A DNA stretch of 64,000 nt, taken from assembly GCA_014695255.1 (NCBI GenBank), contig JACJNX010000061.1, positions 248,001-312,000 of the forward strand, written 5' to 3'. Numbering within the stretch: position 1 is the stretch's first letter; every line of letters begins with the position of its first letter. The position numbers and the translations under genes are program-made. The DNA comes from Cyanobacteria bacterium FACHB-63. Its GTDB lineage: Bacteria; Cyanobacteriota; Cyanobacteriia; Leptolyngbyales; Leptolyngbyaceae. Positions 1 through 64,000 of this stretch are shown here, piece after piece. Under the pieces are notes generated by a model that saw only the letters and a program-made list of their open reading frames with translations, did not search any database and had not been told where the DNA came from.

Positions 1-134
1 AAGCTGAGGCTGAATCTGCTGTATCGCTCAACAAGCAGTTACGACCGTTCGGTCTATGCGCTGGGAAGTTCATCGTTCCTGATGATTTCGATGCACCTTT
101 ACCAGAGGAAATTTTGAGCGCGTTCGAGGGCTAA
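1..134 (+). CDS. 3' end of a type II antitoxin gene (Phd/YefM or DUF2281 type)
   Basis: Only the last 43 codons are present, read from base 3. The C-terminal sequence contains RPFGLCAGKFIVPDDFDAPL and ends SAFEG. A tail of this kind, with an F-D-x-P-L-P motif, is typical of small antitoxins encoded just before PIN toxins in cyanobacteria. The stop codon TAA shares one base with the ATG of the next gene (TAATG), so the two are translationally coupled. The DNA-binding N-terminus lies outside the window, so the exact antitoxin family cannot be fixed. Expected role: binds and neutralises the PIN toxin and represses the operon. Confidence 0.75.
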   Translation, partial: AEAESAVSLNKQLRPFGLCAGKFIVPDDFDAPLPEEILSAFEG

Positions 135-517
135 TGAAAATTCTGCTAGATACGCATATTTTCCTTTGGTTTATTAGTGGTGATACTCGGTTATCCACCG
201 AGGTTCGAGATGTCATTCGCGACCCAGACAATGAAGTTTATTTGAGTTCAGTATCAATTTGGGAAGCAACCGTTAAGTACCAGTTAGGTAAGTTGCCTCT
301 GCCGGAGTCTCCTGAAACATATCTACCAAAACAGCGCAATCTTCATCAAATTGCCAGTCTTTCTCTTGACGAAGACAGTGTAGTTCAACTGGCTAAGTTA
401 CCACTGTTACATCGTGATCCGTTCGACAGAATGCTTATCTGTCAAGCATTACAAAACGGGTTGACCATTGCGACTGTAGATGAAGATGTTCGCGCCTACT
501 CAATCAGTGTTTTGTAG
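134..517 (+). CDS. vapC: PIN-domain ribonuclease toxin, VapC family
   Basis: 127 residues, full length for a VapC/PilT N-terminal domain protein. PIN-domain acidic residues are visible: D6 in LLDTHIFLW, E44 in SIWEATVKY, D95/D98 in HRDPFDRML and D116/D118 near the end. These would coordinate the divalent metal of an endoribonuclease that cuts tRNA or other RNA. The start overlaps the antitoxin stop by one base, the usual antitoxin-toxin order. All expected catalytic positions are present, so the toxin is probably functional. The RNA target is unknown. Confidence 0.9.
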   Translation: MKILLDTHIFLWFISGDTRLSTEVRDVIRDPDNEVYLSSVSIWEATVKYQLGKLPLPESPETYLPKQRNLHQIASLSLDEDSVVQLAKLPLLHRDPFDRMLICQALQNGLTIATVDEDVRAYSISVL

Positions 518-628
518 CAGCACAGGCCAACTATAGCGGCGTGGACTGAACAAACATCACCATCATTCTAATCGAAATTGTTGAGAAACAATTCGTACAA
601 TGAAGGGGAGTTTTCTTTCTCATCAACT

Positions 629-3600
629 ATGAAGCGGATTGTTTTGATTGCGGGGTTTGAGTCGTTTAATGCAGGATTGTATCGGCAGGCAGCGGACTTG
701 GCTCAGGCGCGGTGTCCGGAGTTGGACGTGCGGGTGTTTAGCGATCGCGATCTCACCACAAATCCGACTGAAGTTGAAGCGGCTCTTAAGCAAGCAGACG
801 TGTTTTTCGCAAGCTTGCTATTTGATTATGATCAGGTGCTTTGGTTAAGAGAACGAGTGCGGGCGATTCCGATTCGATTGGTGTTTGAATCGGCGCTAGA
901 GTTGATGAGTTTGACGCAGCTTGGGAAGTTTGCAATTGGCGATAAGCCGAAAGGAATGCCGAAGCCCGTCAAATTTATTCTCGATAAATTTAGTAATGGG
1001 CGCGAAGAAGATAAGCTTGCGGGATATATTAGCTTTCTCAAAACAGGTCCGAAATTATTGAAATTTGTGCCAGTGCAGAAGGTGCAAGATCTGCGGAATT
1101 GGTTGATTATTTATGGCTATTGGAATGCGGGTGGAATAGAGAATGTTGTATCACTGTTTTGTACGATCGCTCAAAAATATCTCGGTCTAACGGTTGGAGA
1201 AATTGCAGAACCGATCGAGACTCCAAACATTGGTCTATTGCATCCCGATTATTCTGGTTATTTTGAATCACCAAAGCAATATCTAGATTGGTATCATCAG
1301 CGCTTTAATTCTGATCATCCCACGGTTGGAATTCTGTTGTATCGGAAGCACGTTATTACAAACCAACAGTACATTCCGAAACTAATCAGAGCATTTGAAA
1401 AAGCGGATCTAATTCCGGTTCCAATTTTTATCAATGGCGTTGAAGGTCATGTTGCTGTTCGTGATTTGATGACGACTGAATATGAGCAACAACAGCGCGA
1501 TCTCGGAGTCAAAGAAACGCTTTCACTTTCGGATCAGGCGGTGAAAGTCGATGCGATTGTTTCAACGATCGGATTTCCGCTAGTCGGAGGTCCAGCCGGA
1601 TCAATGGAAGCAGGACGGCAGATCGAAGTTGCAAAACGGATTCTCAGTGCGAAGAATGTTCCTTACATTGTTGCGGCTCCGTTGTTGATTCAAGATATTC
1701 ATTCTTGGACAAGGCAGGGAATAGGCGGGTTGCAAAGTGTTGTGCTGTACTCGCTGCCTGAATTGGATGGAGCGATCGATACAATTCCGCTCGGTGGTTT
1801 AGTTGGAGAAACAATCTACTTAGTGCCGGAGCGAGTCGATCGTTTAACTGGAAGATTGAATCAATGGATTAAGTTACGCAGGACTCCAACTGAACAGCGA
1901 AAAATAGCAATTTTATTGTATGGATTTCCTCCGGGATATGGAGCAGTGGGAACAGCAGCATTGTTAAATGTGCCACGATCGCTGATCAAACTGCTTCAGA
2001 CCATGAAAGAGCAGGGATATACGATCGACAATTTGCCCGAAGATGGAGAAGCTTTAATTCAAGCTGTAAAAAGTGCGGATGAAGGCGATTCAATTGCAGT
2101 GTCAATCCAGACATTAGAAAGTTGGCTCGGCTATCTACTCACTTCGAGAGTTAAGAAACAATGGAAATCACTATCCGCAAGTGGAATTAAGACATTAGGG
2201 AGTGATTTAGTTTGGGGTGGAGTGCAATTCGGCAATGTGTGGATTGGAGTACAGCCGCCGTTAGGCATCTCTGGCGATCCGATGCGATTGATGTTTGAAC
2301 GAGATCTAACACCGCATCCGCAGTATGCCGCGTTCTACAAATGGCTTCAAAATGACTTTGGAGCAGATGCGATCGTTCATTTTGGAATGCACGGTACAGT
2401 CGAATGGTTGCCCGGTTCACCGCTTGGAAACACTGGATATTCTTGGTCAGATGTCTTGCTCGGCAATCTTCCGAACCTTTATATCTATGCGGCAAACAAT
2501 CCATCAGAATCGATTTTGGCAAAACGGCGCGGTTATGGAACTCTGATTTCTCACAATGTTCCGCCGTATGGTCGAGCAGGACTGTACAAAGAGCTAGTCA
2601 ATATTCGAGATTTGATCGCAGAGTACCGGGAAGATCCAGAAAAGAACTATGCGCTGAAGACTGCGATCGTGCAAAAAATCATTGATATTGGGATTGATGC
2701 GGATTGTCCATTTGAAGATGCAAAACGGCTAGGAATTGCTTTTAATGTTGAGAACATCAATCTATTTAGCAAAGATGCTTTTAATCAGTATCTAATCAAG
2801 CTGTATGAGTACCTACAGATTTTAGAAAATCGATTGTTCTCATCGGGGCTACATACATTGGGGGAAGTACCCTCACCAGAGAACGTTGCAAGCTATCTGA
2901 GCGCTTACTTTGACGATCGCATTTCCGAACACTCAATCAATCAAATTGCTCAAGGTGAAGACTTAGCAGAATGGCAAGAAGCGATCGACATTCGCAATCT
3001 TCTCTTACAAACTCCAGACGAACTCACGAACTTACTTCGGGGGCTGAATGGTGAATACATTCCACCCGCACCCGGAGGCGATTTGCTCCGAGATGGAATT
3101 GGTGCATTACCTACAGGCCGGAATATTCACGCACTCGACCCGTATCGAATGCCTTCTCCGGCTGCTTTTGAGCGGGGGCGCGAAATTGCTCGTAAGCTCA
3201 TTGATCAGCATCTTAAAGAACATCAATCCTATCCCGAAACAGTTGCTGTAATGTTGTGGGGATTAGATGCAATTAAAACCAAAGGTGAATCGCTTGGAAT
3301 TTTATTAGAGTTAGTGGGTGCAGCACCGACTAAAGAAGGCACAGGGCGAATTGTTCGCTATGATTTGAAACCACTTTCAGAAGTCGGACATCCAAGAATT
3401 GATGTGCTGGCAAATCTTTCTGGCATTTTCCGAGATAGCTTTGTCAACATCATCGAGCTATTAGATGATCTGTTTCAACGAGCCGCAGAACTTGATGAAC
3501 CTGAAGATCAAAACTTTATTCGTAAACACGCGATCGCACTCTCAAAACAAGGAATCGCAAATCCCACAGCCCGCTTATTCTCAAATCCCGCAGGCGATTA

Positions 3601-4306
3601 TGGTTCATTAGTAAATGATCAAGTTGTGGCTTCAAATTGGGAATCCGGTGATGAATTAGCACAAACTTGGCAGAGTCGGAATGTGTTTAGCTATGGCAGA
3701 AAAGATAAGGGGGAGGCACGATCGCAAGTGTTAGAAACCTTGCTAAAGACGACCGATCGCATTGTTCAAGAAATCGATTCAGTCGAATATGGCTTAACCG
3801 ACATTCAGGAATACTATGCCAACACAGGCGGACTCAAACGCGCCGCAGAACAACAGAAAGGGCAGAAGGTTCAAGCTAGCTTTGTCGAAAGCTTCTCAAA
3901 AGATACAACCCCTCGGAACTTAGAAGAACTTCTGAGAATGGAGTACCGCACAAAGCTACTTAATCCGAAATGGGCGGAAGCAATGGCAGTACAAGGATCA
4001 GGCGGAGCTTACGAAATTTCTCAACGCATGACTGCGCTGATGGGTTGGAGTGGAACCGTCGATTTCAAGGAATCCTGGGTATACGACCAAGCAGCGGAAA
4101 CCTATGCGCTGGATGCAGAGATGGCAAAACGACTTCAAGCAGCGAATCCCGAAGCCTTTCGGAATATTGTGTCGCGAATGTTAGAGGCAAACGGACGCGG
4201 ATTTTGGAACCCGGACAAAGAGAAATTAGAGAAACTACGATCGCTCTACGACCAGTCCGACAGCAAAATCGAAGGCATTGAAACATCAATTGCTGAGGTT
4301 TGTTAA
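629..4306 (+). CDS. chlH: Magnesium chelatase subunit H / CobN-family protein (possible second ChlH)
   Basis: About 1225 residues. ChlH is the porphyrin-binding subunit that, with ChlI and ChlD, inserts Mg into protoporphyrin IX; CobN is the cobalt analogue. An N-terminal DUF3479-like region (about residues 1-150) is followed by the long CobN/Mg-chelatase domain, with the signature HFGMHGTVEWLPGSPLGNTG in the middle and GGDLLRDGIGALPTGRNIHA later. It is shorter than the usual cyanobacterial ChlH (about 1330 residues), and its start (MKRIVLIAGFES) differs from the usual ChlH start as I recall it, so I infer a paralogue rather than the housekeeping copy. The ATG at 629 begins the conserved domain; a TTG at 578 in the same frame would add 17 unconvincing residues. 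No ChlI, ChlD or cobalamin genes are adjacent. Confidence 0.8.
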   Translation: MKRIVLIAGFESFNAGLYRQAADLAQARCPELDVRVFSDRDLTTNPTEVEAALKQADVFFASLLFDYDQVLWLRERVRAIPIRLVFESALELMSLTQLGKFAIGDKPKGMPKPVKFILDKFSNGREEDKLAGYISFLKTGPKLLKFVPVQKVQDLRNWLIIYGYWNAGGIENVVSLFCTIAQKYLGLTVGEIAEPIETPNIGLLHPDYSGYFESPKQYLDWYHQRFNSDHPTVGILLYRKHVITNQQYIPKLIRAFEKADLIPVPIFINGVEGHVAVRDLMTTEYEQQQRDLGVKETLSLSDQAVKVDAIVSTIGFPLVGGPAGSMEAGRQIEVAKRILSAKNVPYIVAAPLLIQDIHSWTRQGIGGLQSVVLYSLPELDGAIDTIPLGGLVGETIYLVPERVDRLTGRLNQWIKLRRTPTEQRKIAILLYGFPPGYGAVGTAALLNVPRSLIKLLQTMKEQGYTIDNLPEDGEALIQAVKSADEGDSIAVSIQTLESWLGYLLTSRVKKQWKSLSASGIKTLGSDLVWGGVQFGNVWIGVQPPLGISGDPMRLMFERDLTPHPQYAAFYKWLQNDFGADAIVHFGMHGTVEWLPGSPLGNTGYSWSDVLLGNLPNLYIYAANNPSESILAKRRGYGTLISHNVPPYGRAGLYKELVNIRDLIAEYREDPEKNYALKTAIVQKIIDIGIDADCPFEDAKRLGIAFNVENINLFSKDAFNQYLIKLYEYLQILENRLFSSGLHTLGEVPSPENVASYLSAYFDDRISEHSINQIAQGEDLAEWQEAIDIRNLLLQTPDELTNLLRGLNGEYIPPAPGGDLLRDGIGALPTGRNIHALDPYRMPSPAAFERGREIARKLIDQHLKEHQSYPETVAVMLWGLDAIKTKGESLGILLELVGAAPTKEGTGRIVRYDLKPLSEVGHPRIDVLANLSGIFRDSFVNIIELLDDLFQRAAELDEPEDQNFIRKHAIALSKQGIANPTARLFSNPAGDYGSLVNDQVVASNWESGDELAQTWQSRNVFSYGRKDKGEARSQVLETLLKTTDRIVQEIDSVEYGLTDIQEYYANTGGLKRAAEQQKGQKVQASFVESFSKDTTPRNLEELLRMEYRTKLLNPKWAEAMAVQGSGGAYEISQRMTALMGWSGTVDFKESWVYDQAAETYALDAEMAKRLQAANPEAFRNIVSRMLEANGRGFWNPDKEKLEKLRSLYDQSDSKIEGIETSIAEVC

Positions 4307-4338
4307 GCTATGTTTAGATTGATCGCGGACTTGCTTTT

Positions 4339-4503
4339 ATGACACCCGAACTTCAGACCGAAAAGGACAAGCCACAAAGTACCAATCCGACAGACACCCA
4401 GCAAGCATCTGAAACTGAAAAGGTGCTATGTCCACACTGTAAGCGCACCGCAACAAATGGAATTAAATGTCTGGGAATTTGCGTCGCTGATAATGATTAC
4501 TAG
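4339..4503 (+). CDS. Small conserved cyanobacterial protein with a CxxC motif
   Basis: 54 residues. The N-terminal half is polar and probably disordered. The C-terminal half reads VLCPHCKRTATNGIKCLGIC and ends VADNDY. The paired cysteines suggest a small metal-binding (zinc-ribbon-like) fold. From memory, short proteins with a very similar CPxCKRTAxNGIKC tail occur widely in cyanobacteria; function unknown. It starts 32 bases after the chelatase stop on the same strand and may be co-transcribed. The pattern of conserved cysteines argues that it is a real gene despite its length. Confidence 0.7.
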   Translation: MTPELQTEKDKPQSTNPTDTQQASETEKVLCPHCKRTATNGIKCLGICVADNDY

Positions 4504-4841
4504 ACCTGGAAAAAAGTTCAGTATTTTATTCTGGCAACACATTGACGCTGCTATATCATCTAGCATTCAAATTAAATTTAGATCAACTTAGCAGTCACGA
4601 TGCTCAATGATTTGTCAAATTATTATCAGAAACTAATAGTTTTATTCAACTAACTTAATATATTTGCTGAACTCATCCCTCTTAAAGAAGATGAGTTGGG
4701 GATCAGCATATTCGTATGATTTGGAACGCTAGAACTTATACAGAGATGCCTTAGTTTTAGCCTTCGGATTCTGTCAATTCACCATTTATCCACCGCAACA
4801 CAGATCGCGAATTCAAACCGCGATCGCAGGGTAATTCGCCT
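4504..4841. other. Intergenic region with one hairpin
   Basis: 338 bases without a convincing gene, AT-rich in the first half. It contains an 8-bp stem (AACTCATC at 4670-4677 pairing with GATGAGTT at 4690-4697) with a 12-base loop. No T-run follows, so it is not a clear terminator. It precedes the sugar transporter operon and presumably holds its promoter, but no consensus -35/-10 pair stands out. Confidence 0.4.
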
Positions 4842-6152
4842 ATGGAACTCCTACAAGAATACCGCTATAAATTCGTGCAGTATTGGCGACAATCGCGGAC
4901 TTTTCGCATCGCCGCTTCTTTGATTGCATTTGCCTTCACTGCACTGCTGATTGTTCTTCCTCTAAGAGCACAGCAACCTGTTGTACTATCCATTCTGATT
5001 CCTGCTCCAGATGTAAAGCCCTTTCCGCCTTTGATTGCGGAATTTGAACGGCAAAATCCAGGCATTAAAATCAACATTGTTGAAGGTCCGAACTCTTCTA
5101 ACTTAGTTGAAGACCTCTATTCCTCTGCATTCTTGCTCGGTGACTCGCCCTATGATCTCCTCAATATGGATATCACTTGGGTTCCCAAGTTTGCCGCAGC
5201 AGGATGGCTGCAAGATATCTCGGACATTCTGCCGCAACAAGAGTTAGGAAAGTTCCTTAAAGGGGATGTCGAAGGCGGACGGTACAAAGGAAAGCTTTAT
5301 CGCTTGCCATACCGGACAGATGTGGGAATGCTTTACTATCGATCGGACTTGCTCCAGCAGGCGGGATTAAAGCCGCCCGAAACATTCCAAGATTTGATTC
5401 AAGCGTCGAAAACTGTTCAATCAAAGAATGGAGCACAGTGGGGCTACGTGTGGCAAGGTCGGCAGTATGAAGGACTGTCAGCCATGTTCATTGAAGTGCT
5501 GCAAGGCAACGGAGGGTTTTGGATCAATCCACAAACGAATGAAGTGGGCTTAGATCGACCTGAAGCGATCGACACAGTGAAATTTCTGGTCAGCACAATT
5601 CAACAAGGAGTTTCACCGCCAGGAGTCAACACCTACATCGAAGAAGATGCACGACGGTTATTCCAAAACGGCAACACGCTGTTTATGCGGAATTGGCCCT
5701 ACGCTTGGGATTTGCTGAACGGCAAAGATTCCCCAGTGCGCGGTAAGGTTGGCATTAAGCCAATGATTCATGCGCCAAATGAACGCAGTGGAGCCTGTCA
5801 AGGTGGTTGGGGGCTGGGAATTTCTAGCACTACCCGACATCCTCAAGAAGCGCGGAAAGTGGTGCAGTTCTTTACTAGCCCAGAAGCTCAAAAGCAACTC
5901 GCGATCGCAGGTGCCTATCTACCGACGCGGCGCGAACTGTACAACGATCGAGAACTGCTTCAGCGCTACGAATACTTCCCAACGATTCTGAAAGTTCTGG
6001 AAAATCCGGCATTGCGTCCCCCGATCGCGCAATATGCCCAAACCTCAGACATTTTGCAACGCTACCTGAATGCAGCGCTGTCTCGGCAAATTTCACCCGA
6101 AGAAGCCATGCAATCGGCAGCAAGAGAAACGCGATCGTTGTTAGGAGCTTAG
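4842..6152 (+). CDS. Sugar ABC transporter, extracellular solute-binding protein (family 1)
   Basis: 436 residues. An N-terminal hydrophobic segment at about residues 22-43 acts as signal or anchor. It is followed by a MalE/ThuE-type binding protein: the EFERQNPGIKINIVEG region after the first strand, PYRTDVGMLYYRSDLL in the hinge region, and a conserved GGWGLGISSTTRHPQEA segment near residue 325. The protein would capture an oligosaccharide or glucosylglycerol-like solute in the periplasm and deliver it to the permeases encoded 3 and about 900 bases downstream. Gene order (binding protein, permease, permease, ATPase) is shared by cyanobacterial Ggt and Gls importers. The substrate cannot be read from sequence. 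No lipobox cysteine is evident, so a membrane anchor or cleaved signal is more likely than a lipoprotein. Confidence 0.88.
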   Translation: MELLQEYRYKFVQYWRQSRTFRIAASLIAFAFTALLIVLPLRAQQPVVLSILIPAPDVKPFPPLIAEFERQNPGIKINIVEGPNSSNLVEDLYSSAFLLGDSPYDLLNMDITWVPKFAAAGWLQDISDILPQQELGKFLKGDVEGGRYKGKLYRLPYRTDVGMLYYRSDLLQQAGLKPPETFQDLIQASKTVQSKNGAQWGYVWQGRQYEGLSAMFIEVLQGNGGFWINPQTNEVGLDRPEAIDTVKFLVSTIQQGVSPPGVNTYIEEDARRLFQNGNTLFMRNWPYAWDLLNGKDSPVRGKVGIKPMIHAPNERSGACQGGWGLGISSTTRHPQEARKVVQFFTSPEAQKQLAIAGAYLPTRRELYNDRELLQRYEYFPTILKVLENPALRPPIAQYAQTSDILQRYLNAALSRQISPEEAMQSAARETRSLLGA

Positions 6153-6155
6153 CCG

Positions 6156-7061
6156 ATGAAAGACATCATTCGAGAACGAGAACGCCGTGCAGGATGGTTC
6201 CTCACGATTCCCGCATTGGTCATCCTGGCGCTGGTGTTTGCTTACCCAATTTTGAGAGCGTTTTGGCAAAGTCTGTTCGCAATTAACCTGGGAACTCAAC
6301 TTGATCCAAAGTTCGCAGGGCTTTCTAACTTTGGTCGAATGGCGCAAGATGGACGATTTTGGCGCACAATGCTAAATTCAGCCGTCTTTACGTTTGCCTC
6401 TGTCTTCCTCGAATTGATTTTGGGGATGGGGATTGCCTTGGTGCTGAACCAGAAGTTCCGGGGACGCGGAGCAGTTAGAACGATCGCGATTCTGCCTTGG
6501 GCGCTGCCGACTGCGCTGATTGCGCTCGGTTGGACTTGGATTTTTAATGACCAATACGGCATTGTGAATGACATTCTGCTGCGCTTAGGACTTGTAAAAA
6601 CGGGTGTAAACTGGCTCGGTGATCCAACACTAGCTATGATTGCCGTGATTCTGGCAGATGTCTGGAAAACGACTCCGTTTATCAGCATCTTATTGTTAGC
6701 CGGATTGCAGTCGATTTCAAATGATTTGTACGAAGCGCAAGCGATCGACGGTGCTAGCCCTTGGCAAAGTTTCCGACAAGTCACATTACCGTTATTGATG
6801 CCGCAAGTTGTGATTGCCTTGTTATTCCGACTGGCACAATCATTCGGCATCTTTGACTTGATTAGTGTAATGACCGGAGGAGGTCCTGGCGGTGCAACCG
6901 AAACTGTGTCGCTTTACATTTACTCAACAATTATGCGCTATCTAGACTTCGGTTATGGTGCAGCATTGGTGGTTGTGACGTTCTTATTATTGGTGTTAGC
7001 CGTCGCGATCGCGTCATACTTCCTCACTCGATCCAGAGCCAAAGCCGCAGGAGAAATCTAA
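6156..7061 (+). CDS. Sugar ABC transporter permease, MalF/UgpA type
   Basis: 301 residues with about six membrane segments; the first is near residues 15-35. The EAA loop that contacts the ATPase is visible as EAQAIDGASPWQSFRQVTLP (about residue 195). The start lies 3 bases after the binding-protein stop and the stop 2 bases before the next permease, so this is a tight operon. It should form a heterodimeric channel with the following permease. Substrate as for the operon: an unspecified sugar or compatible solute. Confidence 0.9.
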   Translation: MKDIIRERERRAGWFLTIPALVILALVFAYPILRAFWQSLFAINLGTQLDPKFAGLSNFGRMAQDGRFWRTMLNSAVFTFASVFLELILGMGIALVLNQKFRGRGAVRTIAILPWALPTALIALGWTWIFNDQYGIVNDILLRLGLVKTGVNWLGDPTLAMIAVILADVWKTTPFISILLLAGLQSISNDLYEAQAIDGASPWQSFRQVTLPLLMPQVVIALLFRLAQSFGIFDLISVMTGGGPGGATETVSLYIYSTIMRYLDFGYGAALVVVTFLLLVLAVAIASYFLTRSRAKAAGEI

Positions 7062-7063
7062 CT

Positions 7064-7945
7064 ATGACCACTGCATTTCCAGAATCCATTGATCGTAGAG
7101 CGCCAAGCGGCGGAGCGAAGATTGGACGCAAAATCATCTTGCCGATCGCGGTTGCACTAACGGTTATCTTCTGCCTTGCACCGATTTTGTGGCAGTTGTT
7201 GACTTCAGTGAAGGTCAACGCTGATATTGCGGCAATTCCAAACGTCTACTTTCCCACTCGCTACACCCTGGAACACTACCGCGAACTGTTCCAGCGTCGT
7301 CCGTTTCTGAACTATATCTTCAATAGCGCGATCGTCTCTTTTGCTTCAACGCTTTTAGCGCTCGGTGTGGGCGCGCCTGCGGCTTATGCGTTGGCGCGAT
7401 TGAAGCTCCAAGGAGAACGTGTGATTCTCGCAACCATTTTGATCGTGACATTGTTTCCACCGATTCTATTGTTCTTTGGATTGTTAGAAATCGTTCGCTA
7501 TCTAAATCTCGGTAATAACTATCTCGCGCTGATCATTCCTTACACCGCGATTAACTTACCGTTGACGATCTTGGTGATGCGAAGTTTCTTCCAGCAATTA
7601 CCCAAAGATCTCGAGGACGCTGCTAGGGTCGATGGTTATAGCACCCCTCGAATGCTTCTCGAAGTGGTCTTGCCCATGACACTTCCAGCATTGGTAACAA
7701 CTGGAATTCTCACATTCATTTCTGCCTGGAACGAATTCATCTTTGCATTGACGTTTATTACTCGCGAAGACATGAAAACCGTTCCGGTGGCAGGCGCTCA
7801 ACTGGGTGGCGCATCCCCGTTTGAAATTCCGTTTGGTCCGATCGCGGCTGCGACGGTTCTCGGTACGATTCCGCTCGTGTTATTGGTGCTGTTCTTCCAG
7901 CGCCGCATTGTTCAAGGTCTGACTGCTGGAGCCGTTAAAGGATAA
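7064..7945 (+). CDS. Sugar ABC transporter permease, MalG/UgpE type
   Basis: 293 residues, six predicted membrane segments, with the EAA motif EDAARVDGYSTPRMLLEVVL (about residue 185). The C-terminus is typical of MalG-type permeases (QRRIVQGLTAGAVKG). It is the partner of the preceding permease; 2 bases separate the genes. Confidence 0.9.
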   Translation: MTTAFPESIDRRAPSGGAKIGRKIILPIAVALTVIFCLAPILWQLLTSVKVNADIAAIPNVYFPTRYTLEHYRELFQRRPFLNYIFNSAIVSFASTLLALGVGAPAAYALARLKLQGERVILATILIVTLFPPILLFFGLLEIVRYLNLGNNYLALIIPYTAINLPLTILVMRSFFQQLPKDLEDAARVDGYSTPRMLLEVVLPMTLPALVTTGILTFISAWNEFIFALTFITREDMKTVPVAGAQLGGASPFEIPFGPIAAATVLGTIPLVLLVLFFQRRIVQGLTAGAVKG

Positions 7946-7965
7946 CTCTTATCACATCAACCATC

Positions 7966-9066
7966 ATGACTAGAAATTTACAACTCATTGACTTGAGAAA
8001 GGCTTACACTCCCAAGGTGATTCCGGTTAAGAACATCAACTTAGAAGTGAACCAAGGGGAATTTCTCACGCTGCTCGGTCCATCAGGCTGCGGGAAATCT
8101 ACCATTTTGCGGCTGATTGCAGGACTCGAACAACCCACGAGTGGACGAGTGATGATCAATGGTCGCGATGTCAGCCGCCTGAGTCCGGGCGATCGCAACA
8201 TTGCGATGGTGTTCCAAAGCTATGCGCTGTATCCGCATATGTCGGTCTACGAGAACATTGCATCTGGGCTAAAACTGCGAAAAACGCCCCACGCTGAAAT
8301 TAAAGAGCGGATTCGAGAAGTCGCAGATTTCCTTGGCTTGCATGAATTAATGGATCGTAAACCCGGACAGTTATCCGGCGGTCAACGACAACGGGTAGCA
8401 GTGGCGCGAACCTTAGTTCGTCGTCCTGATTTGTTCTTGCTGGATGAACCCCTCAGTAACTTAGATGCGCTGTTGCGGGAACATGTCCGGGCAGAACTGA
8501 AACAACTCTTCGGATCGCAAAATGCGCCGATCGTTTATGTCACACACGACCAAACCGAAGCGATGACGCTCTCGACTAAAGTTGCTGTCTTGAACAATGG
8601 CTATCTGCAACAGTTCGATCGACCTGATGTAATCTATAGCCATCCAGCAACTGAATTTGTGGCAGGCTTTATTGGCAGTCCCCAAATGAACTTCTTGCGG
8701 GTTCCTTGCGACAACGGTAGCGCGATCGTGGGTAATACCAGAATTCCTATACCGCGTGGATATGCAGCGCGAGAAGTCGTACTGGGCATTCGTCCGGAGC
8801 ATGTCCATCTTGCTCAGGGTCAAAACGAACCTGTGTTAAACGTCGAAGTCTTCCTGACTGAGAACTTGGGAATGCACGACTTAGTGAGTTGTCACCTGCG
8901 AAACGCTTCTGGTGAGCCGATGAAGGTTCGGGCAATTCTGCCTGTGCATTCTGGTTTCAGCAATGGTAGCACTGTGCAATTGGCGTTCCCAGTTGAGCAT
9001 ATCCACTGGTTCGATGCTTCTACAGGCGATCGTGTTTCTAGTAGCGAGTCAAAAGTGATGGCATAG
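7966..9066 (+). CDS. Sugar ABC transporter ATP-binding protein, MalK/UgpC type
   Basis: 366 residues. All nucleotide-binding motifs are present: Walker A GPSGCGKST (about 38-46), Q-loop, signature LSGGQRQRVAVAR (about 135), Walker B LFLLDEPLSNLDA and the switch histidine in VTHDQTEAMTL. The C-terminal third is a TOBE/MalK-type regulatory domain. It energises the two permeases upstream. It lies 20 bases after the last permease, closing a complete four-gene importer. No LacI-type regulator is adjacent. Confidence 0.92.
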   Translation: MTRNLQLIDLRKAYTPKVIPVKNINLEVNQGEFLTLLGPSGCGKSTILRLIAGLEQPTSGRVMINGRDVSRLSPGDRNIAMVFQSYALYPHMSVYENIASGLKLRKTPHAEIKERIREVADFLGLHELMDRKPGQLSGGQRQRVAVARTLVRRPDLFLLDEPLSNLDALLREHVRAELKQLFGSQNAPIVYVTHDQTEAMTLSTKVAVLNNGYLQQFDRPDVIYSHPATEFVAGFIGSPQMNFLRVPCDNGSAIVGNTRIPIPRGYAAREVVLGIRPEHVHLAQGQNEPVLNVEVFLTENLGMHDLVSCHLRNASGEPMKVRAILPVHSGFSNGSTVQLAFPVEHIHWFDASTGDRVSSSESKVMA

Positions 9067-9077
9067 TTAAGGCATAG

Positions 9078-10811
9078 TCAAAAGGGGTGCGATCGTAATT
9101 GAGATTGCACCTCAATCTGTCGAATTGGCAGCGTCACCACAAGTTCTGCACCCTGCAACGGCATCGATCGACATTTCAAACTGCCATGATGCTGCTGAGT
9201 CACAATCTGATAGCTCATGGCTAACCCCATTCCCGTGCCTTGACCGATCGGCTTAGTCGTAAAGAACGGATCAAATATGTGAGCCTGCTCTGTTTCGGCA
9301 ATCCCCACGCCGTTATCAATAATCCGAATCTGGACTTGCTCGGCATCGACTCGCTCGGTGTAAATTTCGATCGTCGGCTGTTGGTGATGCGCTAACCATT
9401 GCGGGTTTTGAATTGCCATTTCTAACGCATCGATCGCATTTGTGATAATTTGCAGAACTACCTGATTCAGCGAACCCGCAAAGCAATCGATTCTGGGTAG
9501 CTCAGCGTAATTCCTCGTAACTTTAATTTTGTATCCCTGATAGTCCTGATTTAAACGACTCTGCAAAATCGTCAGTGTACTTTCGATGCCATCATGAATA
9601 TTGACTCGCTTCAATGCTGCTTCATCAAGCCGGGAAAACGTCCGCAACGATAAAACAATGTCTTGAATTCGTTCTGCACCCGTCCGCATCGAATTTAGCA
9701 GCTTCTCTAAATCACTAGAAATAAACTCAAGATCAATCTCCGCAATTCGTTCCTCAACTTCTGGATGCGGCTGCGGATGATGCTTCTGATAGAGATGAAT
9801 TAAGTCAAAAATATCAGCAAAATAATCATTAGCGTGACACAGATTGCCATAGATAAAGCTAATGGGATTGTTGATCTCGTGAGCAATGCCTGCCACAAGC
9901 TGACCCAGTGAGGACATTTTCTCACTGTGAATGAGTTGCGCTTGAGTCCGTTTGAGTTCCTCCAACGTATTTTCAAGATCGATCGCTTGCTGTCTTAGCT
10001 GTGCTTCCGATCGACGTAAAGCTTCTTCATTGACTTTACGATCGGTCACATCCAGAATGACACCATCCCATAGAACTGAGCCATCTGCCTGTCGCTCTGG
10101 TTTTGACTGTGCCTGAATCCAAATCAGCTTGCCGGATGGAGCAATCATCCGCCCTGACCAATGCCAGGGTTGAAGCGTTGTTGCGGACTGCCGAGTCGAT
10201 TCCCAAAGCTTTGCTCGATCCTCAAAATGAACCTGGTTCATCAGGAGATTAGAATTGTGATAAATCTGCTCCGGTTCTAGCTCAAACAACTCTTGAGAGA
10301 ATGCGCTGACGTAGGGAAAACTGGCTTCACCCTCCAGTGATAGTCGAAATTGATACAGCACCCCTGGGATATTAGCGGCAAGTCTTTGAAACCGGGCTTC
10401 ACTACGCTGTAAGGCGATCTGGGCATACTTACGAGCGCTAATATCGCGAACAATTACTAAAGCTTCCTGCTCACTGCAGCGCGTCACCCGCACTTCTTCG
10501 TACTGCCAATGTCCATCGACTTCAAGTTCTTGTTCGTAGACCTGTACTTCATTCGTGACGATCGCTCGCTCCACGTAAACCATCCGCTGGGCTGCGAGGT
10601 GAGGCGGCAAAATTTCCCAGAGAAACTTCCCCCGCCAGTCTACCCCCGCGCTAAACAGCGGAAACGCTACCGATCGCGGAACGTGAAAATCTAAACAAAC
10701 TCCTGCTCGATTCAATCGCAGCATGATATCTGGAATCGCCTCTAGCAAGAGTTGATAGCTGCGATCGTCTTGGTTAGAAACGAGGTAATTCCGGTCGTTA
10801 ATACTCATCAC
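9078..10811 (-). CDS. PAS-domain sensor histidine kinase
   Basis: 577 residues, cytoplasmic: no membrane segments. Two PAS regions (about 20-130 and 140-260) precede a short coiled coil, a HisKA box GQLVAGIAHEINNPISF with phospho-acceptor H311, and a HATPase_c domain with DNGVGIAETEQ, FDPFFTTKPIGQGTGMGL. No receiver domain and no adjacent response regulator, so it is an orphan kinase. It converges on the sugar ATPase gene with an 11-base gap. The H-box and ATPase regions closely resemble the kinase at 48037-49386, so the two are paralogues. The signal sensed is unknown. Confidence 0.88.
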   Translation of the reverse strand: MMSINDRNYLVSNQDDRSYQLLLEAIPDIMLRLNRAGVCLDFHVPRSVAFPLFSAGVDWRGKFLWEILPPHLAAQRMVYVERAIVTNEVQVYEQELEVDGHWQYEEVRVTRCSEQEALVIVRDISARKYAQIALQRSEARFQRLAANIPGVLYQFRLSLEGEASFPYVSAFSQELFELEPEQIYHNSNLLMNQVHFEDRAKLWESTRQSATTLQPWHWSGRMIAPSGKLIWIQAQSKPERQADGSVLWDGVILDVTDRKVNEEALRRSEAQLRQQAIDLENTLEELKRTQAQLIHSEKMSSLGQLVAGIAHEINNPISFIYGNLCHANDYFADIFDLIHLYQKHHPQPHPEVEERIAEIDLEFISSDLEKLLNSMRTGAERIQDIVLSLRTFSRLDEAALKRVNIHDGIESTLTILQSRLNQDYQGYKIKVTRNYAELPRIDCFAGSLNQVVLQIITNAIDALEMAIQNPQWLAHHQQPTIEIYTERVDAEQVQIRIIDNGVGIAETEQAHIFDPFFTTKPIGQGTGMGLAMSYQIVTQQHHGSLKCRSMPLQGAELVVTLPIRQIEVQSQLRSHPF

Positions 10812-10924
10812 CCAATTTTCAAGCAGGATTGTTTCGTAAAGTTCCCGATTTTTGCGGCTCTCCTACCGTGACCAGAAGTGCTACAAATCACACTCAATCT
10901 TGGTTGCTTACGTGCGCCCATACA

Positions 10925-10960
10925 TTGACAGAGGCGGACTTTGGGCGATCGCTATATAAT
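10925..10960 (+). promoter_or_regulatory. Candidate promoter for the PBP/DUF4912 gene
   Basis: A perfect TATAAT lies at 10955-10960, 52 bases before the ATG at 11013. A perfect TTGACA lies at 10925-10930 but the spacing is 24 bases, too long for a standard sigma-70 pair. The -10 element is plausible; whether the TTGACA contributes is doubtful. A HIP1 octamer sits between them. Confidence 0.35.
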
Positions 10961-11012
10961 ACGTTGCAACTTCTATTTTAATCTGCACTGGTGTTAAGAG
11001 GCGTTTGAATTA

Positions 11013-14000
11013 ATGTTGCCAAATCAGAAATCGTCTGCGCTCGGTTTTGCTCTGTTATTGACCACGGTTGTGGCAGCAAAACCTCTCGAACCGCTCGTTG
11101 CTCCTCCAACTTTGGCTCAAACCGCACCGCCGACCTTTCCCCTTCCGTCTTCTGTCCCCGCTGGAACCACCGTGCAGATTGATGGTTCAAGCAGCATGGC
11201 GACCACTAATCAAGCGCTGAAACAGCGGTTTGAAAGTCAATTTTCGGGCAGCAAAATCAATCTCAACTATTCGGGAAGCGCTGCTGGACTGCAAGCCCTC
11301 CGCGATGGCAAGGTTGATTTGGCTGCGATCGGGCGATCGTTGACGCAATCAGAGCGCAATCAGGGATTGGTTCCTGTTGCGGTTGGACGCGGCAAGATTG
11401 CGCTAATCATCAGCCCAGAAAATTCCTTTAGAGGCAGTATCACGGTACCGCAGTTTGTAAAAGTTGTCCGGGGTGAAATTACGGATTGGTCGGAATTAGG
11501 CGGCACACCGGGACGGATTCGCTTTATCGATCGACCTGACCTGAGCGATACTCGTACTGCCTTTCGCAACTATTCTGTCTTCATCAACACGCCATATCAA
11601 GTTGGCGCTACCGCAGCCCGAACGGGTGAAGATAGCACTCAAGCTGTGGCTCAACAGCTTGGCAAAGACGGACTCAGTTTCGCGCCTGCCAATCAAGTTC
11701 TAAACCAGGCAAATCTGCGGATTGTGCCGATGCACAACACCTTACCCACTGATTCGCGCTATCCCTTTTCACAGCCCTTTTACTACGTTCACAAAGCCAA
11801 TCCCTCTCCGGGTGCAGCCGCGTTCTTGGGCTACACGACTGCAAACTCAGGAGTAGAAGCCACTCGTGCCGCTGAAACCGATCCGGCTTCGTTGGCTATC
11901 AATTCAGAGGCGGTGCTGGCGGCAGGAAGTGCCACAGCAGGTGCATTAAATTCGGGCGCTAGTGCCCCCACAGCCTCACCCGCTGGCGCATCGCCTGCCG
12001 CAGCATCGAGCGCTTCTGGTGCGGCTTCTGGCACATCAGGCGCAACGGCTCCCAGTCCAGCCTCCGGTACATCGACCTCTGACGCATCGACATCAGGCGC
12101 ATCGGATGCAGCACCCCTCGCCACAAATCCAACCAACTCCCGAAATGATGGTGGTGTTCCGGGCTGGCTTTGGTGGCTGTTGCCGCTGGGACTTGCCGCA
12201 CTTTTAATCGGCTGGCTGCTGCGTCGTCGCTCAACCCCTGCGGCGACAGAAGCCCTACCGCCGCCTCGACCTGCCACCCCACCGCCACCCCCGCCTCTGA
12301 TGAACCCTTCGACTTCAGATGGCAGTCTGGCATCGCGTGCGGGTTCGGTGATTAATTCCGATCGAGCCGCGATCTCAGAAGTTCAACCCCCCACGGTTTC
12401 TCCTGCTGTGGTTGGAGGAGCAGCACTGGCGGGAGCGGGAGCCACTTCGGTGATTTCCGATCAAGCAGAGCCGACAGAACCGCCTGAAGCTCCAGTGTCG
12501 ATTGCAGAACCGCCTGCGATCGTTGCTGAATCTCCTGAGCCGATCGAGCCACCTGTGATTGCAGAATCGACTCCGGTTCCCGATCGTCCCCTGGTTGAAA
12601 TTCGTGAAATGCCAGCGGTCGAGACTCCGACTTTGCATTCTCCTACGATTGAGCCACCGGAAGCGCCACCAGAAGTTAACTTGCCAACGGGAGCAATTCT
12701 TGGCGGAATGGCTGGACTGGGAGCAGCCGCCCTGATGCGTGAGGAATCGGATAACCTGTCTGAACCCGAATCGCTCACGTCTTTAGACGCGATCGAGCCG
12801 CTCGAAGGAGCCGAAGTTGTTCCCCTCGATCAGCCTGCGATCGAACTGAACCTGGATGATGCACCCAGTAGCGTTGACGAACTCGCACCCGTTGCATTCG
12901 ATGAATCCCTCACGTCTTTAGATACGATCGAGCCGCTCGATGAGGTCGAAGATGCGCCGCTCGACTTGCCCTCGATTGAACTGGATCTCGATGACGCGCC
13001 CACCGTGGACGAACTTCCGCTGATTTCAGCTCCGGATGTAGATTATGTGCAGCTCGATTTAGATGCGGCTGTCCCTGAAGCGACGATCGTTGATCCGCTT
13101 GGAACGCTTGATGCTGAAAGTGTGATTCCGGGGCTTGCGGCATTCGGTGGAGCAGCAGCACTCTCAGGACTCGGAGCCACTGAATCGACTGTAGGGAATG
13201 AGACTGCGTTCGTGGAACCGACAGTCATTGAAGCAACGTCTCCTGAAGCGACAACCGCTCCGTCCGAACTTTCTGAAATGGATGCGGGCACAGATCTCGA
13301 AACCGATGAATTCGAGACAATGGATACGAGCACCGATGAGACCGATACGATCGCTGAAGAACCGTCTACGAGGATTGGCGCAACTACCGTTGCAGCACTC
13401 GGTGGAATGGGACTTGTGGCAGGATTGGCAAACCGGAGCGATGCAGGTCAAACTGATGTCGAGGCAGCGCGATTTGATCTTGGACAAACGGATTTTTCTA
13501 GCGAAACGTTAGCCTCAGTCGATGAAGGCTTACCGGAATTACCCGATGGCTATGGAGAAAGCCGAATCGTGCTGATGCCCCGTGATCCGCAATGGGCGTA
13601 TGCGTACTGGGACATTCCCAACGAACATAGATCAGAACTGCGTAATCAAGGTGGACAAGCGCTCGTTTTACGTCTGGCTGATGTTACTGATATCGATCTG
13701 ACGCATCAAAGTCCCCACAACTTGCAGCAATTTGAATGTGATGAACTCGCCCGCGATTGGTATGTCCCCATTCCGGTGAGCGATCGCGATTACCTGATCG
13801 AAATTGGCTACCTTACGGGAGACGGAGGCTGGTTGATTTTGGCACGATCGTTGCCTGTTCGAATTCCGCCCGTGTATCCGTCTACTTGGGAGTACGAGCA
13901 GTTTGCAACCGTTCCTTGGGGCAACAATTTGCGGGGTCAAGCTCCCTTGACGCTGCCCTCACCTTTGGAGGAGCGCGATTTGGTGGTCGCCCCAAATGCG

Positions 14001-14507
14001 ATGTATGATCGGATATTCGATTTATCTCAAGGTGCAGAACTTCAGCGAATTGCAGGGTCGATTTTTGGCTCCATGCAGCAAGTTCCCGTTGATCGTTCGG
14101 TCGCGTTTCCGTCTGGTGCAGGACTACTGCCTCCCACTGCTTCCGGCATTACTTCTGGCATTGCTGGAATGTCTGGGATCGGCCTGTCTGGAGCCGGATT
14201 ATTCTCTGGCAGTGCCGTACCGATTCGCCCCCGTCGATTCTGGCTGGTTGCGGATGCTGAACTGATTGTGTATGGTGCAACGGAACCGGATGCGACCGTA
14301 ACGATCGCAGGCGAAACGATTCCGCTCAATCCAGATGGAACCTTTCGATTCCAAATGTCGTTCCAAGATGGTTTAATCGATTATCCGATCTTGGCAGTGG
14401 CAAAAGATGGAGCGCAAACGCGATCAATTCATCTGAAGTTCACCCGCGATACACCAAGCCGAAACACTAACACCAAAGACGAAGCCATTGACGAATGGCA
14501 ATCATAA
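11013..14507 (+). CDS. Chimeric protein: PstS-like periplasmic domain, membrane segment, acidic repeats and DUF4912
   Basis: 1164 residues. Order of parts: signal peptide (about 1-35); a phosphate-binding-protein-like domain (about 45-275) with VQIDGSSSMATTNQALKQRF and AAIGRSLTQSERNQG; an Ala/Ser/Pro/Thr-rich linker (about 285-380); a membrane segment with WWLLPLGLAALLIGWLL then RRR (about 383-405); a long acidic, Pro-rich region with duplicated units (ESLTSLDAIEPLEG and ESLTSLDTIEPLDE) to about 835; a DUF4912 domain (about 848-970: IVLMPRDPQWAYAYWDI, LPVRIPPVYPSTWEYEQF); and a final beta-rich segment (about 1075-1150). The arginines after the membrane segment suggest the PBP part is outside and DUF4912 inside. 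The function is not known: a transmembrane sensor or scaffold is an inference. Its stop is 13 bases before the ccaA start, so the two may be one transcript. Confidence 0.8.
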   Translation: MLPNQKSSALGFALLLTTVVAAKPLEPLVAPPTLAQTAPPTFPLPSSVPAGTTVQIDGSSSMATTNQALKQRFESQFSGSKINLNYSGSAAGLQALRDGKVDLAAIGRSLTQSERNQGLVPVAVGRGKIALIISPENSFRGSITVPQFVKVVRGEITDWSELGGTPGRIRFIDRPDLSDTRTAFRNYSVFINTPYQVGATAARTGEDSTQAVAQQLGKDGLSFAPANQVLNQANLRIVPMHNTLPTDSRYPFSQPFYYVHKANPSPGAAAFLGYTTANSGVEATRAAETDPASLAINSEAVLAAGSATAGALNSGASAPTASPAGASPAAASSASGAASGTSGATAPSPASGTSTSDASTSGASDAAPLATNPTNSRNDGGVPGWLWWLLPLGLAALLIGWLLRRRSTPAATEALPPPRPATPPPPPPLMNPSTSDGSLASRAGSVINSDRAAISEVQPPTVSPAVVGGAALAGAGATSVISDQAEPTEPPEAPVSIAEPPAIVAESPEPIEPPVIAESTPVPDRPLVEIREMPAVETPTLHSPTIEPPEAPPEVNLPTGAILGGMAGLGAAALMREESDNLSEPESLTSLDAIEPLEGAEVVPLDQPAIELNLDDAPSSVDELAPVAFDESLTSLDTIEPLDEVEDAPLDLPSIELDLDDAPTVDELPLISAPDVDYVQLDLDAAVPEATIVDPLGTLDAESVIPGLAAFGGAAALSGLGATESTVGNETAFVEPTVIEATSPEATTAPSELSEMDAGTDLETDEFETMDTSTDETDTIAEEPSTRIGATTVAALGGMGLVAGLANRSDAGQTDVEAARFDLGQTDFSSETLASVDEGLPELPDGYGESRIVLMPRDPQWAYAYWDIPNEHRSELRNQGGQALVLRLADVTDIDLTHQSPHNLQQFECDELARDWYVPIPVSDRDYLIEIGYLTGDGGWLILARSLPVRIPPVYPSTWEYEQFATVPWGNNLRGQAPLTLPSPLEERDLVVAPNAMYDRIFDLSQGAELQRIAGSIFGSMQQVPVDRSVAFPSGAGLLPPTASGITSGIAGMSGIGLSGAGLFSGSAVPIRPRRFWLVADAELIVYGATEPDATVTIAGETIPLNPDGTFRFQMSFQDGLIDYPILAVAKDGAQTRSIHLKFTRDTPSRNTNTKDEAIDEWQS

Positions 14508-14520
14508 CTGGAAGGGAGCG

Positions 14521-15375
14521 ATGAAAAAGTTAATTCAAGGACACCGACAATTTCGAGAGAGTTACGTTCCGAAACACCTGGATCAGCTAGAAGAACTGTC
14601 GCACGGTCAAAAACCGCGTGTTCTATTTATTACCTGCTCTGACTCCCGCATTGATCCAAATTTGATTACTCAAGCGGATATCGGTGATCTATTTATCATT
14701 CGCAATGCTGGAAATATTATTCCACCGTATGGCGCGGCGAACGGTGGAGAAGGGGCAGCGGTTGAATATGCAATTAATGCCCTGGATATTCAGCAAATTA
14801 TTGTCTGTGGTCACTCTCACTGCGGCGCGATGAAGGGCTTGTTACAGCTTGGCAAGCTTGAAGAAGAAATGCCGCTGGTGTATGAATGGCTGAAGCATTC
14901 GGAAGCGACTCGGCGATTGGTAAGGGAGAATTACAGTCAGTACAGCGGCGAACAACTGTTAGAGATTACGATCGCCGAAAACGTTCTCACCCAAATCGAG
15001 AATCTCAAAACCTATCCAGTTGTGCACTCGCGTTTGTACCAACGCAAACTCGAAATTTTTGCCTGGGTTTATCACATTGAAACCGGGGAAGTTCTCGCGT
15101 TTGATCCAGACACTCATGCGTATGTTCCGCCTCAAAGCCAGCTATCGATCCGAGAGCGCGGCGAAGTGGTTCCCAAACAATACGCAAAAACGAGCGCTCC
15201 GCCTGTTGCGTGTGAGTTAGTCCCGGATGCGCCTTCATCCTCGAACGGAAACGGAAAATCGCCAGAACCCGCCCGACAACCCGTTCGCGCTGAAGTGCCT
15301 GTTGAGTCGATGCCTTGGCTGACCCCGGAACAAGCCGAGCGTATTTATCGCGGCTCAGTCGCTCGACGAAAATAA
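14521..15375 (+). CDS. ccaA: Beta-class carbonic anhydrase, carboxysomal CcaA/IcfA type
   Basis: 284 residues. Interconverts CO2 and bicarbonate; in beta-carboxysomes this enzyme feeds CO2 to Rubisco. Zinc ligands and catalytic residues are present: C39, D41 and R43 in TCSDSRIDP, and H98 and C101 in CGHSHCGAM. A C-terminal extension of about 85 residues ends with LTPEQAERIYRG, resembling the tail of carboxysomal CcaA proteins, which anchors to CcmM. The ATG at 14521 is preceded by a strong ribosome-binding site (GGAAGGGAG, 5 bases before the start), so the in-frame TTG at 14488 that overlaps the upstream gene is rejected. No ccm genes are nearby. Confidence 0.92.
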   Translation: MKKLIQGHRQFRESYVPKHLDQLEELSHGQKPRVLFITCSDSRIDPNLITQADIGDLFIIRNAGNIIPPYGAANGGEGAAVEYAINALDIQQIIVCGHSHCGAMKGLLQLGKLEEEMPLVYEWLKHSEATRRLVRENYSQYSGEQLLEITIAENVLTQIENLKTYPVVHSRLYQRKLEIFAWVYHIETGEVLAFDPDTHAYVPPQSQLSIRERGEVVPKQYAKTSAPPVACELVPDAPSSSNGNGKSPEPARQPVRAEVPVESMPWLTPEQAERIYRGSVARRK

Positions 15376-15432
15376 ATGCTGAGAGAATCGCGATCGTTCC
15401 AAAGGTGGGGCGATCGCCGCTTTCTGCTTCCT

Positions 15433-15933
15433 CTAGCTCAACACGCTAGACCATCCGATCGTTGACAGCATAATCAGATTGCTGCACCAAAATAAGCCTA
15501 AAATCCACAACAGTACAGTCATCCCTTTGCGGCTTGCAGAATTCCTAGAGATTTGACTAATGCATTGTTGCGATCGCCAAAGTTGCCAGATGCGAAAGAT
15601 GGTGTACACCGTTCCGATTGCGATCACTAAACTGGGAACTCCAAGACTGCTAGAAATTTGCTCGGTCAGAATTTGAATGATTAATGTAGCCAGATAAAGC
15701 CCCAGAATTTTGCGGATTTGGGAATGTTTGAACCAGACTATCCAGGCAATGCCGGGGAGAATTATGCCCAGAGTGATTGCCAGCCACATCCAAACGCCCA
15801 TAAAACGACGTTCTGCATCGTTAAAGTGAATGGTTTGAGCGATCGGTACCGCTTGTATGCTGATGAGCCAACCGAGAGCGATCGTCAGCAATGTGGCGAA
15901 CAGCACAAACGAAAAGACCGTTTTCCAAGACAT
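15433..15933 (-). CDS. Small integral membrane protein, unknown function
   Basis: 166 residues from ATG at 15933; a GTG at 15954 could add 7. Four or five hydrophobic segments are visible (about residues 6-24, 45-65, 75-95, 100-118 and 140-160). No family recognised. It is convergent with ccaA and followed on the same strand, in transcription order, by nothing closely linked. The even spread of membrane segments supports a real gene. Confidence 0.6.
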   Translation of the reverse strand: MSWKTVFSFVLFATLLTIALGWLISIQAVPIAQTIHFNDAERRFMGVWMWLAITLGIILPGIAWIVWFKHSQIRKILGLYLATLIIQILTEQISSSLGVPSLVIAIGTVYTIFRIWQLWRSQQCISQISRNSASRKGMTVLLWILGLFWCSNLIMLSTIGWSSVLS

Positions 15934-15985
15934 ACAAGCAGAGTGACACTGCACCTAGACTAAGGCTTAAAGACAATCTTCTCCT

Positions 15986-17011
15986 CTATTGCAAGGATGA
16001 ATCCATTAGATTGCACAGCTTGTAGACAGTTCTGGCGGCAACATTTCCATCCCATTCAGCATTCCCGATTTCAACCACATCAAAGCCAATCACCTCACGT
16101 CCACTGTTAACGACTTCGCGGAACAAACAGAAAGCTTGCTCTAGCTCCAATCCGCCGGGCACAGGCGTTCCAGTCGTCGGGCAAAGCTTCGGATCAAAGC
16201 CATCGACATCCACGCTGATATAAACTTCTCGCGGCAGTTCTGCCACGATCTGCTGACAAGTTTCAAGCCAAGGCACACCCGCGTATTGTTTCTGTTTCAG
16301 CATCGAATCATAGTAGGTTGAGATTCGACCATTAGAATCGCGAATCAGGTTTACTTCATCTAAGCAGACATCGCGAATTCCAACTTGCACAAGCTTGGTC
16401 ATTTGTGGCAGTTTCAGCACGTTGTACATGATTGAGGCGTGCGAATACTCGAAGCCTTCGTAAGCTTGGCGCAAATCTGCATGAGCATCAATGTGCAGAA
16501 TGCCAAAATTCTCGTGATGTTGGGCGATCGCTCTGAGATACCCCAACGGCACACTATGATCACCGCCGACCACTGCGACTCGTTTTCCTTGCTGAAGGGC
16601 GCGATCGCTCTGTTCAAATAGCCATTGATTCAGCGCTTCACCCGCTTGATTGATTGTTTCGAGTAGCTGAGAGAGTTCTGAATCTAGCTGCTCTCCAATG
16701 GATAAGCGATCGATAATCTTCGCGGCATCGGCTCGGAGGCGATCGGAGCGATCGAGAATTGTTTGTGAAATCTCAGGCATAAAGATGCCTTGCTTCCATC
16801 CGTTCGGGTTGTCGAAGTCATACAAATCAAGCTGCGACGAAGCATTCAGCATTGCTTCTACACCTCGCGCAGTTCCAGCATTGTAAGAAACCGTTACTTC
16901 CCAGGGCACACCCAACACAATCAACTTTGCCGAGTCATAGTCGAACGGCAAGCCGAACAATCGACCCATGACACCTACGCCACTCGGATCATAGTTCTGT
17001 AAATCTGTCAT
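15986..17011 (-). CDS. speB: Ureohydrolase family protein (agmatinase/arginase-like)
   Basis: 341 residues. Binuclear manganese (or nickel) centre motifs are complete: GGDHS at 149-153 with H152, IDAHAD at 174-179 (D175, H177, D179) and SVDVDGFDP with D268 and D270. The family hydrolyses guanidino groups to urea: agmatine to putrescine, arginine to ornithine, or, in some cyanobacterial members such as Synechocystis Sll1077, free guanidine. The substrate cannot be assigned from these motifs. The next gene upstream is hicB, 11 bases away, but an operonic link is probably accidental. Confidence 0.85.
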   Translation of the reverse strand: MTDLQNYDPSGVGVMGRLFGLPFDYDSAKLIVLGVPWEVTVSYNAGTARGVEAMLNASSQLDLYDFDNPNGWKQGIFMPEISQTILDRSDRLRADAAKIIDRLSIGEQLDSELSQLLETINQAGEALNQWLFEQSDRALQQGKRVAVVGGDHSVPLGYLRAIAQHHENFGILHIDAHADLRQAYEGFEYSHASIMYNVLKLPQMTKLVQVGIRDVCLDEVNLIRDSNGRISTYYDSMLKQKQYAGVPWLETCQQIVAELPREVYISVDVDGFDPKLCPTTGTPVPGGLELEQAFCLFREVVNSGREVIGFDVVEIGNAEWDGNVAARTVYKLCNLMDSSLQ

Positions 17012-17022
17012 TTTTTGGGTTC

Positions 17023-17247
17023 CTATACAGTTTGAAGCGTTTTTCCAAGGGTTTGCGGTTCAGGTAAGGGTTCGCCTTCTGCAATCGCTGATTCGACTAA
17101 TAGTTCCAGCCCTTCCTGTGCATTCTGAAGGGCTTCTTCATAAGTTTCGCCGTGAGTATGGCAATATTCTCCCCATTCCGGCAAACTCACCACATAACAC
17201 TGATCCTCATCCGACCATTGAATTAGGATGCTGTAGCGATAGTTCAT
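17023..17247 (-). CDS. hicB: HicB-family antitoxin
   Basis: 74 residues with the HicB partial RNase H-like fold: YSILIQWSDEDQCYVVSLPE, then HTHGETYEEALQNAQEGLEL. It lacks the C-terminal ribbon-helix-helix found in longer HicB proteins, so it is the short type. The ribosome-binding site AGGAGG lies inside the end of the hicA remnant immediately upstream, so the two were translationally coupled. The reading frame is intact while hicA is not; it would now be an orphan antitoxin. Confidence 0.88.
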   Translation of the reverse strand: MNYRYSILIQWSDEDQCYVVSLPEWGEYCHTHGETYEEALQNAQEGLELLVESAIAEGEPLPEPQTLGKTLQTV

Positions 17248-17249
17248 CT

Positions 17250-17469
17250 TTAGGGTTCCTCCTGATTTTGTTTACTCTCTACCTGCACGATCGCTTCGTA
17301 AACATCCTTCTCCTGATAAGCCTTAGCATCAGATCCATCTTTTCCAGACAGCGTTAGTTTGCCAGAAAGGAAGTGGATGTGACCATTTTGTATGACTTCC
17401 TTTTCCGAGTTCGCTTGTAAAGCCTGCTTTTAACAGCAAAGTTTTTAGCTCTCGAATCTTCTTCGGCAT
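17250..17469 (-). pseudogene. hicA: hicA mRNA-interferase toxin, broken by a one-base frameshift
   Basis: From ATG at 17469 the frame reads MPKKIRELKTLLLKAGFTSE then LGKGSHTKWSHPL, a clear HicA start including the catalytic-histidine motif GSHTKW. The frame then runs into unrelated residues and stops at 17329 after 46 codons. In the +1 frame from about 17370 the rest of HicA continues: LSGKLTLSGKDGSDAKAYQ, then EKDVYEAIVQVE, with TAA at 17250-17252. Total length 220 bases is one more than a multiple of three, so a single inserted base near 17366-17373 explains it. The three residues before hicB fit the standard hicAB order. A sequencing error is the alternative explanation. Confidence 0.82.
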
Positions 17470-17491
17470 CCTTGTTCTACTGATTCTTCTC

Positions 17492-20098
17492 CTATCCCAC
17501 GACGAAGTTTACAAGCTTCCCAGGCACAACAATCACCTTCTTGATCTCTTTGCCTTCGATGTAGCGTTTTGCAATCTCTGACTCTCGCGCAAGTTGTTCT
17601 AATGCAGCTTTGTCGTCTGCGATCGCAGTTGCCGCCTCGATCGTTCCGCGCGTCTTACCTAAGATTTGAATCACGATCGTTTTCTCATCGGCAATTAGTG
17701 CACTTGGATCAACGATCGGGAAAGGTTGCGTGTGGATTGAGTCGGAATGTCCGATTGTATGCCATAGCTCTTCAGCAATGTGTGGAGCAAACGGTGCTAA
17801 CAATCGCAGCAATGTATCAATGCCTTCGGCATAAACCGGGGAATCTTTTTGAGCATCGCTTAAGGCATTGCTCAATTTCATTAGTTCAGAAACCGCCGTG
17901 TTGAATTGATATTCACCCTGCAAATCCTCGGTAATTTCTTTGATTGCCGTGTGAATCGATCGGCGTAAATCTTTCTCGGTTTTGGATAAATTGCCGTGGG
18001 TAGAGACGCGATTAATCGCGTCTCTACCCGTATGATTTATCGCGTTTGTACCTACGCGGGATTCCGTCACCAATCGCCATACCCGATTTAGGAATCGGAA
18101 TTGTCCCTCAACATCGGCATCTTCCCACTCCAAATCTTTCTCAGGTGGCGCTTTGAATAGGATAAACATCCGAGCCGTATCTGCTCCATATTTATCGACG
18201 ACATCACCCGGAGCAACCCCGTTGTACTTCGATTTCGACATTTTCTCGAATACAACTTCTAACTTTTCTCCGGTTGCTGGATCGATCGGATTGTTTGCAT
18301 CTTTAATCTCACCAGGAAGCACATACTTTCCAGTCGTTGGATTCTTGTAAGTTCTGCCTTGAACCATACCTTGAGTCAATAGCCGCTCAAAGGGTTCATC
18401 AAAGTTCAACAGATCTCGATCGCGTAATACCTTCGTAAAGAATCGCGAATACAGTAAATGCAAAATGGCGTGTTCAATTCCGCCCACATATTGATCCACA
18501 GGCATCCAATCATTTGTGATTGAGCGATCGAATACTGCTTGATCATTGTTTGCATCGGGATACCGCAGGAAATACCACGACGAATCGATAAACGTATCCA
18601 TCGTGTCAGTTTCTCGTTTAGCAGGCGTTCCACAACTCGGGCAAGGAACATTCAACCACGATTCCAACTGGGTTAATGGCGAGCCACCTTTACCGGAGAA
18701 CTCAACATTCTCAGGCAGTGCAACAGGTAAGTCAGAGTCGGGAACCGGAACTGCACCACACTTCGGACAGTGAATGATTGGAATCGGTGCGCCCCAGTAT
18801 CTTTGCCGTGAAATTAACCAATCTCTTAGGCGATAGTTCGAGGTGCCTTTCCCTTTTTGCTTCGATTCAAGAAATGCGATCGCTGCTTCAACACTCTGCC
18901 CTTTTCCTTTCCCCGCCGGAACACCATCCAACACGCCGGAATTCACCATCACACCTTCACCTGGATAGGCTTCGGTCATAGTTGCAGCATCTAAAGTTTG
19001 ATCCGGTGACTGAACGACGACCTTAATCGGCAAATCGAACTTTTTCGCAAACTCAAAATCTCGCTGATCATGGGCTGGAACAGCCATAATTGCACCTGTT
19101 CCATAGTCCATCAATACATAATCTGCAATCCAGATTGGAATCTTTTGGTCATTCACGGGATTGAGCGCATAGCTGCCCGTCCAAACACCCGTCTTTTCCT
19201 GACCTTCATCAGTACGATCGATGTCACTTTTCGCCGCCGCCGCTGCTTGATATTGCTTGATTGCTTCTGCTTGTTCTGGTGTCGTCAACTTTTCAACTAA
19301 AGGATGCTCCGGAGACAACACCATAAACGATGCACCCCACAATGTATCCGGGCGAGTCGTAAACACCACAATCTCATCACCTGTTTCTGTGGTGAAAGTC
19401 ACTTGTGCGCCTGTGGACTTGCCGATCCAATTTGCCTGCATTAACTTAACGCGATCGGGCCATCCCTTCAGCTTGTCCAAATCCGTTAACAATTGCTCTG
19501 CATAATCTGTGATCTTCAAAAACCACTGACGCAGCAATTTCCGTTCGACTTTTGCCCCCGATCGCCAAGACCGTCCATCGGCATCCACCTGCTCATTGGC
19601 TAACACCGTTTGATCGATCGGGTCCCAGTTCACCGTGGCTTCTTTCTGATACGCCAAACCCGCCTTGAAGAACTCTAAAAAGATCCATTGCGTCCAGCGA
19701 TAGTAATCTGGCGAACAGGTTGCCACTTCTTTTGTCCAATCAAATGAGATGCCCAACTGCTTCAGCTGGTCACGCATCTGATCAATGTTTTGGTACGTCC
19801 ACTTCGCGGGATGCACACCCCGTTCGATCGCTGCATTTTCCGCAGGCAATCCGAACGCATCCCAACCCATCGGATTTAAGACCCGATAGCCTTGCATTCG
19901 TTTGAGTCGAGCGATCACATCGACGATCGTATACACCCGCACATGCCCCATATGTAGATTGCCAGAGGGATACGGAAACATCGACAGCGCATAAAACTTT
20001 GGCTTATCGCTGACTTCAGGCATTTGGTACGATGCTGCATCTGCCCAAGCCTGCTGCCATTTTGCTTCGATCTCAGTGGGGGTGTAACGGAACTCCAC
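17492..20098 (-). CDS. leuS: Leucyl-tRNA synthetase
   Basis: 868 residues, class I aminoacyl-tRNA synthetase charging tRNA-Leu. HIGH-type motif [15 protein letters not shown] (about 42-56), a CP1 editing domain ([20 protein letters not shown]), a zinc-binding-like [17 protein letters not shown] region and the KMSKS loop ([10 protein letters not shown]). The GTG start at 20098 has AGGAG 7 bases upstream and gives the usual short N-terminus. Unusual: residues about 680-701 ([20 protein letters not shown]) are an insertion encoded by a 32-bp perfect palindrome plus a degenerate copy, placed just before the anticodon-binding domain. The frame stays open through it, so the enzyme is probably functional. 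Confidence 0.95.
17998..18060. repeat. Perfect 32-bp palindrome plus degenerate copy inside leuS
   Basis: Bases 17998-18029 form a perfect palindrome (GGGTAGAGACGCGATT and its complement). The adjoining 18030-18060 is a diverged second unit (GATTTATCGCGTTTGTACC against GATTAATCGCGTCTCTACC). Read on the minus strand both encode similar peptides, [10 protein letters not shown] and GTNAINHT. Peptides like [10 protein letters not shown] recur in proteins of filamentous cyanobacteria and reflect an interspersed DNA repeat. The insert length is a multiple of three. Confidence 0.85.
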
Positions 20099-20175
20099 GA
20101 ATCAACTCCTGAATACGAATATGGGGCAAAATTATCTGCTTACCCATTCTAGATGAGGAGATGTAGAGGTGTAGC

Positions 20176-21132
20176 TTATTTTGTCGGTGTGATTCTTCCT
20201 TCTCTGACTAGCGCCTGATATAGCAAAGCGGCTGCATCTGCCCGTGTTGCCACTCGATTTGGCGTTAACTGTTGAGCGCTGGGAAATCCGGTGACTAGAC
20301 CCGATTCAACGGCTGCCGCAACGCCCCCTTGTGCCCACTTCGGCAACTCGTTCACGTCCTTGAACTTCGCTAAAGTTTGCGCTGGAGCAGTTGGCGCTTG
20401 CAGTTTTAGACCAGAAGCTAAAGCCACTTGTAGCTGATAGAGTGGGATTTGCTGATTCGGTCGAAACACGCCCTCAGAGTAGCCGCTCATGAATCCGGTT
20501 TGGATTGCATCATCGATCGCAGATCTCGCCCAAAAATTCGTGGGCACATCTCGAAACGCAATGCTTCCCCGCTCTTTCGGCTTACCAAACGACTTGCCCA
20601 ACAGTGCTGCAAACTGAGCACGATTAATCGGCTCATTCGGCTTGAACGTTCTATCCTGAAATCCACTCAAAATGTTGCGGCGCGTGAGTTCTCCAATGTA
20701 AGCACTTGCCCAAAAATCATTCGGTACATCCTTAAACCCTGCGATCGGCTTTGTCGCTTCGGGCGGTGTTGTGGGAGAAGGAACGAGGTTCGGAAGGTTG
20801 CTAGGACTTGGAGATGGAGCAACGCTGATCGGAGGAACTGGCACAAAGGTTTGGGTGTTTGGCTGAGGAGCGGCTTCAGGCTGTGGGACGGGGAGCGCTT
20901 GGGGGCTGGGCGGTGTAACGATGATTGCGCGATCGGGATCAGGTGCAGGTGAAGCAAGGATCGGAGAAGGTGCAGGCTGCGGAGAATTTGAAAGCAGCGA
21001 ATTGATATCAAAGCCTGTCCCCGTTTGTCGAGTCGCCCAGAAGAGGATACTTCCAATACTGACAAAAGCAACAAACATGGCAATGAGTTCATCGGAAGAT
21101 AGGCGATGTCGGGGATCTGGAGGTGAAGTCAT
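20176..21132 (-). CDS. SLH-domain protein with one membrane segment
   Basis: 318 residues from ATG at 21132. A single hydrophobic segment (LIAMFVAFVSIGSILFW, about residues 16-32) anchors it, followed by a Pro-rich linker (about 45-130) and two or three S-layer-homology repeats (FKDVPNDFWASAYIGELTRR, then FRDVPTNFWARSAIDDAI, then FKDVNELPKWAQGGVAAAVE). SLH repeats bind cell-wall polymers or link to the outer membrane, so the protein probably sits in the periplasm. An in-frame start at 21261 would add 43 residues and overlap the neighbouring gene; the 21132 start fits better. Confidence 0.82.
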   Translation of the reverse strand: MTSPPDPRHRLSSDELIAMFVAFVSIGSILFWATRQTGTGFDINSLLSNSPQPAPSPILASPAPDPDRAIIVTPPSPQALPVPQPEAAPQPNTQTFVPVPPISVAPSPSPSNLPNLVPSPTTPPEATKPIAGFKDVPNDFWASAYIGELTRRNILSGFQDRTFKPNEPINRAQFAALLGKSFGKPKERGSIAFRDVPTNFWARSAIDDAIQTGFMSGYSEGVFRPNQQIPLYQLQVALASGLKLQAPTAPAQTLAKFKDVNELPKWAQGGVAAAVESGLVTGFPSAQQLTPNRVATRADAAALLYQALVREGRITPTK

Positions 21133-21217
21133 TTTATTAAAGCGTATGCTTTGATCAGAGTTTATTTCTCCAAATCCTAAAGCAATTTTGGCGATCGCGC
21201 TATTAGACCCAGAGAAA

Positions 21218-22149
21218 TTAAGTTGTGAGTGATTTTGTGATGTTTCGAGGTCGATCGACATCTATCCCACGTAGGATTGCTAGCTCATAAGCCAAAAGCT
21301 GCAACGGCACAATGGTTAGAAAAGGCGTAAATAACTCAGGAATTGAAGCGATTGGGATTTCAATCACCGGATTTTGATTAGCGCGAATGCGATCGATAGT
21401 TTTTCTCGCGGTTTCTGGATGGATTGCGATCGTGGGAATTTGCGGATCTAAAAGCGCGATTGGGCCGTGTAAGAATTCTCCGGCTGCATATCCTTCTGCA
21501 TGGGTGTAGCTGGCTTCTTTGAGCTTCAATGCGCCTTCAAGTGCGATCGCAGTATTCATCCCGCTGCCAATCAAGATCAAGCTGCGAGTATCTTTCAGCG
21601 TTTGGGCAATTTGAGCGATCGTATTCTGTTTCAGAATTGCTTCTATCTGTTGTGGAATTCGTTGAAGCCATGTAGGTTTTTGATTTGCAAGTTCAAACGC
21701 AAGCTGATACAAAATCACCAACTGCGCTGTGAATGTTTTTGTTGCAGCAACGCTCCTTTCTTCTCCTGCATCTGTATAAATTGTGTGATCAACTTGCTTG
21801 TAATCGTGCTATCAATTCCATTCGTAATTGCGATTCGTTTAGATTGAACGATTTGTAAGGCTGAGATCGTATCTGCGGTTTCACCGGATTGTGTGAGTGC
21901 GATCGTAACGGTATTCGCTGTTTCAATCAGTGGAGCAAATAACGCTTCAGACGACGAACGTATTTGCGTCGGAATTTTCGCCACTTGCTCGAATAGAAAT
22001 TGCCCGATTAAGCCCGCATGTAAGCTAGTTCCACACGCAAGGATATTAATGCGATCGACGTTCTCAAACGAAATTGAAATCGGACGATCGAGCAAATGCC
22101 GAATCACATCCGGCTGCTCATGAATTTCTTTCAGCATGAAATGAGTCAT
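21218..22149 (-). pseudogene. GlmS-type isomerase (two SIS domains) with a one-base frameshift
   Basis: The first frame (22149 to 21715) opens MTHFMLKEIHEQPDVIRHLL and contains ACGTSLHAG and LTQSGETADT, the first sugar-isomerase (SIS) domain of glucosamine-6-phosphate synthase. After ITNGIDSTITSK the frame is lost. In another frame the same family continues across the junction (DHTIYTDAGEERSVAATKTF, then TAQLVILYQLAFE) and on to 21218 through a second SIS domain (GSGMNTAIALEGALKLKEAS, YAAGEFLHGP). One missing G near 21788-21796 accounts for it (total 932 bases). The N-terminal glutaminase domain of GlmS is absent and the space upstream holds an HNH gene, so even the repaired gene would be isomerase-only, about 310 residues. 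Either a decayed gene or a sequencing error. Confidence 0.78.
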
Positions 22150-22418
22150 CGTTTCACGCTCACTTTACGATCGGGATTTTGCTTACGTACCCAAGCGAGA
22201 AATTTCGCCATTTCGGGATTCGACTTCAATCGATCGACGGTGTTTAATTCTTGCGCCAGTCGGCGATTGTCGAATAAGACATGAATTTGACGGTGGCAAG
22301 CGGGGCAAAGGTCGATCGTTTCACCCGGCTCGAGCTTTTTGCGTTTGGTATGTTGTCGCGGAACTAAATGATGTTCGGTGAGGGTAGGAACATCGCGATC
22401 GCAAAGCTGACAAGGCAT
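22146..22418 (-). CDS. Small HNH endonuclease
   Basis: 90 residues. Metal/zinc ligands CQLC (C3, C6) and CPACH (C38, C41), with the HNH core TEHHLVPR (H16/H17) and HRQIH (H42, H46). Typical of short free-standing HNH nucleases found in cyanobacterial chromosomes. Its stop overlaps the start of the GlmS-like gene by 4 bases (ATGA). Role unknown. Confidence 0.8.
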   Translation of the reverse strand: MPCQLCDRDVPTLTEHHLVPRQHTKRKKLEPGETIDLCPACHRQIHVLFDNRRLAQELNTVDRLKSNPEMAKFLAWVRKQNPDRKVSVKR

Positions 22419-22484
22419 AGCTAGAAGAGTTCTCTTTATTTCTAGGGTAACGACAAGACTCTGAAGTTGTCGTGTTGATACATC

Positions 22485-22802
22485 CTAAAAATCTTCTAAT
22501 AACCATTCCGAAGCTCGGTCGCCAAGCTCGATCGGGACACTCACCGCTTTTCCCTGACGCGGACGCTCGCGCGTTTTCTCAACATACGATCGAAACTGCT
22601 CCGTCGCACCCCAGCCCGCCAGATACTCCGCCACCTGATCCAAATGTTCTAAATATTCCGCCTCAGACAACGGAAACGACAACTGTTCCAGATACTTCCA
22701 CATCACCTGAACAAAAAACTTCCCCCGCGTCCGCCTGACCTGAATGTCATACGATCGCCCCCACTTATCTAAAAGAATTTGTCGAAGTTCTTGTCCCGTC
22801 AT
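22485..22802 (-). CDS. DUF3067 family protein
   Basis: 105 residues: TGQELRQILLDKWGRSYDIQ, then RTRGKFFVQVMWKYLEQLSF. It matches the DUF3067 family, conserved in cyanobacteria and plastids, with no signal peptide or membrane segment. It is divergent from petC, sharing a 262-base upstream region. The conserved position beside cytochrome b6f genes hints at a photosynthesis-related role, but that is inference. Confidence 0.82.
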   Translation of the reverse strand: MTGQELRQILLDKWGRSYDIQVRRTRGKFFVQVMWKYLEQLSFPLSEAEYLEHLDQVAEYLAGWGATEQFRSYVEKTRERPRQGKAVSVPIELGDRASEWLLEDF

Positions 22803-22857
22803 GATGGCGAAAACGCTAGTTGTAACATTTCGTTAATTAATCCCACAGTCTCGTATC

Positions 22858-22886
22858 GCTAATGTGAATGTCAAGAAATGTATAAT
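22858..22886 (+). promoter_or_regulatory. Candidate petC promoter
   Basis: A consensus -10 hexamer TATAAT lies at 22881-22886, 179 bases before the petC ATG. No good -35 is found 17 bases upstream. The long leader between it and petC has no recognisable riboswitch. Confidence 0.35.
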
Positions 22887-23064
22887 ACACCTTAGAAACG
22901 CTACACACTGCCGACTCTAAGGGAATCCGGACATTCGCCCGAATCAACTTGGAGCGTCGAAACGTAGCACTCTCCATGTAAATTGATTTAAACACAGGGC
23001 TATCAAATCAGTTCTGCGCGAAATCTTTTGTCATCTCCCATTCGCAATCCCTAGAGAAGAAGTC

Positions 23065-23604
23065 ATGGCTCAATTATCTGAATCTTCTGATGTCCCAAGC
23101 ATGGGTCGTCGCCAATTTATGAACGCCTTGATGTTTGGCTCCGAAGCGTTGGTGGCGCTCGGTGCTTTATATCCAGTCGTGAAGTATTTTATTCCGCCTT
23201 CATCGGGCGGCGCATCCGGGGGTGTCACGGCAAAAGACGCGCTCGGTAACGATATCGTTGTCAGCGAATACCTAAAATCGCACCCGGCAGGCGATCGCAA
23301 CCTCGCTCAAGGGCTAAAAGGCGATCCAACCTATGTCGTGGTGACAAACGACAGCTCGATCGAGAACTATGGCATCAATGCCGTTTGTACTCACCTCGGC
23401 TGCGTTGTACCCTGGAACCCCAACGAAAACAAATTTATGTGTCCCTGCCACGGTTCGCAGTACGACAACACCGGAAAAGTTGTACGCGGACCTGCTCCGT
23501 TGTCTCTGGCACTGGTTCACGCAAACGTCGAAAACGACAAGATCGCGTTTACGCCCTGGACGGAAACGGACTTCCGTACAGGCGACGCTCCCTGGTGGAC
23601 TTAA
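23065..23604 (+). CDS. petC: Cytochrome b6f complex Rieske iron-sulfur protein
   Basis: 179 residues, full length. One N-terminal membrane anchor (about 17-45, after a twin-Arg-like GRRQFMN) and a lumenal domain with both cluster-binding motifs: CTHLGC (C108, H110, C113) and CPCHGS (C126, C128, H129). It passes electrons from plastoquinol to cytochrome f. It is followed 31 bases later by petA, the standard cyanobacterial petCA operon. Confidence 0.97.
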
Positions 23605-23635
23605 TTTGAACCTTGCACAACAGAGTGGACTACAG

Positions 23636-24583
23636 ATGAGAAATACTTTAAGAAAAGCGATCGTCACTTTAGCTGCGATCGCAACCCTACTCGCCGGAAG
23701 TTTTGCCCTGCCTCAAGCCGCTTCTGCGTACCCGATCTTCGCTCAGCAACAATACGAAAATCCGCGTGAAGCTACGGGTCGGATTGTGTGTGCGAACTGT
23801 CACTTAGGAGCAAAACCGACGGAATTAGAACTTCCTCAATCGGTTCTGCCCGATACTGTATTTGAAGCAGTCGTAAAAATTCCTTACGACACAGGCGTTC
23901 AGCAAGTTCAAGGCGATGGCACCAAAGGGCCGTTGAACGTGGGTGCAGTGTTGATGCTGCCAGACGGCTTTAAGCTAGCTCCCGAAGACCGCATGACCGA
24001 AGAGCAGAAAGCAAAAGCGGAAGAACTCTACATTCAGCCGTACAGCGATGCTCATCCGAACTGGTTGGTCGTCGGCCCGATTCCGGGTGAACAGTATCAA
24101 GAAATCGAGTTTCCAGTGCTGTCTCCCGATCCGAATGCTGATAAATCCCTGCGCTTCGGAAAATATCCGGTTCAAGTGGGCGGCAACCGGGGACGCGGAC
24201 AAGTTTATCCGACCGGACAAAAGAGCAACAACGCGGTCTATAACGCCTCGGTTTCCGGTCAGATTAGCGCGATCGACAAAACTGAAGAAGGCGGTTACAA
24301 CGTCCAAATCACTGAAGAGAATGGTACCGTCGTTACCGATGAGATTCCCGCAGGTCCTGACTTGCTTGTCGCTCAGGGTGACACGGTGAAAGCAGGCGAT
24401 CCGTTGACCAACAACCCGAACGTGGGCGGATTTGGTCAAATCGATAAAGAAATCGTGCTGCAAAGCCCCGATCGTATCAAGGGACTGTTAGCGTTCTTTG
24501 CGATCGTCACGCTGACCCAAATCATGCTGGTGCTGAAGAAGAAACAAGTCGAGCGCGTTCAAGCTGCCGAAATGAACTTCTAA
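23636..24583 (+). CDS. petA: Cytochrome f
   Basis: 315 residues. A cleavable signal peptide ends at ASA (residue 31), so mature Tyr1 (residue 32 of the precursor), the axial haem ligand, follows. The haem motif CANCH is at 52-56. A C-terminal membrane helix (about 280-300) ends with the typical [15 protein letters not shown]. The true start is the ATG at 23636, 31 bases after petC; the same frame is open further upstream only because it overlaps petC. Confidence 0.97.
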
Positions 24584-24605
24584 CTTCAAAATTTCAGATT
24601 GAGTT

Positions 24606-24636
24606 AACTGGGATGAGTCACTCGTCCCAGTTTTTT
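24606..24636 (+). terminator. Rho-independent terminator of petCA
   Basis: A 12-bp stem (AACTGGGATGAG with CTCGTCCCAGTT, one G-T wobble) with a 3-base loop, followed by TTTTTT, begins 22 bases after the petA stop. Confidence 0.88.
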
Positions 24637-24641
24637 GTTGC

Positions 24642-24668
24642 AAAAAAAGACGCTCGATCAAGCGTCTT
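24642..24668 (-). terminator. Rho-independent terminator of csbD
   Basis: On the minus strand AAGACGCT/AGCGTCTT pair across a 6-base loop, followed by a run of seven T. It lies 24 bases after the csbD stop, back to back with the petCA terminator. Confidence 0.85.
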
Positions 24669-24692
24669 AAAAGTTATTGGGGTAAGAGGAAA

Positions 24693-24881
24693 CTATGCGC
24701 GATCAACTGTATCTTTTACGGCATCTTTCACATCTTCCTTAGCATTGCGAGCTTCAGCTTCAGCTTGCTTTGCTTTTCCTTCCATCTTGTCAGCCGGATC
24801 TCCGGTCACGTTGCCCATAGCTTCTTGAGCTTTTCCTTCAACGTTCTTAGCAGCAGCTTTAGCTTTATCTTCTAAACTCAT
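24693..24881 (-). CDS. CsbD-like stress protein
   Basis: 62 residues, highly charged and Ala/Lys/Glu-rich: SLEDKAKAAAKNVEGKAQEA, GNVTGDPADKMEGKAKQAEA. This is the CsbD family, small hydrophilic proteins induced by general stress in many bacteria; biochemical role unknown. ATG at 24881 has AGGTG 8 bases upstream; the GTG three codons earlier is less likely. Own terminator downstream. Confidence 0.85.
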   Translation of the reverse strand: MSLEDKAKAAAKNVEGKAQEAMGNVTGDPADKMEGKAKQAEAEARNAKEDVKDAVKDTVDRA

Positions 24882-25101
24882 AATTTTCACCTAGTGTTTT
24901 AGATAGTTATTCGTGGTACTTCTACCATCTGTATCAAATTTAACTATTTTTCGCTGCGGCGCACTCTAGCTCAGGTTTGAACCCCGAAGGGCAACCTTAC
25001 CCCCATAGATAGAGAAGCCACGAATCGATCAAGCGCATTCCTCAACACACAAGGCTCAAAGCAAAAACGTTAAAATCGAGGTAACTCTTTCTAAATCAGA
25101 A

Positions 25102-27105
25102 ATGGCAGAATTTAACATTCAAGCCCCGTTTGAGCCGAAGGGCGATCAGCCGAGCGCGATCGCAGGTCTGGTTAAAAGTATTAATGCTGGCAATCGATTT
25201 CAAACGCTACAAGGCGCGACCGGAACTGGAAAGACGCATACGATCGCTCGCGTGATCGAAAAAATAGGAAAGCCGACTCTATTACTGGCACACAATAAAA
25301 CGCTGGCAGCCCAGCTTTGTAATGAGTTGCGCGAATTCTTTCCGCGTAATGCGGTTGAGTATTTCATCAGCTATTACGACTATTATCAGCCAGAGGCTTA
25401 TATTCCGGTGAGCGATACCTACATCGAGAAAACGGCTTCGATCAATGATGAAATTGATATGCTGCGGCACTCGGCGACGCGATCGTTGTTCGAGCGTCGG
25501 GATGTGATTGTAGTCGCTTCGATTAGCTGTATTTACGGTTTAGGGATTGCGTCCGAATATCTGAATGCGTCGATTCCGCTCCGAGTTGGGGAAGAGATTA
25601 ATCAGCGTCAAGTGTTACGCGATCTCGCTTCAGTACAGTATTCGCGGAACGATCTTGATCTCGGTCGCGGTAAGTTTCGGGTCAAAGGCGATGTATTAGA
25701 AATTGGGCCTGCTTACGAAGATCGAATCATTCGCGTCGAGTTTTTTGGCGATGAAATTGATGCAATTCGATATGTTGATCCGGTGACGGGTGCAACGCTG
25801 CAAAGTATGGAAGCGATTAATATCTATCCGGCACGTCACTTTGTCACACCCGAAGACCGCTTACAGCAGGCTTGTGATGATATTGAGCTAGAACTAAAAC
25901 AGCGCTTGATTGAGCTTGAATCTCAAGGAAAGTTACTCGAAGCGCAACGATTAGAGCAACGGACTCGCTATGATTTGGAAGTCTTGCGAGAAGTGGGTTT
26001 CTGTAATGGTGTTGAGAACTATTCGAGACATTTAGCCGGACGTAATGCAGGCGATCCACCGGAATGCTTGATCAACTACTTTCCGAAAGATTGGCTACTC
26101 GCGATCGACGAATCTCACGTCACTATTCCGCAAATTCGAGGGATGTACAACGGCGACCAAGCCCGTAAAAAAGTGCTGATCGAGCATGGTTTCCGTTTAC
26201 CGAGTGCAGCTGATAACCGCCCACTCAAAGCCGAGGAATTCTGGGAAAGAGTCAACCAGTGTGTGTTTATTTCTGCGACTCCGGGCGACTGGGAGCTAGA
26301 AATTTCAGAAGATCGCGTGATTGAACAAGTGATTCGACCCACAGGCGTTCTCGATCCTGAAGTGTATGTGCGTCCGACTCAGGGACAAGTAGACGACTTG
26401 CTCCATGAGATTCAGACAAGGGTTGAGAAGCGAGAACGAACGCTGGTGACAACGCTCACAAAACGCATGGCGGAGGACTTGACCGAATACTTCCAAGAAC
26501 GTGGCGTTCGGGTGCGGTATTTGCATTCGGAAATTAACTCGATCGAACGAATCGAAATTCTTCAAGAACTCAGAGAAGGCATATTCGATGTTCTAATCGG
26601 CGTGAACCTTCTGCGGGAAGGGTTGGACTTACCGGAAGTGTCGCTGGTCGCGATTCTGGATGCCGACAAAGAAGGATTCTTGAGAGCGAAGCGATCGTTG
26701 ATTCAAACGATTGGACGCGCAGCGCGGCACATCGAAGGCAAAGCCATTCTTTACGCAGATAATTTCACCGATAGTATGGCTGCCGCGATTAGCGAAACCG
26801 AGCGAAGACGGGAAATTCAGATCGAGTACAACGAAAAGCATGGCATTGTGCCAAAGCCGATCGTCAAGAAGTCGAACAATGCAATTTTGGCGTTTCTCGA
26901 AGTGTCTCGGCGGTTGAATTCTCAAGAGCTTGAGCAAGTCTATGAGAAAGCCGACGAAATTCCGCTAGAGAACATTCCGACGCTGATCACACAGCTTGAA
27001 GCTCAGATGAAGGATGCTGCGAAGAAAATGGAGTTCGAGGAAGCAGCGAAATATCGCGACAAAATCAAGCATTTGCGCGATAAATTGCTAGGCAATCATA
27101 ATTAG
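25102..27105 (+). CDS. uvrB: UvrABC excinuclease subunit B
   Basis: 667 residues, full length. Helicase motif [11 protein letters not shown] (about residue 39), the beta-hairpin with [14 protein letters not shown] that inserts next to DNA lesions, and [13 protein letters not shown] of motif VI. A C-terminal UVR domain ([17 protein letters not shown]) binds UvrC. It loads onto damaged DNA with UvrA and then guides UvrC incision in nucleotide excision repair. Single-gene unit; no LexA-like box was recognised in the 211-base upstream gap. Confidence 0.97.
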
Positions 27106-27132
27106 TCGTTCGCCCCGTTCATTAATTCGGGC

Positions 27133-27173
27133 AGCCTGCTAAACCCTCCAGAATAGAGAGTTTAGCAGGCTTT
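27133..27173 (+). terminator. Probable terminator of uvrB
   Basis: GCCTGCTAAACCCTC at 27134-27148 pairs with GAGAGTTTAGCAGGC at 27156-27170 with one mismatch, giving a 15-bp stem followed by TTTAAG. Its short T-run makes efficiency uncertain. It may also serve the convergent gene. Confidence 0.7.
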
Positions 27174-27206
27174 AAGCTGTTGACAACGCAGCGAATCAAA
27201 CCGCCA

Positions 27207-27743
27207 TTAACTAAACCAAATTAATCCGGCAACGATCGCCACTCCAGCCACCAGCGCTACCCAAATAAATCCGTTGTCTTTGGTATTCACCTGGCTCAAA
27301 TCCACCTCTTCCGGCACGATCGAGTGCTTTTTCTCCACGCGCTTACGAGGTGCTGTGGGCGCAAACTTCGATCGACCAAAATCGCGATCGGACTCATTTT
27401 CCTCGATCGATTCCAAATCTGGAATTTGCGTTAACCATTCGGGGCGCGTTTTCAGTCGCGGCGCTTCAAGAATATACAGTAATCGTTTTCCTTGCTTGCG
27501 CGTGGTTAAGTCCGGATGCTGACAGGCTTTGCGGCACAAAGTGAGCGCCTCAGTTCTCTGACCTGCCGCTTCGTAGGCGGTGACGAGCCAAATCTGCATT
27601 TCACCGCCCAGTTTTGAACCCGGTTCAACCAGAGCATTCGATCGCTCCAAATACATTACCGCCTGCCGATAATCGCCTCGCTCAAACGCTGTTTTTCCTG
27701 CTTGATACTCTCGTTGAGCCAGATCGCGCTGTTCTGTCGTCAT
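27207..27743 (-). CDS. TPR-like protein with C-terminal membrane anchor
   Basis: 178 residues. Residues about 5-85 form two or three helical TPR-like repeats (REYQAGKTAFERGDYRQAVM, then GGEMQIWLVTAYEAAGQRTE). A charged linker follows, and the protein ends with one hydrophobic helix (FIWVALVAGVAIVAGLIWF). A tail-anchored scaffold facing the cytoplasm is likely. Specific function unknown. Confidence 0.75.
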   Translation of the reverse strand: MTTEQRDLAQREYQAGKTAFERGDYRQAVMYLERSNALVEPGSKLGGEMQIWLVTAYEAAGQRTEALTLCRKACQHPDLTTRKQGKRLLYILEAPRLKTRPEWLTQIPDLESIEENESDRDFGRSKFAPTAPRKRVEKKHSIVPEEVDLSQVNTKDNGFIWVALVAGVAIVAGLIWFS

Positions 27744-27789
27744 GCTGAAATCATCAATACTCCTACTTTTTAGGGTATCGAAAATTCGT

Positions 27790-28257
27790 CTAGGTGTTTG
27801 GCTCGGTTTCCGGTTTAGGTTGCAGTTCCGCAGGCAGATCTACATTCCCGATCGAAGCTCGAATCGCTTGCGGCTCTCCCCAGGCAACGCGCTCCAATAA
27901 AGTTCGTGCGGCTCCTAACTCCTGCCCTTGAGCATCAAACAGTTCCGCCCAACCATCGTCGCCATCAGTACTCACATTCACCGCAAAAATGTCTTGATTC
28001 TGAATCTTCTCTCTTGAAACGGAGACCGAACCCCAATCTGCTGATTCAACTTGGTCGAAATAGTAATCGTAAGCTTCTAGAACCGAATGCGGCAGCGTTG
28101 ATCGTACCGTTTCATCGCTCAAATCCATTGGCATTGCAGCACTAGCTTGAAGCGACTGAACCCCCGCTTCTTCAGCCTTGTATGCTGCGGCTCTTTTGTT
28201 TGCCCAAAGTTCTCGAATCGTTTCTGTCCGATCGCTCCTCGTTTCATCCTGATTCAT
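27790..28257 (-). CDS. Hypothetical soluble protein
   Basis: 155 residues, acidic, without signal peptide or membrane segment. The central part (HSVLEAYDYYFDQVESADWG) is followed by a mixed beta region and a Pro-rich tail. No family recognised. It lies 13 bases downstream of the Uma2 gene on the same strand, so co-transcription is likely. Unbroken frame and typical codon use support a real gene. Confidence 0.6.
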   Translation of the reverse strand: MNQDETRSDRTETIRELWANKRAAAYKAEEAGVQSLQASAAMPMDLSDETVRSTLPHSVLEAYDYYFDQVESADWGSVSVSREKIQNQDIFAVNVSTDGDDGWAELFDAQGQELGAARTLLERVAWGEPQAIRASIGNVDLPAELQPKPETEPNT

Positions 28258-28270
28258 CTTGCAGCCTCAA

Positions 28271-28801
28271 TCATGCTAATAACTCATCCACAGCAACGCT
28301 GAATCCCTGCAATACTTTCTCAGTAGCTACAGTTTCGCCCAACGTTCTGAGAACCTGTCTGTCTGCTGTAATTACTAAAACATATTGACTCTCTGGAAAC
28401 ACGAGCCAGACTTCCCGACCCTGAGACGCTAGGTATTCACGAACCTTGGTAAAAACTTCTTCCGCCTCATCAGTAGGAGACATAATTTCAGCGATCAGTA
28501 GAAAGCTGTGAGGTAGAACCTTGAAATTTCCGTGTTGAGTAACGAGTGCAGGTGAAAGGTAAGCAACATCCGGACATCGGACTCTGCCAACTGTTCGACA
28601 AGGGGCTTCCGTGTAAACTTCTCCTCCTTGCTGGCTAGACTCCTGATAGTTCCCCCAATACCGAGCGAGCCTAGCTTGAATTCGTCCTGTCTTTGCGCTC
28701 ATCTCTTTTTTCTCGAATATCTGTCCGTCGATCCATTCGGTATGGTTGATCGGATTCTCTAAAAACGCTTCGAGTGACATTGAGGGGGCAGCGATCGCCA
28801 T
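28271..28801 (-). CDS. Uma2 family putative endonuclease (DUF820)
   Basis: 176 residues. The Uma2 fold is a PD-(D/E)xK-like nuclease. Seen here: HTEWIDGQIFEKKEMSAKTG near the start, the acidic motif RCPDVAYLSP (about residue 95), and IAEIMSPTDEAEEVFTKVRE followed by EVWLVFPESQYVLVI. These families are strongly expanded in cyanobacteria and their cellular role is unsettled. Likely active, as the acidic and lysine positions look intact. Confidence 0.85.
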   Translation of the reverse strand: MAIAAPSMSLEAFLENPINHTEWIDGQIFEKKEMSAKTGRIQARLARYWGNYQESSQQGGEVYTEAPCRTVGRVRCPDVAYLSPALVTQHGNFKVLPHSFLLIAEIMSPTDEAEEVFTKVREYLASQGREVWLVFPESQYVLVITADRQVLRTLGETVATEKVLQGFSVAVDELLA

Positions 28802-28815
28802 CTTCCTTCTCCTGA

Positions 28816-29862
28816 TTAGCTAATCTCACTATCCCAGCTTGGATTGCGCTTGATCACGATTTCGCGCTTATCCAACAGCGTGATCAATGCAGGCAGATCC
28901 GGTGATGCTCTACGGGTCAGCCCTAATTCTGCAACCGCTTGATCACAAGTTTTACCCTCAGTCATGCAGTAGGCAATTTCTTCAACCTCTGCCCAAGTTA
29001 AGTCACTTTGCACAAACGCTTTAGCGATCACGTTCAGTAAACTTTCCCAACGGTTGCCCTCAGCTTTAGTCAGCATCGTGTGTGGAATGTTGAGGGCACG
29101 ATCGAAGCAGTAGTACCAAGTCTTCGGTTGCTGCGGTAAAAGATTCTCAACCAAGGTTTCGTGATCCGGATTGCTCACGGCGCGATCGGTTTCGGTGGAA
29201 ATCACAAACATCGGCGGAGAAGCGGCAGTTTTCGATCGCTTCAACACCTCGCTGCCGAGGTCGAGAAACACTCGCAGATCCGGAAACGTGAAGCCTTTGT
29301 AACCGATCGGCTCTCCAGGTTCATCGTTTTGCCACTCAAAATAAGTGTTCAGCACTTTGACAAACAAATCGACGACTTTATTACTGCTGCTGAGATACGC
29401 CGCGAAGAGTAAAGCGCGATCGATTTGGCTAGCTTTTTCCAGTGCCAACCATGCCGCCAACGTTCCGCCGCCCGAAAGTCCACCGACCACAACTTCATTT
29501 CCGAAGCCTTGAGCGTGCTGAAACCACGAGAGCGCAAACTGCTTATAAACCTCTGCATCTTCTGGCAAGGGGGGTGGATTTTTTCCGTTCCAATCGCCTG
29601 CCTTACCATGCCCCGGCAAGCGTGGAATAATCACGTTATAGCCTGCCTGATAAAACACCCTCCCCATCGGCAAAAACTGATAAGGAGCGGCTGTAAACCC
29701 GTGAAAGAATAAACACACTTTCGGAGTCGGCGTAGAATGTAGCAAAAACTGCGATCGGCAACCCTCATTGCGTACCGGAAGCCGATTTTCTTGCAGTCTC
29801 GTCTGTAAAGGCAGCGAATTAGCGGAAACAGAATAGCCGATTTGAGTGAAAAAATTGGGCAT
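28816..29862 (-). CDS. Alpha/beta hydrolase
   Basis: 348 residues. HGFTAAPYQF supplies the oxyanion loop after strand 3; GGLSGGG (nucleophile S130) is the elbow; a late histidine (about 265) in NIPHTM could complete the triad. An extra C-terminal helical region of about 60 residues (WAEVEEIAYCMTEGKTCDQA) is unusual for a simple esterase. No signal peptide is obvious. Substrate unknown; carboxylesterase or lipase-like is the closest description. Confidence 0.8.
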   Translation of the reverse strand: MPNFFTQIGYSVSANSLPLQTRLQENRLPVRNEGCRSQFLLHSTPTPKVCLFFHGFTAAPYQFLPMGRVFYQAGYNVIIPRLPGHGKAGDWNGKNPPPLPEDAEVYKQFALSWFQHAQGFGNEVVVGGLSGGGTLAAWLALEKASQIDRALLFAAYLSSSNKVVDLFVKVLNTYFEWQNDEPGEPIGYKGFTFPDLRVFLDLGSEVLKRSKTAASPPMFVISTETDRAVSNPDHETLVENLLPQQPKTWYYCFDRALNIPHTMLTKAEGNRWESLLNVIAKAFVQSDLTWAEVEEIAYCMTEGKTCDQAVAELGLTRRASPDLPALITLLDKREIVIKRNPSWDSEIS

Positions 29863-29903
29863 GGCAACAGACAGGCAAACGATCGATTCAAGAGTGACCG
29901 TCT

Positions 29904-30797
29904 CTACATCATGAATTCTGAACCCACAATCATCGATCCAGTGCCTTCATCGGTAAAGATTTCGAGCAATAGCGAATGCGGCATTCGTCCATCGACAATG
30001 TGCGCCGCTTTCACCCCTTGTGCTAGCGATCGTACACAACAATTCACTTTTGGAATCATTCCCCCCGAAACGACACCTTCATCGATTAGTTTTCGCGCCT
30101 TCTGAATATCGAGACGCGGAATCAGCGTAGACGGATCTTTGTAGTCGCGCAAAATGCCTGCGGTATCGGTGAGCAAAATTAATTTCTCAGCTCCCAATGC
30201 GGCTGCAATTTCCCCTGCAACGGTGTCGGCATTGATGTTATATGCTTGACCGAACTCATCGGCTGACACACTCGAAACGACTGGAATGTGACCATCTTTC
30301 ACCAGCGTTTCTAGAATCTGAGGATTCACCCGTGTGACTTCTCCGACAAAACCAATCCCCTCTTCGTCACTCGGACGCGCTTCAAACAGTCCGCCATCTT
30401 TACCGCACAATCCTACAGCGGAACCCCCTGCTTGATTGATCAGCGCCACAATTTCTTTGTTAACGCGACCGACTAACACCATTTCCACGACATCCATTGT
30501 GGGGGCATCGGTGACACGCAAGCCATTCTTGAACTGAGCTTCGATGCCTAATTTATCTAGCCATGAGTTGATTTCAGGCCCACCCCCATGCACCAGAATC
30601 GGACGCAGCCCCACACACGCCATAAACACGACATCGCGAATCACTTTTTCTTTGAGGGTGCTGTCTTTCATTGCCGCACCGCCGTATTTCACGACGATCG
30701 TGCGTCCGGTGAACTGCTGAATGTAGGGGAGGGCTTCGCTGAGAATACGGACACGAGTTTCTGCCGAGTTGTCGTGGGAATCGCTGGGGTTGAGCAT
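29904..30797 (-). CDS. argB: N-acetylglutamate kinase
   Basis: 297 residues. Second step of arginine synthesis, phosphorylating N-acetyl-L-glutamate; in cyanobacteria it is activated by the PII protein and inhibited by arginine. Motifs: VVKYGGAAM (phosphate-binding lysine), [20 protein letters not shown], and [15 protein letters not shown] near the C-terminus. ATG at 30797 chosen; an in-frame TTG at 30818 would add 7 residues. Stands alone here, not next to other arg genes. Confidence 0.95.
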
Positions 30798-30900
30798 GGA
30801 ACCAATCTTAAAGTGCAACTATTCTGATTTACGATCGCGTACTTTAACACCCGCAGATCGTGATCTAGATTACCTTTTGGTACAACTTAATCTTTTTTGC

Positions 30901-32880
30901 TCAAAGCTGCCGCATGACTTGAGGCAAGAAGGCGGGCGGAAGTTGCGATAGGGCTTGGGTTTGTCCCTGAATTCCTTCTCGCTCGTAGATTGCTTTAACG
31001 ATTTGACTAAACTGCGCGATCGCACTTGATTGAAAGTCGGGATGAGCTTCCCAACCTTGGGCGGCATACACTTGATGCCGGAGTGCATGATGTAAAAACT
31101 TCGTGCGCTCTGCCAACTCTAATTCACACTGGGTATCGATCGCGGCTTGATAGTAGGCAAGCCCGATATGGTGATGGGTGGCAGAAATGTCAAAGCTCAA
31201 AGGCGGCGCGTGATCGGTACTGGCAGCAGAAAGATATTGCACTGCACTGAGCGCTTCTTGATAAGCATCGATCGCGCACAGCAGGTAGATCGATCGCTCT
31301 TCGTTCTGTGTCGATTCTTGACTCGCAAGATGCCAATAAGCTGTGCCGAGATTGTTCTGTGTGGCAGCATAAGCAAGTGGAGCCGCTTCAAGGGTGCGAT
31401 AAATCAAAGCAACCCGATAAGCACCGATCGCCAACTGCAAAAACTCCTCTGCTTTTGCTAGTCCTTGTACCGCTTGTTCACAACGCGATAGGTTCCAATA
31501 GGCAGTACCGAGATTGTTTTGCAGCATTGCATAATGAAGCGGTTCCTGCTCTGGTGTGTAGTAGCGGAGCGCTTCGTTATAGGCATCAACCGCAGCTTGT
31601 AGATTCAGCATCGGGGATTGATGCTGCGCTAAGTTCCAAAACGCGGTGCCTAAGTTATTCTGTGTGGCAGCGTAGCGAGCGGGGTCAGTTTCAAACGATC
31701 GATACTGAATCGAAGCTTGATATGCCAAGACTGCGGCTCGCAAATTCTCTTCCGGTGATTCCTGACTCGCCAAATCGCTGTACACAGAACCCAGATTATT
31801 CTGAATCATTGCGTAAGTTTGCGGCTGAATCTCTGGATTGGTGCGATCGAGGGCAAACTGGTAGGCTTTCAGCGCTTTCTCTAAATTCGTCACCACTGAA
31901 CCGCTGCCGCTCCGCGCTTTGATCCAGTACAAATTGGCAATATCGTTCAGCAGATCGGGCACTTCGTCCGATTTCATATCGACTAGCTTCAACGCTTGCT
32001 CATAAGCGCGAATCACGATCGTTAAATGCTGAGCCGCAGGACGGCTTGGATCGAGTCGATCGCGATACCAGTCTCCGAGGTGGCGATACAGCGCTGCGAT
32101 CGCGTCGGCAGACGATCGCGCTTGATGCAACTCTTCGATCTGGTGCAGAATTCGCAGGGGTTCTGTATCAGGATGGCTGGATTCTAGAACTTGAGCCAGC
32201 GTCGCTTGATCGTCGAGATCGATCGTCTGCATCACCGCTGCCAGCACAAAGTCGGTTAGATCAGAATCGAGCTTAAATTTGCGGTAGCCGTTCGATGTTC
32301 CGTTGTTGCGTGGCGGAGTGGGATTCTGCCCGAACGGATCACCTTCAAACTCAAATAAACCCGTGTGCCACTGCCAGAATTCGGGTGCAGACTGCTGAAT
32401 GGCTCGACACCAAGGGCGCGTGACCCACAAAACCAGATTGAAGTCTAGCGTTGGGATTTGCTGAGCGATCGTCGAGAGCGAGTTTAAGAAGATGCGCTGA
32501 ATATAGACAGATTGGCGGGTTAAGCGATCGATGCCCGTCACTTGAAAACTCGGAGTTCCTATTCTGACAGCAGGCTGCTGCTGCTGAATCTGTTCGAGAA
32601 CATCAGGATTGTCTAAATTCAGCCCAAAGCTGGTAAAGCAGGTCGTGCTGCCATTCTGGAGCGGGTCGGTTGTAATGTCCGCTTCAAGCTGAGCCGCAAA
32701 CTGATTCCGTAGCGCGTTATCATCACAAACGGCAATCAAAACCTGCCGACGCAGATTCAGACTCAACGCCAGCCGTAAGCGGACATAGATCTGTTGGTTC
32801 AGGGTTGATGAACCTGGAGAGATGATCTCAGTCACAGGAATTTCTTGGGCGGAGTGACGATCGACAGCGGACATGAGCAT
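30901..32880 (-). CDS. Large TPR protein with an N-terminal degenerate ATPase-like region
   Basis: 659 residues. The first about 200 residues resemble the start of cyanobacterial AAA/STAND-type proteins (RRQVLIAVCDDNALRNQFAA, FNLVLWVTRPWCRAIQQSAP) but no Walker A lysine motif is visible. From about 270 to 600 there are many tandem TPR units, with the repeated theme AYAATQNNLGTAYWHLA and similar copies. It is probably a protein-interaction scaffold. Repeated NNLGTAYWNL/NNLGTAFWNL units mark recent internal duplication. Specific role unknown. Confidence 0.8.
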   Translation of the reverse strand: MLMSAVDRHSAQEIPVTEIISPGSSTLNQQIYVRLRLALSLNLRRQVLIAVCDDNALRNQFAAQLEADITTDPLQNGSTTCFTSFGLNLDNPDVLEQIQQQQPAVRIGTPSFQVTGIDRLTRQSVYIQRIFLNSLSTIAQQIPTLDFNLVLWVTRPWCRAIQQSAPEFWQWHTGLFEFEGDPFGQNPTPPRNNGTSNGYRKFKLDSDLTDFVLAAVMQTIDLDDQATLAQVLESSHPDTEPLRILHQIEELHQARSSADAIAALYRHLGDWYRDRLDPSRPAAQHLTIVIRAYEQALKLVDMKSDEVPDLLNDIANLYWIKARSGSGSVVTNLEKALKAYQFALDRTNPEIQPQTYAMIQNNLGSVYSDLASQESPEENLRAAVLAYQASIQYRSFETDPARYAATQNNLGTAFWNLAQHQSPMLNLQAAVDAYNEALRYYTPEQEPLHYAMLQNNLGTAYWNLSRCEQAVQGLAKAEEFLQLAIGAYRVALIYRTLEAAPLAYAATQNNLGTAYWHLASQESTQNEERSIYLLCAIDAYQEALSAVQYLSAASTDHAPPLSFDISATHHHIGLAYYQAAIDTQCELELAERTKFLHHALRHQVYAAQGWEAHPDFQSSAIAQFSQIVKAIYEREGIQGQTQALSQLPPAFLPQVMRQL

Positions 32881-33073
32881 TGCAAAGAGCGCTTGTCAAG
32901 CGCAGTATAAACGAGATACTGACTTCTTCGTCGAGTTTGGGTGATGCTCAGGATAAAACTGAGGTGGATGCAAAGATAGGATTCTGCAAATCTTCACGAA
33001 AAAACCAGGCGGCTCGTTCGATTAAGCGACCTGGCTCGTTCAAATTACTGTAACGCAAGCTTTTTCGACTATC

Positions 33074-33244
33074 TTAGGAAACGGCGATCGCGACAGCCAT
33101 CAAGCCGCCAATCAAAATCGCACCGCCCACCGCCAGAAGGATGTAGTTGCGCTTTTGGTTTTGGGTCGGCGGTTCTGCCTCGTACATCTTCGGCTCGATC
33201 GCAAAATTATTCAGCAAGCCACCCTCTTCCTTGACGTATCGCAT
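33074..33244 (-). CDS. psb34: Photosystem II assembly protein Psb34 (Ssl1498 family)
   Basis: 56 residues: MRYVKEEGGLLNNFAIEPKM, then a hydrophilic stretch, then one membrane helix (YILLAVGGAILIGGLMAV) near the end. The start closely resembles the EEGGxLNNFAxEPKxY pattern I recall for Ssl1498/Psb34, a single-span thylakoid protein bound to CP47 in photosystem II assembly intermediates. Named from remembered family pattern, so a database match should confirm it. Monocistronic. Confidence 0.82.
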   Translation of the reverse strand: MRYVKEEGGLLNNFAIEPKMYEAEPPTQNQKRNYILLAVGGAILIGGLMAVAIAVS

Positions 33245-33335
33245 GAGCAAATTTTCCCGTAGTGTTTTGTTAACTTTAACAAGCTGAGGGCAATTGCTCT
33301 CGACCTTAGGTATGAAAACTTAATATTTTTCCGAT

Positions 33336-33791
33336 TCATTCCTTCAGCGTTTTGAGCAGGTCGATGGGGCGAGCCGTTTGCACATTGGAGTACAGGCGCG
33401 GGTAATGCACAAAAATATAGTGTTCATACTCGTACCAGTGCATATCACTTTTTTCCTGGTTGCACAGTTGGCAAATCACCCACAGATTACGGAAATTCAT
33501 CGATAACCAGGGATATTGGGCGCGTGGCAGTTTGTGATCGATCGTTTTGCCGCCTCTGGTATTGAATTTGCGATCGCAGATTGGACAGTACAGATCTGAG
33601 TGTTCGTGTACCCAGTCGCGGCTTACTTGAGTGGTACCGCATTCGTAATCGCCATTGATGTAGCGCCAGTAGTCGAACTTGCGATAATTTTCAAAATCCT
33701 GTGCAGTGAGCTTGTGATATCGCTTTTTACCAATTTTGTCTGCTTGCTTAAATAATGCCTCTAGGTTTTGATCTTCCACAGCATTTCTCAC
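33336..33791 (-). CDS. HNH endonuclease, third gene of a compact operon
   Basis: 151 residues. CPIC (C69, C72), IDHKLPRA (D85, H86), NFRNLWVICQLCNQEKSD (N102, C107, C110, N111) form a complete zinc-stabilised HNH/beta-beta-alpha-metal site. The N-terminal 60 residues are helical and Lys/Tyr-rich, possibly contacting DNA or partners. It starts with GTG overlapping the stop of the upstream gene by one base (TAGTG), so it depends on that gene for translation. Could be a defence effector; no modification methylase is nearby. Confidence 0.82.
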   Translation of the reverse strand: MRNAVEDQNLEALFKQADKIGKKRYHKLTAQDFENYRKFDYWRYINGDYECGTTQVSRDWVHEHSDLYCPICDRKFNTRGGKTIDHKLPRAQYPWLSMNFRNLWVICQLCNQEKSDMHWYEYEHYIFVHYPRLYSNVQTARPIDLLKTLKE

Positions 33792-34198
33792 TAGGATTTG
33801 AGGGTTTTATAGGTCTTCTGATTTGACTTTTTGCGGGATTTTTTTGAGAAATCGATCGATTCCATCTCTGTATCTGGAAATTGTCGATCGATTTCGTCTG
33901 AAATTTCGTTTACGACTTCGGATAATTCTTGATTAAATGCTGCAATTTCTTCAGCAGTCTGATATTTACTACCGATGCGATCGGCTTCTAAAAATAAATC
34001 TTCCAGCGTTGAATCTTCGACTTCTAGAAGAAGCTGAATCTTTTGATAGAGCTGAATTACATTTTCCCAGCCTACATTTCTATAACCGTTTGCTTTGAGC
34101 CACTGGCGATCGTCCTTCTGCAACTTGACTCGGTTGTTTGAGTTCGATCGCTGTACCTCTCGGTAAGTCCTGCCTTCAAACGTTCTGGATTTGCTCAT
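33791..34198 (-). CDS. Unknown protein, middle gene of the HNH operon
   Basis: 135 residues from ATG at 34198, which has AGGAG 7 bases upstream, overlapping the end of the preceding gene. (An ATG at 34213 without a site is the alternative.) The N-terminus is basic (SKSRTFEGRTYREVQRSNSN); the middle is helical (WENVIQLYQKIQLLLEVEDS) and acidic; the tail is Lys/Ser-rich. No family recognised. Tight overlap on both sides implies that its product works with the coiled-coil protein and the HNH nuclease. Confidence 0.7.
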   Translation of the reverse strand: MSKSRTFEGRTYREVQRSNSNNRVKLQKDDRQWLKANGYRNVGWENVIQLYQKIQLLLEVEDSTLEDLFLEADRIGSKYQTAEEIAAFNQELSEVVNEISDEIDRQFPDTEMESIDFSKKSRKKSNQKTYKTLKS

Positions 34199-34209
34199 CG
34201 GTTCGCTCC

Positions 34210-34794
34210 TCATCCTAGCGTCCAGCTAAATAGACGAATCAGCGCTTTTCGGATCTCGTTGTCTTCGTATTTCAGCAGCATTTTCACATCTCTTGCTAAC
34301 CGCAATCGAATCTTATCGACAGTATTTTTGAGGTCTTTATTGTCTTTCATGAGTTGCTCGTTCGCGATCGTCAGTTCATCATTTCGACCCGTTAAATTCC
34401 CAACTTTAAGTGCTAATGTTTCATTCTCGGTTGATAAGGTTTTAACTTCGAGATTGAGCTTTACTTGTTCTTGTTCTAGCTGCAACCTTCTACTCTCAAG
34501 CGTCGTTTTAGAGGCTTCTAATGTTTGAATTGAATCTTCTAGTTTGTGATATTCTGCTTTGAGAGTTTCTAGCTTTCGTTCTGCCTGATTCTTCAGTCTT
34601 GAATAATAGGCATTGTTCTGACCTAAACTTGCATTCTTCTGTCCGTAAGATTGTACTAATTCAGTTACGCTTGATTCTTGAGCCAGCACAGATAAAAGCC
34701 GCTCACAGCTTTCTTTGCTTAGCTCCTGACTAATATTTTTGTTAATGCCATACGTATCTTTCAGAATGGTTTGAAGCTCAGCTTTCGATGCCAT
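34210..34794 (-). CDS. Coiled-coil protein, first gene of the HNH operon
   Basis: 194 residues. A helical N-terminal domain (SKAELQTILKDTYGINKNIS, to about 65) precedes a long coiled coil (about 68-180) rich in Glu, Lys and Leu (RLQLEQEQVKLNLEVKTLST). The C-terminal end (YEDNEIRKALIRLFSWTLG) is a short amphipathic segment. No ATPase motif, so it is not an SMC/Rad50. Probably an oligomeric scaffold or sensor for the downstream genes. Likely promoter in the 63 bases before 34794, after the thiG terminator. Confidence 0.75.
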   Translation of the reverse strand: MASKAELQTILKDTYGINKNISQELSKESCERLLSVLAQESSVTELVQSYGQKNASLGQNNAYYSRLKNQAERKLETLKAEYHKLEDSIQTLEASKTTLESRRLQLEQEQVKLNLEVKTLSTENETLALKVGNLTGRNDELTIANEQLMKDNKDLKNTVDKIRLRLARDVKMLLKYEDNEIRKALIRLFSWTLG

Positions 34795-34857
34795 GAGATG
34801 CTCTCAGGAAACAGATGAAATTCACTTTATTTTAGACACGCGATCGCGCCCATCAAA

Positions 34858-34898
34858 CACAAAACCTGAGCCAAAGCACCATGTCTTCGACTCAGGTT
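34858..34898 (-). terminator. Probable terminator of thiG
   Basis: On the minus strand AACCTGAG/CTCAGGTT (34863-34870 with 34891-34898) forms an 8-bp stem with a 20-base loop, followed by TTTTG. It separates thiG from the coiled-coil/HNH operon. Confidence 0.55.
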
Positions 34899-34917
34899 CA
34901 TCTAAATCAAAAAGAAA

Positions 34918-35745
34918 TTAAGCGTTAATTCTGCCCGTCATCGGAGAACTGGCGCTCGCGTAGGATTTCACCGGAATCCTGCCCGCTTGATATGCCAATC
35001 GTCCTGCAACCGTGGCAAGATTCATTGCCTGTGCCATTGCTGCGGGATTGGTTGCTTGTGCGATCGCGGTATTAATCAATAACGCATCGGCTCCCATTTC
35101 CATCGCTTGCGCTGCTTCGCTCGGTGTCCCGATTCCGGCATCGACGACCACCGGAATCTTCGCATTCTCGATAATGATCTGAATATTGGCGGTGTTGCGA
35201 ATGCCTTGACCAGAGCCGATCGGTGATCCTAACGGCATCACAGTTGCACATCCGACTTCTTCGAGACGCTTTGCCAGGAGCGGATCAGCATTGATGTAAG
35301 GAAGAACTGCAAAGCCTTCTTTTACCAACTGTTCCGCCGCTTCGAGCGTACCGATCGGGTCAGGCAACAGATACTTCGTGTCAGGAATCACTTCGAGCTT
35401 GACGAAATTATTGTCTTCTTGTCCCAATAGTTTCGCCATTTCTCGACCCAATCTTGCTACTCGGATCGCGTCTTCTGCGGTCTGACAGCCTGCGGTATTG
35501 GGCAGCATCCAAATTTTGCTCCAGTCGATCGCTTCTGCCAGTCCTTCATGTCCCGGCGCATTCGTTTGCACTCGTCGGACTGCCACCGTAACGATTTCAC
35601 AGCTACTCGCTGCAATACTCTGACGCATTTCATCAAAATTGCGATATTTTCCAGTGCCCGTCATCAGGCGAGAGTGAAATTTACGCCCCGCAATGATCAA
35701 ATCATCGTCCAAGGATTTTTCTAGGGGCTTGTCTAAAGTCTGCAT
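34918..35745 (-). CDS. thiG: Thiazole synthase ThiG
   Basis: 275 residues. Forms the thiazole of thiamin from 1-deoxy-D-xylulose 5-phosphate, dehydroglycine and ThiS thiocarboxylate. [15 protein letters not shown] near the start, Schiff-base lysine in [15 protein letters not shown], phosphate-binding [20 protein letters not shown]. In many cyanobacteria ThiG is the C-terminal half of a ThiO-ThiG fusion. Here it is a separate gene, with an MNT-HEPN pair between it and thiO. The N-terminal 18 residues may derive from the linker. Confidence 0.95.
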
Positions 35746-35855
35746 ATCTTGTCGCCTCGATCGCGTACTGGTTGCGGATTTTCATTATGCCGAAAATCGC
35801 ACCGCCCCAACCTTGAGAAATTGCGAATTCTCCTGATCAGGAGCTGGCTAAAGAA

Positions 35856-36197
35856 TCACTGTCTAGCTGGAATAAGCTTTTCTAGAATGGCGACAAGTTC
35901 GGGCACAGCGATCTGCGTTGTGTCCCAGATTGCTTCAAGATCTAAATCATCGTATTCATGAATCAGGCGATTTCGCATCCCAATGATTTTAGACCAGGGA
36001 ATCTCTGAAAGCGTTGTTCTAGTCTCTGTTGAGATTCTACGAGCCGCTTCTCCAATAATTTCGATCTGACGAATCACTGCCGCTTGACGCATTAACTCAA
36101 GCTCAAACGTCTTCCAATCGACACCGGAAACAAAGTCCTGAGCTAGTTTTGCGGCATTTAGCATATCTAATAGATAGTTCAACTCACGAGGCTGCAT
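35856..36197 (-). CDS. HEPN-domain toxin (DUF86 type)
   Basis: 113 residues, all-helical. The RNase-type motif R(X4)H is present as RNRLIHEY (R75, H80), and the start MQPRELNYLLDMLNAAKLAQ is typical of DUF86/HepT proteins. HEPN toxins of this type are held inactive by an MNT nucleotidyltransferase that AMPylates the tyrosine after the motif (Y82 here). It overlaps the MNT gene by 14 bases. Confidence 0.87.
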   Translation of the reverse strand: MQPRELNYLLDMLNAAKLAQDFVSGVDWKTFELELMRQAAVIRQIEIIGEAARRISTETRTTLSEIPWSKIIGMRNRLIHEYDDLDLEAIWDTTQIAVPELVAILEKLIPARQ

Positions 36198-36513
36198 AGA
36201 TCACTTTCGCAGAATCGAGGATTGCTTTACGACGCAAGTAGTTTCGGCTACGCTCAATGCCGCGCCGACTGATCAAATCAACCTTGCGATCGAAGATCTT
36301 CTGAATTTCTTCTTCCATCTCAACGAGATCAAATAGTGTCCAGTGCGCCTCTTGATCAAAGGACACCAACACATCAATATCGCTTTCATTCGGTCGAAAA
36401 TCGTCCCGCAGCACAGAACCAAATAAAGCGAATTCCGTAATTTTCCAGCGTTGGCAAAACTGGATAATTTTCTCCTGGTCGAGCGCGATTTGAATGCCTT
36501 GAATGTTTTGCAT
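36184..36513 (-). CDS. MNT-type nucleotidyltransferase antitoxin
   Basis: 109 residues from ATG at 36513, 2 bases past the thiO stop. Minimal nucleotidyltransferase with the GSxxRxDFxxxSDIDxLV pattern: FALFGSVLRDDFRPNESDID (G32, S33, D45, D47). Partner of the HEPN toxin encoded next. The start is so close to thiO that it is probably translated from the thiO transcript, putting the pair under a housekeeping promoter. Confidence 0.87.
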   Translation of the reverse strand: MQNIQGIQIALDQEKIIQFCQRWKITEFALFGSVLRDDFRPNESDIDVLVSFDQEAHWTLFDLVEMEEEIQKIFDRKVDLISRRGIERSRNYLRRKAILDSAKVIYAAS

Positions 36514-36515
36514 TT

Positions 36516-37562
36516 CTAATTGAACCGTGACCAATGAAACGCTTGGAGCCGAGGATCAGATTTTCCACTCAGAACGAATTGCGCGATCGCGTTCGCTGTC
36601 ACCGGAGCCAGTAAGATTCCGTTGCGATAATGTCCGGTTGCAAGGGTCAAATTGTCATACGGACTTGCACCTAAAATCGGTAGTTCATCCGGTGTCGCCG
36701 GACGAAAACCATACCAAGTTTCTTCGAGGGTAAAGTGCTGAATCGGGGGATAAAGCCGAATGGCAGCAGAGAGTAATTGGTGAACCCCGATCGCAGTATT
36801 TCCGGTCTGAAATCCAACATTCTCGCTGGTTGCGCCGATCACAATTCGTCCATCCTGACGCGGCACAATGTAAGACTCTTCTCCGAATAAGACTTTTTGG
36901 AGCGGTAGATTTTCGGGATTGGGAACCCGCACCGATAGCATTTGTCCTTTTCGGGGAAACACCGGAATCGGTAATAGCTCCTGTGACCAAGCCCCAGTTG
37001 CCAAAATGTAGCGATCGGCTTTCCAACTGCCTTGATTGGTTTCGAGATGCGTAATGTTTGAATCACTCACAAACCGCTCAACGTGAATCCCCGTTCTGAT
37101 TTCAATGCCCAATTCTTGTGCCGCCATCCACAGCACTTTTGCTAACGCACGATTATCCACCTGAGCATCTTCGGGAAACCAATAGCCGCCGAGGACTTCA
37201 TCGCTTAGATCGGGCTGATGGCTGAGTAGAGTGCGGCGATCGAGCCAATTTGCCGCTTCAGAATACTCATATCGCGGCGCTAAAATCCCGCAAGCCCAAT
37301 AACCCGCATTTAAACCCGTGAGCGATTCTAGTTTGTGAATCCAACCCGGATAAAGAGCGCGGCTCTCCAAACACAAGTCGAGCATTGGACTCGGTGGAAT
37401 TTCTTCCGCTTGGGGTGCCAGCATTCCGGCGGCGGCGTGTGTTGCTGCTTCTGTAAAATCGCGACACAAAACCGCGACTGCCGCACCGCGTGACTTTAGC
37501 TCGATCGCGATCGCCAGCCCGATAATTCCTCCCCCAACTATTACAATTTCACGACGGTTCAT
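36516..37562 (-). CDS. thiO: Glycine oxidase ThiO
   Basis: 348 residues from ATG at 37562. FAD-dependent oxidation of glycine to iminoacetate for thiazole synthesis. Dinucleotide-binding GGGIIGLAIAIELKSRGA at the N-terminus, HAAAGMLAPQAEEIP next to the flavin, and the C-terminal GHYRNGILLAPVTANAIAQF. Ends soon after RLQAFHWSRF, close to where cyanobacterial fusions continue into ThiG. Starts 5 bases after the preceding small gene. Confidence 0.92.
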   Translation of the reverse strand: MNRREIVIVGGGIIGLAIAIELKSRGAAVAVLCRDFTEAATHAAAGMLAPQAEEIPPSPMLDLCLESRALYPGWIHKLESLTGLNAGYWACGILAPRYEYSEAANWLDRRTLLSHQPDLSDEVLGGYWFPEDAQVDNRALAKVLWMAAQELGIEIRTGIHVERFVSDSNITHLETNQGSWKADRYILATGAWSQELLPIPVFPRKGQMLSVRVPNPENLPLQKVLFGEESYIVPRQDGRIVIGATSENVGFQTGNTAIGVHQLLSAAIRLYPPIQHFTLEETWYGFRPATPDELPILGASPYDNLTLATGHYRNGILLAPVTANAIAQFVLSGKSDPRLQAFHWSRFN

Positions 37563-37567
37563 CGTTC

Positions 37568-37960
37568 TTACCAAGCTGCGGGAAGTGCGGGGGTTGCGGG
37601 TCGAGTCGAAGCTCCAGGAGGTAAGCCAGAACCTGTGCCATTGCCGGAATCTTGTGCAAGGTCATTCGATCCCGGATCTGTACCTGACGTATCAAACTCT
37701 CCTGTACCAGTTCCCGTACCCGGATTCAACCCTGCGACACCAGTCCGCGATGCGTTGAAATCCGTAATCGGCAGACGATCGGGCGGAGTTTGAGCAAAGG
37801 CTTGATCCTGAGTCTGATTTTGATTGAGTTGATTGTTGGAATTTGAATTTAGTTGATTATTAGATTGATTGCGAAATGGCAAAGCACCAAGCATTCCAAT
37901 AATTACAAGAAGTCCACTCCCGATCAGGAGCGCGCTAAGAACTCTTCTATCTAGATTCAT
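37568..37960 (-). CDS. Asn/Gly-rich exported or anchored protein
   Basis: 130 residues. One hydrophobic segment (LSALLIGSGLLVIIGMLGA, about 8-26) then a low-complexity tail rich in N, Q, G, T and P. No known domain. Transcribed just ahead of thiO. Probably a small membrane-anchored periplasmic protein. The low complexity limits what can be said. Confidence 0.6.
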   Translation of the reverse strand: MNLDRRVLSALLIGSGLLVIIGMLGALPFRNQSNNQLNSNSNNQLNQNQTQDQAFAQTPPDRLPITDFNASRTGVAGLNPGTGTGTGEFDTSGTDPGSNDLAQDSGNGTGSGLPPGASTRPATPALPAAW

Positions 37961-38038
37961 AACAGCTTAGGTCGTAATGTTCTCATCGCAAAAAGTCCGA
38001 TCGTCACCGGAAAACCGCCTTCCGTAAAGTGTAGCCTT

Positions 38039-38377
38039 TTACGCTTCGGGTTTCCACTCGATCGCGTTGGTCTGTCCCCAAAATCCCCCGTGTTTCGTCA
38101 GCCGAACATCGCCTAAAACACGAACTTGGCAGGCGAGGCGGCGGGAATTTTCTGGATTGTGCGGTGGCAGGGAAAGTCTTGCTTTTTCGCGCCACTCCAT
38201 CTCTGAAACGGCTCCCTCAACCTCAACTGCACAAGTGCCACAAGTGCCAATCCCGCGACAGTTAATCCCCGTTGCGTTACCGTTATACAAATCGATCCCA
38301 TTTCTAATCAAAACTTGACGTAAATTCGCACCGGACTCACATTCGATCGTCTTTCCCTGAGCTGTAATTTTTGGCAT
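38039..38377 (-). CDS. [2Fe-2S] ferredoxin
   Basis: 112 residues from ATG at 38377; an upstream in-frame ATG at 38395 adds 6. Cluster ligands: CRGIGTCGTC (three cysteines) and a fourth in RRLACQVRV. The fold resembles adrenodoxin/plant hybrid ferredoxins rather than PetF, since the spacing before the last cysteine is long. Soluble electron carrier; partner unknown. Confidence 0.85.
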   Translation of the reverse strand: MPKITAQGKTIECESGANLRQVLIRNGIDLYNGNATGINCRGIGTCGTCAVEVEGAVSEMEWREKARLSLPPHNPENSRRLACQVRVLGDVRLTKHGGFWGQTNAIEWKPEA

Positions 38378-38498
38378 TCCTGAACTCTCTATCATTACGA
38401 TTTACAAACAACGATCGTCGCTATTCACTGATCTCTTTCACAATAAGAGACTGTCTTCACTTTCTACAATAAAGCTTTACTACAGAGTCACTCGCATC

Positions 38499-40166
38499 AT
38501 GGCTCCTATTTTTTTGTCGATTTACGATACAACCCTGCGCGATGGCGCTCAGCGTGAAGGGATTTCGTTTTCTGTCGAAGATAAGATTCGCATTGCTCGT
38601 GAATTGGATCGCTTAGGCATTCCATTCATCGAAGGCGGTTGGCCCGGTGCCAATCCCAAAGATGTGCAGTTTTTCTGGCATCTGAAAGAACAACCCCTCA
38701 GCCAAGCCGAAATCGTCGCCTTTTGCTTCACTCGTCGTCCGGGAAAAACTGCGGCGACTGATCCCATGTTGCAGCCGATTCTTGCTGCCGGAACCAAGTG
38801 GATCACGATCGTTGGAAAATCCTGGGATCTGCACGTGACTGAAGGGCTACAAACCACGCTCGATGAAAATTTGGCGATGATCGAAGACACGATCGCTTAT
38901 CTTCGACAGCACGATCGCCGCATCATCTACGATGCCGAACACTGGTTTGATGGCTACAAACACAATCCAGACTATGCGTTGAAGACCTTGCAAAGCGCGA
39001 TCGCAGCAGGTGCAGAATGGATTACTCTCTGTGACACCAACGGCGGCACTCTACCGCACGAAATTGAGCAGACTGTGCGTGAAGTCAGAAGCGCGATCGC
39101 ACCTGTCAACATTGGCATTCATACCCACAATGACTGTGATCTTGCAGTCGCAAACACGATCGCGGCAGTTAGCGCAGGCGCAACCCTAATTCAAGGCACC
39201 ATCAACGGCTACGGAGAGCGCTGCGGCAATGCGAATCTTTGCTCTGTAATTCCAAATCTGCAACTGAAACTCGGTTATCAATGCTTGCTCCCTGAAAAGT
39301 TAGCGACCCTGACGCAAGTTAGCCGCATTGTCAGCGAAGTTGCTAACCTTGCACCTGATGATCATGCAGCGTTTGTCGGATTGTCTGCATTTGCTCACAA
39401 AGGAGGACTGCACGTTTCAGCTGTACAGCGCAATCCGATTACCTATGAGCATATACTCCCTGAGTTAGTTGGCAACAGTCGGCGGATTGTAATTTCTGAG
39501 CAATCAGGCATCAGTAACATTCTGGCAAAAGCTCGATCGCTCGGCTTCAACCTCGATAAAAACGATCCAACCTGTCGCCAAATTCTCGAATCGCTCAAGC
39601 ATCTTGAGCAAGATGGCTATCAGTTTGAAGCCGCAGAAGCCAGTTTTGAACTATTAATTCGAGAAGCCTTGGGAGAGCGAATGGCTCCGTTTGAAGTGCG
39701 AGGTTTTCAGGTGCATTACGACATGATGCCAGAATCCGCTCCCTCTCGCAGCTACTGTGGACGAGCGCGATCGCTTGCCACCGTCAAAGTAGCAATCCGA
39801 GGACAAGAAATTCTCGAAGCCGCAGAGGGCAATGGCCCAGTGTCAGCGTTAGATGCTGCCCTGCGTAAAGCGTTAGTTAGCATCTATCCTGAGATTGATA
39901 GCTTTTATCTAACGGACTATAAGGTGAGAATTTTAGATGGAACGGCTGGAACTTCGGCCAAAACCCGTGTGTTAGTCGAATCCAGTAATGGCATCGATCG
40001 CTGGGCAACTGTCGGAGTCTCCGGTAATATCTTAGAGGCATCCTACCAAGCAGTCGTCGAAAGCCTAGAGTATGGGCTATTGCTGCGGCACCGCCAACCC
40101 GGCGTGATGCAGCATTCAAACATACGGAAAACCGACACTGCCCATTGTTCTGATTCTGCATTATGA
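38499..40166 (+). CDS. cimA: (R)-citramalate synthase
   Basis: 555 residues. Condenses pyruvate and acetyl-CoA to citramalate, opening the threonine-independent route to isoleucine. DTTLRDGAQREGISFSVEDK at the catalytic start, HTHNDCDLAVANTIAAVSAG and GTINGYGERCGNANL for metal and substrate, and a C-terminal LeuA-type allosteric dimer domain (about 400-530). Motifs and length fit CimA better than 2-isopropylmalate synthase. The final 20 residues look like unconserved extension. Confidence 0.92.
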   Translation: MAPIFLSIYDTTLRDGAQREGISFSVEDKIRIARELDRLGIPFIEGGWPGANPKDVQFFWHLKEQPLSQAEIVAFCFTRRPGKTAATDPMLQPILAAGTKWITIVGKSWDLHVTEGLQTTLDENLAMIEDTIAYLRQHDRRIIYDAEHWFDGYKHNPDYALKTLQSAIAAGAEWITLCDTNGGTLPHEIEQTVREVRSAIAPVNIGIHTHNDCDLAVANTIAAVSAGATLIQGTINGYGERCGNANLCSVIPNLQLKLGYQCLLPEKLATLTQVSRIVSEVANLAPDDHAAFVGLSAFAHKGGLHVSAVQRNPITYEHILPELVGNSRRIVISEQSGISNILAKARSLGFNLDKNDPTCRQILESLKHLEQDGYQFEAAEASFELLIREALGERMAPFEVRGFQVHYDMMPESAPSRSYCGRARSLATVKVAIRGQEILEAAEGNGPVSALDAALRKALVSIYPEIDSFYLTDYKVRILDGTAGTSAKTRVLVESSNGIDRWATVGVSGNILEASYQAVVESLEYGLLLRHRQPGVMQHSNIRKTDTAHCSDSAL

Positions 40167-40358
40167 TTCTAAATATCGCGAATGTTGCGATCGCCTTGTC
40201 ATGAATTGAAAGAAGTACGCTAACATTAGAAGCTGGAACAGCGATGCACTCTCGGAAACTGACACTCCCACAGTGAACTCTACACAGGGAAATGTCTTCT
40301 GGTTGCCTCCGCGAAACATTTGCACAATTCAATTTACATTACAACTTAGCTTTGGTAG

Positions 40359-40586
40359 ATGAATGGTATGAACCTACAGGTCGCCCATCCAATGGAAAAA
40401 TTGCAGCGTCAAGTTCAAAAATTAGTTGACTCGAAGCTGCTCAAGCCCACAGATAGTCTTTGGAAGATTGCGCTGCTCTACGGTGACGATTGGAGCTACT
40501 GGAAGCAAGAACTCGAAGCCTTTGAGTTCTCGATGAAAGATCCTGTCAGCGAACTGTTAGCCGTTGACAGTTGGGAAGAAGATTAA
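40359..40586 (+). CDS. Small conserved cyanobacterial protein, unknown function
   Basis: 75 residues; starts at 40359, 40368 or 40392 are possible. Contains KLLKPTDSLWKIALLYGDDW and ELEAFEFSMKDPVSELL, with many aromatic and acidic residues. No signal peptide or membrane segment. No family recognised. A hairpin follows 32 bases after the stop, supporting an independent transcript. Confidence 0.65.
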   Translation: MNGMNLQVAHPMEKLQRQVQKLVDSKLLKPTDSLWKIALLYGDDWSYWKQELEAFEFSMKDPVSELLAVDSWEED

Positions 40587-40618
40587 GCCCCGATCGCTGG
40601 TCTATATGATTGAGACTT

Positions 40619-40657
40619 CCTGAATGCCCAATGGATCGTACTCGTCGGGCATTCAGG
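40619..40657 (+). terminator. Hairpin after the 75-residue gene
   Basis: CCTGAATGCCC (40619-40629) pairs perfectly with GGGCATTCAGG (40647-40657), 11 bp with a 17-base loop. No T-run follows, so terminator function is likely but not certain. Confidence 0.5.
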
Positions 40658-40760
40658 AACGAGAGTGATTGATTCAAAGGGTAATCTTCCTTACGGAAGA
40701 ATCACGGGAAACGCTGACTATTTTAGAGCGTGTTTGAAAAATATCGTTTGTTGCACAGGT

Positions 40761-40883
40761 CGCCCTGAAATTAATTTCGGGCTAATCGGCGAAAGTCTAC
40801 TGAAGTAGACTGAGAGACAGTTTCAAGTTCTTAGTCCTTTTCAAAGGACTTGCATCGATTAGCCCGAAATTAATTTCAGGGCG
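40761..40883. repeat. Y-shaped inverted repeat element, copy 1
   Basis: Outer arms of 28 bp pair perfectly (40761-40788 with 40856-40883). Between them are two hairpins: AGTCTAC-TGAA-GTAGACT at 40794-40811 and AGTCCTTT-TC-AAAGGACT at 40833-40850. Each outer arm itself contains a near-palindrome (GAAATTAATTTC). No coding capacity. It lies between a small gene and the BASS transporter gene. A second element of the same plan is at 63272-63405. Confidence 0.85.
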
Positions 40884-40922
40884 GGAAAGCATCGAAGCGA
40901 AGAGGCTTTTCATACCTTTAAG

Positions 40923-41789
40923 CTAGACCTGTTCTTTCAACCTTCTGCCATAGAAGATTGCTCCAAAACCAGTTAAGTACATTAAGAGACTATAAACGGC
41001 AGCGGGCACTGCCATATCAGGATTGTTCAGCAGTCCGGCAGTGATGGCGATCGCAAGCGTTCCATTTTGAATGCCCACTTCGATCGCGATGCAAATCTGT
41101 TGCGCCAAGGGTAGTCGAAACAGCTTTCCCGCAAAAAATCCGCCCAGCGTTGCGAACAGATTCAGCAGCACAACTCCGATTCCCACCTGTGCGATAAATC
41201 CTGGAAGTTTGCTGCCTTCGCGCACGAGCAGCAGCACGATAATCAAGGCTAATAAACCAGCCGCAAGGCGGCTCATTTGCTTTTCCAAACGGCTTGCCGT
41301 GCGGGGAAACTGATGGCGAATTGCCATACCGATCGCAATTGGCAGCAGCGTGATCAGGAAAATCTGCACCATCGTTTGCCCGATTGGGAGCGCGATCGCT
41401 GCGCTTTGCCCCAAGAAACGCTGAAGCGCCAGATTCGTAAATATAGGAATCGTGAAGACTGTAATAATGCTGCTCACGGCGGTCAGTGTGACCGAGAGCG
41501 CAACATCGCCTTTTGCGAGATAGGTAATGAGATTCGAGGACGGGCCACCCGGACAAACTGCAAGAACAATCAATCCAACCGCGATCGCAGGCTGCATCGG
41601 CACAACGAGCGTGATCAGCACTCCCAGTAGCGGCAGCAGCAATACCTGAGATACGGTGCCCACAGCAACGGCTTTCGGGTCGCGAGTAATTCGGCGAAAG
41701 TCTTCTGGAACTAGACTTAGCCCCATGCCTAACATGACAACACCCAACGCTAGGGGCAACAAAACAGCGGTAAAAAGACTCGCTTCCAC
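40923..41789 (-). CDS. Bile acid:sodium symporter (BASS) family transporter
   Basis: 288 residues with eight to ten membrane segments. The BASS signature LAVCPGGPSSNLITYLAKGD (about 77-96) and the sodium-site region VGIQNGTLAIAITAGLL (about 235) are present. Bacterial members carry organic anions such as pyruvate, pantoate or 2-keto acids with Na+. Substrate unknown. Confidence 0.88.
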   Translation of the reverse strand: MEASLFTAVLLPLALGVVMLGMGLSLVPEDFRRITRDPKAVAVGTVSQVLLLPLLGVLITLVVPMQPAIAVGLIVLAVCPGGPSSNLITYLAKGDVALSVTLTAVSSIITVFTIPIFTNLALQRFLGQSAAIALPIGQTMVQIFLITLLPIAIGMAIRHQFPRTASRLEKQMSRLAAGLLALIIVLLLVREGSKLPGFIAQVGIGVVLLNLFATLGGFFAGKLFRLPLAQQICIAIEVGIQNGTLAIAITAGLLNNPDMAVPAAVYSLLMYLTGFGAIFYGRRLKEQV

Positions 41790-41864
41790 GGGTGATCCTC
41801 CTCTCTAGCTTGCATCGTCAATTTCAGGTCAACCTCGATCGAGCCTGCCTGAGATTGCTTCTTA

Positions 41865-43664
41865 CTATCTCAACGGGTCGAGATTCGGACGGACTTTAGC
41901 ACGAATTGCGATCGCGCTCACATTATCGTGTCCATTGTGTTGATTTGCCAAATCAATCAAGCGGCTAACGCTTTGATCCAGATTGCTTTGCGAACTGAGC
42001 ATGGGTTCAATGTGACTCTGCGAATAGGCTTCTAGCAAGCTGTTATCAGTTAAGCCATCGGACGCAAGCAGCAGCAGGGCATCTTCGTTGATTTCAAAAA
42101 ACTGCACATCAGGATTAACAAAATACTCATCACGCGGGCCTAATGCTTGCGTCAGTTGATAAGCATCCGGGCGACCATAGGCAATGTCAGGATCGACTCC
42201 GCGCAGAATCTCACGCTGCCCGACTTCATGATCCAGCGTGATTTGCTCCAGCCCCAGCTTACGAGTGTAGCGATACAGGCGACTATCGCCAACGTGCGCC
42301 ACTGCCACTTCAGTATCATGCAGCAATAACATCACCAGCGTTGTCCCCATTCTGCCACTGCCTGATCGCAGCCCTTCTTGGTTGACAGTATAAATCGCTT
42401 TATTTGCCTGCTGAATGGCGGTGCGAATCACCTCCGCAGACGGTAACTGTGCTGGATGCTTGCCTTGATCAATATCGCACCAATACTGCCGAAAGAAGGT
42501 TCGCAGCGTGTCTACTGCCATTTGACTTGCGACTTCTCCGCTCGCGTGTCCACCCATGCCATCGCAAAGAATGTATAGCCCCCGCGCCTGCACGATTCTG
42601 CTAACTGGGGTCTGCACCTTGTCAATCTGCGTATCAATCCCGAAACAATCTTCGTTGTGGTCGCGCTGTCGTCCAATGTCAGTCCGTCCTGCATCTTCTA
42701 AGCTAAATAGCTGCATTGGTAAGACGATCGTCGGCATATCGTCTTGATCAGCATTCGACTCACCAATCAGGGTTACGGGCATTTCTGGAGTCTCTGTGCT
42801 AGAAGAATCCTGGGAAAAATCTTCGGGGGAATGGGGGTCAGACATGATCTCAAAGTCAGTAAAGTCGGCTTGGGTATCGTGGGCGATCGCTTTCAGCCGC
42901 GATCGCAAGTGATCAAGAGTCGAAATCGATTCAGTCTGGAGATCGGCGATCAACTCGTGCAAAGATGCCGACTGAGTTTGGCGTAGTTGAGAGAGCAGGG
43001 TTTGCCAAAGTGTACCCAAGTGTTTGAGGGTGGGCGCAGATCCGACCTCAGGGATCAAGTGTTCTAAACATAGCAGTTGATCTTCATCGAGTCGTAGATT
43101 GTGAGGTTCTAATAGACTCTGGCACAAGTGATAGGGTTCCAAGGCTTCCCACAGGTCAAGCATATCGTAGAACCAGTGAAGAATTTGGAGTGTGGGAACG
43201 CTGCGACTGGTTTTGAAAAAATCGCTCAGCATTGTGAAGTGCGATCGTCCTTCCAGAATCAAGATGTCTTGCGCTTCGTCCTCCCACGCATTGAAGAGCA
43301 ACGGCAAGACCTGATTGAGGTAAGGCTCTAACTCCACATAAGGCAAGGCGCTTTCTGGCGGCGTATCGATGATTGCGGGCTTGAGGGGGCTGCGATCGAG
43401 GACTTGCAGCAGGGGAGTGGGCGCTTGCAGAATTTGATAGCGCTGTTCGGCATCGAGATATTTGGCACTGGGTTGGAAAGGTTGGGACATCCACACCGAT
43501 CGGATTGTGCCTGTGAGAGTCTTGCAGTTTGCACATTGATAAGCACTCCAATCAACTTGCTTACTACAATTTGGACAAGGCTTATCCACGAGCGAAGTGC
43601 CGCACACCTGACAAAACTTATGGTGCTCTGGATTCTCAAATTGGCATTGAGGGCAGACCAGCAT
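41865..43664 (-). CDS. PP2C-type Ser/Thr phosphatase with N-terminal zinc ribbons
   Basis: 599 residues. Two zinc-ribbon units at the start: CPQCQFENPEHHKFCQVCG and CPNCSKQVDWSAYQCANC. A middle helical region (about 90-290) of unknown role. The C-terminal PP2C/SpoIIE-type domain (about 325-590) has GRQRDHNEDCFGID, LCDGMGGHASGEVAS, VAHVGDSRLYRY and LLLASDGLTDNSL, the metal-binding aspartates of the M-dependent phosphatases. Cytoplasmic; dephosphorylates proteins modified by cyanobacterial Ser/Thr kinases. No kinase gene nearby. Confidence 0.9.
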   Translation of the reverse strand: MLVCPQCQFENPEHHKFCQVCGTSLVDKPCPNCSKQVDWSAYQCANCKTLTGTIRSVWMSQPFQPSAKYLDAEQRYQILQAPTPLLQVLDRSPLKPAIIDTPPESALPYVELEPYLNQVLPLLFNAWEDEAQDILILEGRSHFTMLSDFFKTSRSVPTLQILHWFYDMLDLWEALEPYHLCQSLLEPHNLRLDEDQLLCLEHLIPEVGSAPTLKHLGTLWQTLLSQLRQTQSASLHELIADLQTESISTLDHLRSRLKAIAHDTQADFTDFEIMSDPHSPEDFSQDSSSTETPEMPVTLIGESNADQDDMPTIVLPMQLFSLEDAGRTDIGRQRDHNEDCFGIDTQIDKVQTPVSRIVQARGLYILCDGMGGHASGEVASQMAVDTLRTFFRQYWCDIDQGKHPAQLPSAEVIRTAIQQANKAIYTVNQEGLRSGSGRMGTTLVMLLLHDTEVAVAHVGDSRLYRYTRKLGLEQITLDHEVGQREILRGVDPDIAYGRPDAYQLTQALGPRDEYFVNPDVQFFEINEDALLLLASDGLTDNSLLEAYSQSHIEPMLSSQSNLDQSVSRLIDLANQHNGHDNVSAIAIRAKVRPNLDPLR

Positions 43665-43784
43665 TCACAATTCCTCAGTTCCCGATCGGGAAAATTTTTT
43701 CAATCTTACGCAGATTTCGCAATGACGCTTCTCTGATGTTTCGCAATTTTAGCCGATTCTTTCGATTTGGTTCGCAAGAGGTGG

Positions 43785-43831
43785 GGAGTGGAGAGTAGGG
43801 GGTGGGGTGAAATTTCCCTACTCTCCACTCC
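43785..43831. repeat. 16-bp inverted repeat in the gatB leader
   Basis: GGAGTGGAGAGTAGGG at 43785-43800 and its exact complement at 43816-43831, 15-base loop, followed by more CCCTACCCCCTACTCCC. Purine/pyrimidine-asymmetric GTAGGGAGTGGGG-type repeats like this are common between genes in filamentous cyanobacteria. Confidence 0.75.
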
Positions 43832-43893
43832 CTACCCCCTACTCCCTTAATCCTCTAAAATATATCCAGCTTTTTCACAGGCGTATTGTTCTC

Positions 43894-45402
43894 ATGACTA
43901 CTGCTGCTCCTGCTAAAACTCAGTACGAAGCGATTATCGGACTGGAAACTCACTGTCAGTTGAACACTGAGACGAAGATTTTTTCGGATAGCTCAACTCA
44001 GTTCACGAGCGATCCGAACGTTCATATCGATCCGGTTTGCATGGGAATGCCGGGGGTCTTGCCTGTTCTCAATCAGAAAGTATTGGAATATGCGGTGAAG
44101 GCGGGACTGGCGCTGAATTGCCAAATTGCGCCCTACAGCAAGTTCGATCGCAAACAGTATTTTTATCCAGACTTACCGAAGAATTATCAAATTTCTCAGT
44201 ATGATTTGCCGATCGCAGAACATGGCTGGCTAGAAATCGAGATCACCGACGATAAAGGGAAGCCGTTGCTCGATGAAAACGGCAAAGCGAAAACGAAGCG
44301 CATCGGCATCACGCGCCTGCACATGGAAGAAGATGCCGGAAAACTGGTGCATGGTGGCAGCGATCGATTATCCGGCTCAACTTACTCGCTGGTAGATTAC
44401 AACCGCGCTGGGGTTCCTCTGTGTGAGATTGTGTCTGAACCCGATATGCGAACCGGACAAGAAGCCGCCGAATATGCCCAAGAATTGCGCCGCATCATGC
44501 TGTATTTGGGTGTGAGCGACGGCAATATGCAGGAAGGATCGCTGCGCTGCGATGTCAACGTTTCGGTGCGTCCGGTGGGACAAGAAGAATTCGGCGTAAA
44601 AGTCGAAATCAAAAACATGAACTCGTTTAGCGCGATTCAAAAAGCGATCGACCACGAGATCGAGCGGCAAATTGCGGCGATCGAGAACGGTGAAAAAATT
44701 GTGCAGGAAACGCGCCTTTGGGAAGAGGGGTCACAACGCACAATTAGTATGCGGGTGAAGGAAGGATCAAGCGATTATCGCTACTTCCCTGAACCGGATT
44801 TAGGGCCGATCGAAGTTGCTCCAGCGCAATTAGAAGAATGGCGATCGCAGTTGCCGGAATTGCCGTATCAAAAGCGCCACCGCTACGAAGAAGAGTTAGG
44901 GCTTTCGGCTTACGATGCGCGAGTCCTCACCGACGATCGCGCTATTGCCGAATACTTTGAAGCGACGATCACAGCAAAAGCCAATCCAAAACTGGCAGCA
45001 AACTGGATCATGGGCGATATCAGCGCTTACCTGAACAACTCGCGCAAGAGCATTACTGAACTTGCACTCACGCCCGAAACGCTCGCCGAACTGATTGGAC
45101 TGATCGAAGACGGCACGATCAGCAACAAAATCGGAAAAGATGTGCTGCCAGAATTGCTGGAAACAGGCGGTTCTGCAAAAGAACTGATCGAGAAGAAAGG
45201 CTTGATCCAGATTTCGGATGTAGGTGCGATCGAGGCGGCGATCGATGCTGTTCTTGCTGCGAATCTAAATGAACTAGAGCAGTATCGCGGCGGTAAAACG
45301 AAGCTGCTTGGCTTCTTTGTGGGCAAGGTGATGAAGGAAACCGGAGGACGGGCAGATCCCAAACTCACTAATCAATTGCTGGCGAAGAAATTGAACGGTT
45401 AA
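43894..45402 (+). CDS. gatB: Aspartyl/glutamyl-tRNA(Asn/Gln) amidotransferase subunit B
   Basis: 502 residues. With GatA and GatC it converts Glu-tRNA(Gln) to Gln-tRNA(Gln), essential in cyanobacteria. [20 protein letters not shown] at the start, [20 protein letters not shown], and [21 protein letters not shown]-terminal GatB/YqeY tail domain. ATG at 43894 begins the conserved sequence; the frame is open back to 43807 through the repeat region, but that extension encodes repeat-derived residues and is rejected. Confidence 0.96.
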
Positions 45403-45408
45403 AGAGGA

Positions 45409-45438
45409 GGGCTGGGCGATTTTGCTCAGCCCATTTTT
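45409..45438 (+). terminator. Rho-independent terminator of gatB
   Basis: GGGCTGGGC (45409-45417) pairs with GCTCAGCCC (45424-45432), one wobble, 6-base loop, followed by ATTTTT. The ATG of the next gene lies only a few bases later. Confidence 0.8.
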
Positions 45439-45441
45439 GTC

Positions 45442-45933
45442 ATGATGCAAGTTTCATTCTGGTTAATGCCGATCGAACGCGATTGCACCCTCTACCAATC
45501 CCTAATTGCCAATCTCGCTTACCGCTACACCGCACCTATTTTTCAGCCGCACGTCACCCTTTACAGTGGTGAATGTGAGCGCGATCGCGTCTCCGAATTT
45601 CTCAAAAGCCAACCCAGCTTCGATATCTGCCTAGAAATCGATCGCATCCAATATTCTGAATCATTCACAAAAACGCTATTTATTCAGCTTGTCTCAACGC
45701 CTGAACTTGATCGACTCAGCAGATCGATCAAGCAACAGTTTGGCGGGTCGTATTCGCTTGATCCTCATTTGAGTTTGATCTATGCTCCTTTACCTGAAGC
45801 GGAAAAGCGATCGTTGTCAGAGCAAATCCAACTGAACGATCGGGTGATTCGCTTCGATCGGATTTGTGCGATCGAAGCTCCGACCAAAACTCAAACCCGC
45901 GAAGATGTCGAGGTTTGGCGAAAAATCAATTAA
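45442..45933 (+). CDS. 2H-phosphoesterase, cyclic phosphodiesterase-like
   Basis: 163 residues. Two HxT/S motifs define the 2H family: PHVTLYSG (about 38-45) and PHLSLIYAP (about 112-120). Members open cyclic nucleotide phosphates or act as 2'-5' RNA ligases. Substrate unknown. It begins directly after the gatB terminator and is convergent with the DUF1997 gene, with a 3-base gap. Confidence 0.82.
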   Translation: MMQVSFWLMPIERDCTLYQSLIANLAYRYTAPIFQPHVTLYSGECERDRVSEFLKSQPSFDICLEIDRIQYSESFTKTLFIQLVSTPELDRLSRSIKQQFGGSYSLDPHLSLIYAPLPEAEKRSLSEQIQLNDRVIRFDRICAIEAPTKTQTREDVEVWRKIN

Positions 45934-45936
45934 TAA

Positions 45937-46623
45937 TTACAAGAGCTTACGGCGTGTGCGCTTCGGCATGGATAAATTGAGCGACGCATGAAAATCTTCT
46001 TGAACCTTGTGCGTCAAACGGCGAGACACTTGGCGTACCACTTGGCGGAGAAGGCGATCGCCCGTATTACGTACCAGCGACTCCGGTAGCGCGTGGATAA
46101 ATCGCGGAAACTGAATTGCCACTTGCAAATCTAGCTGCCACTGAATTTGAGTCATTTTTGCTGTGGGATCAGCTTGACTCGGATGCTCGACTAAATTCAT
46201 AGCTGCTTGAAAGTCAACCTCATAGCCCAACGCTGCTTCATCCGGCACAGGAACCGTCTCAATCCGGTAAATTCCTTCCTGCTGCGGCAACAAATCCAGC
46301 CCGATCTTCGGCTCCACGTCGTATCCGAATGCCCCAAAATGCCCAATAATTAGCGCATAGCTGTTCTGTCCGATCGGCTCGACGTGCATGGGGTGAGCAC
46401 AGCGATGAAACCATTCCTGATGCAGATCGAGATACCGCGCTACCGTGCGGGCATCAGCATTCATCTCCATCGAGTCGATAAAGCGACTGGAAAAAATCGT
46501 CGGCTCATGCAGCAGCATCTCAGTTCCGTGGGCAGGATGAGACGGCGTTCCACTCATGGCATCGGTGGAACGGGTGAAGTTAGGATTAGCGAAATCCGAA
46601 GAATCGGTCGGTTGCGATTGCAT
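45937..46623 (-). CDS. DUF1997 family protein
   Basis: 228 residues. After a variable N-terminus (about 40) the protein has FSSRFIDSMEMNADARTVAR and YLDLHQEWFHRCAHPMHVEP, then a lipid-binding-like beta region and a basic C-terminal helix (LLRQVVRQVSRRLTHKVQED). DUF1997 is shared by cyanobacteria and plants. Function unknown, possibly a START/SRPBCC-like ligand binder. A start at M23 is also possible. Confidence 0.82.
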   Translation of the reverse strand: MQSQPTDSSDFANPNFTRSTDAMSGTPSHPAHGTEMLLHEPTIFSSRFIDSMEMNADARTVARYLDLHQEWFHRCAHPMHVEPIGQNSYALIIGHFGAFGYDVEPKIGLDLLPQQEGIYRIETVPVPDEAALGYEVDFQAAMNLVEHPSQADPTAKMTQIQWQLDLQVAIQFPRFIHALPESLVRNTGDRLLRQVVRQVSRRLTHKVQEDFHASLNLSMPKRTRRKLL

Positions 46624-46962
46624 TCACTCTCTTCCGTTTGCCGTTGGTCTAGGTCAAGATTCCCTAAAGGATACAGATAGGCTTCAATTTCAGCATCAGA
46701 ATTACTGAAAGTTCATTAAATTGATATTTCTATCTATTTCTATTTCTATCTAATGTCTCGGAATGGGTGTGATCAAAACTTTGTATTTATATTTACAAAA
46801 GTTAAAAGTGCCTTCGTCTTGTATCTTACTGCGAGCGCCAAGAATCTGCAAAGTATCGCCAAAAATTTAAGATAAGTCGATCGCCCGCATTTCTTTCTTA
46901 CGCCCGATGTAAAGTGAACCAGAACCAGCGAAAACTGTAGACACTCTCATTTGGGATCACGT
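46624..46962. other. Intergenic region with a short microsatellite
   Basis: 339 bases between divergent genes. At 46726-46754 lies a TATTTCTATCTATTTC-type hexamer/tetramer microsatellite. The rest is AT-rich with no gene-length frame. It must hold promoters for both neighbours; none is clear. Confidence 0.4.
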
Positions 46963-47622
46963 ATGAAAGCATTTGTAGCAGGTGCAACGGGCGAAACCGG
47001 ACGGCGAATTGTGCAGCAGTTGGTCGATCGTGGGATTCCGGTGCGGGCATTGGTGCGAAATCTGGAAACGGCGCGATCGATTTTGCCGACCGAAGTAGAA
47101 CTGGTTCAAGGAGATGTTTTACAGGGAGCACAGTTAATCGGTGCGATGGGCGATTCTACAGTCGTTTTCTGTGCAACAGGGGCAAAACCAAGCTTTGATC
47201 CGACTCAGCCCTATAAAGTCGATTACGAGGGCACAAAGAATCTAGTCGATGCCGCAAAAGCGAAAGGAATCGAGCATTTTGTTTTAGTCACTTCGCTTTG
47301 CACCTCGCAACTCTTCCACCCACTGAATTTGTTTTGGCTGATTCTGGTGTGGAAAAAGCAGGCAGAGGAATATCTGCAAAAGAGCGGATTAACTTATACG
47401 ATCGTTCGTCCCGGTGGACTCAAGAACGAAGAAAACGAGAACGCGATCGTCATGTCTTCTGCCGATACGCTTTCTGAGGGTAGTATTCCGCGCACTAAAG
47501 TTGCTCAAGTTTGCGTTGAATCCGTTTTTCAAGCCAGCGCCCGCAATAAAATCGTTGAAATCGTCGCGAAACCGGAAGCCCCTCAGCAACCGTTCGAGAC
47601 GCTATTTGCGGGAGTCGCTTGA
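46963..47622 (+). CDS. NAD(P)-binding atypical SDR protein
   Basis: 219 residues from ATG at 46963. Nucleotide-binding FVAGATGETGRRIVQQLVDR, then VFCATGAKPSFDPTQPYKVD and YTIVRPGGLKNEENENAIVM. This is the NmrA/atypical SDR type found in cyanobacteria and chloroplasts, often regulatory or assembly proteins rather than enzymes, since the classic YxxxK catalytic pair is not obvious. Soluble. Confidence 0.85.
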   Translation: MKAFVAGATGETGRRIVQQLVDRGIPVRALVRNLETARSILPTEVELVQGDVLQGAQLIGAMGDSTVVFCATGAKPSFDPTQPYKVDYEGTKNLVDAAKAKGIEHFVLVTSLCTSQLFHPLNLFWLILVWKKQAEEYLQKSGLTYTIVRPGGLKNEENENAIVMSSADTLSEGSIPRTKVAQVCVESVFQASARNKIVEIVAKPEAPQQPFETLFAGVA

Positions 47623-47677
47623 GCATCTAGCGGTGCAGTTGGGAAAACTGGGGTTAATTATTCTATCCCCAGCTTTT

Positions 47678-48037
47678 ATGTCAGCCCCATCGATTGAGCA
47701 ACTTAAACACGGCGACATACCGTTTGTTGCCGCGAACCAGTCTGGAATCATTGTCGATATCAATGCTCACTTTGAAACCGTGTTTGGATGGACTTCAGCA
47801 GAAATTATCGGGCAGCCTTTAAGCTTACTGCTCCCCGCTTTTTTTCGTGACGCTCACCATTTAGGGTTTGCCCGATTTTCTGCGACTGGAAATTCCACAG
47901 TTCTAAATCATCCGCTCAATCTTAAAGCGGTCACCAAAGACGATCGCGAAATCGAATCCGAACACTTCATCATCGCAGAACGCCGGGGTGAAGAATGGCT
48001 ATTCGCAGCAACCCTACGCCCACTTGAGCCGCGCTAA
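47678..48037 (+). CDS. Stand-alone PAS-domain protein
   Basis: 119 residues, a single PAS domain: GIIVDINAHFETVFGWTSAE, IGQPLSLLLPAFFRDAHHLG, FIIAERRGEEWLFAATLRPL. Its TAA overlaps the ATG of the histidine kinase gene (TAATG), so the two are translationally coupled. It likely acts as a detached input module for that kinase. ATG at 47678 marks the domain start; the frame is open further upstream but overlaps the SDR gene. Confidence 0.8.
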   Translation: MSAPSIEQLKHGDIPFVAANQSGIIVDINAHFETVFGWTSAEIIGQPLSLLLPAFFRDAHHLGFARFSATGNSTVLNHPLNLKAVTKDDREIESEHFIIAERRGEEWLFAATLRPLEPR

Positions 48038-49386
48038 TGCTCGATACAAATCTGTTGGTGAATCAACTGAGGGCAACGCTTAGCACAATGGAAGTTGCTT
48101 TGGGCGCAGTTGAAGACTGCATTATTTGGATCGATGCCCAAGGGCGGGTCAAATGGTGCAATGCTGCCTTTGATCGCTTTTTGAACCGCCCGCATATTCT
48201 GGTTGTCGGACTGACGCTGCGAGATCATTTGCCTTTAAGGATGAATGGACAAGCGATCGCCGCTGAGGAGCATCCCGTTGCGATCGCGCTTTCCACTCGA
48301 ACGCACGGGAAACAGTGCTATGAGTTCAAGCGTGAGGAGGACACGCTCATTCTGGAAATTACCTGGTCGTTTGTGCAGCTCGGAGAACTCGAAACAGAGC
48401 CGAATGCAGTTTTGGTGTTGCGAAACGTGACCAGGCGGGTACAAGCAGAGCGAAACTTGCACCGAATTAATCAAACGTTAGAGCAGCAAGTCGAACAACG
48501 AACACGACAGCTCAGTGAGGCGAACGATCGCTTGCGCTCCGAATCGATTCAACTGCAAGCTTTGCTGAAAGAACTAAGACAAACCCAAGCAGAATTGATT
48601 CAAGCGGAAAAGATGTCAAGTTTGGGGCAAATGGTGGCAGGCATTGCTCATGAAATCAATAACCCGGTGAGCTTTATTCATGGCAATCTCACGTTTGTCG
48701 AAACGTATGCACAAGATCTACTCAGACTGCTGTCGGTCTACCAGCAATGCTGTACAAATTCGCATCCTGACGTGCTTCAAGTTGCGAAAGAGATTGACTT
48801 GGAGTTTCTCAAACTTGACTTTCTACAAATTGTGCAATCAATGCAAGAGGGCACTGAGCGCATCCGGCAGATTGTAGTATCGCTTCGCAATTTTGCACGG
48901 TTAGACGAGGCTGAGCTAAAGTCTGCGGTGAATTTGCATGACGGGTTAGAAAATACTTTGATGATTTTGCAGCACCGTTTGAAAAGTCATCCGCAGATCA
49001 AGGTGATTCGCAATTATGGAGAGTTACCGCTAATCGAATGTTATGCAGGTCAACTGAATCAAGTCTTCTTGCATCTGCTATCGAATGCGATCGATGCTCT
49101 ACGTTCAAACGCTTCCGCACCTCAATTCATTCAGATTCAGACGACGACGATTGATGCGGATTGGGTACAAATTGAGATCTCAGACACAGGTGCCGGAATG
49201 AACGAGGGGGTGCGATCGCAAATATTCAACCCGTTTTTCACGACCAAACCCGTAGGTGAAGGAACGGGAATGGGATTAGCCATCAGCTATCAGATTGTCA
49301 CCAAAAACCATGGCGGCAAGATTGAATGCTTGCCACTTGACTCTGGAACAAAGTTTGTGGTTCAGTTGCCGTGTTCTCAGACTTAA
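48037..49386 (+). CDS. PAS-domain sensor histidine kinase
   Basis: 449 residues, no membrane segments. PAS domain (about 15-140), coiled coil (about 145-195), HisKA box GQMVAGIAHEINNPVSFIHG with H205, and HATPase_c with FNPFFTTKPVGEGTGMGLAI. No receiver domain. Closely similar to the kinase at 9078-10811, so a paralogue. Coupled to the upstream PAS gene; converges with the metal-sensor gene, overlapping it by 4 bases. Confidence 0.9.
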   Translation: MLDTNLLVNQLRATLSTMEVALGAVEDCIIWIDAQGRVKWCNAAFDRFLNRPHILVVGLTLRDHLPLRMNGQAIAAEEHPVAIALSTRTHGKQCYEFKREEDTLILEITWSFVQLGELETEPNAVLVLRNVTRRVQAERNLHRINQTLEQQVEQRTRQLSEANDRLRSESIQLQALLKELRQTQAELIQAEKMSSLGQMVAGIAHEINNPVSFIHGNLTFVETYAQDLLRLLSVYQQCCTNSHPDVLQVAKEIDLEFLKLDFLQIVQSMQEGTERIRQIVVSLRNFARLDEAELKSAVNLHDGLENTLMILQHRLKSHPQIKVIRNYGELPLIECYAGQLNQVFLHLLSNAIDALRSNASAPQFIQIQTTTIDADWVQIEISDTGAGMNEGVRSQIFNPFFTTKPVGEGTGMGLAISYQIVTKNHGGKIECLPLDSGTKFVVQLPCSQT

Positions 49387-49736
49387 GGCAAAAAGCGATC
49401 GAGCGCGGATTTGAGTTCCTCGATTTCGGCATCAATATTGCCCTCTTGAGCGGCACGGGCAACACACTGCGACAGATGCTCATCTAAAATCATCCGGGCA
49501 ACCCGATCAAGTGCGCCACGCACCGCAGCCACTTGGATCAACACATCCGGGCAGGGTCGATCGTCTTGCACCATCGTTTTGATCCCGCGAATATGTCCTT
49601 CGATGCGGGAGAGGCGATTGATCACACGCCGCACGGATTCTTCACTGTGAACGTGCGGATGAGCTGAATCATGCTCGTGAGGATGATCGTGATTCGGGAG
49701 CGGCTCAAGGTCGCGGGGTAAATCAGAAGTAGCCAT
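49383..49736 (-). CDS. CsoR/RcnR-family metal-sensing repressor (InrS-like)
   Basis: 117 residues, all-helical DUF156 fold. The N-terminus is rich in histidine (H16, H18, H20, H22, H26, H28, H30). The metal fingerprint is C62, H87 and C91 (RPCPDVLIQ and DEHLSQC). RLSRIEGHIRGIKTM is the DNA-contact helix. This combination resembles Synechocystis InrS, a nickel sensor that represses nickel export; copper sensing is the alternative. No metal exporter gene is adjacent. Confidence 0.88.
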   Translation of the reverse strand: MATSDLPRDLEPLPNHDHPHEHDSAHPHVHSEESVRRVINRLSRIEGHIRGIKTMVQDDRPCPDVLIQVAAVRGALDRVARMILDEHLSQCVARAAQEGNIDAEIEELKSALDRFLP

Positions 49737-49911
49737 CGTGTGTGATCGTTGCGAAGGGGTGCTACTGATTTTAGTGCTTTATTCGGATGAGGTGTGGAGA
49801 ATGGCGTGAAATCTCTACCAAGCCGAGTTTTGTTTTCACCCGTAGGATAGGAATAATGGCTACACAAATAGCCACATAAATGGCTAGAGACAGTTTTACG
49901 GATGATGACTT

Positions 49912-51069
49912 ATGCAACGCTCTAAGGTCTCAACTCAGTTCCGCCGACTTCAGTTTGCGATCGTCACGATTGCGATGTTATTTGGCTTGATCTCCTTTCC
50001 GCAGTTGGCTTCAGCAGAACCCGCGATCGCCCAAGCTCCAAAAGCGATCGAGCGTGGGAGCTTTGTAGCAGAAGCGGTTCAGAAGGTGGGTGCGGCAGTG
50101 GTGAGAATCGATACGGAAAAAACGGTGACGCGACGAGCAGATCCAATGTTCGATGATCCAATGTTCCGGCGATTTTTTGGGGAAGATTTTTCCACCGTAC
50201 CGCGATCGGAAACCTTGCGCGGTCAAGGATCAGGCTTCGTGATCGACAAAAGCGGCATCATCTTGACGAATTCTCACGTGGTCAACGGCGCGGATAAAGT
50301 GACGGTGACGCTGAAAGACGGGCGTGTGTTTGAAGGCAAGGTGCGCGGTTTTGATGAAGTGACAGATTTAGCGGTTGTCAAAGTTGACAGCAAAGACTTG
50401 CCGATTGCAGCGCTGGCAGATTCCGATCAGGTGCAGGTGGGCGATTGGGCGATCGCCGTTGGCAATCCGCTCGGACTGGATAACACGGTGACGCTGGGAA
50501 TCGTGAGTACGCTGCATCGATCGAGCGCTCAAGTCGGTTTAAGCGATAAGCGATTGGACTTTTTGCAAACGGATGCGGCAATTAATCCGGGGAATTCGGG
50601 AGGACCTTTGCTGAACGATCGGGGTGAAGTGATCGGAATTAATACCGCAATTCGGGCAGATGCAATGGGAATTGGGTTTGCGATTCCGATTAATAAAGCG
50701 AAGTTGATTAAAGATGCGTTGGCGCGGGGTGAAAAGATTCCACATCCGTACTTGGGTGTTCAGATGACAACGTTGACTCCTGAGATTGCACGACAAAACA
50801 ACACTGATCCGAATTCTGCGTTTGAAGTACCAGAAGTGAACGGGGTGATTGTGGTGCGAGTGTTGCCGAATTCGCCTGCTGCGATCGGGGGTATCCGTCG
50901 GGGTGATGTGATTACTTCGATCGATGGTCGGGCGATTACTAAGGCAGAACAGCTTCAAGAATTGGTCGAAAGTACGAAATTAGGGCAGACCTTAAAGGTG
51001 CAGATTCAGCGAAATGGACAGGCACAACAGTTAGCGGTGAAGCCTGCGGAATTGCAGGATGCAAGTTAG
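49912..51069 (+). CDS. HtrA/Deg-family serine protease
   Basis: 385 residues. Signal peptide (about 14-38, ending ASA-EPA), trypsin-like protease domain with triad H122 (LTNSHVVNG), D152 (VTDLAVVKV) and S229 ([10 protein letters not shown]), and one C-terminal PDZ domain (about 275-375). Periplasmic or lumenal quality-control protease (HhoA/HhoB/HtrA group); which of the three cannot be decided by eye. Divergent from the metal sensor gene. Confidence 0.93.
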
Positions 51070-51184
51070 TTTGACTGTCGATCGTGCAATTTTCTAGGCT
51101 GTGGCTTCATTGTTAAAACACTAAATCTGTAATTAACAATGAAGCGTTTTTTCCAATTTGAAGTGGAGATTATGCTGAAATTTT

Positions 51185-51307
51185 CCGTATAGCTATCTAC
51201 ATAAGCGTAATATGTGGAAATACTTCCGTATAGCATTCCAAAATAGTGCAATATGCCGAGGACATTACGTATAGTGGGCTAATCTAGAATGATATGTGGA
51301 AAACTTC
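51185..51307. repeat. Three tandem 41-bp imperfect repeats
   Basis: Units begin at 51185, 51226 and 51267, exactly 41 bases apart. Each starts with (C/A)CGTATAG and carries a conserved ATATG at unit positions 26-30 and GA at positions 33-34. A weaker fourth unit may precede them from 51144. 41 is not a multiple of three and no frame uses it, so the array is non-coding. It lies in the gap between htrA and the MltR-like gene. Confidence 0.75.
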
Positions 51308-51433
51308 AGTCTAATGACATAGTTATGCTATCTGCTCTCTCGGTAAGGACAGTAGTTGGAGAGATAGGTAATGATTTATGTATCTGTTGATGCCTTTCCA
51401 GGTCTCTAAAAGTATCAGTAATGGATAACGACC

Positions 51434-52063
51434 TTGTTACTAACAGAAAGTGAAATTGAAGAACTTCAGGAAAGGCTCATTCAGGAGACAACGAATTTTG
51501 TTGTGGGTCTTGCAAGAGAGGGGGAGCGAGCGGCAGTAGTTTTGGGTGCTGCTCGCTTAGATGTAAGTCTTGAGCGCCTACTCAAGAAATTAATGCACCC
51601 TCATCCTGGTGGTTCAGATAACCTCTTTGATTCTGACCGTCCTCTTGGCTCCTTTTCTGCCAAAATTGCTCTTGCGTATAGATTAGGCGTAATCGACAGA
51701 AATTTTGAACATGCTTTACAGATGATAAGAAAAATTCGGAATGCATTTGCTCATTCCATTGATGTTGCAAGTCTCTCCGAGCAACCTCACAACGGACAGC
51801 TTAATGAGTTAATTAGAGATGTCAGGAAAGATGGAGATTCTTTTGACAACATGTTGCACCAATTGAGACAAGGAGGATTCCCTGAGAAATTATTAAATTT
51901 TTGTGCTGCTGTCATCGTGTTGCTTATGAGTCTTGAAATGGTTGAAGCAGTTAGTGTTCAACTGCAACCAGTTAAGACAGCACAACTAGACAAGACGCGA
52001 TTTCTTGAAGAAACTGAAGGTAGTTTAGAACGGCATGACAACCCGGCTGGGGCGGACTGTTAA
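51434..52063 (+). CDS. MltR-like (mannitol repressor fold) protein
   Basis: 209 residues from a TTG at 51434; no ATG fits the frame near the domain start. Contains GERAAVVLGAARLDVSLERL, then SFSAKIALAYRLGVIDRNFE and IRKIRNAFAHS, the pattern of the MltR/YggD helical family. Its relation to real transcription control is unclear outside enterics; many genomic copies sit beside toxin-antitoxin genes. Sequence is more AT-rich than its surroundings, suggesting acquired DNA. Confidence 0.72.
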   Translation: MLLTESEIEELQERLIQETTNFVVGLAREGERAAVVLGAARLDVSLERLLKKLMHPHPGGSDNLFDSDRPLGSFSAKIALAYRLGVIDRNFEHALQMIRKIRNAFAHSIDVASLSEQPHNGQLNELIRDVRKDGDSFDNMLHQLRQGGFPEKLLNFCAAVIVLLMSLEMVEAVSVQLQPVKTAQLDKTRFLEETEGSLERHDNPAGADC

Positions 52064-52242
52064 GAGATCTTAGTGGTGTTGCAAAAGTTGCATGCAGCCG
52101 CTCAGCCGGAGCGTTATAAGCTTTAATTCTGGGTTAGGGCGGTACGCGGCTCTTCTATCGGCATGTCCAACCATAAGATGCTTGTGAAGCTTTGGCACAG
52201 ACAGGATAATAGAAATAGTCTAAATAGTATTTCTAGCTTTTC

Positions 52243-52449
52243 ATACAGTTTGAGTGGAACGAGACAAAAAATTTAGAGAATATTCGCAAGCACGAAATTG
52301 ATTTTGCCGATGTTCCTGAAATGTTTGAAGCTCCAATGCTAATTGAATTAGACGATCGATTTAATTATGGCGAAGACCGTTGGTTCGGTATCGGTTTTCT
52401 CGGTAGCGGCGTAGCGGTTGTGGTTTGGACAGAACGACAAATGACGTAA
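52243..52449 (+). pseudogene. brnT: Decayed brnT toxin gene
   Basis: The frame from 52243 reads (ATA)QFEWNETKNLENIRKHEID, then FADVPEMFEAPMLIELDDRF, GEDRWFGIGFLGSGVAVVVW, TERQMT and stop. BrnT proteins normally start M-x-F-E-W-D-E and end with an RIISARKA-type helix of 20 or more residues. Here the expected ATG is ATA, an in-frame TAG lies four codons before it, and the C-terminal helix is missing. One extra A near 52440 would restore NDVIR and then NERQRLEQYL in another frame, overlapping brnA, so a frameshift plus small deletion is likely. Not expected to make toxin. Confidence 0.75.
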
Positions 52450-52455
52450 TTCGGA

Positions 52456-52734
52456 ATGAGCGACAAAGACTTGAGCAATACCTCTCGTACTAATTGGGTA
52501 GCACTAGAGGCAATGAATGATGAAGGAATTGATTACTCCGACATACCACCCTTGACAGAGGAGTTTTTTGAGAAGGCTACTTTAAGAATTCCTGCGTCCC
52601 AAGCACAGCGAGTAGTTCAGATCGAACCTGATGCGTTGGAGTGGTTTCAAGCTCAAGGTGGTGAATACAAAGCTTTAATCAACTCTATTTTGCGTCATCA
52701 CATTGAAAGCCAAGGTGAACAGCCAGCAGTATAA
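52456..52734 (+). CDS. brnA: BrnA-family antitoxin
   Basis: 92 residues. SDKDLSNTSRTNWVALEAMN, then IDYSDIPPLTEEFFEKATLR, and a ribbon-helix-helix-like C-terminus (VVQIEPDALEWFQAQGGEYK). Standard partner of BrnT; binds its own promoter and neutralises the toxin. Intact while the toxin gene is not, so it may persist as an orphan regulator. Confidence 0.88.
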   Translation: MSDKDLSNTSRTNWVALEAMNDEGIDYSDIPPLTEEFFEKATLRIPASQAQRVVQIEPDALEWFQAQGGEYKALINSILRHHIESQGEQPAV

Positions 52735-53005
52735 CGATTTGCTTGGAGTAGACTGAAAAAATCCCAATTTTGCATCTAAGGGTACTTACAACCGCTCACG
52801 CGAACCGTTGTGTACCAGGACGAGATCGCAGCTCTTCATCCATCAACGAGCGATCGCCCAAAATCTTCAATGTAGGATCGTATTTACAAACTTAACAAGA
52901 CTCACCGATGTAGCAGGGATTCGGTAAATCTTATTTAAGTTTTACGGACTCATAGAAAGCGGATTTGTTTGTATTAGACAAATCTAATAGAAGTGAGTGA
53001 CTCGT

Positions 53006-53806
53006 ATGTCTATAACCCATTCATCCTCACCTTCTGCCTCGCTTACAGAACACATCATTACGACCTATGGTGCGCTTCGACGAGGTATTGGCTACTTAGC
53101 GATCGCGCTTCCAGTAATTCTCACAGCGTGGGGGTTCATCAAGTATAAACTGCCGCCTCAAGATTCGATCAGTGCCTACTACCATGCGTTCGTTCCAACG
53201 GCGCAGACCACAGGATTATTTGATGTCGCAGGCAAGGGGGTGATGCGAAACTGGTTCGTTGGCATTCTTTGGGCGATCGGTGTTTTCCTGGTGCTTTACC
53301 GGGGGTATGGACGGCGAGAGAACACAGCTCTCAACATTGCCGGGGTGCTACTCATCGTCGTTGCCATGTTTCCAATGGACTGGACTTGTGGCACTTCCTG
53401 TCCCAAAGTCTCAGTTCACGGAGTCGCTGCAATTTTGTTCTTCCTCGCGATCGGCTATGTTTGCATTTTCCGGTCTGGAGATACCCTACTCTTGCTTAAA
53501 AACCCGGATGCGAGGGAGTTTTACAAACGGTTGTATCGCATCATTGGCATTGTGATGTGGGTGTTTCCGCTGGTCGTTACCCTGCTGGAGTTTTTCCAGC
53601 TTCGTCCTTTTGGTACACGTACGGTGTTTTTTATTGAAGTTGCGGGCATCTGGACATTTGCGTCTTACTGGTTGCTCAAGAGTCGTGAGATCGATCGCAG
53701 TAACGCTGATATTGCTGCTGCAAGTGGAGAACTGGAACGAACTCCCCGTAAGTCTGGAGCGCTTCGCTACTGGTTTGATCCCACACCTGCCCTTGAAGAG
53801 AAGTAA
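53006..53806 (+). CDS. Multi-pass membrane protein, unknown function
   Basis: 266 residues from ATG at 53006. Six or seven hydrophobic segments (about 28-47, 74-98, 105-125, 133-152, 178-200, 205-225). Contains YYHAFVPTAQTTGLFDVAGK, a motif-like charged loop, and a CGTSCPKVSVHG loop with two cysteines that could face the periplasm. DUF998-like topology, but the family is not certain. Confidence 0.7.
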   Translation: MSITHSSSPSASLTEHIITTYGALRRGIGYLAIALPVILTAWGFIKYKLPPQDSISAYYHAFVPTAQTTGLFDVAGKGVMRNWFVGILWAIGVFLVLYRGYGRRENTALNIAGVLLIVVAMFPMDWTCGTSCPKVSVHGVAAILFFLAIGYVCIFRSGDTLLLLKNPDAREFYKRLYRIIGIVMWVFPLVVTLLEFFQLRPFGTRTVFFIEVAGIWTFASYWLLKSREIDRSNADIAAASGELERTPRKSGALRYWFDPTPALEEK

Positions 53807-53933
53807 TCAGCAAGTCAGAGAAGTTAAGTTGTTAAGCTGTAGCATAGTGCGGGTCGATGAGCCGTAGCAACCACGGCTTTTGGTGCTTCCATCTTTAATG
53901 GACAAAACGGTTGGTCCAAAGTACCTATTCTTT

Positions 53934-53969
53934 AACCCTGCTTTGATTTATTCTCAAGGCAGGGTTTTT
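53934..53969 (+). terminator. Rho-independent terminator before the gluconokinase-like gene
   Basis: AACCCTGCTTTG at 53934-53945 pairs with CAAGGCAGGGTT (one mismatch), followed by TTTTT. It ends the membrane-protein transcript about 130 bases after its stop. Confidence 0.78.
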
Positions 53970-53988
53970 GGTAGTTTGGCAAAGCAAT

Positions 53989-55461
53989 ATGCAGCACTTT
54001 ATTGGCATTGATATTGGGACGACCAGTACAAAAGCGATCGCAGTTTCATCGACAGGTGAAGTTAAAAGTATTGCTAGTCAGGAATATCCCTTGCTTTCTG
54101 CTCAGCCCCGGTTTGCGGAACAAGATCCAAACGTGATTTTTGAGGCAGTGCTGAGATCGGTACAAGCAGTGATACAGCAAGCACAGTTATCGAGTCGAGA
54201 GATTGCTGCGGTTGGATGTGGTTCTGCAATGCACAGCTTGATTGTTATGGGTGCAGACCATACTGCTTTGAGCCAGAGTATTACTTGGGCAGATAGTCGG
54301 AGTATGAGGCAAGCAGAAGCCCTCAAGCATCAAGGAAACTGGATTTATCAAAACACAGGAACACCCCTGCATCCGATGTCACCGCTCACAAAATTGCTCT
54401 GGATGCGGGAATGTAATTCAGGGCTATTTAACAAGGCTGCAAAGTTCATTTCGATTAAAGAGTATGTTCTGTATCAGTGGTTCGATCTATATGTGGTGGA
54501 TTACTCGATCGCCTCTGCAACTGGATTGTTTAATCTCAGAACTTTGACTTGGGATGAAAATGTACTTGAACTTGCACAAATTCGACCAGAGCAATTAAGT
54601 GAGTTAGTTCCAATCACTCATATTCTGCAAGGAATGAATCCACAATATGCAGAACTGATGGGGCTTGATCCGAATGTTCCGGTTGTAGTGGGTGCGAGTG
54701 ATGGAGCGTTAGCCAATATTGGAGTTGGGGCAATTACATCGAACCAGTTAGCAATTACGATCGGCACCAGTAGCGCAGTCCGAAAAGTAGTCTCCGAACC
54801 TTTAACCGATTCACAAGCCAGAACATTCTGCTACGCCATGACTGAGAAACAATGGTTGATTGGGGGTGCTTCTAACAATGGTGGCATTGTTTTAAGGTGG
54901 TTTCGAGATAACTTTGGACAAAAAGATTCTTATGATTCTTTGATTCAACTCGCTGAAACTGTTCCTGCGGGTGCAGAGGGATTGTTATTTTTACCGTTTC
55001 TTTCTGGTGAACGTGCGCCCTATTGGAATGCAGAGGCGCGAGGCGTGTTCTTTGGTGTGTCTTTACAGCATCAACGATCGCACTTTGTTCGCGCTGTTTT
55101 AGAGGGCGTTTTGTTTACAGCTTATAGCATTACCACTGTATTGAGTGAACTAACTGGAACGAGTCAAACGATTCTGGCATCAGGGGGATTTGCACGATCG
55201 CGCTTCTGGTTGCAATTGATGGCGGATGTATTCGGTATCGAAGTGCTTGTGCCTGAAGTCTATGAAGCGAGTGGATTTGGAGCAGTTGTGTTAGCGATGT
55301 ACGCAATCAATCAGATTGATCGGCTAGAGGAAGTCCGATCGATGATTCGGATTCGCAATCGACATTCTCCAGACTTACAACTATCCGAGCAGTATCATAA
55401 GCAATTTGAACGCTATGAAAGACTCTATCAACAGTTAGAGCCAGAATTTTCGAGACAATGA
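53989..55461 (+). CDS. FGGY carbohydrate kinase, gluconokinase-like
   Basis: 490 residues from ATG at 53989. Phosphate-binding [18 protein letters not shown] at the start, [13 protein letters not shown] in the middle, and the second FGGY signature [18 protein letters not shown] plus [14 protein letters not shown] near the C-terminus. Length and motifs fit bacterial gluconokinase (GntK of the FGGY type); xylulokinase is the main alternative. Its 3' end overlaps the convergent bioF gene by 34 bases. Confidence 0.85.
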
Positions 55462-56588
55462 ACTAAGCAATCTAAATGCTCTGGTGTATGAGTTGCCATG
55501 ACGGTCATGCGAATTCGGCTCGTTGGAACGGTCGGCGGTCGGATCGCTGGCGCAAAGATACCCTGATTTTGTAATGCTTGTGCAGTCTTTAGAGCCGTTT
55601 GAACATTGGGTAATTGCCAACAGAGAATCGGGGATTCTGAGGGCAATAAATCGAAGTTTGTGAGCTTTGATTTGAGATAAGTAACATTTTGCCAAAGCTG
55701 CGATCGGCGTTCTGGCTCCTGTTGAACGATCTGAATAGCACATAAAGCCGCAGCACTATCAGCGGGTGACAATCCTGTTGTATAAATCCAACTTGGCGCA
55801 CGATTTTTAAGGAAATCAATCAATAGTGCAGAACCAGCCACATAACCACCTAAGCTGCCTAATGCTTTGCTCAAGGTTCCCATCTGCACCAGTGCCCGTC
55901 CGGTACAACCAAAATGCTCCACGCATCCTGCACCTGTTGCGCCCATCACTCCGGTTGCATGAGCTTCATCGACTAATACCATTGAATCAAACTGATCTGC
56001 TAAGTCCAGAATCTCAGGCAACGGGCACAGATCGCCATCCATGCTGAATACGGTATCTGTGAGAATCAGGCATTTTTGAAAGTGCGATCGCTGCTGTTCT
56101 AACTTGGTGCGTAAGTCCTCAATCTCACAGTGCCGATACTCTAAAATCGTTGCACCACTGACAATCGCACCATTGCGTAAGCTCGAATGATTGTACTGAT
56201 CGGAAAGAATCAAATCGCGCTTGCCAACTAATGCCGCTATAGTTCCCAAGTTTGCTAAGTAACCGGAGCTAAACACGATCGCGTCTTCGGTTTGTTTTAA
56301 CTGTGCGATCGCGGATTCTAGCTTTTGGTGTAAAGGTCGATGTCCCGTGAGCAGTCTTGATCCGGTGCTTCCTGTTCCGTATTGTTTAACCGCTTGAATT
56401 GCAGCATCAATTAAACGCTGATCGGTTGCGAGTCCAAGATAATCATTACTTGCGAAGTTGAGATAAGCGCAGTTATCAATCTGAATGACTGCACCGGGAC
56501 AATTGATCGTTTTAGTCGATCGATGCCAACCAGCGCGGTCGATCGACCTTAACGATTGCTCAATCCAAGCATACGGATCATTCTTCAT
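55428..56588 (-). CDS. bioF: 8-amino-7-oxononanoate synthase
   Basis: 386 residues from ATG at 56588. PLP enzyme of biotin synthesis joining pimeloyl-ACP and alanine. [60 protein letters not shown] and the PLP lysine in [16 protein letters not shown]. No other bio genes follow; the two small genes upstream are the likely operon partners. Overlaps the end of the FGGY gene by 34 bases. Confidence 0.93.
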
Positions 56589-56793
56589 TCGGTTGCTCTC
56601 GGATCTCTGCACTCTTACCGCGTACCGGAGGCAGTTTATCGACTAAACCCATCTCAAAGGCAACATCAGGAAGTTCGCCCGCAATGTATCGACCCGGTTG
56701 ATAAACTTTTCCGGGTGTAAAGCAGGCTTGACGCAATTGAACGGTTTCGGCAGGGAGAAACATTGTTCTCGACATTCGGCGTTCGATTCCCAT
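56578..56793 (-). CDS. Small conserved protein upstream of bioF
   Basis: 71 residues, basic N-terminus ([20 protein letters not shown]), then [20 protein letters not shown]. No signal peptide or domain. It overlaps bioF by 11 bases and is 3 bases from the upstream gene, so the three form an operon. Function unknown. Confidence 0.65.
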
Positions 56794-56796
56794 GAT

Positions 56797-57144
56797 TTAA
56801 ACCTCAATTTGATTCTGCTGCATATAACTTAGCAACCAGTTCGCCATTGTTGCACGTCGAGTTTTTCGCGGCACAAGTTGATCCACAGTGTAGCCCGCAA
56901 ATCCAAGCTTTTCTTTTAATAGCTGCTTATTTTCTGATGGAATCGATCGCGTTAATTTCACCACCGCCGGACGACTTTCGATAAAGTTCGGAGGCTCAGG
57001 ATAGGTTTCTAACCATTCTGGAGAAACAGTTCCGTCATCGTAGCCGAGATAGTGACAAACTAAGCGATTTGCGGTTGTATCGTCGATCGTATCGTTCAAA
57101 ATCGCCCAAATGATATCGGAGTTTAACGGAGGTAGATCAGACAT
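56797..57144 (-). CDS. Hypothetical protein, first gene of the bioF operon
   Basis: 115 residues: SDIIWAILNDTIDDTTANRL, then CHYLGYDDGTVSPEWLETYP, ending with a helical YTVDQLVPRKTRRATMANWL. Acidic first half, basic second half. No family recognised. Operon context with bioF offers no clear functional clue. Confidence 0.62.
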   Translation of the reverse strand: MSDLPPLNSDIIWAILNDTIDDTTANRLVCHYLGYDDGTVSPEWLETYPEPPNFIESRPAVVKLTRSIPSENKQLLKEKLGFAGYTVDQLVPRKTRRATMANWLLSYMQQNQIEV

Positions 57145-57179
57145 TGTTCTTGCTTCGAGAATTCGTTCACGATGGACTA

Positions 57180-58028
57180 TTATCGAACGGTTTGCACAAA
57201 TTTCCGAATCGCTTCTAAATCTTTGAGGCTAAATTCTGCATCGTTATGGTCTGCACCCCGAATAAAGATTAATTGCTTTCGAGTCGGCGTTGCATCGTAT
57301 AGAGCCTGACCCATTGACGGAGGTATTAAACTATCGGCATCCCCGTGAAAGTACAGCACAGGTAGTTTGAGCGCTTTTACTTTGTCGATCGAGTTGAATC
57401 GCTGCGTCAAAATAATTTCAATTGGGAACAAGCGGAACTGTTTTTGCCGCAGTGCCATGTCTTTCATCGACGTAAACGAGCTTTGGACAATCAGCGCTCT
57501 CGCATCAGGATGTTTGGTCGCGAGATCGATCGCAACTGCACCGCCGATCGAATACCCATAAATCGTGATTTGATTCGGCGGAATCTTGCGATTCTGGGTC
57601 AAATAGTTCCAAGCTGCTTGAGCATCTTCGTACACTTGCGATTCTGACGGAAATCCGCCTTCACTTTTGGCATAGCCGCGATAGCTAATCACCAGTACCG
57701 AAAAACCCAGATCATGAAGTCGATCCATTTGATCGATGCCGCCCAAGGTTCCGCCGTTGCCGTGAAAATAAAGCACAGTTCCTAAACTTGGATCTTTACC
57801 GGGAAGCCACCAGCCATGAATCCGTTCGGTTTGACCTAGCCAATTCTTTACCGGAATCCAAACTTCTTCAGCCGATAAACCAAGCGTTGCAGGTGTTTTG
57901 TAGATTGTGCGCGTTGGTATAAAGATGAATCGAGCTTGGAGCAAAAATAGGACAAGACAGACGATCGCATAAATGAGTAATGCGCTTTTCAGTCCTCGCA
58001 AAAGCAAGGTGATGCCCAACTTGATCAT
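57180..58028 (-). CDS. Membrane-anchored alpha/beta hydrolase
   Basis: 282 residues from ATG at 58028; ATG at 58052 (overlapping the next gene) is the alternative. N-terminal hydrophobic anchor (about 15-35). Hydrolase motifs: LYFHGNGGTLGGIDQMDRLH, GYSIGGA (nucleophile Ser), HGDADSLIPPSMG (Asp) and RGADHNDAEF (His). Resembles Bem46/YfhR-type hydrolases. Substrate unknown. Confidence 0.82.
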   Translation of the reverse strand: MIKLGITLLLRGLKSALLIYAIVCLVLFLLQARFIFIPTRTIYKTPATLGLSAEEVWIPVKNWLGQTERIHGWWLPGKDPSLGTVLYFHGNGGTLGGIDQMDRLHDLGFSVLVISYRGYAKSEGGFPSESQVYEDAQAAWNYLTQNRKIPPNQITIYGYSIGGAVAIDLATKHPDARALIVQSSFTSMKDMALRQKQFRLFPIEIILTQRFNSIDKVKALKLPVLYFHGDADSLIPPSMGQALYDATPTRKQLIFIRGADHNDAEFSLKDLEAIRKFVQTVR

Positions 58029-58041
58029 GACTCGATTCGCA

Positions 58042-58281
58042 TCAGTCCTCATGAACAATATGATCAATCAAGGCTTCGCGTTCTTCCTCGGTCATCGCAT
58101 CCCAATCATATCCGCATTCTTTGGCAATCACTCTAACTCTTTCGGTACCATAGCGTGATAACGATTCCCACTGTCCCCACTGTTGCAGCAGTAGAAAGCG
58201 AAAGACTTCGGCTTGCTGTTCGGCTGAGAGTTGTTTAACCAGTTGAATGACTTGTTCATCGGTGAGCGTGATACTTGGCAT
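58042..58281 (-). CDS. Small antitoxin-like protein
   Basis: 79 residues: TLTDEQVIQLVKQLSAEQQA followed by EVFRFLLLQQWGQWESLSRY and a C-terminal WDAMTEEEREALIDHIVHED. The helical N-terminal motif (LTDEQVIxLVKQLxxEQ) is common in cyanobacterial antitoxin-like proteins, and the end resembles linkers before toxins, but no toxin gene follows; an alpha/beta hydrolase does. Its role as an antitoxin is inference. Confidence 0.6.
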   Translation of the reverse strand: MPSITLTDEQVIQLVKQLSAEQQAEVFRFLLLQQWGQWESLSRYGTERVRVIAKECGYDWDAMTEEEREALIDHIVHED

Positions 58282-58296
58282 GGTTCGCCTCCGAGA

Positions 58297-59469
58297 TTAC
58301 AGCTTTGATTTGACGAAGGTTGCTAATCGATCGATTCCCTTCTCAATCGTTGCCATATCTGTTGCATATGACAGTCGAATATGATCATCCGCATCAAAGG
58401 CAATTCCCGGAATCACCGCGACTTTCTGCTCAGTCAATAAGCCATCACAAAACTCTAGCGAACTCATTCCAAACTTGCTGATATCAATCATCAGATAGAA
58501 TGCACCATCCGGTTTGATATAGCTTAATCCTGGAATTGCAGCGACTAAATCGGCGATCGCTTGTCTGCGTTCTGCAAATGCTTGCCGCATCAGTTCAACC
58601 GACTCATTTGAGCGTGGATCTTCATAGGCTGCGATCGCGCCGTATTGAGCAAAGGTACAAACATTTGAGGTGCTGTGTCCCTGGATTTTACTAGCAGCTT
58701 TGATTAAATCAACATTGCCTGCAAGATAACCAACTCGCCATCCGGTCATCGAATAAGCTTTGGCAAATCCATGACTAACGATGGCGCGATCGAATACTTC
58801 TGGACTCACTGCGGCAATACTTAAATGTTCTGCCCCGTCATACAGCAGGCGTTCATAGATTTCATCGGAAACAACGTAGATATCTTTCTCCACGATCACT
58901 TGAGCGATCGCTCGAATTTCGTCGGGTGTGTAAACCATTCCGGTTGGATTCGAGGGCGAGTTCAGAATAAACAGCTTTGTTTTATCGGTGACTGCTGCTC
59001 TGAGTTGATCGGGAGTGATTTTGAATTGTGTTTCTGCGGTGGTTTTAACAACGATCGGGGTTCCGCCTGCAAGCTTCACCATTTCGGGATAGCTCACCCA
59101 GTACGGAGCCGGGATGATTACTTCATCGCCCGGATCGATCATTGCCATCATTAAGTTGTAGAGCGAATGCTTTCCGCCGTTCGTGACAATAATATTTTCA
59201 GGTCGGTAAGATAATTGATTTTCGCGCTGAAGTTTGTGGGCGATCGCTTCTCGCAATAACGGCTCACCTGCAGCGGGGCCGTAGCGCGTTTTTCCTTGTT
59301 TGAGGGCATCGATCGCGGCTTGCTTGATGTGGTCTGGCGTGTCGAAGTCGGGTTCACCTGCGCTAAAGCTACAGACATCGATGCCCTCTCGCTTCATAGC
59401 TTTTGCTTTTGCATCGATCGCGAGGGTGAGCGAAGGCGTTACCTGACTTACTCGTGCTGCCAGTTTCAT
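58297..59469 (-). CDS. Aspartate/prephenate-type aminotransferase (class I)
   Basis: 390 residues. PLP-dependent family [21 protein letters not shown] near the start, [35 protein letters not shown], the PLP lysine in [20 protein letters not shown], and R in IRLSYA binding the carboxylate. Likely aspartate:2-oxoglutarate aminotransferase, in plants and cyanobacteria also acting on prephenate. Start ATG at 59469. Confidence 0.9.
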
Positions 59470-59579
59470 ATCCACGTTTAGAAGGCGAAGGTTAAATCGG
59501 GAACCACGAATGGAAACCGGATTAGGATTTAGATTCTATCGTGATCCCCGGAATAAAACCCTAAGTTTTCAAGGAAGTT

Positions 59580-60662
59580 TTACGCGATCGTAATCTCCGG
59601 TGATAAATAAACATCCTGAATCGCATGAAACAGCTTCACGCCTTCCTCAAAGGGTCGCTGAAATGTCTTGCGCCCTGAGATCAGCCCCGTTCCACCCGCT
59701 CTTTTATTAATCACGGCTGTCCGAATCGCTTCGGCAAAGTCATTCTTTCCTGACGCACCGCCCGAATTGATTAATCCTGCACGTCCGGCATAGCAGTTCA
59801 GCACTTGATAGCGGGTGAGGTCGATCGGGTGATCCGTTGTTAATTCGCTGTAGACTTTCGGATCAGTTTTGCCATAGCTTTCTCCGGTGGCTTTCGCTAC
59901 TGCGCCATAACCGTTGTTGACTTCAGGTAGTTTTTGCTTGATGATATCGGCTTCGATCGTCACTCCTAAGTGATTCGCCTGTCCGGTCAAATCTGCGGCG
60001 AGATGATAGTCTTTGTCTTGCTTAAATGCAGAATTCCGCAGATAGCACCAGAGAATCGTTGCCATACCGTACTCATGCGCGAGCGCAAAGGCTTGACTCA
60101 CTTCCTGAATTTGACGGGTTGAATTGTCCGAACCGAAGTAAATGGTTGCACCAACGGCAACAGCTCCTAAGTTCCAAGCTTGTTCCACCGATGCAAACAT
60201 CACCTGATCATATTGATTCGGAGCGGTGAGAAGTTCATTGTGATTGAGCTTGACGATAAACGGAATCTTATGAGCATATTTACGCGAAACGCTGCCTAAT
60301 ACGCCTAGCGTGGTCGCAACACCATTACAGCCTGCTTCGATCGCGAGTTTAATAATATTTTCGCTATCGAAATAGATTGGATTCGGAGCAAACGAAGCGC
60401 CCGCCGAGTGTTCGATACCTTGATCCACAGGCAGAATCGAAATATATCCGGTATTGGCTAACCGTCCGAACGAATAAAGCTGTTGCAAACTCCGCAAAAC
60501 TTGGGGAGAACGATCGCTTTGCACAAAGATGCGATCGATAAAATCCGATCCCGGTAAATGCAGTAAGTCTTTAGAAACTTTGGCTTTGTGAGTGAGTAAG
60601 TCTTCGCCTTCATCCCCTAACCAGGATGTGACTGACTGAGGCGCAGAGAGCGTAGCGGTCAT
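59580..60662 (-). CDS. fba: Class I fructose-bisphosphate aldolase
   Basis: 360 residues from ATG at 60662, with GAGGAAA 9 bases upstream. [20 protein letters not shown], Schiff-base lysine region [28 protein letters not shown] and [19 protein letters not shown]. This is the archaeal/DhnA-type class I aldolase also found in cyanobacteria, cleaving fructose 1,6-bisphosphate (and possibly sedoheptulose 1,7-bisphosphate). Confidence 0.9.
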
Positions 60663-60738
60663 CGCAGTTTCCTCAATACTGTTCTCATTCACTCTAACGT
60701 TTAGGTTCAAAATGGCTTATGTCTGTAAGGGTATTTTT

Positions 60739-61104
60739 ATGCGGATTCAGAAAGCCTGGGTGACGATCGCGGCGGTGGAGTTCGATCGATCGGTGCAGTT
60801 TTATCGCCATCTATTCCAACAAGAACCAACCCTGTTTACGCCTGCGAAGTATGCGGAGTTTGAGGCGTTTGGGATTCGACTGGGAATTTATCGCCCAACT
60901 ACGGAAGAATCTCCAGAGAAAGCGCCGATTATGTTATTTCCGGCGGTGAGTCTGTGTGTGCAGATTGAGAACTTGGAAAGTGTGATCGCTCATCTCGCTC
61001 AAGTTGAGGCTTTTGTGGGTGAGGTGCGATCGGTTTCTCATGGGCGTGAGGCGTATGCTTACGACCCGGACGGCAATCGCATCATTTTGTATGAGCCGCG
61101 TTAA
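60739..61104 (+). CDS. Glyoxalase/VOC superfamily protein
   Basis: 121 residues from ATG at 60739. One VOC-type beta-alpha-beta-beta-beta unit pair: WVTIAAVEFDRSVQFYRHLF, FEAFGIRLGIYRPTTEE, and AYAYDPDGNRIILYEPR with the typical DPDGN turn. Metal-binding residues are not obvious, so function may be binding rather than catalysis. Divergent from the aldolase gene. Confidence 0.78.
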   Translation: MRIQKAWVTIAAVEFDRSVQFYRHLFQQEPTLFTPAKYAEFEAFGIRLGIYRPTTEESPEKAPIMLFPAVSLCVQIENLESVIAHLAQVEAFVGEVRSVSHGREAYAYDPDGNRIILYEPR

Positions 61105-61146
61105 CGTGAGGTCGGCGAGTTTTTTCGCTCCGATTTGAGCTGATCC

Positions 61147-61646
61147 GCCCCCTAAATCCCCCATTCTGGGGGACTTTGAAAGTGAAACTAACTCCCAATT
61201 TCGGTGATAATCTTTTGCAGAACTCGACTTAAATCTGACATGACTTCTTGATTACGAAATCGCATCACTCGATATCCAAGCTGATTCAACCTCTCTGTCC
61301 GGGCAGCATCATAATCCACTTGTCGATCGTGAATTTCACCATCCAGTTCAACCACCAATCGATGCTGCGGACAATAGAAATCGACAATAAAAGATTCGAC
61401 TGGATGCTGACAGCGAAACCTTACTCCATTGAGTTGGCGCTTGTTGAGTGCTTGCCATAATATCTTTTCAGCAGGTGTAAGATTCTGTCGAAGCTGACGA
61501 GCCGCAGCGGTAGTATTTGGAGTTGTTCCACGAATACGCCGAGAATCCATCAATTTAATCACTCATGAATTCCCCTAAGAGTGCCCCAGTCATCCGAATT
61601 GTTTCCCTCTTTCTCAAAGTCCCCCAGAATGGGGGATTTAGGGGGC
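61147..61646. mobile_element. Putative non-autonomous cassette: 33-bp perfect inverted repeats around a DUF559 gene
   Basis: Left arm 61147-61179 and right arm 61614-61646 are exact complements over 33 bp; each also contains a CCCCCATTCTGGGGG palindrome. Only the DUF559 nuclease gene lies between them. No transposase and no clear target duplication are seen. The arm sequence (CCCCCTAAATCCCCCA type) is a known style of interspersed cyanobacterial repeat. Whether it moves is inference. Confidence 0.6.
61188..61550 (-). CDS. DUF559 family endonuclease-like protein
   Basis: 120 residues from ATG at 61550; a GTG at 61562 adds 4. LTPAEKILWQALNKRQLNGV, then FRCQHPVESFIVDFYCPQHR, LVVELDGEIHD, and YRVMRFRNQEVM. 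The FIVDFYCP...VVELDG pattern is the PD-(D/E)xK-like core of DUF559 (related to Vsr and group I intron nucleases). Intact active site. The gene is flanked on both sides by exact inverted repeats. Confidence 0.9.
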   Translation of the reverse strand: MDSRRIRGTTPNTTAAARQLRQNLTPAEKILWQALNKRQLNGVRFRCQHPVESFIVDFYCPQHRLVVELDGEIHDRQVDYDAARTERLNQLGYRVMRFRNQEVMSDLSRVLQKIITEIGS

Positions 61647-61683
61647 AGAAGCCGCCTGAAACGAAGTAAAAAATCCATCGAAC

Positions 61684-62955
61684 TTACATCCCATTAGATT
61701 CATTCCACAAAGAAACACCCAATCGTCCTGGATTTTTCAACCCTCCTCGCATCGCCAATAGCGCCGTACCATAAGCCGCTTCAGTCTGGTTCGCTTGCAT
61801 CACCGGAACTTTAAGCTGTCTTTGCCGCATTGCTGTCCAAGCCGTATTCTTTGCTCCTCCGCCTGCGGTCAAAACTCGCTTCAGGGGTGTTGCTCCAAAT
61901 GATTCGAGAGATCGATACCCTTGCGCTTCAATTCTTGCCATACTTTCCAGCAATCCATGCAGAAATGCCACCGGATCATCGGGTCGCGGTTCTAGTCGAG
62001 GTGTAAGCATCGGATCATTAATCGGAAATCGATCGCCCGCCTTCAACAATGGATAGTAATCGAGCAGACTTTCTTGATCGGGAATACGATCGCTCAATTC
62101 CCTCAGTTCATCTGTTGTAAAAAAGTGCTGCAAAACTGCACCACCTGTATTAGAAGCGCCACCGACTAACCATCGATTGCCGAATCGATGACTATAAATT
62201 CCAAAGTCAGATCGATCGACCCGAACATCACTCAATAGCTTTAGTACCAATGTTGATCCGAGCGAAGTGACTGCATCTCCACTCTCATTCGCTTGACTCG
62301 CAATGAACGCCGCAATACTATCCGTCGTTCCCGCGCAGATTTGACAAGTGGATGGAATATTAAATCTCTCGGAGATTGCTGCTTGAATCGGTGCGATCGC
62401 ATTTCCCGGTTCAACCACAATGGGCAACAATTCCCGCAACGGCAACCAATCGGGATACTCTAATCGCTCCACATCGTAACCGAGCTTCAAAGCATTGTGA
62501 TAGTCACTGATTCCAAGCTGCCCGTGAAGCTGAAAGGCTAACCAATCTGCTTGATGTAGAAAGTATTGTGCATTAGAAAAGCTTTCATTATTGGCTTGCC
62601 ACCAAAGCAATTTTGCAAGGCTAGAAGTTGCACTGATCACGGTATGTTGAGCAGGCGCAATTGATTTAATCTGCTCTAACACACTTGCACCACGAGCATC
62701 GTCATACATCAAGGGTGCAGTAATCGGAACACCCGCACGATCGCACAATAACACCGTTGAAGACGTGCCATTAATTGCAATCCGATTCAACTGCGATCGT
62801 ACCTCGATCGGCAATGTTTGAAGTAATTGCCATAGCATTTGATCCCAATCTAAAGAAGCGGTAACGGTGGTTTGTGCTGCGATCGCACCTTTGGAATTAA
62901 TTGCGATCGCTCTTGCTCCAGAAGTTCCAAAATCAATTCCTAAAGATAAATTCAT
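61684..62955 (-). CDS. FGGY-family D-ribulose/xylulose kinase (SePSK/XK-1 type)
   Basis: 423 residues, short for FGGY kinases. ATP/phosphate motif LGIDFGTSGARAIAINS, AINGTSSTVLLCDRAG, CAGTTDSIAAFIASQ, LVGGASNTGGAVL and LTAGGGAKNTAWTAMRQRQL. Length and motifs match the cyanobacterial/plant group that includes Synechococcus SePSK and Arabidopsis XK-1, reported to phosphorylate D-ribulose. Unrelated in detail to the gluconokinase-like paralogue at 53989-55461. Confidence 0.85.
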   Translation of the reverse strand: MNLSLGIDFGTSGARAIAINSKGAIAAQTTVTASLDWDQMLWQLLQTLPIEVRSQLNRIAINGTSSTVLLCDRAGVPITAPLMYDDARGASVLEQIKSIAPAQHTVISATSSLAKLLWWQANNESFSNAQYFLHQADWLAFQLHGQLGISDYHNALKLGYDVERLEYPDWLPLRELLPIVVEPGNAIAPIQAAISERFNIPSTCQICAGTTDSIAAFIASQANESGDAVTSLGSTLVLKLLSDVRVDRSDFGIYSHRFGNRWLVGGASNTGGAVLQHFFTTDELRELSDRIPDQESLLDYYPLLKAGDRFPINDPMLTPRLEPRPDDPVAFLHGLLESMARIEAQGYRSLESFGATPLKRVLTAGGGAKNTAWTAMRQRQLKVPVMQANQTEAAYGTALLAMRGGLKNPGRLGVSLWNESNGM

Positions 62956-63271
62956 TGAGCATTCAGCAATAATTCGGTCAATATTAGTTAGAAATTATAC
63001 AGCCCTTAAAAAGCTTGAATGGCTTAGAGCAAAGCAAAAGCTCTGCTCTAAGTTTAAGTTGAAAATCTACCTAGAGAAGATGCAAGGCAAATATCAGTGA
63101 TTTATCGTTACCATTAATAACGAAGTCCACTGAAACATGAAATGAAATATAAGAACTTAGCTTACAAATAGAGTACTTATTCCTCATCGTTTCTATCCTA
63201 GAAAGTAGATTACTGATCAAAGTCCTGATTGGCTGACAAAACTCTGAAAGTTCTTTCGCTCTTGTTGCTTT

Positions 63272-63405
63272 TCGCCCGTGAATAGAGTTCACGGTCTATC
63301 GGTACAAAGTCCGTTTTGAACGGACTCAAGAGAAAACGGTGATTGGCGTTCAACCTGTTGAAACAGATTTTTCTCAGATAGGTCGTGAATGGAATTCACG
63401 GGCGG
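63272..63405. repeat. Y-shaped inverted repeat element, copy 2
   Basis: Outer arms CGCCCGTGAATNNNNTTCACG and CGTGAATGGAATTCACGGGCG pair with a few mismatches, enclosing the hairpin AGTCCGTT-TTG-AACGGACT (63308-63326) and a weaker TTCAAC/GTTGAA hairpin (63349-63362). Same plan and spacing as the element at 40761-40883 with mostly different bases, so the fold rather than the sequence is preserved. Confidence 0.75.
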
Positions 63406-63494
63406 GGCAATGCAATAAACAAGATGCGATGAACGAAGATTTGTCAGTCAATCAGGAGCAAAGCCTACTGAAGAATTGAGCGATCAATCTATGT

Positions 63495-63538
63495 GCTTTG
63501 TATAGTGTTCCAATTATTGCTTTATATAGTGTTCCAAT
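63495..63538. repeat. Two 20-bp direct repeats before the CheB-like gene
   Basis: GCTTTGTATAGTGTTCCAAT (63495-63514) and GCTTTATATAGTGTTCCAAT (63519-63538), 19 of 20 identical, 24 bases apart. They end 16 bases before the ATG at 63555. Each has a TATAGT that could serve as a -10, or the pair could be an operator. Confidence 0.65.
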
Positions 63539-63554
63539 CCCCATTCTTCCTGTT

Positions 63555-64000
63555 ATGACTTCTTCCCCCCCCAGAGAAAACTCAAATGTTCCGCTCTCAG
63601 GTGGAGCCATGAACCCGACACAATCCCCTCAGAGCGATGCTCTCTTTCCTGTGGTTGGGATTGCTGCCTCAGCCGGTGGACTAGAAGCATTTACAGAACT
63701 TGTTAGCCATCTTCCGTCCGACACAGGTATGGCATTTGTGCTGATTCAGCACTTATCCCCTAACTATGAAAGCTTGCTGGCTGAAATTATCGGTAAAGCA
63801 ACTCAAATGCCGGTATATCAGGTGCAAGACCAGATGATCGTTGAGCCAAATAAAATCTATGTGATTCCGCCAAATACAGAAATGACGATCGCTAATAACA
63901 CCCTACATTTAGCGCCACGTCAGCGGAGCAAGGGCAAATACTTACCCGCAGATGTGTTTTTCGACTCATTAGCCGCCGATCGCGGAAACAAAGCAGTTGC
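63555..64000 (+). CDS. CheB-type methylesterase domain protein, 5' part (probably CheB-CheR fusion)
   Basis: 148 codons to the window edge. After a Pro/Ser-rich start (about 35 residues) comes the CheB domain: VVGIAASAGGLEAFTELVSH with the catalytic Ser, LIQHLSPNYESLLAEII with the catalytic His, and VIPPNTEMTIANNTLHLAPR. Variants of this sequence (no receiver domain before CheB, PADVFFDSLAAD loop) are typical of the long CheB-CheR-PAS hybrid proteins. The remainder lies beyond the window. Confidence 0.85.
   Translation, partial: MTSSPPRENSNVPLSGGAMNPTQSPQSDALFPVVGIAASAGGLEAFTELVSHLPSDTGMAFVLIQHLSPNYESLLAEIIGKATQMPVYQVQDQMIVEPNKIYVIPPNTEMTIANNTLHLAPRQRSKGKYLPADVFFDSLAADRGNKAV

What the first reader, a model, noticed from the sequence alone, without database searches (positions are those of the whole stretch)
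61147..61646. DUF559 nuclease gene bounded by exact 33-bp inverted repeats
Seen: arms at 61147-61179 and 61614-61646 are identical inverted copies and contain a single gene. Cyanobacterial repeats of the CCCCCTAAATCCCCC type are usually noted as anonymous intergenic repeats. Inference: the unit may be a nuclease-carrying mobile cassette, with the nuclease driving its own spread (like a homing element) or mobilised in trans.
Basis: partly seen in the sequence, partly recalled or inferred. Interest (0 to 1): 0.65.

Follow-up and report, generated by a model that had tools for sequence, protein, structure and literature searches.

The report
Nuclease gene between mobile hairpin repeats
A small DNA-cutting enzyme gene in a cyanobacterium sits inside a tiny mobile element built from C-rich hairpin repeats, and such nuclease-plus-repeat units turn up in many cyanobacteria, even inserted in frame within other genes, much as a known transposase-plus-repeat system does.

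Summary
In detail: 33-bp arms at 61147-61179 and 61614-61646 are exact inverted copies around one DUF559 gene. They are not the ends. They lie inside a MITE-like shell (about 61104-61689) whose terminal repeat, ACGTSAGTTCGAC (degenerate here), is shared with a resident IS982 and with ~200-bp and 106-bp elements that make 7-bp target duplications. Same-genus G001 keeps both flanking genes without the cassette; its DUF559 is elsewhere. The arm is a widespread hairpin (177 of 388 genomes), mostly without DUF559, but DUF559 genes keep to such repeats: 141 of 168 adjoining 200-bp windows carry a C-rich repeat against 46 of 1182 farther off, and repeat type follows the nuclease tree. Elsewhere the unit is multi-copy (G234) or lies in frame inside DNA-methylase genes; at one such codon, of eight related alleles, five hold DUF559 units and two a Y1 (RAYT-like) gene with its own palindromes. 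Pairwise omega is well under 1; the predicted fold is nearest 3HRL, the homing endonuclease I-Bth0305I and Vsr. Best reading: a REP/RAYT-like unit with a Vsr-type nuclease, its shell moved in trans by IS982. That the nuclease acts on the hairpins is inferred, not shown.

The parts
61104..61689 (.). whole MITE-like element (shell plus unit), ends ACGTGAGG...ACTTACAT
   Evidence: outer arms align to the shells of other copies; end positions set from the 7-bp duplication frame of the family; the window copy's own flanks match at 5 of 7 by my count of the two 7-mers printed
61104..61146 (+). left shell arm with IS982-type terminal repeat (degenerate: ACGTGAGGTCGGC)
61147..61179 (+). left C-rich hairpin arm (reported arm)
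61188..61562 (-). DUF559 nuclease gene, 124 aa, GTG start; residues E32, D61, E72, D74, H78, D85 present
61614..61646 (-). right C-rich hairpin arm (reported arm)
61647..61689 (-). right shell arm and degenerate terminal repeat; carries the stop codon (61684-61686) of the neighbouring kinase gene
60712..61104 (+). flanking glyoxalase-family gene (match in 8 of 8 genus genomes searched)
61684..62955 (-). flanking FGGY-family kinase gene

Best explanation
The window holds one copy of a small mobile unit: a Vsr/EDxHD-type DUF559 nuclease gene between an inverted pair of C-rich hairpin repeats (a REP-like dimer), nested in a MITE-like shell. Shown: the unit, its repeat family, its presence or absence at the site among relatives, the shell's terminal repeat shared with a resident IS982 and the shell family's target duplications, and the link between DUF559 genes and such repeats across many cyanobacteria. 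Inferred: the shell moves in trans by IS982 transposase; the nuclease recognises or cuts the hairpin repeats, so that repair or recombination carries the gene to other repeat copies and keeps the repeat family going, the part that RAYT transposases are thought to play for REP repeats.
For: Site: cassette in G000 and G006, absent between the same two genes in G001. Shell: the end TTAACGTSAGTTCGA is in 20 (G000) and 31 (G006) places, reversed control 1 each; it bounds a ~1017-bp IS982 (NF033520 E 8.6e-75), ~200-bp elements with the hairpin pair and 106-bp ones without; 7-bp duplications, 48 of 63 positions against 31.5 shuffled, reached in 0 of 20,000 (end and length picked from a scan). Nuclease-repeat link: 18 of the 20 best-scoring of 71 DUF559 loci have inward arms on both sides, 26 of all 71; 141 of 168 adjoining windows carry a C-rich repeat against 46 of 1182 distant (motifs chosen after looking); repeat type on the DUF559 tree needs 15 changes, shuffled 40.8, 0 of 200 as low. 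In frame: the 20 long-frame loci fetched (of 54 listed) show translated repeats beside DUF559 (by eye; DNA motif on both sides in 19 of 20); one splits a match to Pfam Type_ISP_C and nine relatives run across the junction. At that codon, of eight related alleles, five hold DUF559 units, two a Y1 gene with palindromes, one (G196) neither. Function: omega 0.05-0.35; predicted structure nearest 3HRL Z 14.2, I-Bth0305I Z 11.2, Vsr Z 9.4.
Against: No cleavage or movement was observed. G004 and G007 have 25 and 13 exact hairpin pairs but no close DUF559 (G004 one distant, G007 none). 139 of 343 genomes without a close DUF559 still carry the hairpin. 22 of the 71 DUF559 loci show neither arm of this type within 260 bp. 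The window copy has no clear target duplication (5 of 7, my count) and degenerate ends. An exact empty site at DNA level was not obtained for the window locus: intergenic DNA is too diverged.
Confidence: 0.5

Rival explanations
1. Plain MITE with a passenger: IS982-type (and elsewhere other) transposases move the shells in trans and DUF559 is neutral or host-useful cargo that does not act on the repeats.
For: Shared terminal repeat and target duplications; in G234/G204 the whole ~0.7-kb shell with DUF559 is the repeated unit, with CTCAGTRCAGGACAAAA-type ends and 9-bp flank matches of 8, 8, 7 and 6 of 9.
Against: Does not by itself explain why DUF559 genes sit in C-rich repeats under shells with different outer ends (by eye), why repeat type tracks the nuclease tree, or why they lie in frame in genes. 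In the loci inspected by eye (7 of 15 places with the G234/G204 end) no transposase gene with that end was seen; the Y1 gene next to copy G204a is the gene it interrupts.
Confidence: 0.3
2. DUF559 is the self-sufficient mobiliser of the element and the short hairpin pairs are its internal-deletion derivatives.
For: Deletion derivatives with the same ends and DUF559 fragments exist: 530 bp in G204, 327 bp in G234; in G234/G204 11 of 15 places with that end belong to DUF559 copies or derivatives (my count).
Against: In the window's genus an IS982 with the same ends is present; G004 and G007 have many pairs and no close DUF559; similarity of short-pair interiors to the cassette ends is weak (2 to 28 of 200 shuffles reach it). 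A lone Vsr-type nuclease is not known to transpose DNA (recalled).
Confidence: 0.12
3. Static host gene: a Vsr-like repair nuclease that merely lies next to common repeats acting as terminators or RNA hairpins.
For: Purifying selection; hairpins are common in these genomes.
Against: Differing sites, multi-copy G234, in-frame insertions and strong local enrichment.
Confidence: 0.05

Closest known systems
REP/REPIN repeats with RAYT transposases (REPtrons)
   Same: Inverted pairs of short hairpin repeats, many copies, one or few nuclease genes flanked by the repeats; REP dimers inserted in longer palindromes and RAYTs flanked by REPs are reported (PMC3733652 and PMC3116915, passages read).
   Different: Nuclease is a Vsr-like DUF559 protein, not an HUH Y1 transposase; arms lack a GTAG tag; G006 has 145 hairpins and no Y1 match.
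I-Bth0305I / EDxHD homing endonucleases
   Same: Fold (Z 11.2) and profile match (E 9.8e-6) to the catalytic domain. PMC9403480 (passages read) assigns a DUF559-containing gene of Thermosynechococcus to the EDxHD family.
   Different: Window gene is between dispersed repeats, not in an intron or intein seen here; homing untested.
IS982 elements and their MITEs
   Same: Terminal repeat and, for the family, 7-bp duplications shared.
   Different: Carries a nuclease gene and an inner hairpin pair; no transposase; ends degenerate.
Rickettsia palindromic elements (RPE)
   Same: Palindromic repeats inserted in frame in genes (mentioned in PMC3733652, passage read).
   Different: Here a nuclease gene lies within the in-frame insert.
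Transposase plus DUF559 segment of Legionella pneumophila
   Same: DUF559 in a repeated segment reported as a mutation and recombination hotspot (PMC12308824, passages read).
   Different: That segment holds a transposase; not compared by sequence here.

Membership tests
DUF559 (PF04480) | profile match over curated cut-off | tested here: met
   E 3.3e-41, 140 bits, cut-off 20.6
EDxHD/Vsr-like homing endonuclease | catalytic-domain fold and conserved acidic/His residues (residue pattern recalled) | tested here: met
   I-Bth0305I Z 11.2, Vsr Z 9.4; E32, E72, D74, H78, D85 invariant and D61 nearly so in 24 sequences
EDxHD/Vsr-like homing endonuclease | gene within an intron or intein, or homing activity shown | tested here: inconclusive
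   window gene lies between repeats; no intron or intein search was run and activity is not testable
REPIN/RAYT (REPtron) | inverted pair of hairpin repeats dispersed in the genome | tested here: met
   8 short inverted pairs (82-164 bp) besides the cassette in the own genome (my count); 4-67 exact pairs in six of 8 genus genomes
REPIN/RAYT (REPtron) | HUH Y1 tyrosine transposase flanked by the repeats | tested here: not met
   the protein is DUF559; Pfam and NCBIfam give no Y1 match
REPIN/RAYT (REPtron) | GTAG or CGTC tag at the hairpin foot | tested here: not met
   arm sequence read directly
IS982-related MITE | terminal repeats shared with an IS982 and no transposase | tested here: met
   the window copy's ends are degenerate
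IS982-related MITE | target-site duplication at this copy | tested here: inconclusive
   CGCGTTA / CCCATTA, 5 of 7 by my count (7-mers printed); shell family 48 of 63 positions

The most novel reading that the evidence does not exclude
DUF559 (Vsr-type) nucleases are the dedicated partners of C-rich palindromic repeats across cyanobacteria and some other phyla: a second, HUH-free REP/RAYT-type system in which a repair-endonuclease fold cuts hairpin repeats and so spreads the repeats and itself, also in frame inside genes.
Probability: 0.35. Interest if true: 0.85.

Novelty: new variant of a known kind. Interest (0 to 1): 0.7.

Why it matters
How anonymous palindromic repeats spread in bacterial genomes is best known for repeats with RAYT transposases (passages of PMC3733652, PMC3116915). 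A nuclease family of unknown function that keeps company with a different set of repeats, type by type, gives those repeats a candidate partner and gives DUF559 a testable role. The in-frame insertions within methylase genes, with a RAYT-like gene at the very same codon in two other genomes, offer a natural comparison of the two systems.

Tried and rejected
Arms as true element ends: dropped, since outer arms with a terminal repeat lie beyond. Another IS as owner of the G234-type end: a transposase-like ORF near copy d has its own ends and an apparent 8-bp duplication, so it is a later insertion; Pfam gave no family for two versions of it (a 110-aa stretch; L290:520-1425), so it is unnamed here. 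RAYT as necessary mobiliser: G006 has no Y1 match, though 10 of the 11 genomes searched have one. DNA-level empty site by alignment to G006: intergenic regions too diverged. Derivation of own-genus short pairs from the cassette: weak. The reversed-pattern control is uninformative because that pattern is a mirror. The 38 of 45 against 139 of 343 comparison (my counts) is not corrected for kinship. The 9-bp matches rest on ends set after viewing the flanks, with one copy's right end set one base further than the others. A paper search with any two of five terms was too broad to use. Literature: DUF559 with palindrom, with cyanobacter, with homing, with mobile, endonuclease and repeat, with cyanobacteria and inverted repeat, and the arm sequence: none of the papers listed was seen to describe this unit; the library holds open-licence papers only. 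Of these only passages of PMC12308824 and PMC9403480 were read, with passages of PMC3733652 and PMC3116915; the rest were seen as listings. Rows dropped: in the tree 2 of 86 loci could not be oriented by the script (G001, G084); windows cut by contig ends; two doubtful pairs, given with and without.

Full report
Check of the observation. The two 33-bp arms are exact inverted copies at the stated coordinates and enclose one gene with a family match, 61188-61562 (-), a 124-aa DUF559 protein. The core CCCCCTAAATCCCCC is far above chance in the window. In the whole genome (7.23 Mb, 179 contigs) it occurs at 43 places with up to one mismatch; by my count of that list 8 short inverted pairs (82-164 bp) exist besides the window pair. 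Of three DUF559 matches in the genome only the window's is close (139.6 bits against 26.4 and 24) and only it has the core within the fetched stretch. Among 37 related loci of named genomes, eight hold the core somewhere in the stretch (L034, L035, L036, L037, L039, L049, L065, L070) and L038 has variant arms.

The real element is larger. Outside the arms, imperfect inverted sequences continue to about 61104 and 61689 and match the outer arms of other copies. The shell end TTAACGTSAGTTCGA is found 20 times in G000 and 31 times in the same-genus genome G006 with up to one mismatch, reversed control 1 each; the window's own ends are more degenerate than that. Among these places are a ~1017-bp IS with an IS982 transposase (NCBIfam NF033520, E 8.6e-75; Pfam DDE_Tnp_1_3), ~200-bp elements with the hairpin pair but no gene, and 106-bp elements with a different G+C hairpin in the middle. 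With ends set at ACGT, flanks of 9 clean pairs agree at 48 of 63 positions against 31.5 after shuffling, reached in 0 of 20,000; with two doubtful pairs included, 51 of 77 against 35.2, also 0. End and length were picked from a scan of 25 combinations, and single pairs range from 3 to 7 of 7. For the window copy the flanks agree at 5 of 7 (my count), which decides nothing. The right end carries the stop codon of the FGGY-type kinase gene and the left end touches the stop codon of the glyoxalase-type gene.

Presence and absence. In 8 genus genomes (own included) DUF559 matches occur in 5. G006 has the cassette (89% identical protein) at the same place; there a further open frame separates it from the glyoxalase gene. 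G001 keeps glyoxalase and kinase genes 2.4 kb apart without the cassette and has an 81%-identical DUF559 on another contig; G003 has two on contigs other than those of the kinase and glyoxalase genes. So the site is shared by two genomes and lacks the cassette in at least one with both flanking genes kept.

The repeat without the gene. The hairpin CCCCCTAAATCCCCC-N4-7-GGGGGACTT is in 177 of 388 class genomes, reversed control 0 throughout. Exact inverted pairs 55-85 nt apart occur in 10 of 388; seven of these ten have a close DUF559, G004 has only a distant one and G007 none, and G364 has one pair and a distant DUF559. Genomes with a closest-group DUF559 (over 120 bits, 45 by my count) have the hairpin in 38; the other 343 in 139, uncorrected for kinship.

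The gene with the repeat. Of 71 DUF559 loci, 26 have inward-facing arms of this type (up to two mismatches, or the CCCCCTARCCCCC variant) on both sides within 260 bp, 23 have at least one such arm but not that arrangement, 22 none; among the 20 highest-scoring, 18 have both and 2 one. Many of the rest carry other C-rich repeats: over 86 loci, 141 of 168 adjoining 200-bp windows contain one of three C-rich repeat types against 46 of 1182 windows at least 600 bp away; both sides in 61 of 82. In a 140-kb stretch of G006 10 of 699 windows have one, in this window 2 of 319. The motifs were defined after looking at some of these loci. Repeat type is clustered on the DUF559 tree: 15 changes, shuffled mean 40.8, 0 of 200 as low (84 rows, many weak forks, and near-copies help). 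Of 24 non-cyanobacterial DUF559 loci examined, five (L041, L042, L049, L057, L064: Bacteroidetes, an armatimonad, Chloroflexi) have C-rich direct or inverted repeats by eye; the others have none or unlike ones.

Copies within a genome. Five of the six G234 matches and two of the five G204 matches were aligned; they lie at unrelated places and share shells with ends of the type CTCAGTRCAGGACAAAA. Four copies with both ends have 9-bp flank matches of 8, 8, 7 and 6 of 9, against 0-4 one base off; the ends were set after viewing the flanks. Two of these four are internal-deletion derivatives that keep pieces of DUF559. Three of the five G234 copies contain a stop codon. One copy interrupts a Y1 transposase gene (itself decayed) whose uninterrupted relatives are on cyanobacterial plasmids. 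Of the 15 places with such an end, 11 are DUF559 copies or derivatives (my count); in seven of the loci, inspected by eye, no transposase gene owning that end was seen.

In-frame insertions. Of 54 listed DUF559 matches in open frames of 500 aa or more (my count, list truncated), I fetched 20 by hand; all 20 show translated C-rich repeats beside DUF559 inside a long frame (by eye), and a DNA repeat motif lies on both sides within 300 bp in 19, on one side in L233. Of the seven proteins then scanned against Pfam six carry MmeI, Eco57I or type ISP methylase or specificity models over cut-off and one carries DUF1156. In G083 the Type_ISP_C model matches in two stretches, the best starting at profile position 183 just behind the DUF559 insert; nine matches at 43-48% identity run across the junction uninterrupted, with four residues there. 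Of eight closely related alleles examined, five (G083, G154, G166, G219, G300) hold DUF559 units, two (G178, G316) a Y1 protein (Pfam E 6.4e-15 and 3.2e-14) between CAAGGGGCTTAAGCCCCTTG palindromes, and one (G196) matches only from the junction on and shows no DUF559. The G178 protein is closest to the REP-associated model (NF047646 E 3.9e-19, 69 bits, under its cut-off of 80); G316 was not scanned there.

The protein. Pairwise omega among four genus copies is 0.14-0.35 (NG86 or YN00), and 0.08-0.11 for G001-G003; it is 0.05-0.26 among other pairs. The predicted structure (mean pLDDT 84.5) is closest to 3HRL (Z 14.2), the I-Bth0305I catalytic domain (Z 11.2) and Vsr (Z 9.4) (Foldseek). The conserved acidic and His residues are present in the window copy; the G001 copy has N for D61.

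Reading. What is shown is a nuclease gene that keeps to C-rich hairpin repeats, in a mobile setting. In the window's lineage the shell can be explained by IS982 acting in trans. What the nuclease does is inferred. Its attachment to repeats under shells with different ends (by eye) and in frame within genes, the match of repeat type to nuclease lineage, and the RAYT-like occupant at the same codon favour a role on the repeats themselves, by cutting and repair. The resemblance is to REP/RAYT systems in how it may work; it is not a member, since the enzyme is not an HUH protein and the GTAG tag is missing.

Noticed in passing
L250, L254, L256 (G083, G178, G316): At one codon of a type ISP restriction-modification gene, five genomes hold a DUF559-repeat unit in frame and two a Y1 (RAYT-like) gene with its own palindromes in frame.
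   Followed up: partly
L239, L246: Translated C-rich repeats without DUF559 also occur in frame elsewhere in the same long genes (by eye).
   Followed up: no
L290:270-1440: A separate transposase-like insertion with GGGAGCGTGTCACTT ends sits inside one DUF559 shell of G234, apparent 8-bp duplication.
   Followed up: partly
L121:4552-4989: A 146-aa open frame with no Pfam match lies between cassette and glyoxalase gene in G006; a like frame is in G001, and none is there in the window, perhaps lost by recombination between neighbouring hairpin elements.
   Followed up: no
L041, L042, L049, L064: DUF559 genes of Bacteroidetes and Chloroflexi flanked by direct C-rich repeats much like the cyanobacterial ones.
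   Followed up: no
own genome and G006 hairpins: Hairpin tips come in reverse-complement pairs (ATTCT/AGAAT, ACTCGT/ACGAGT), as if tips invert.
   Followed up: no
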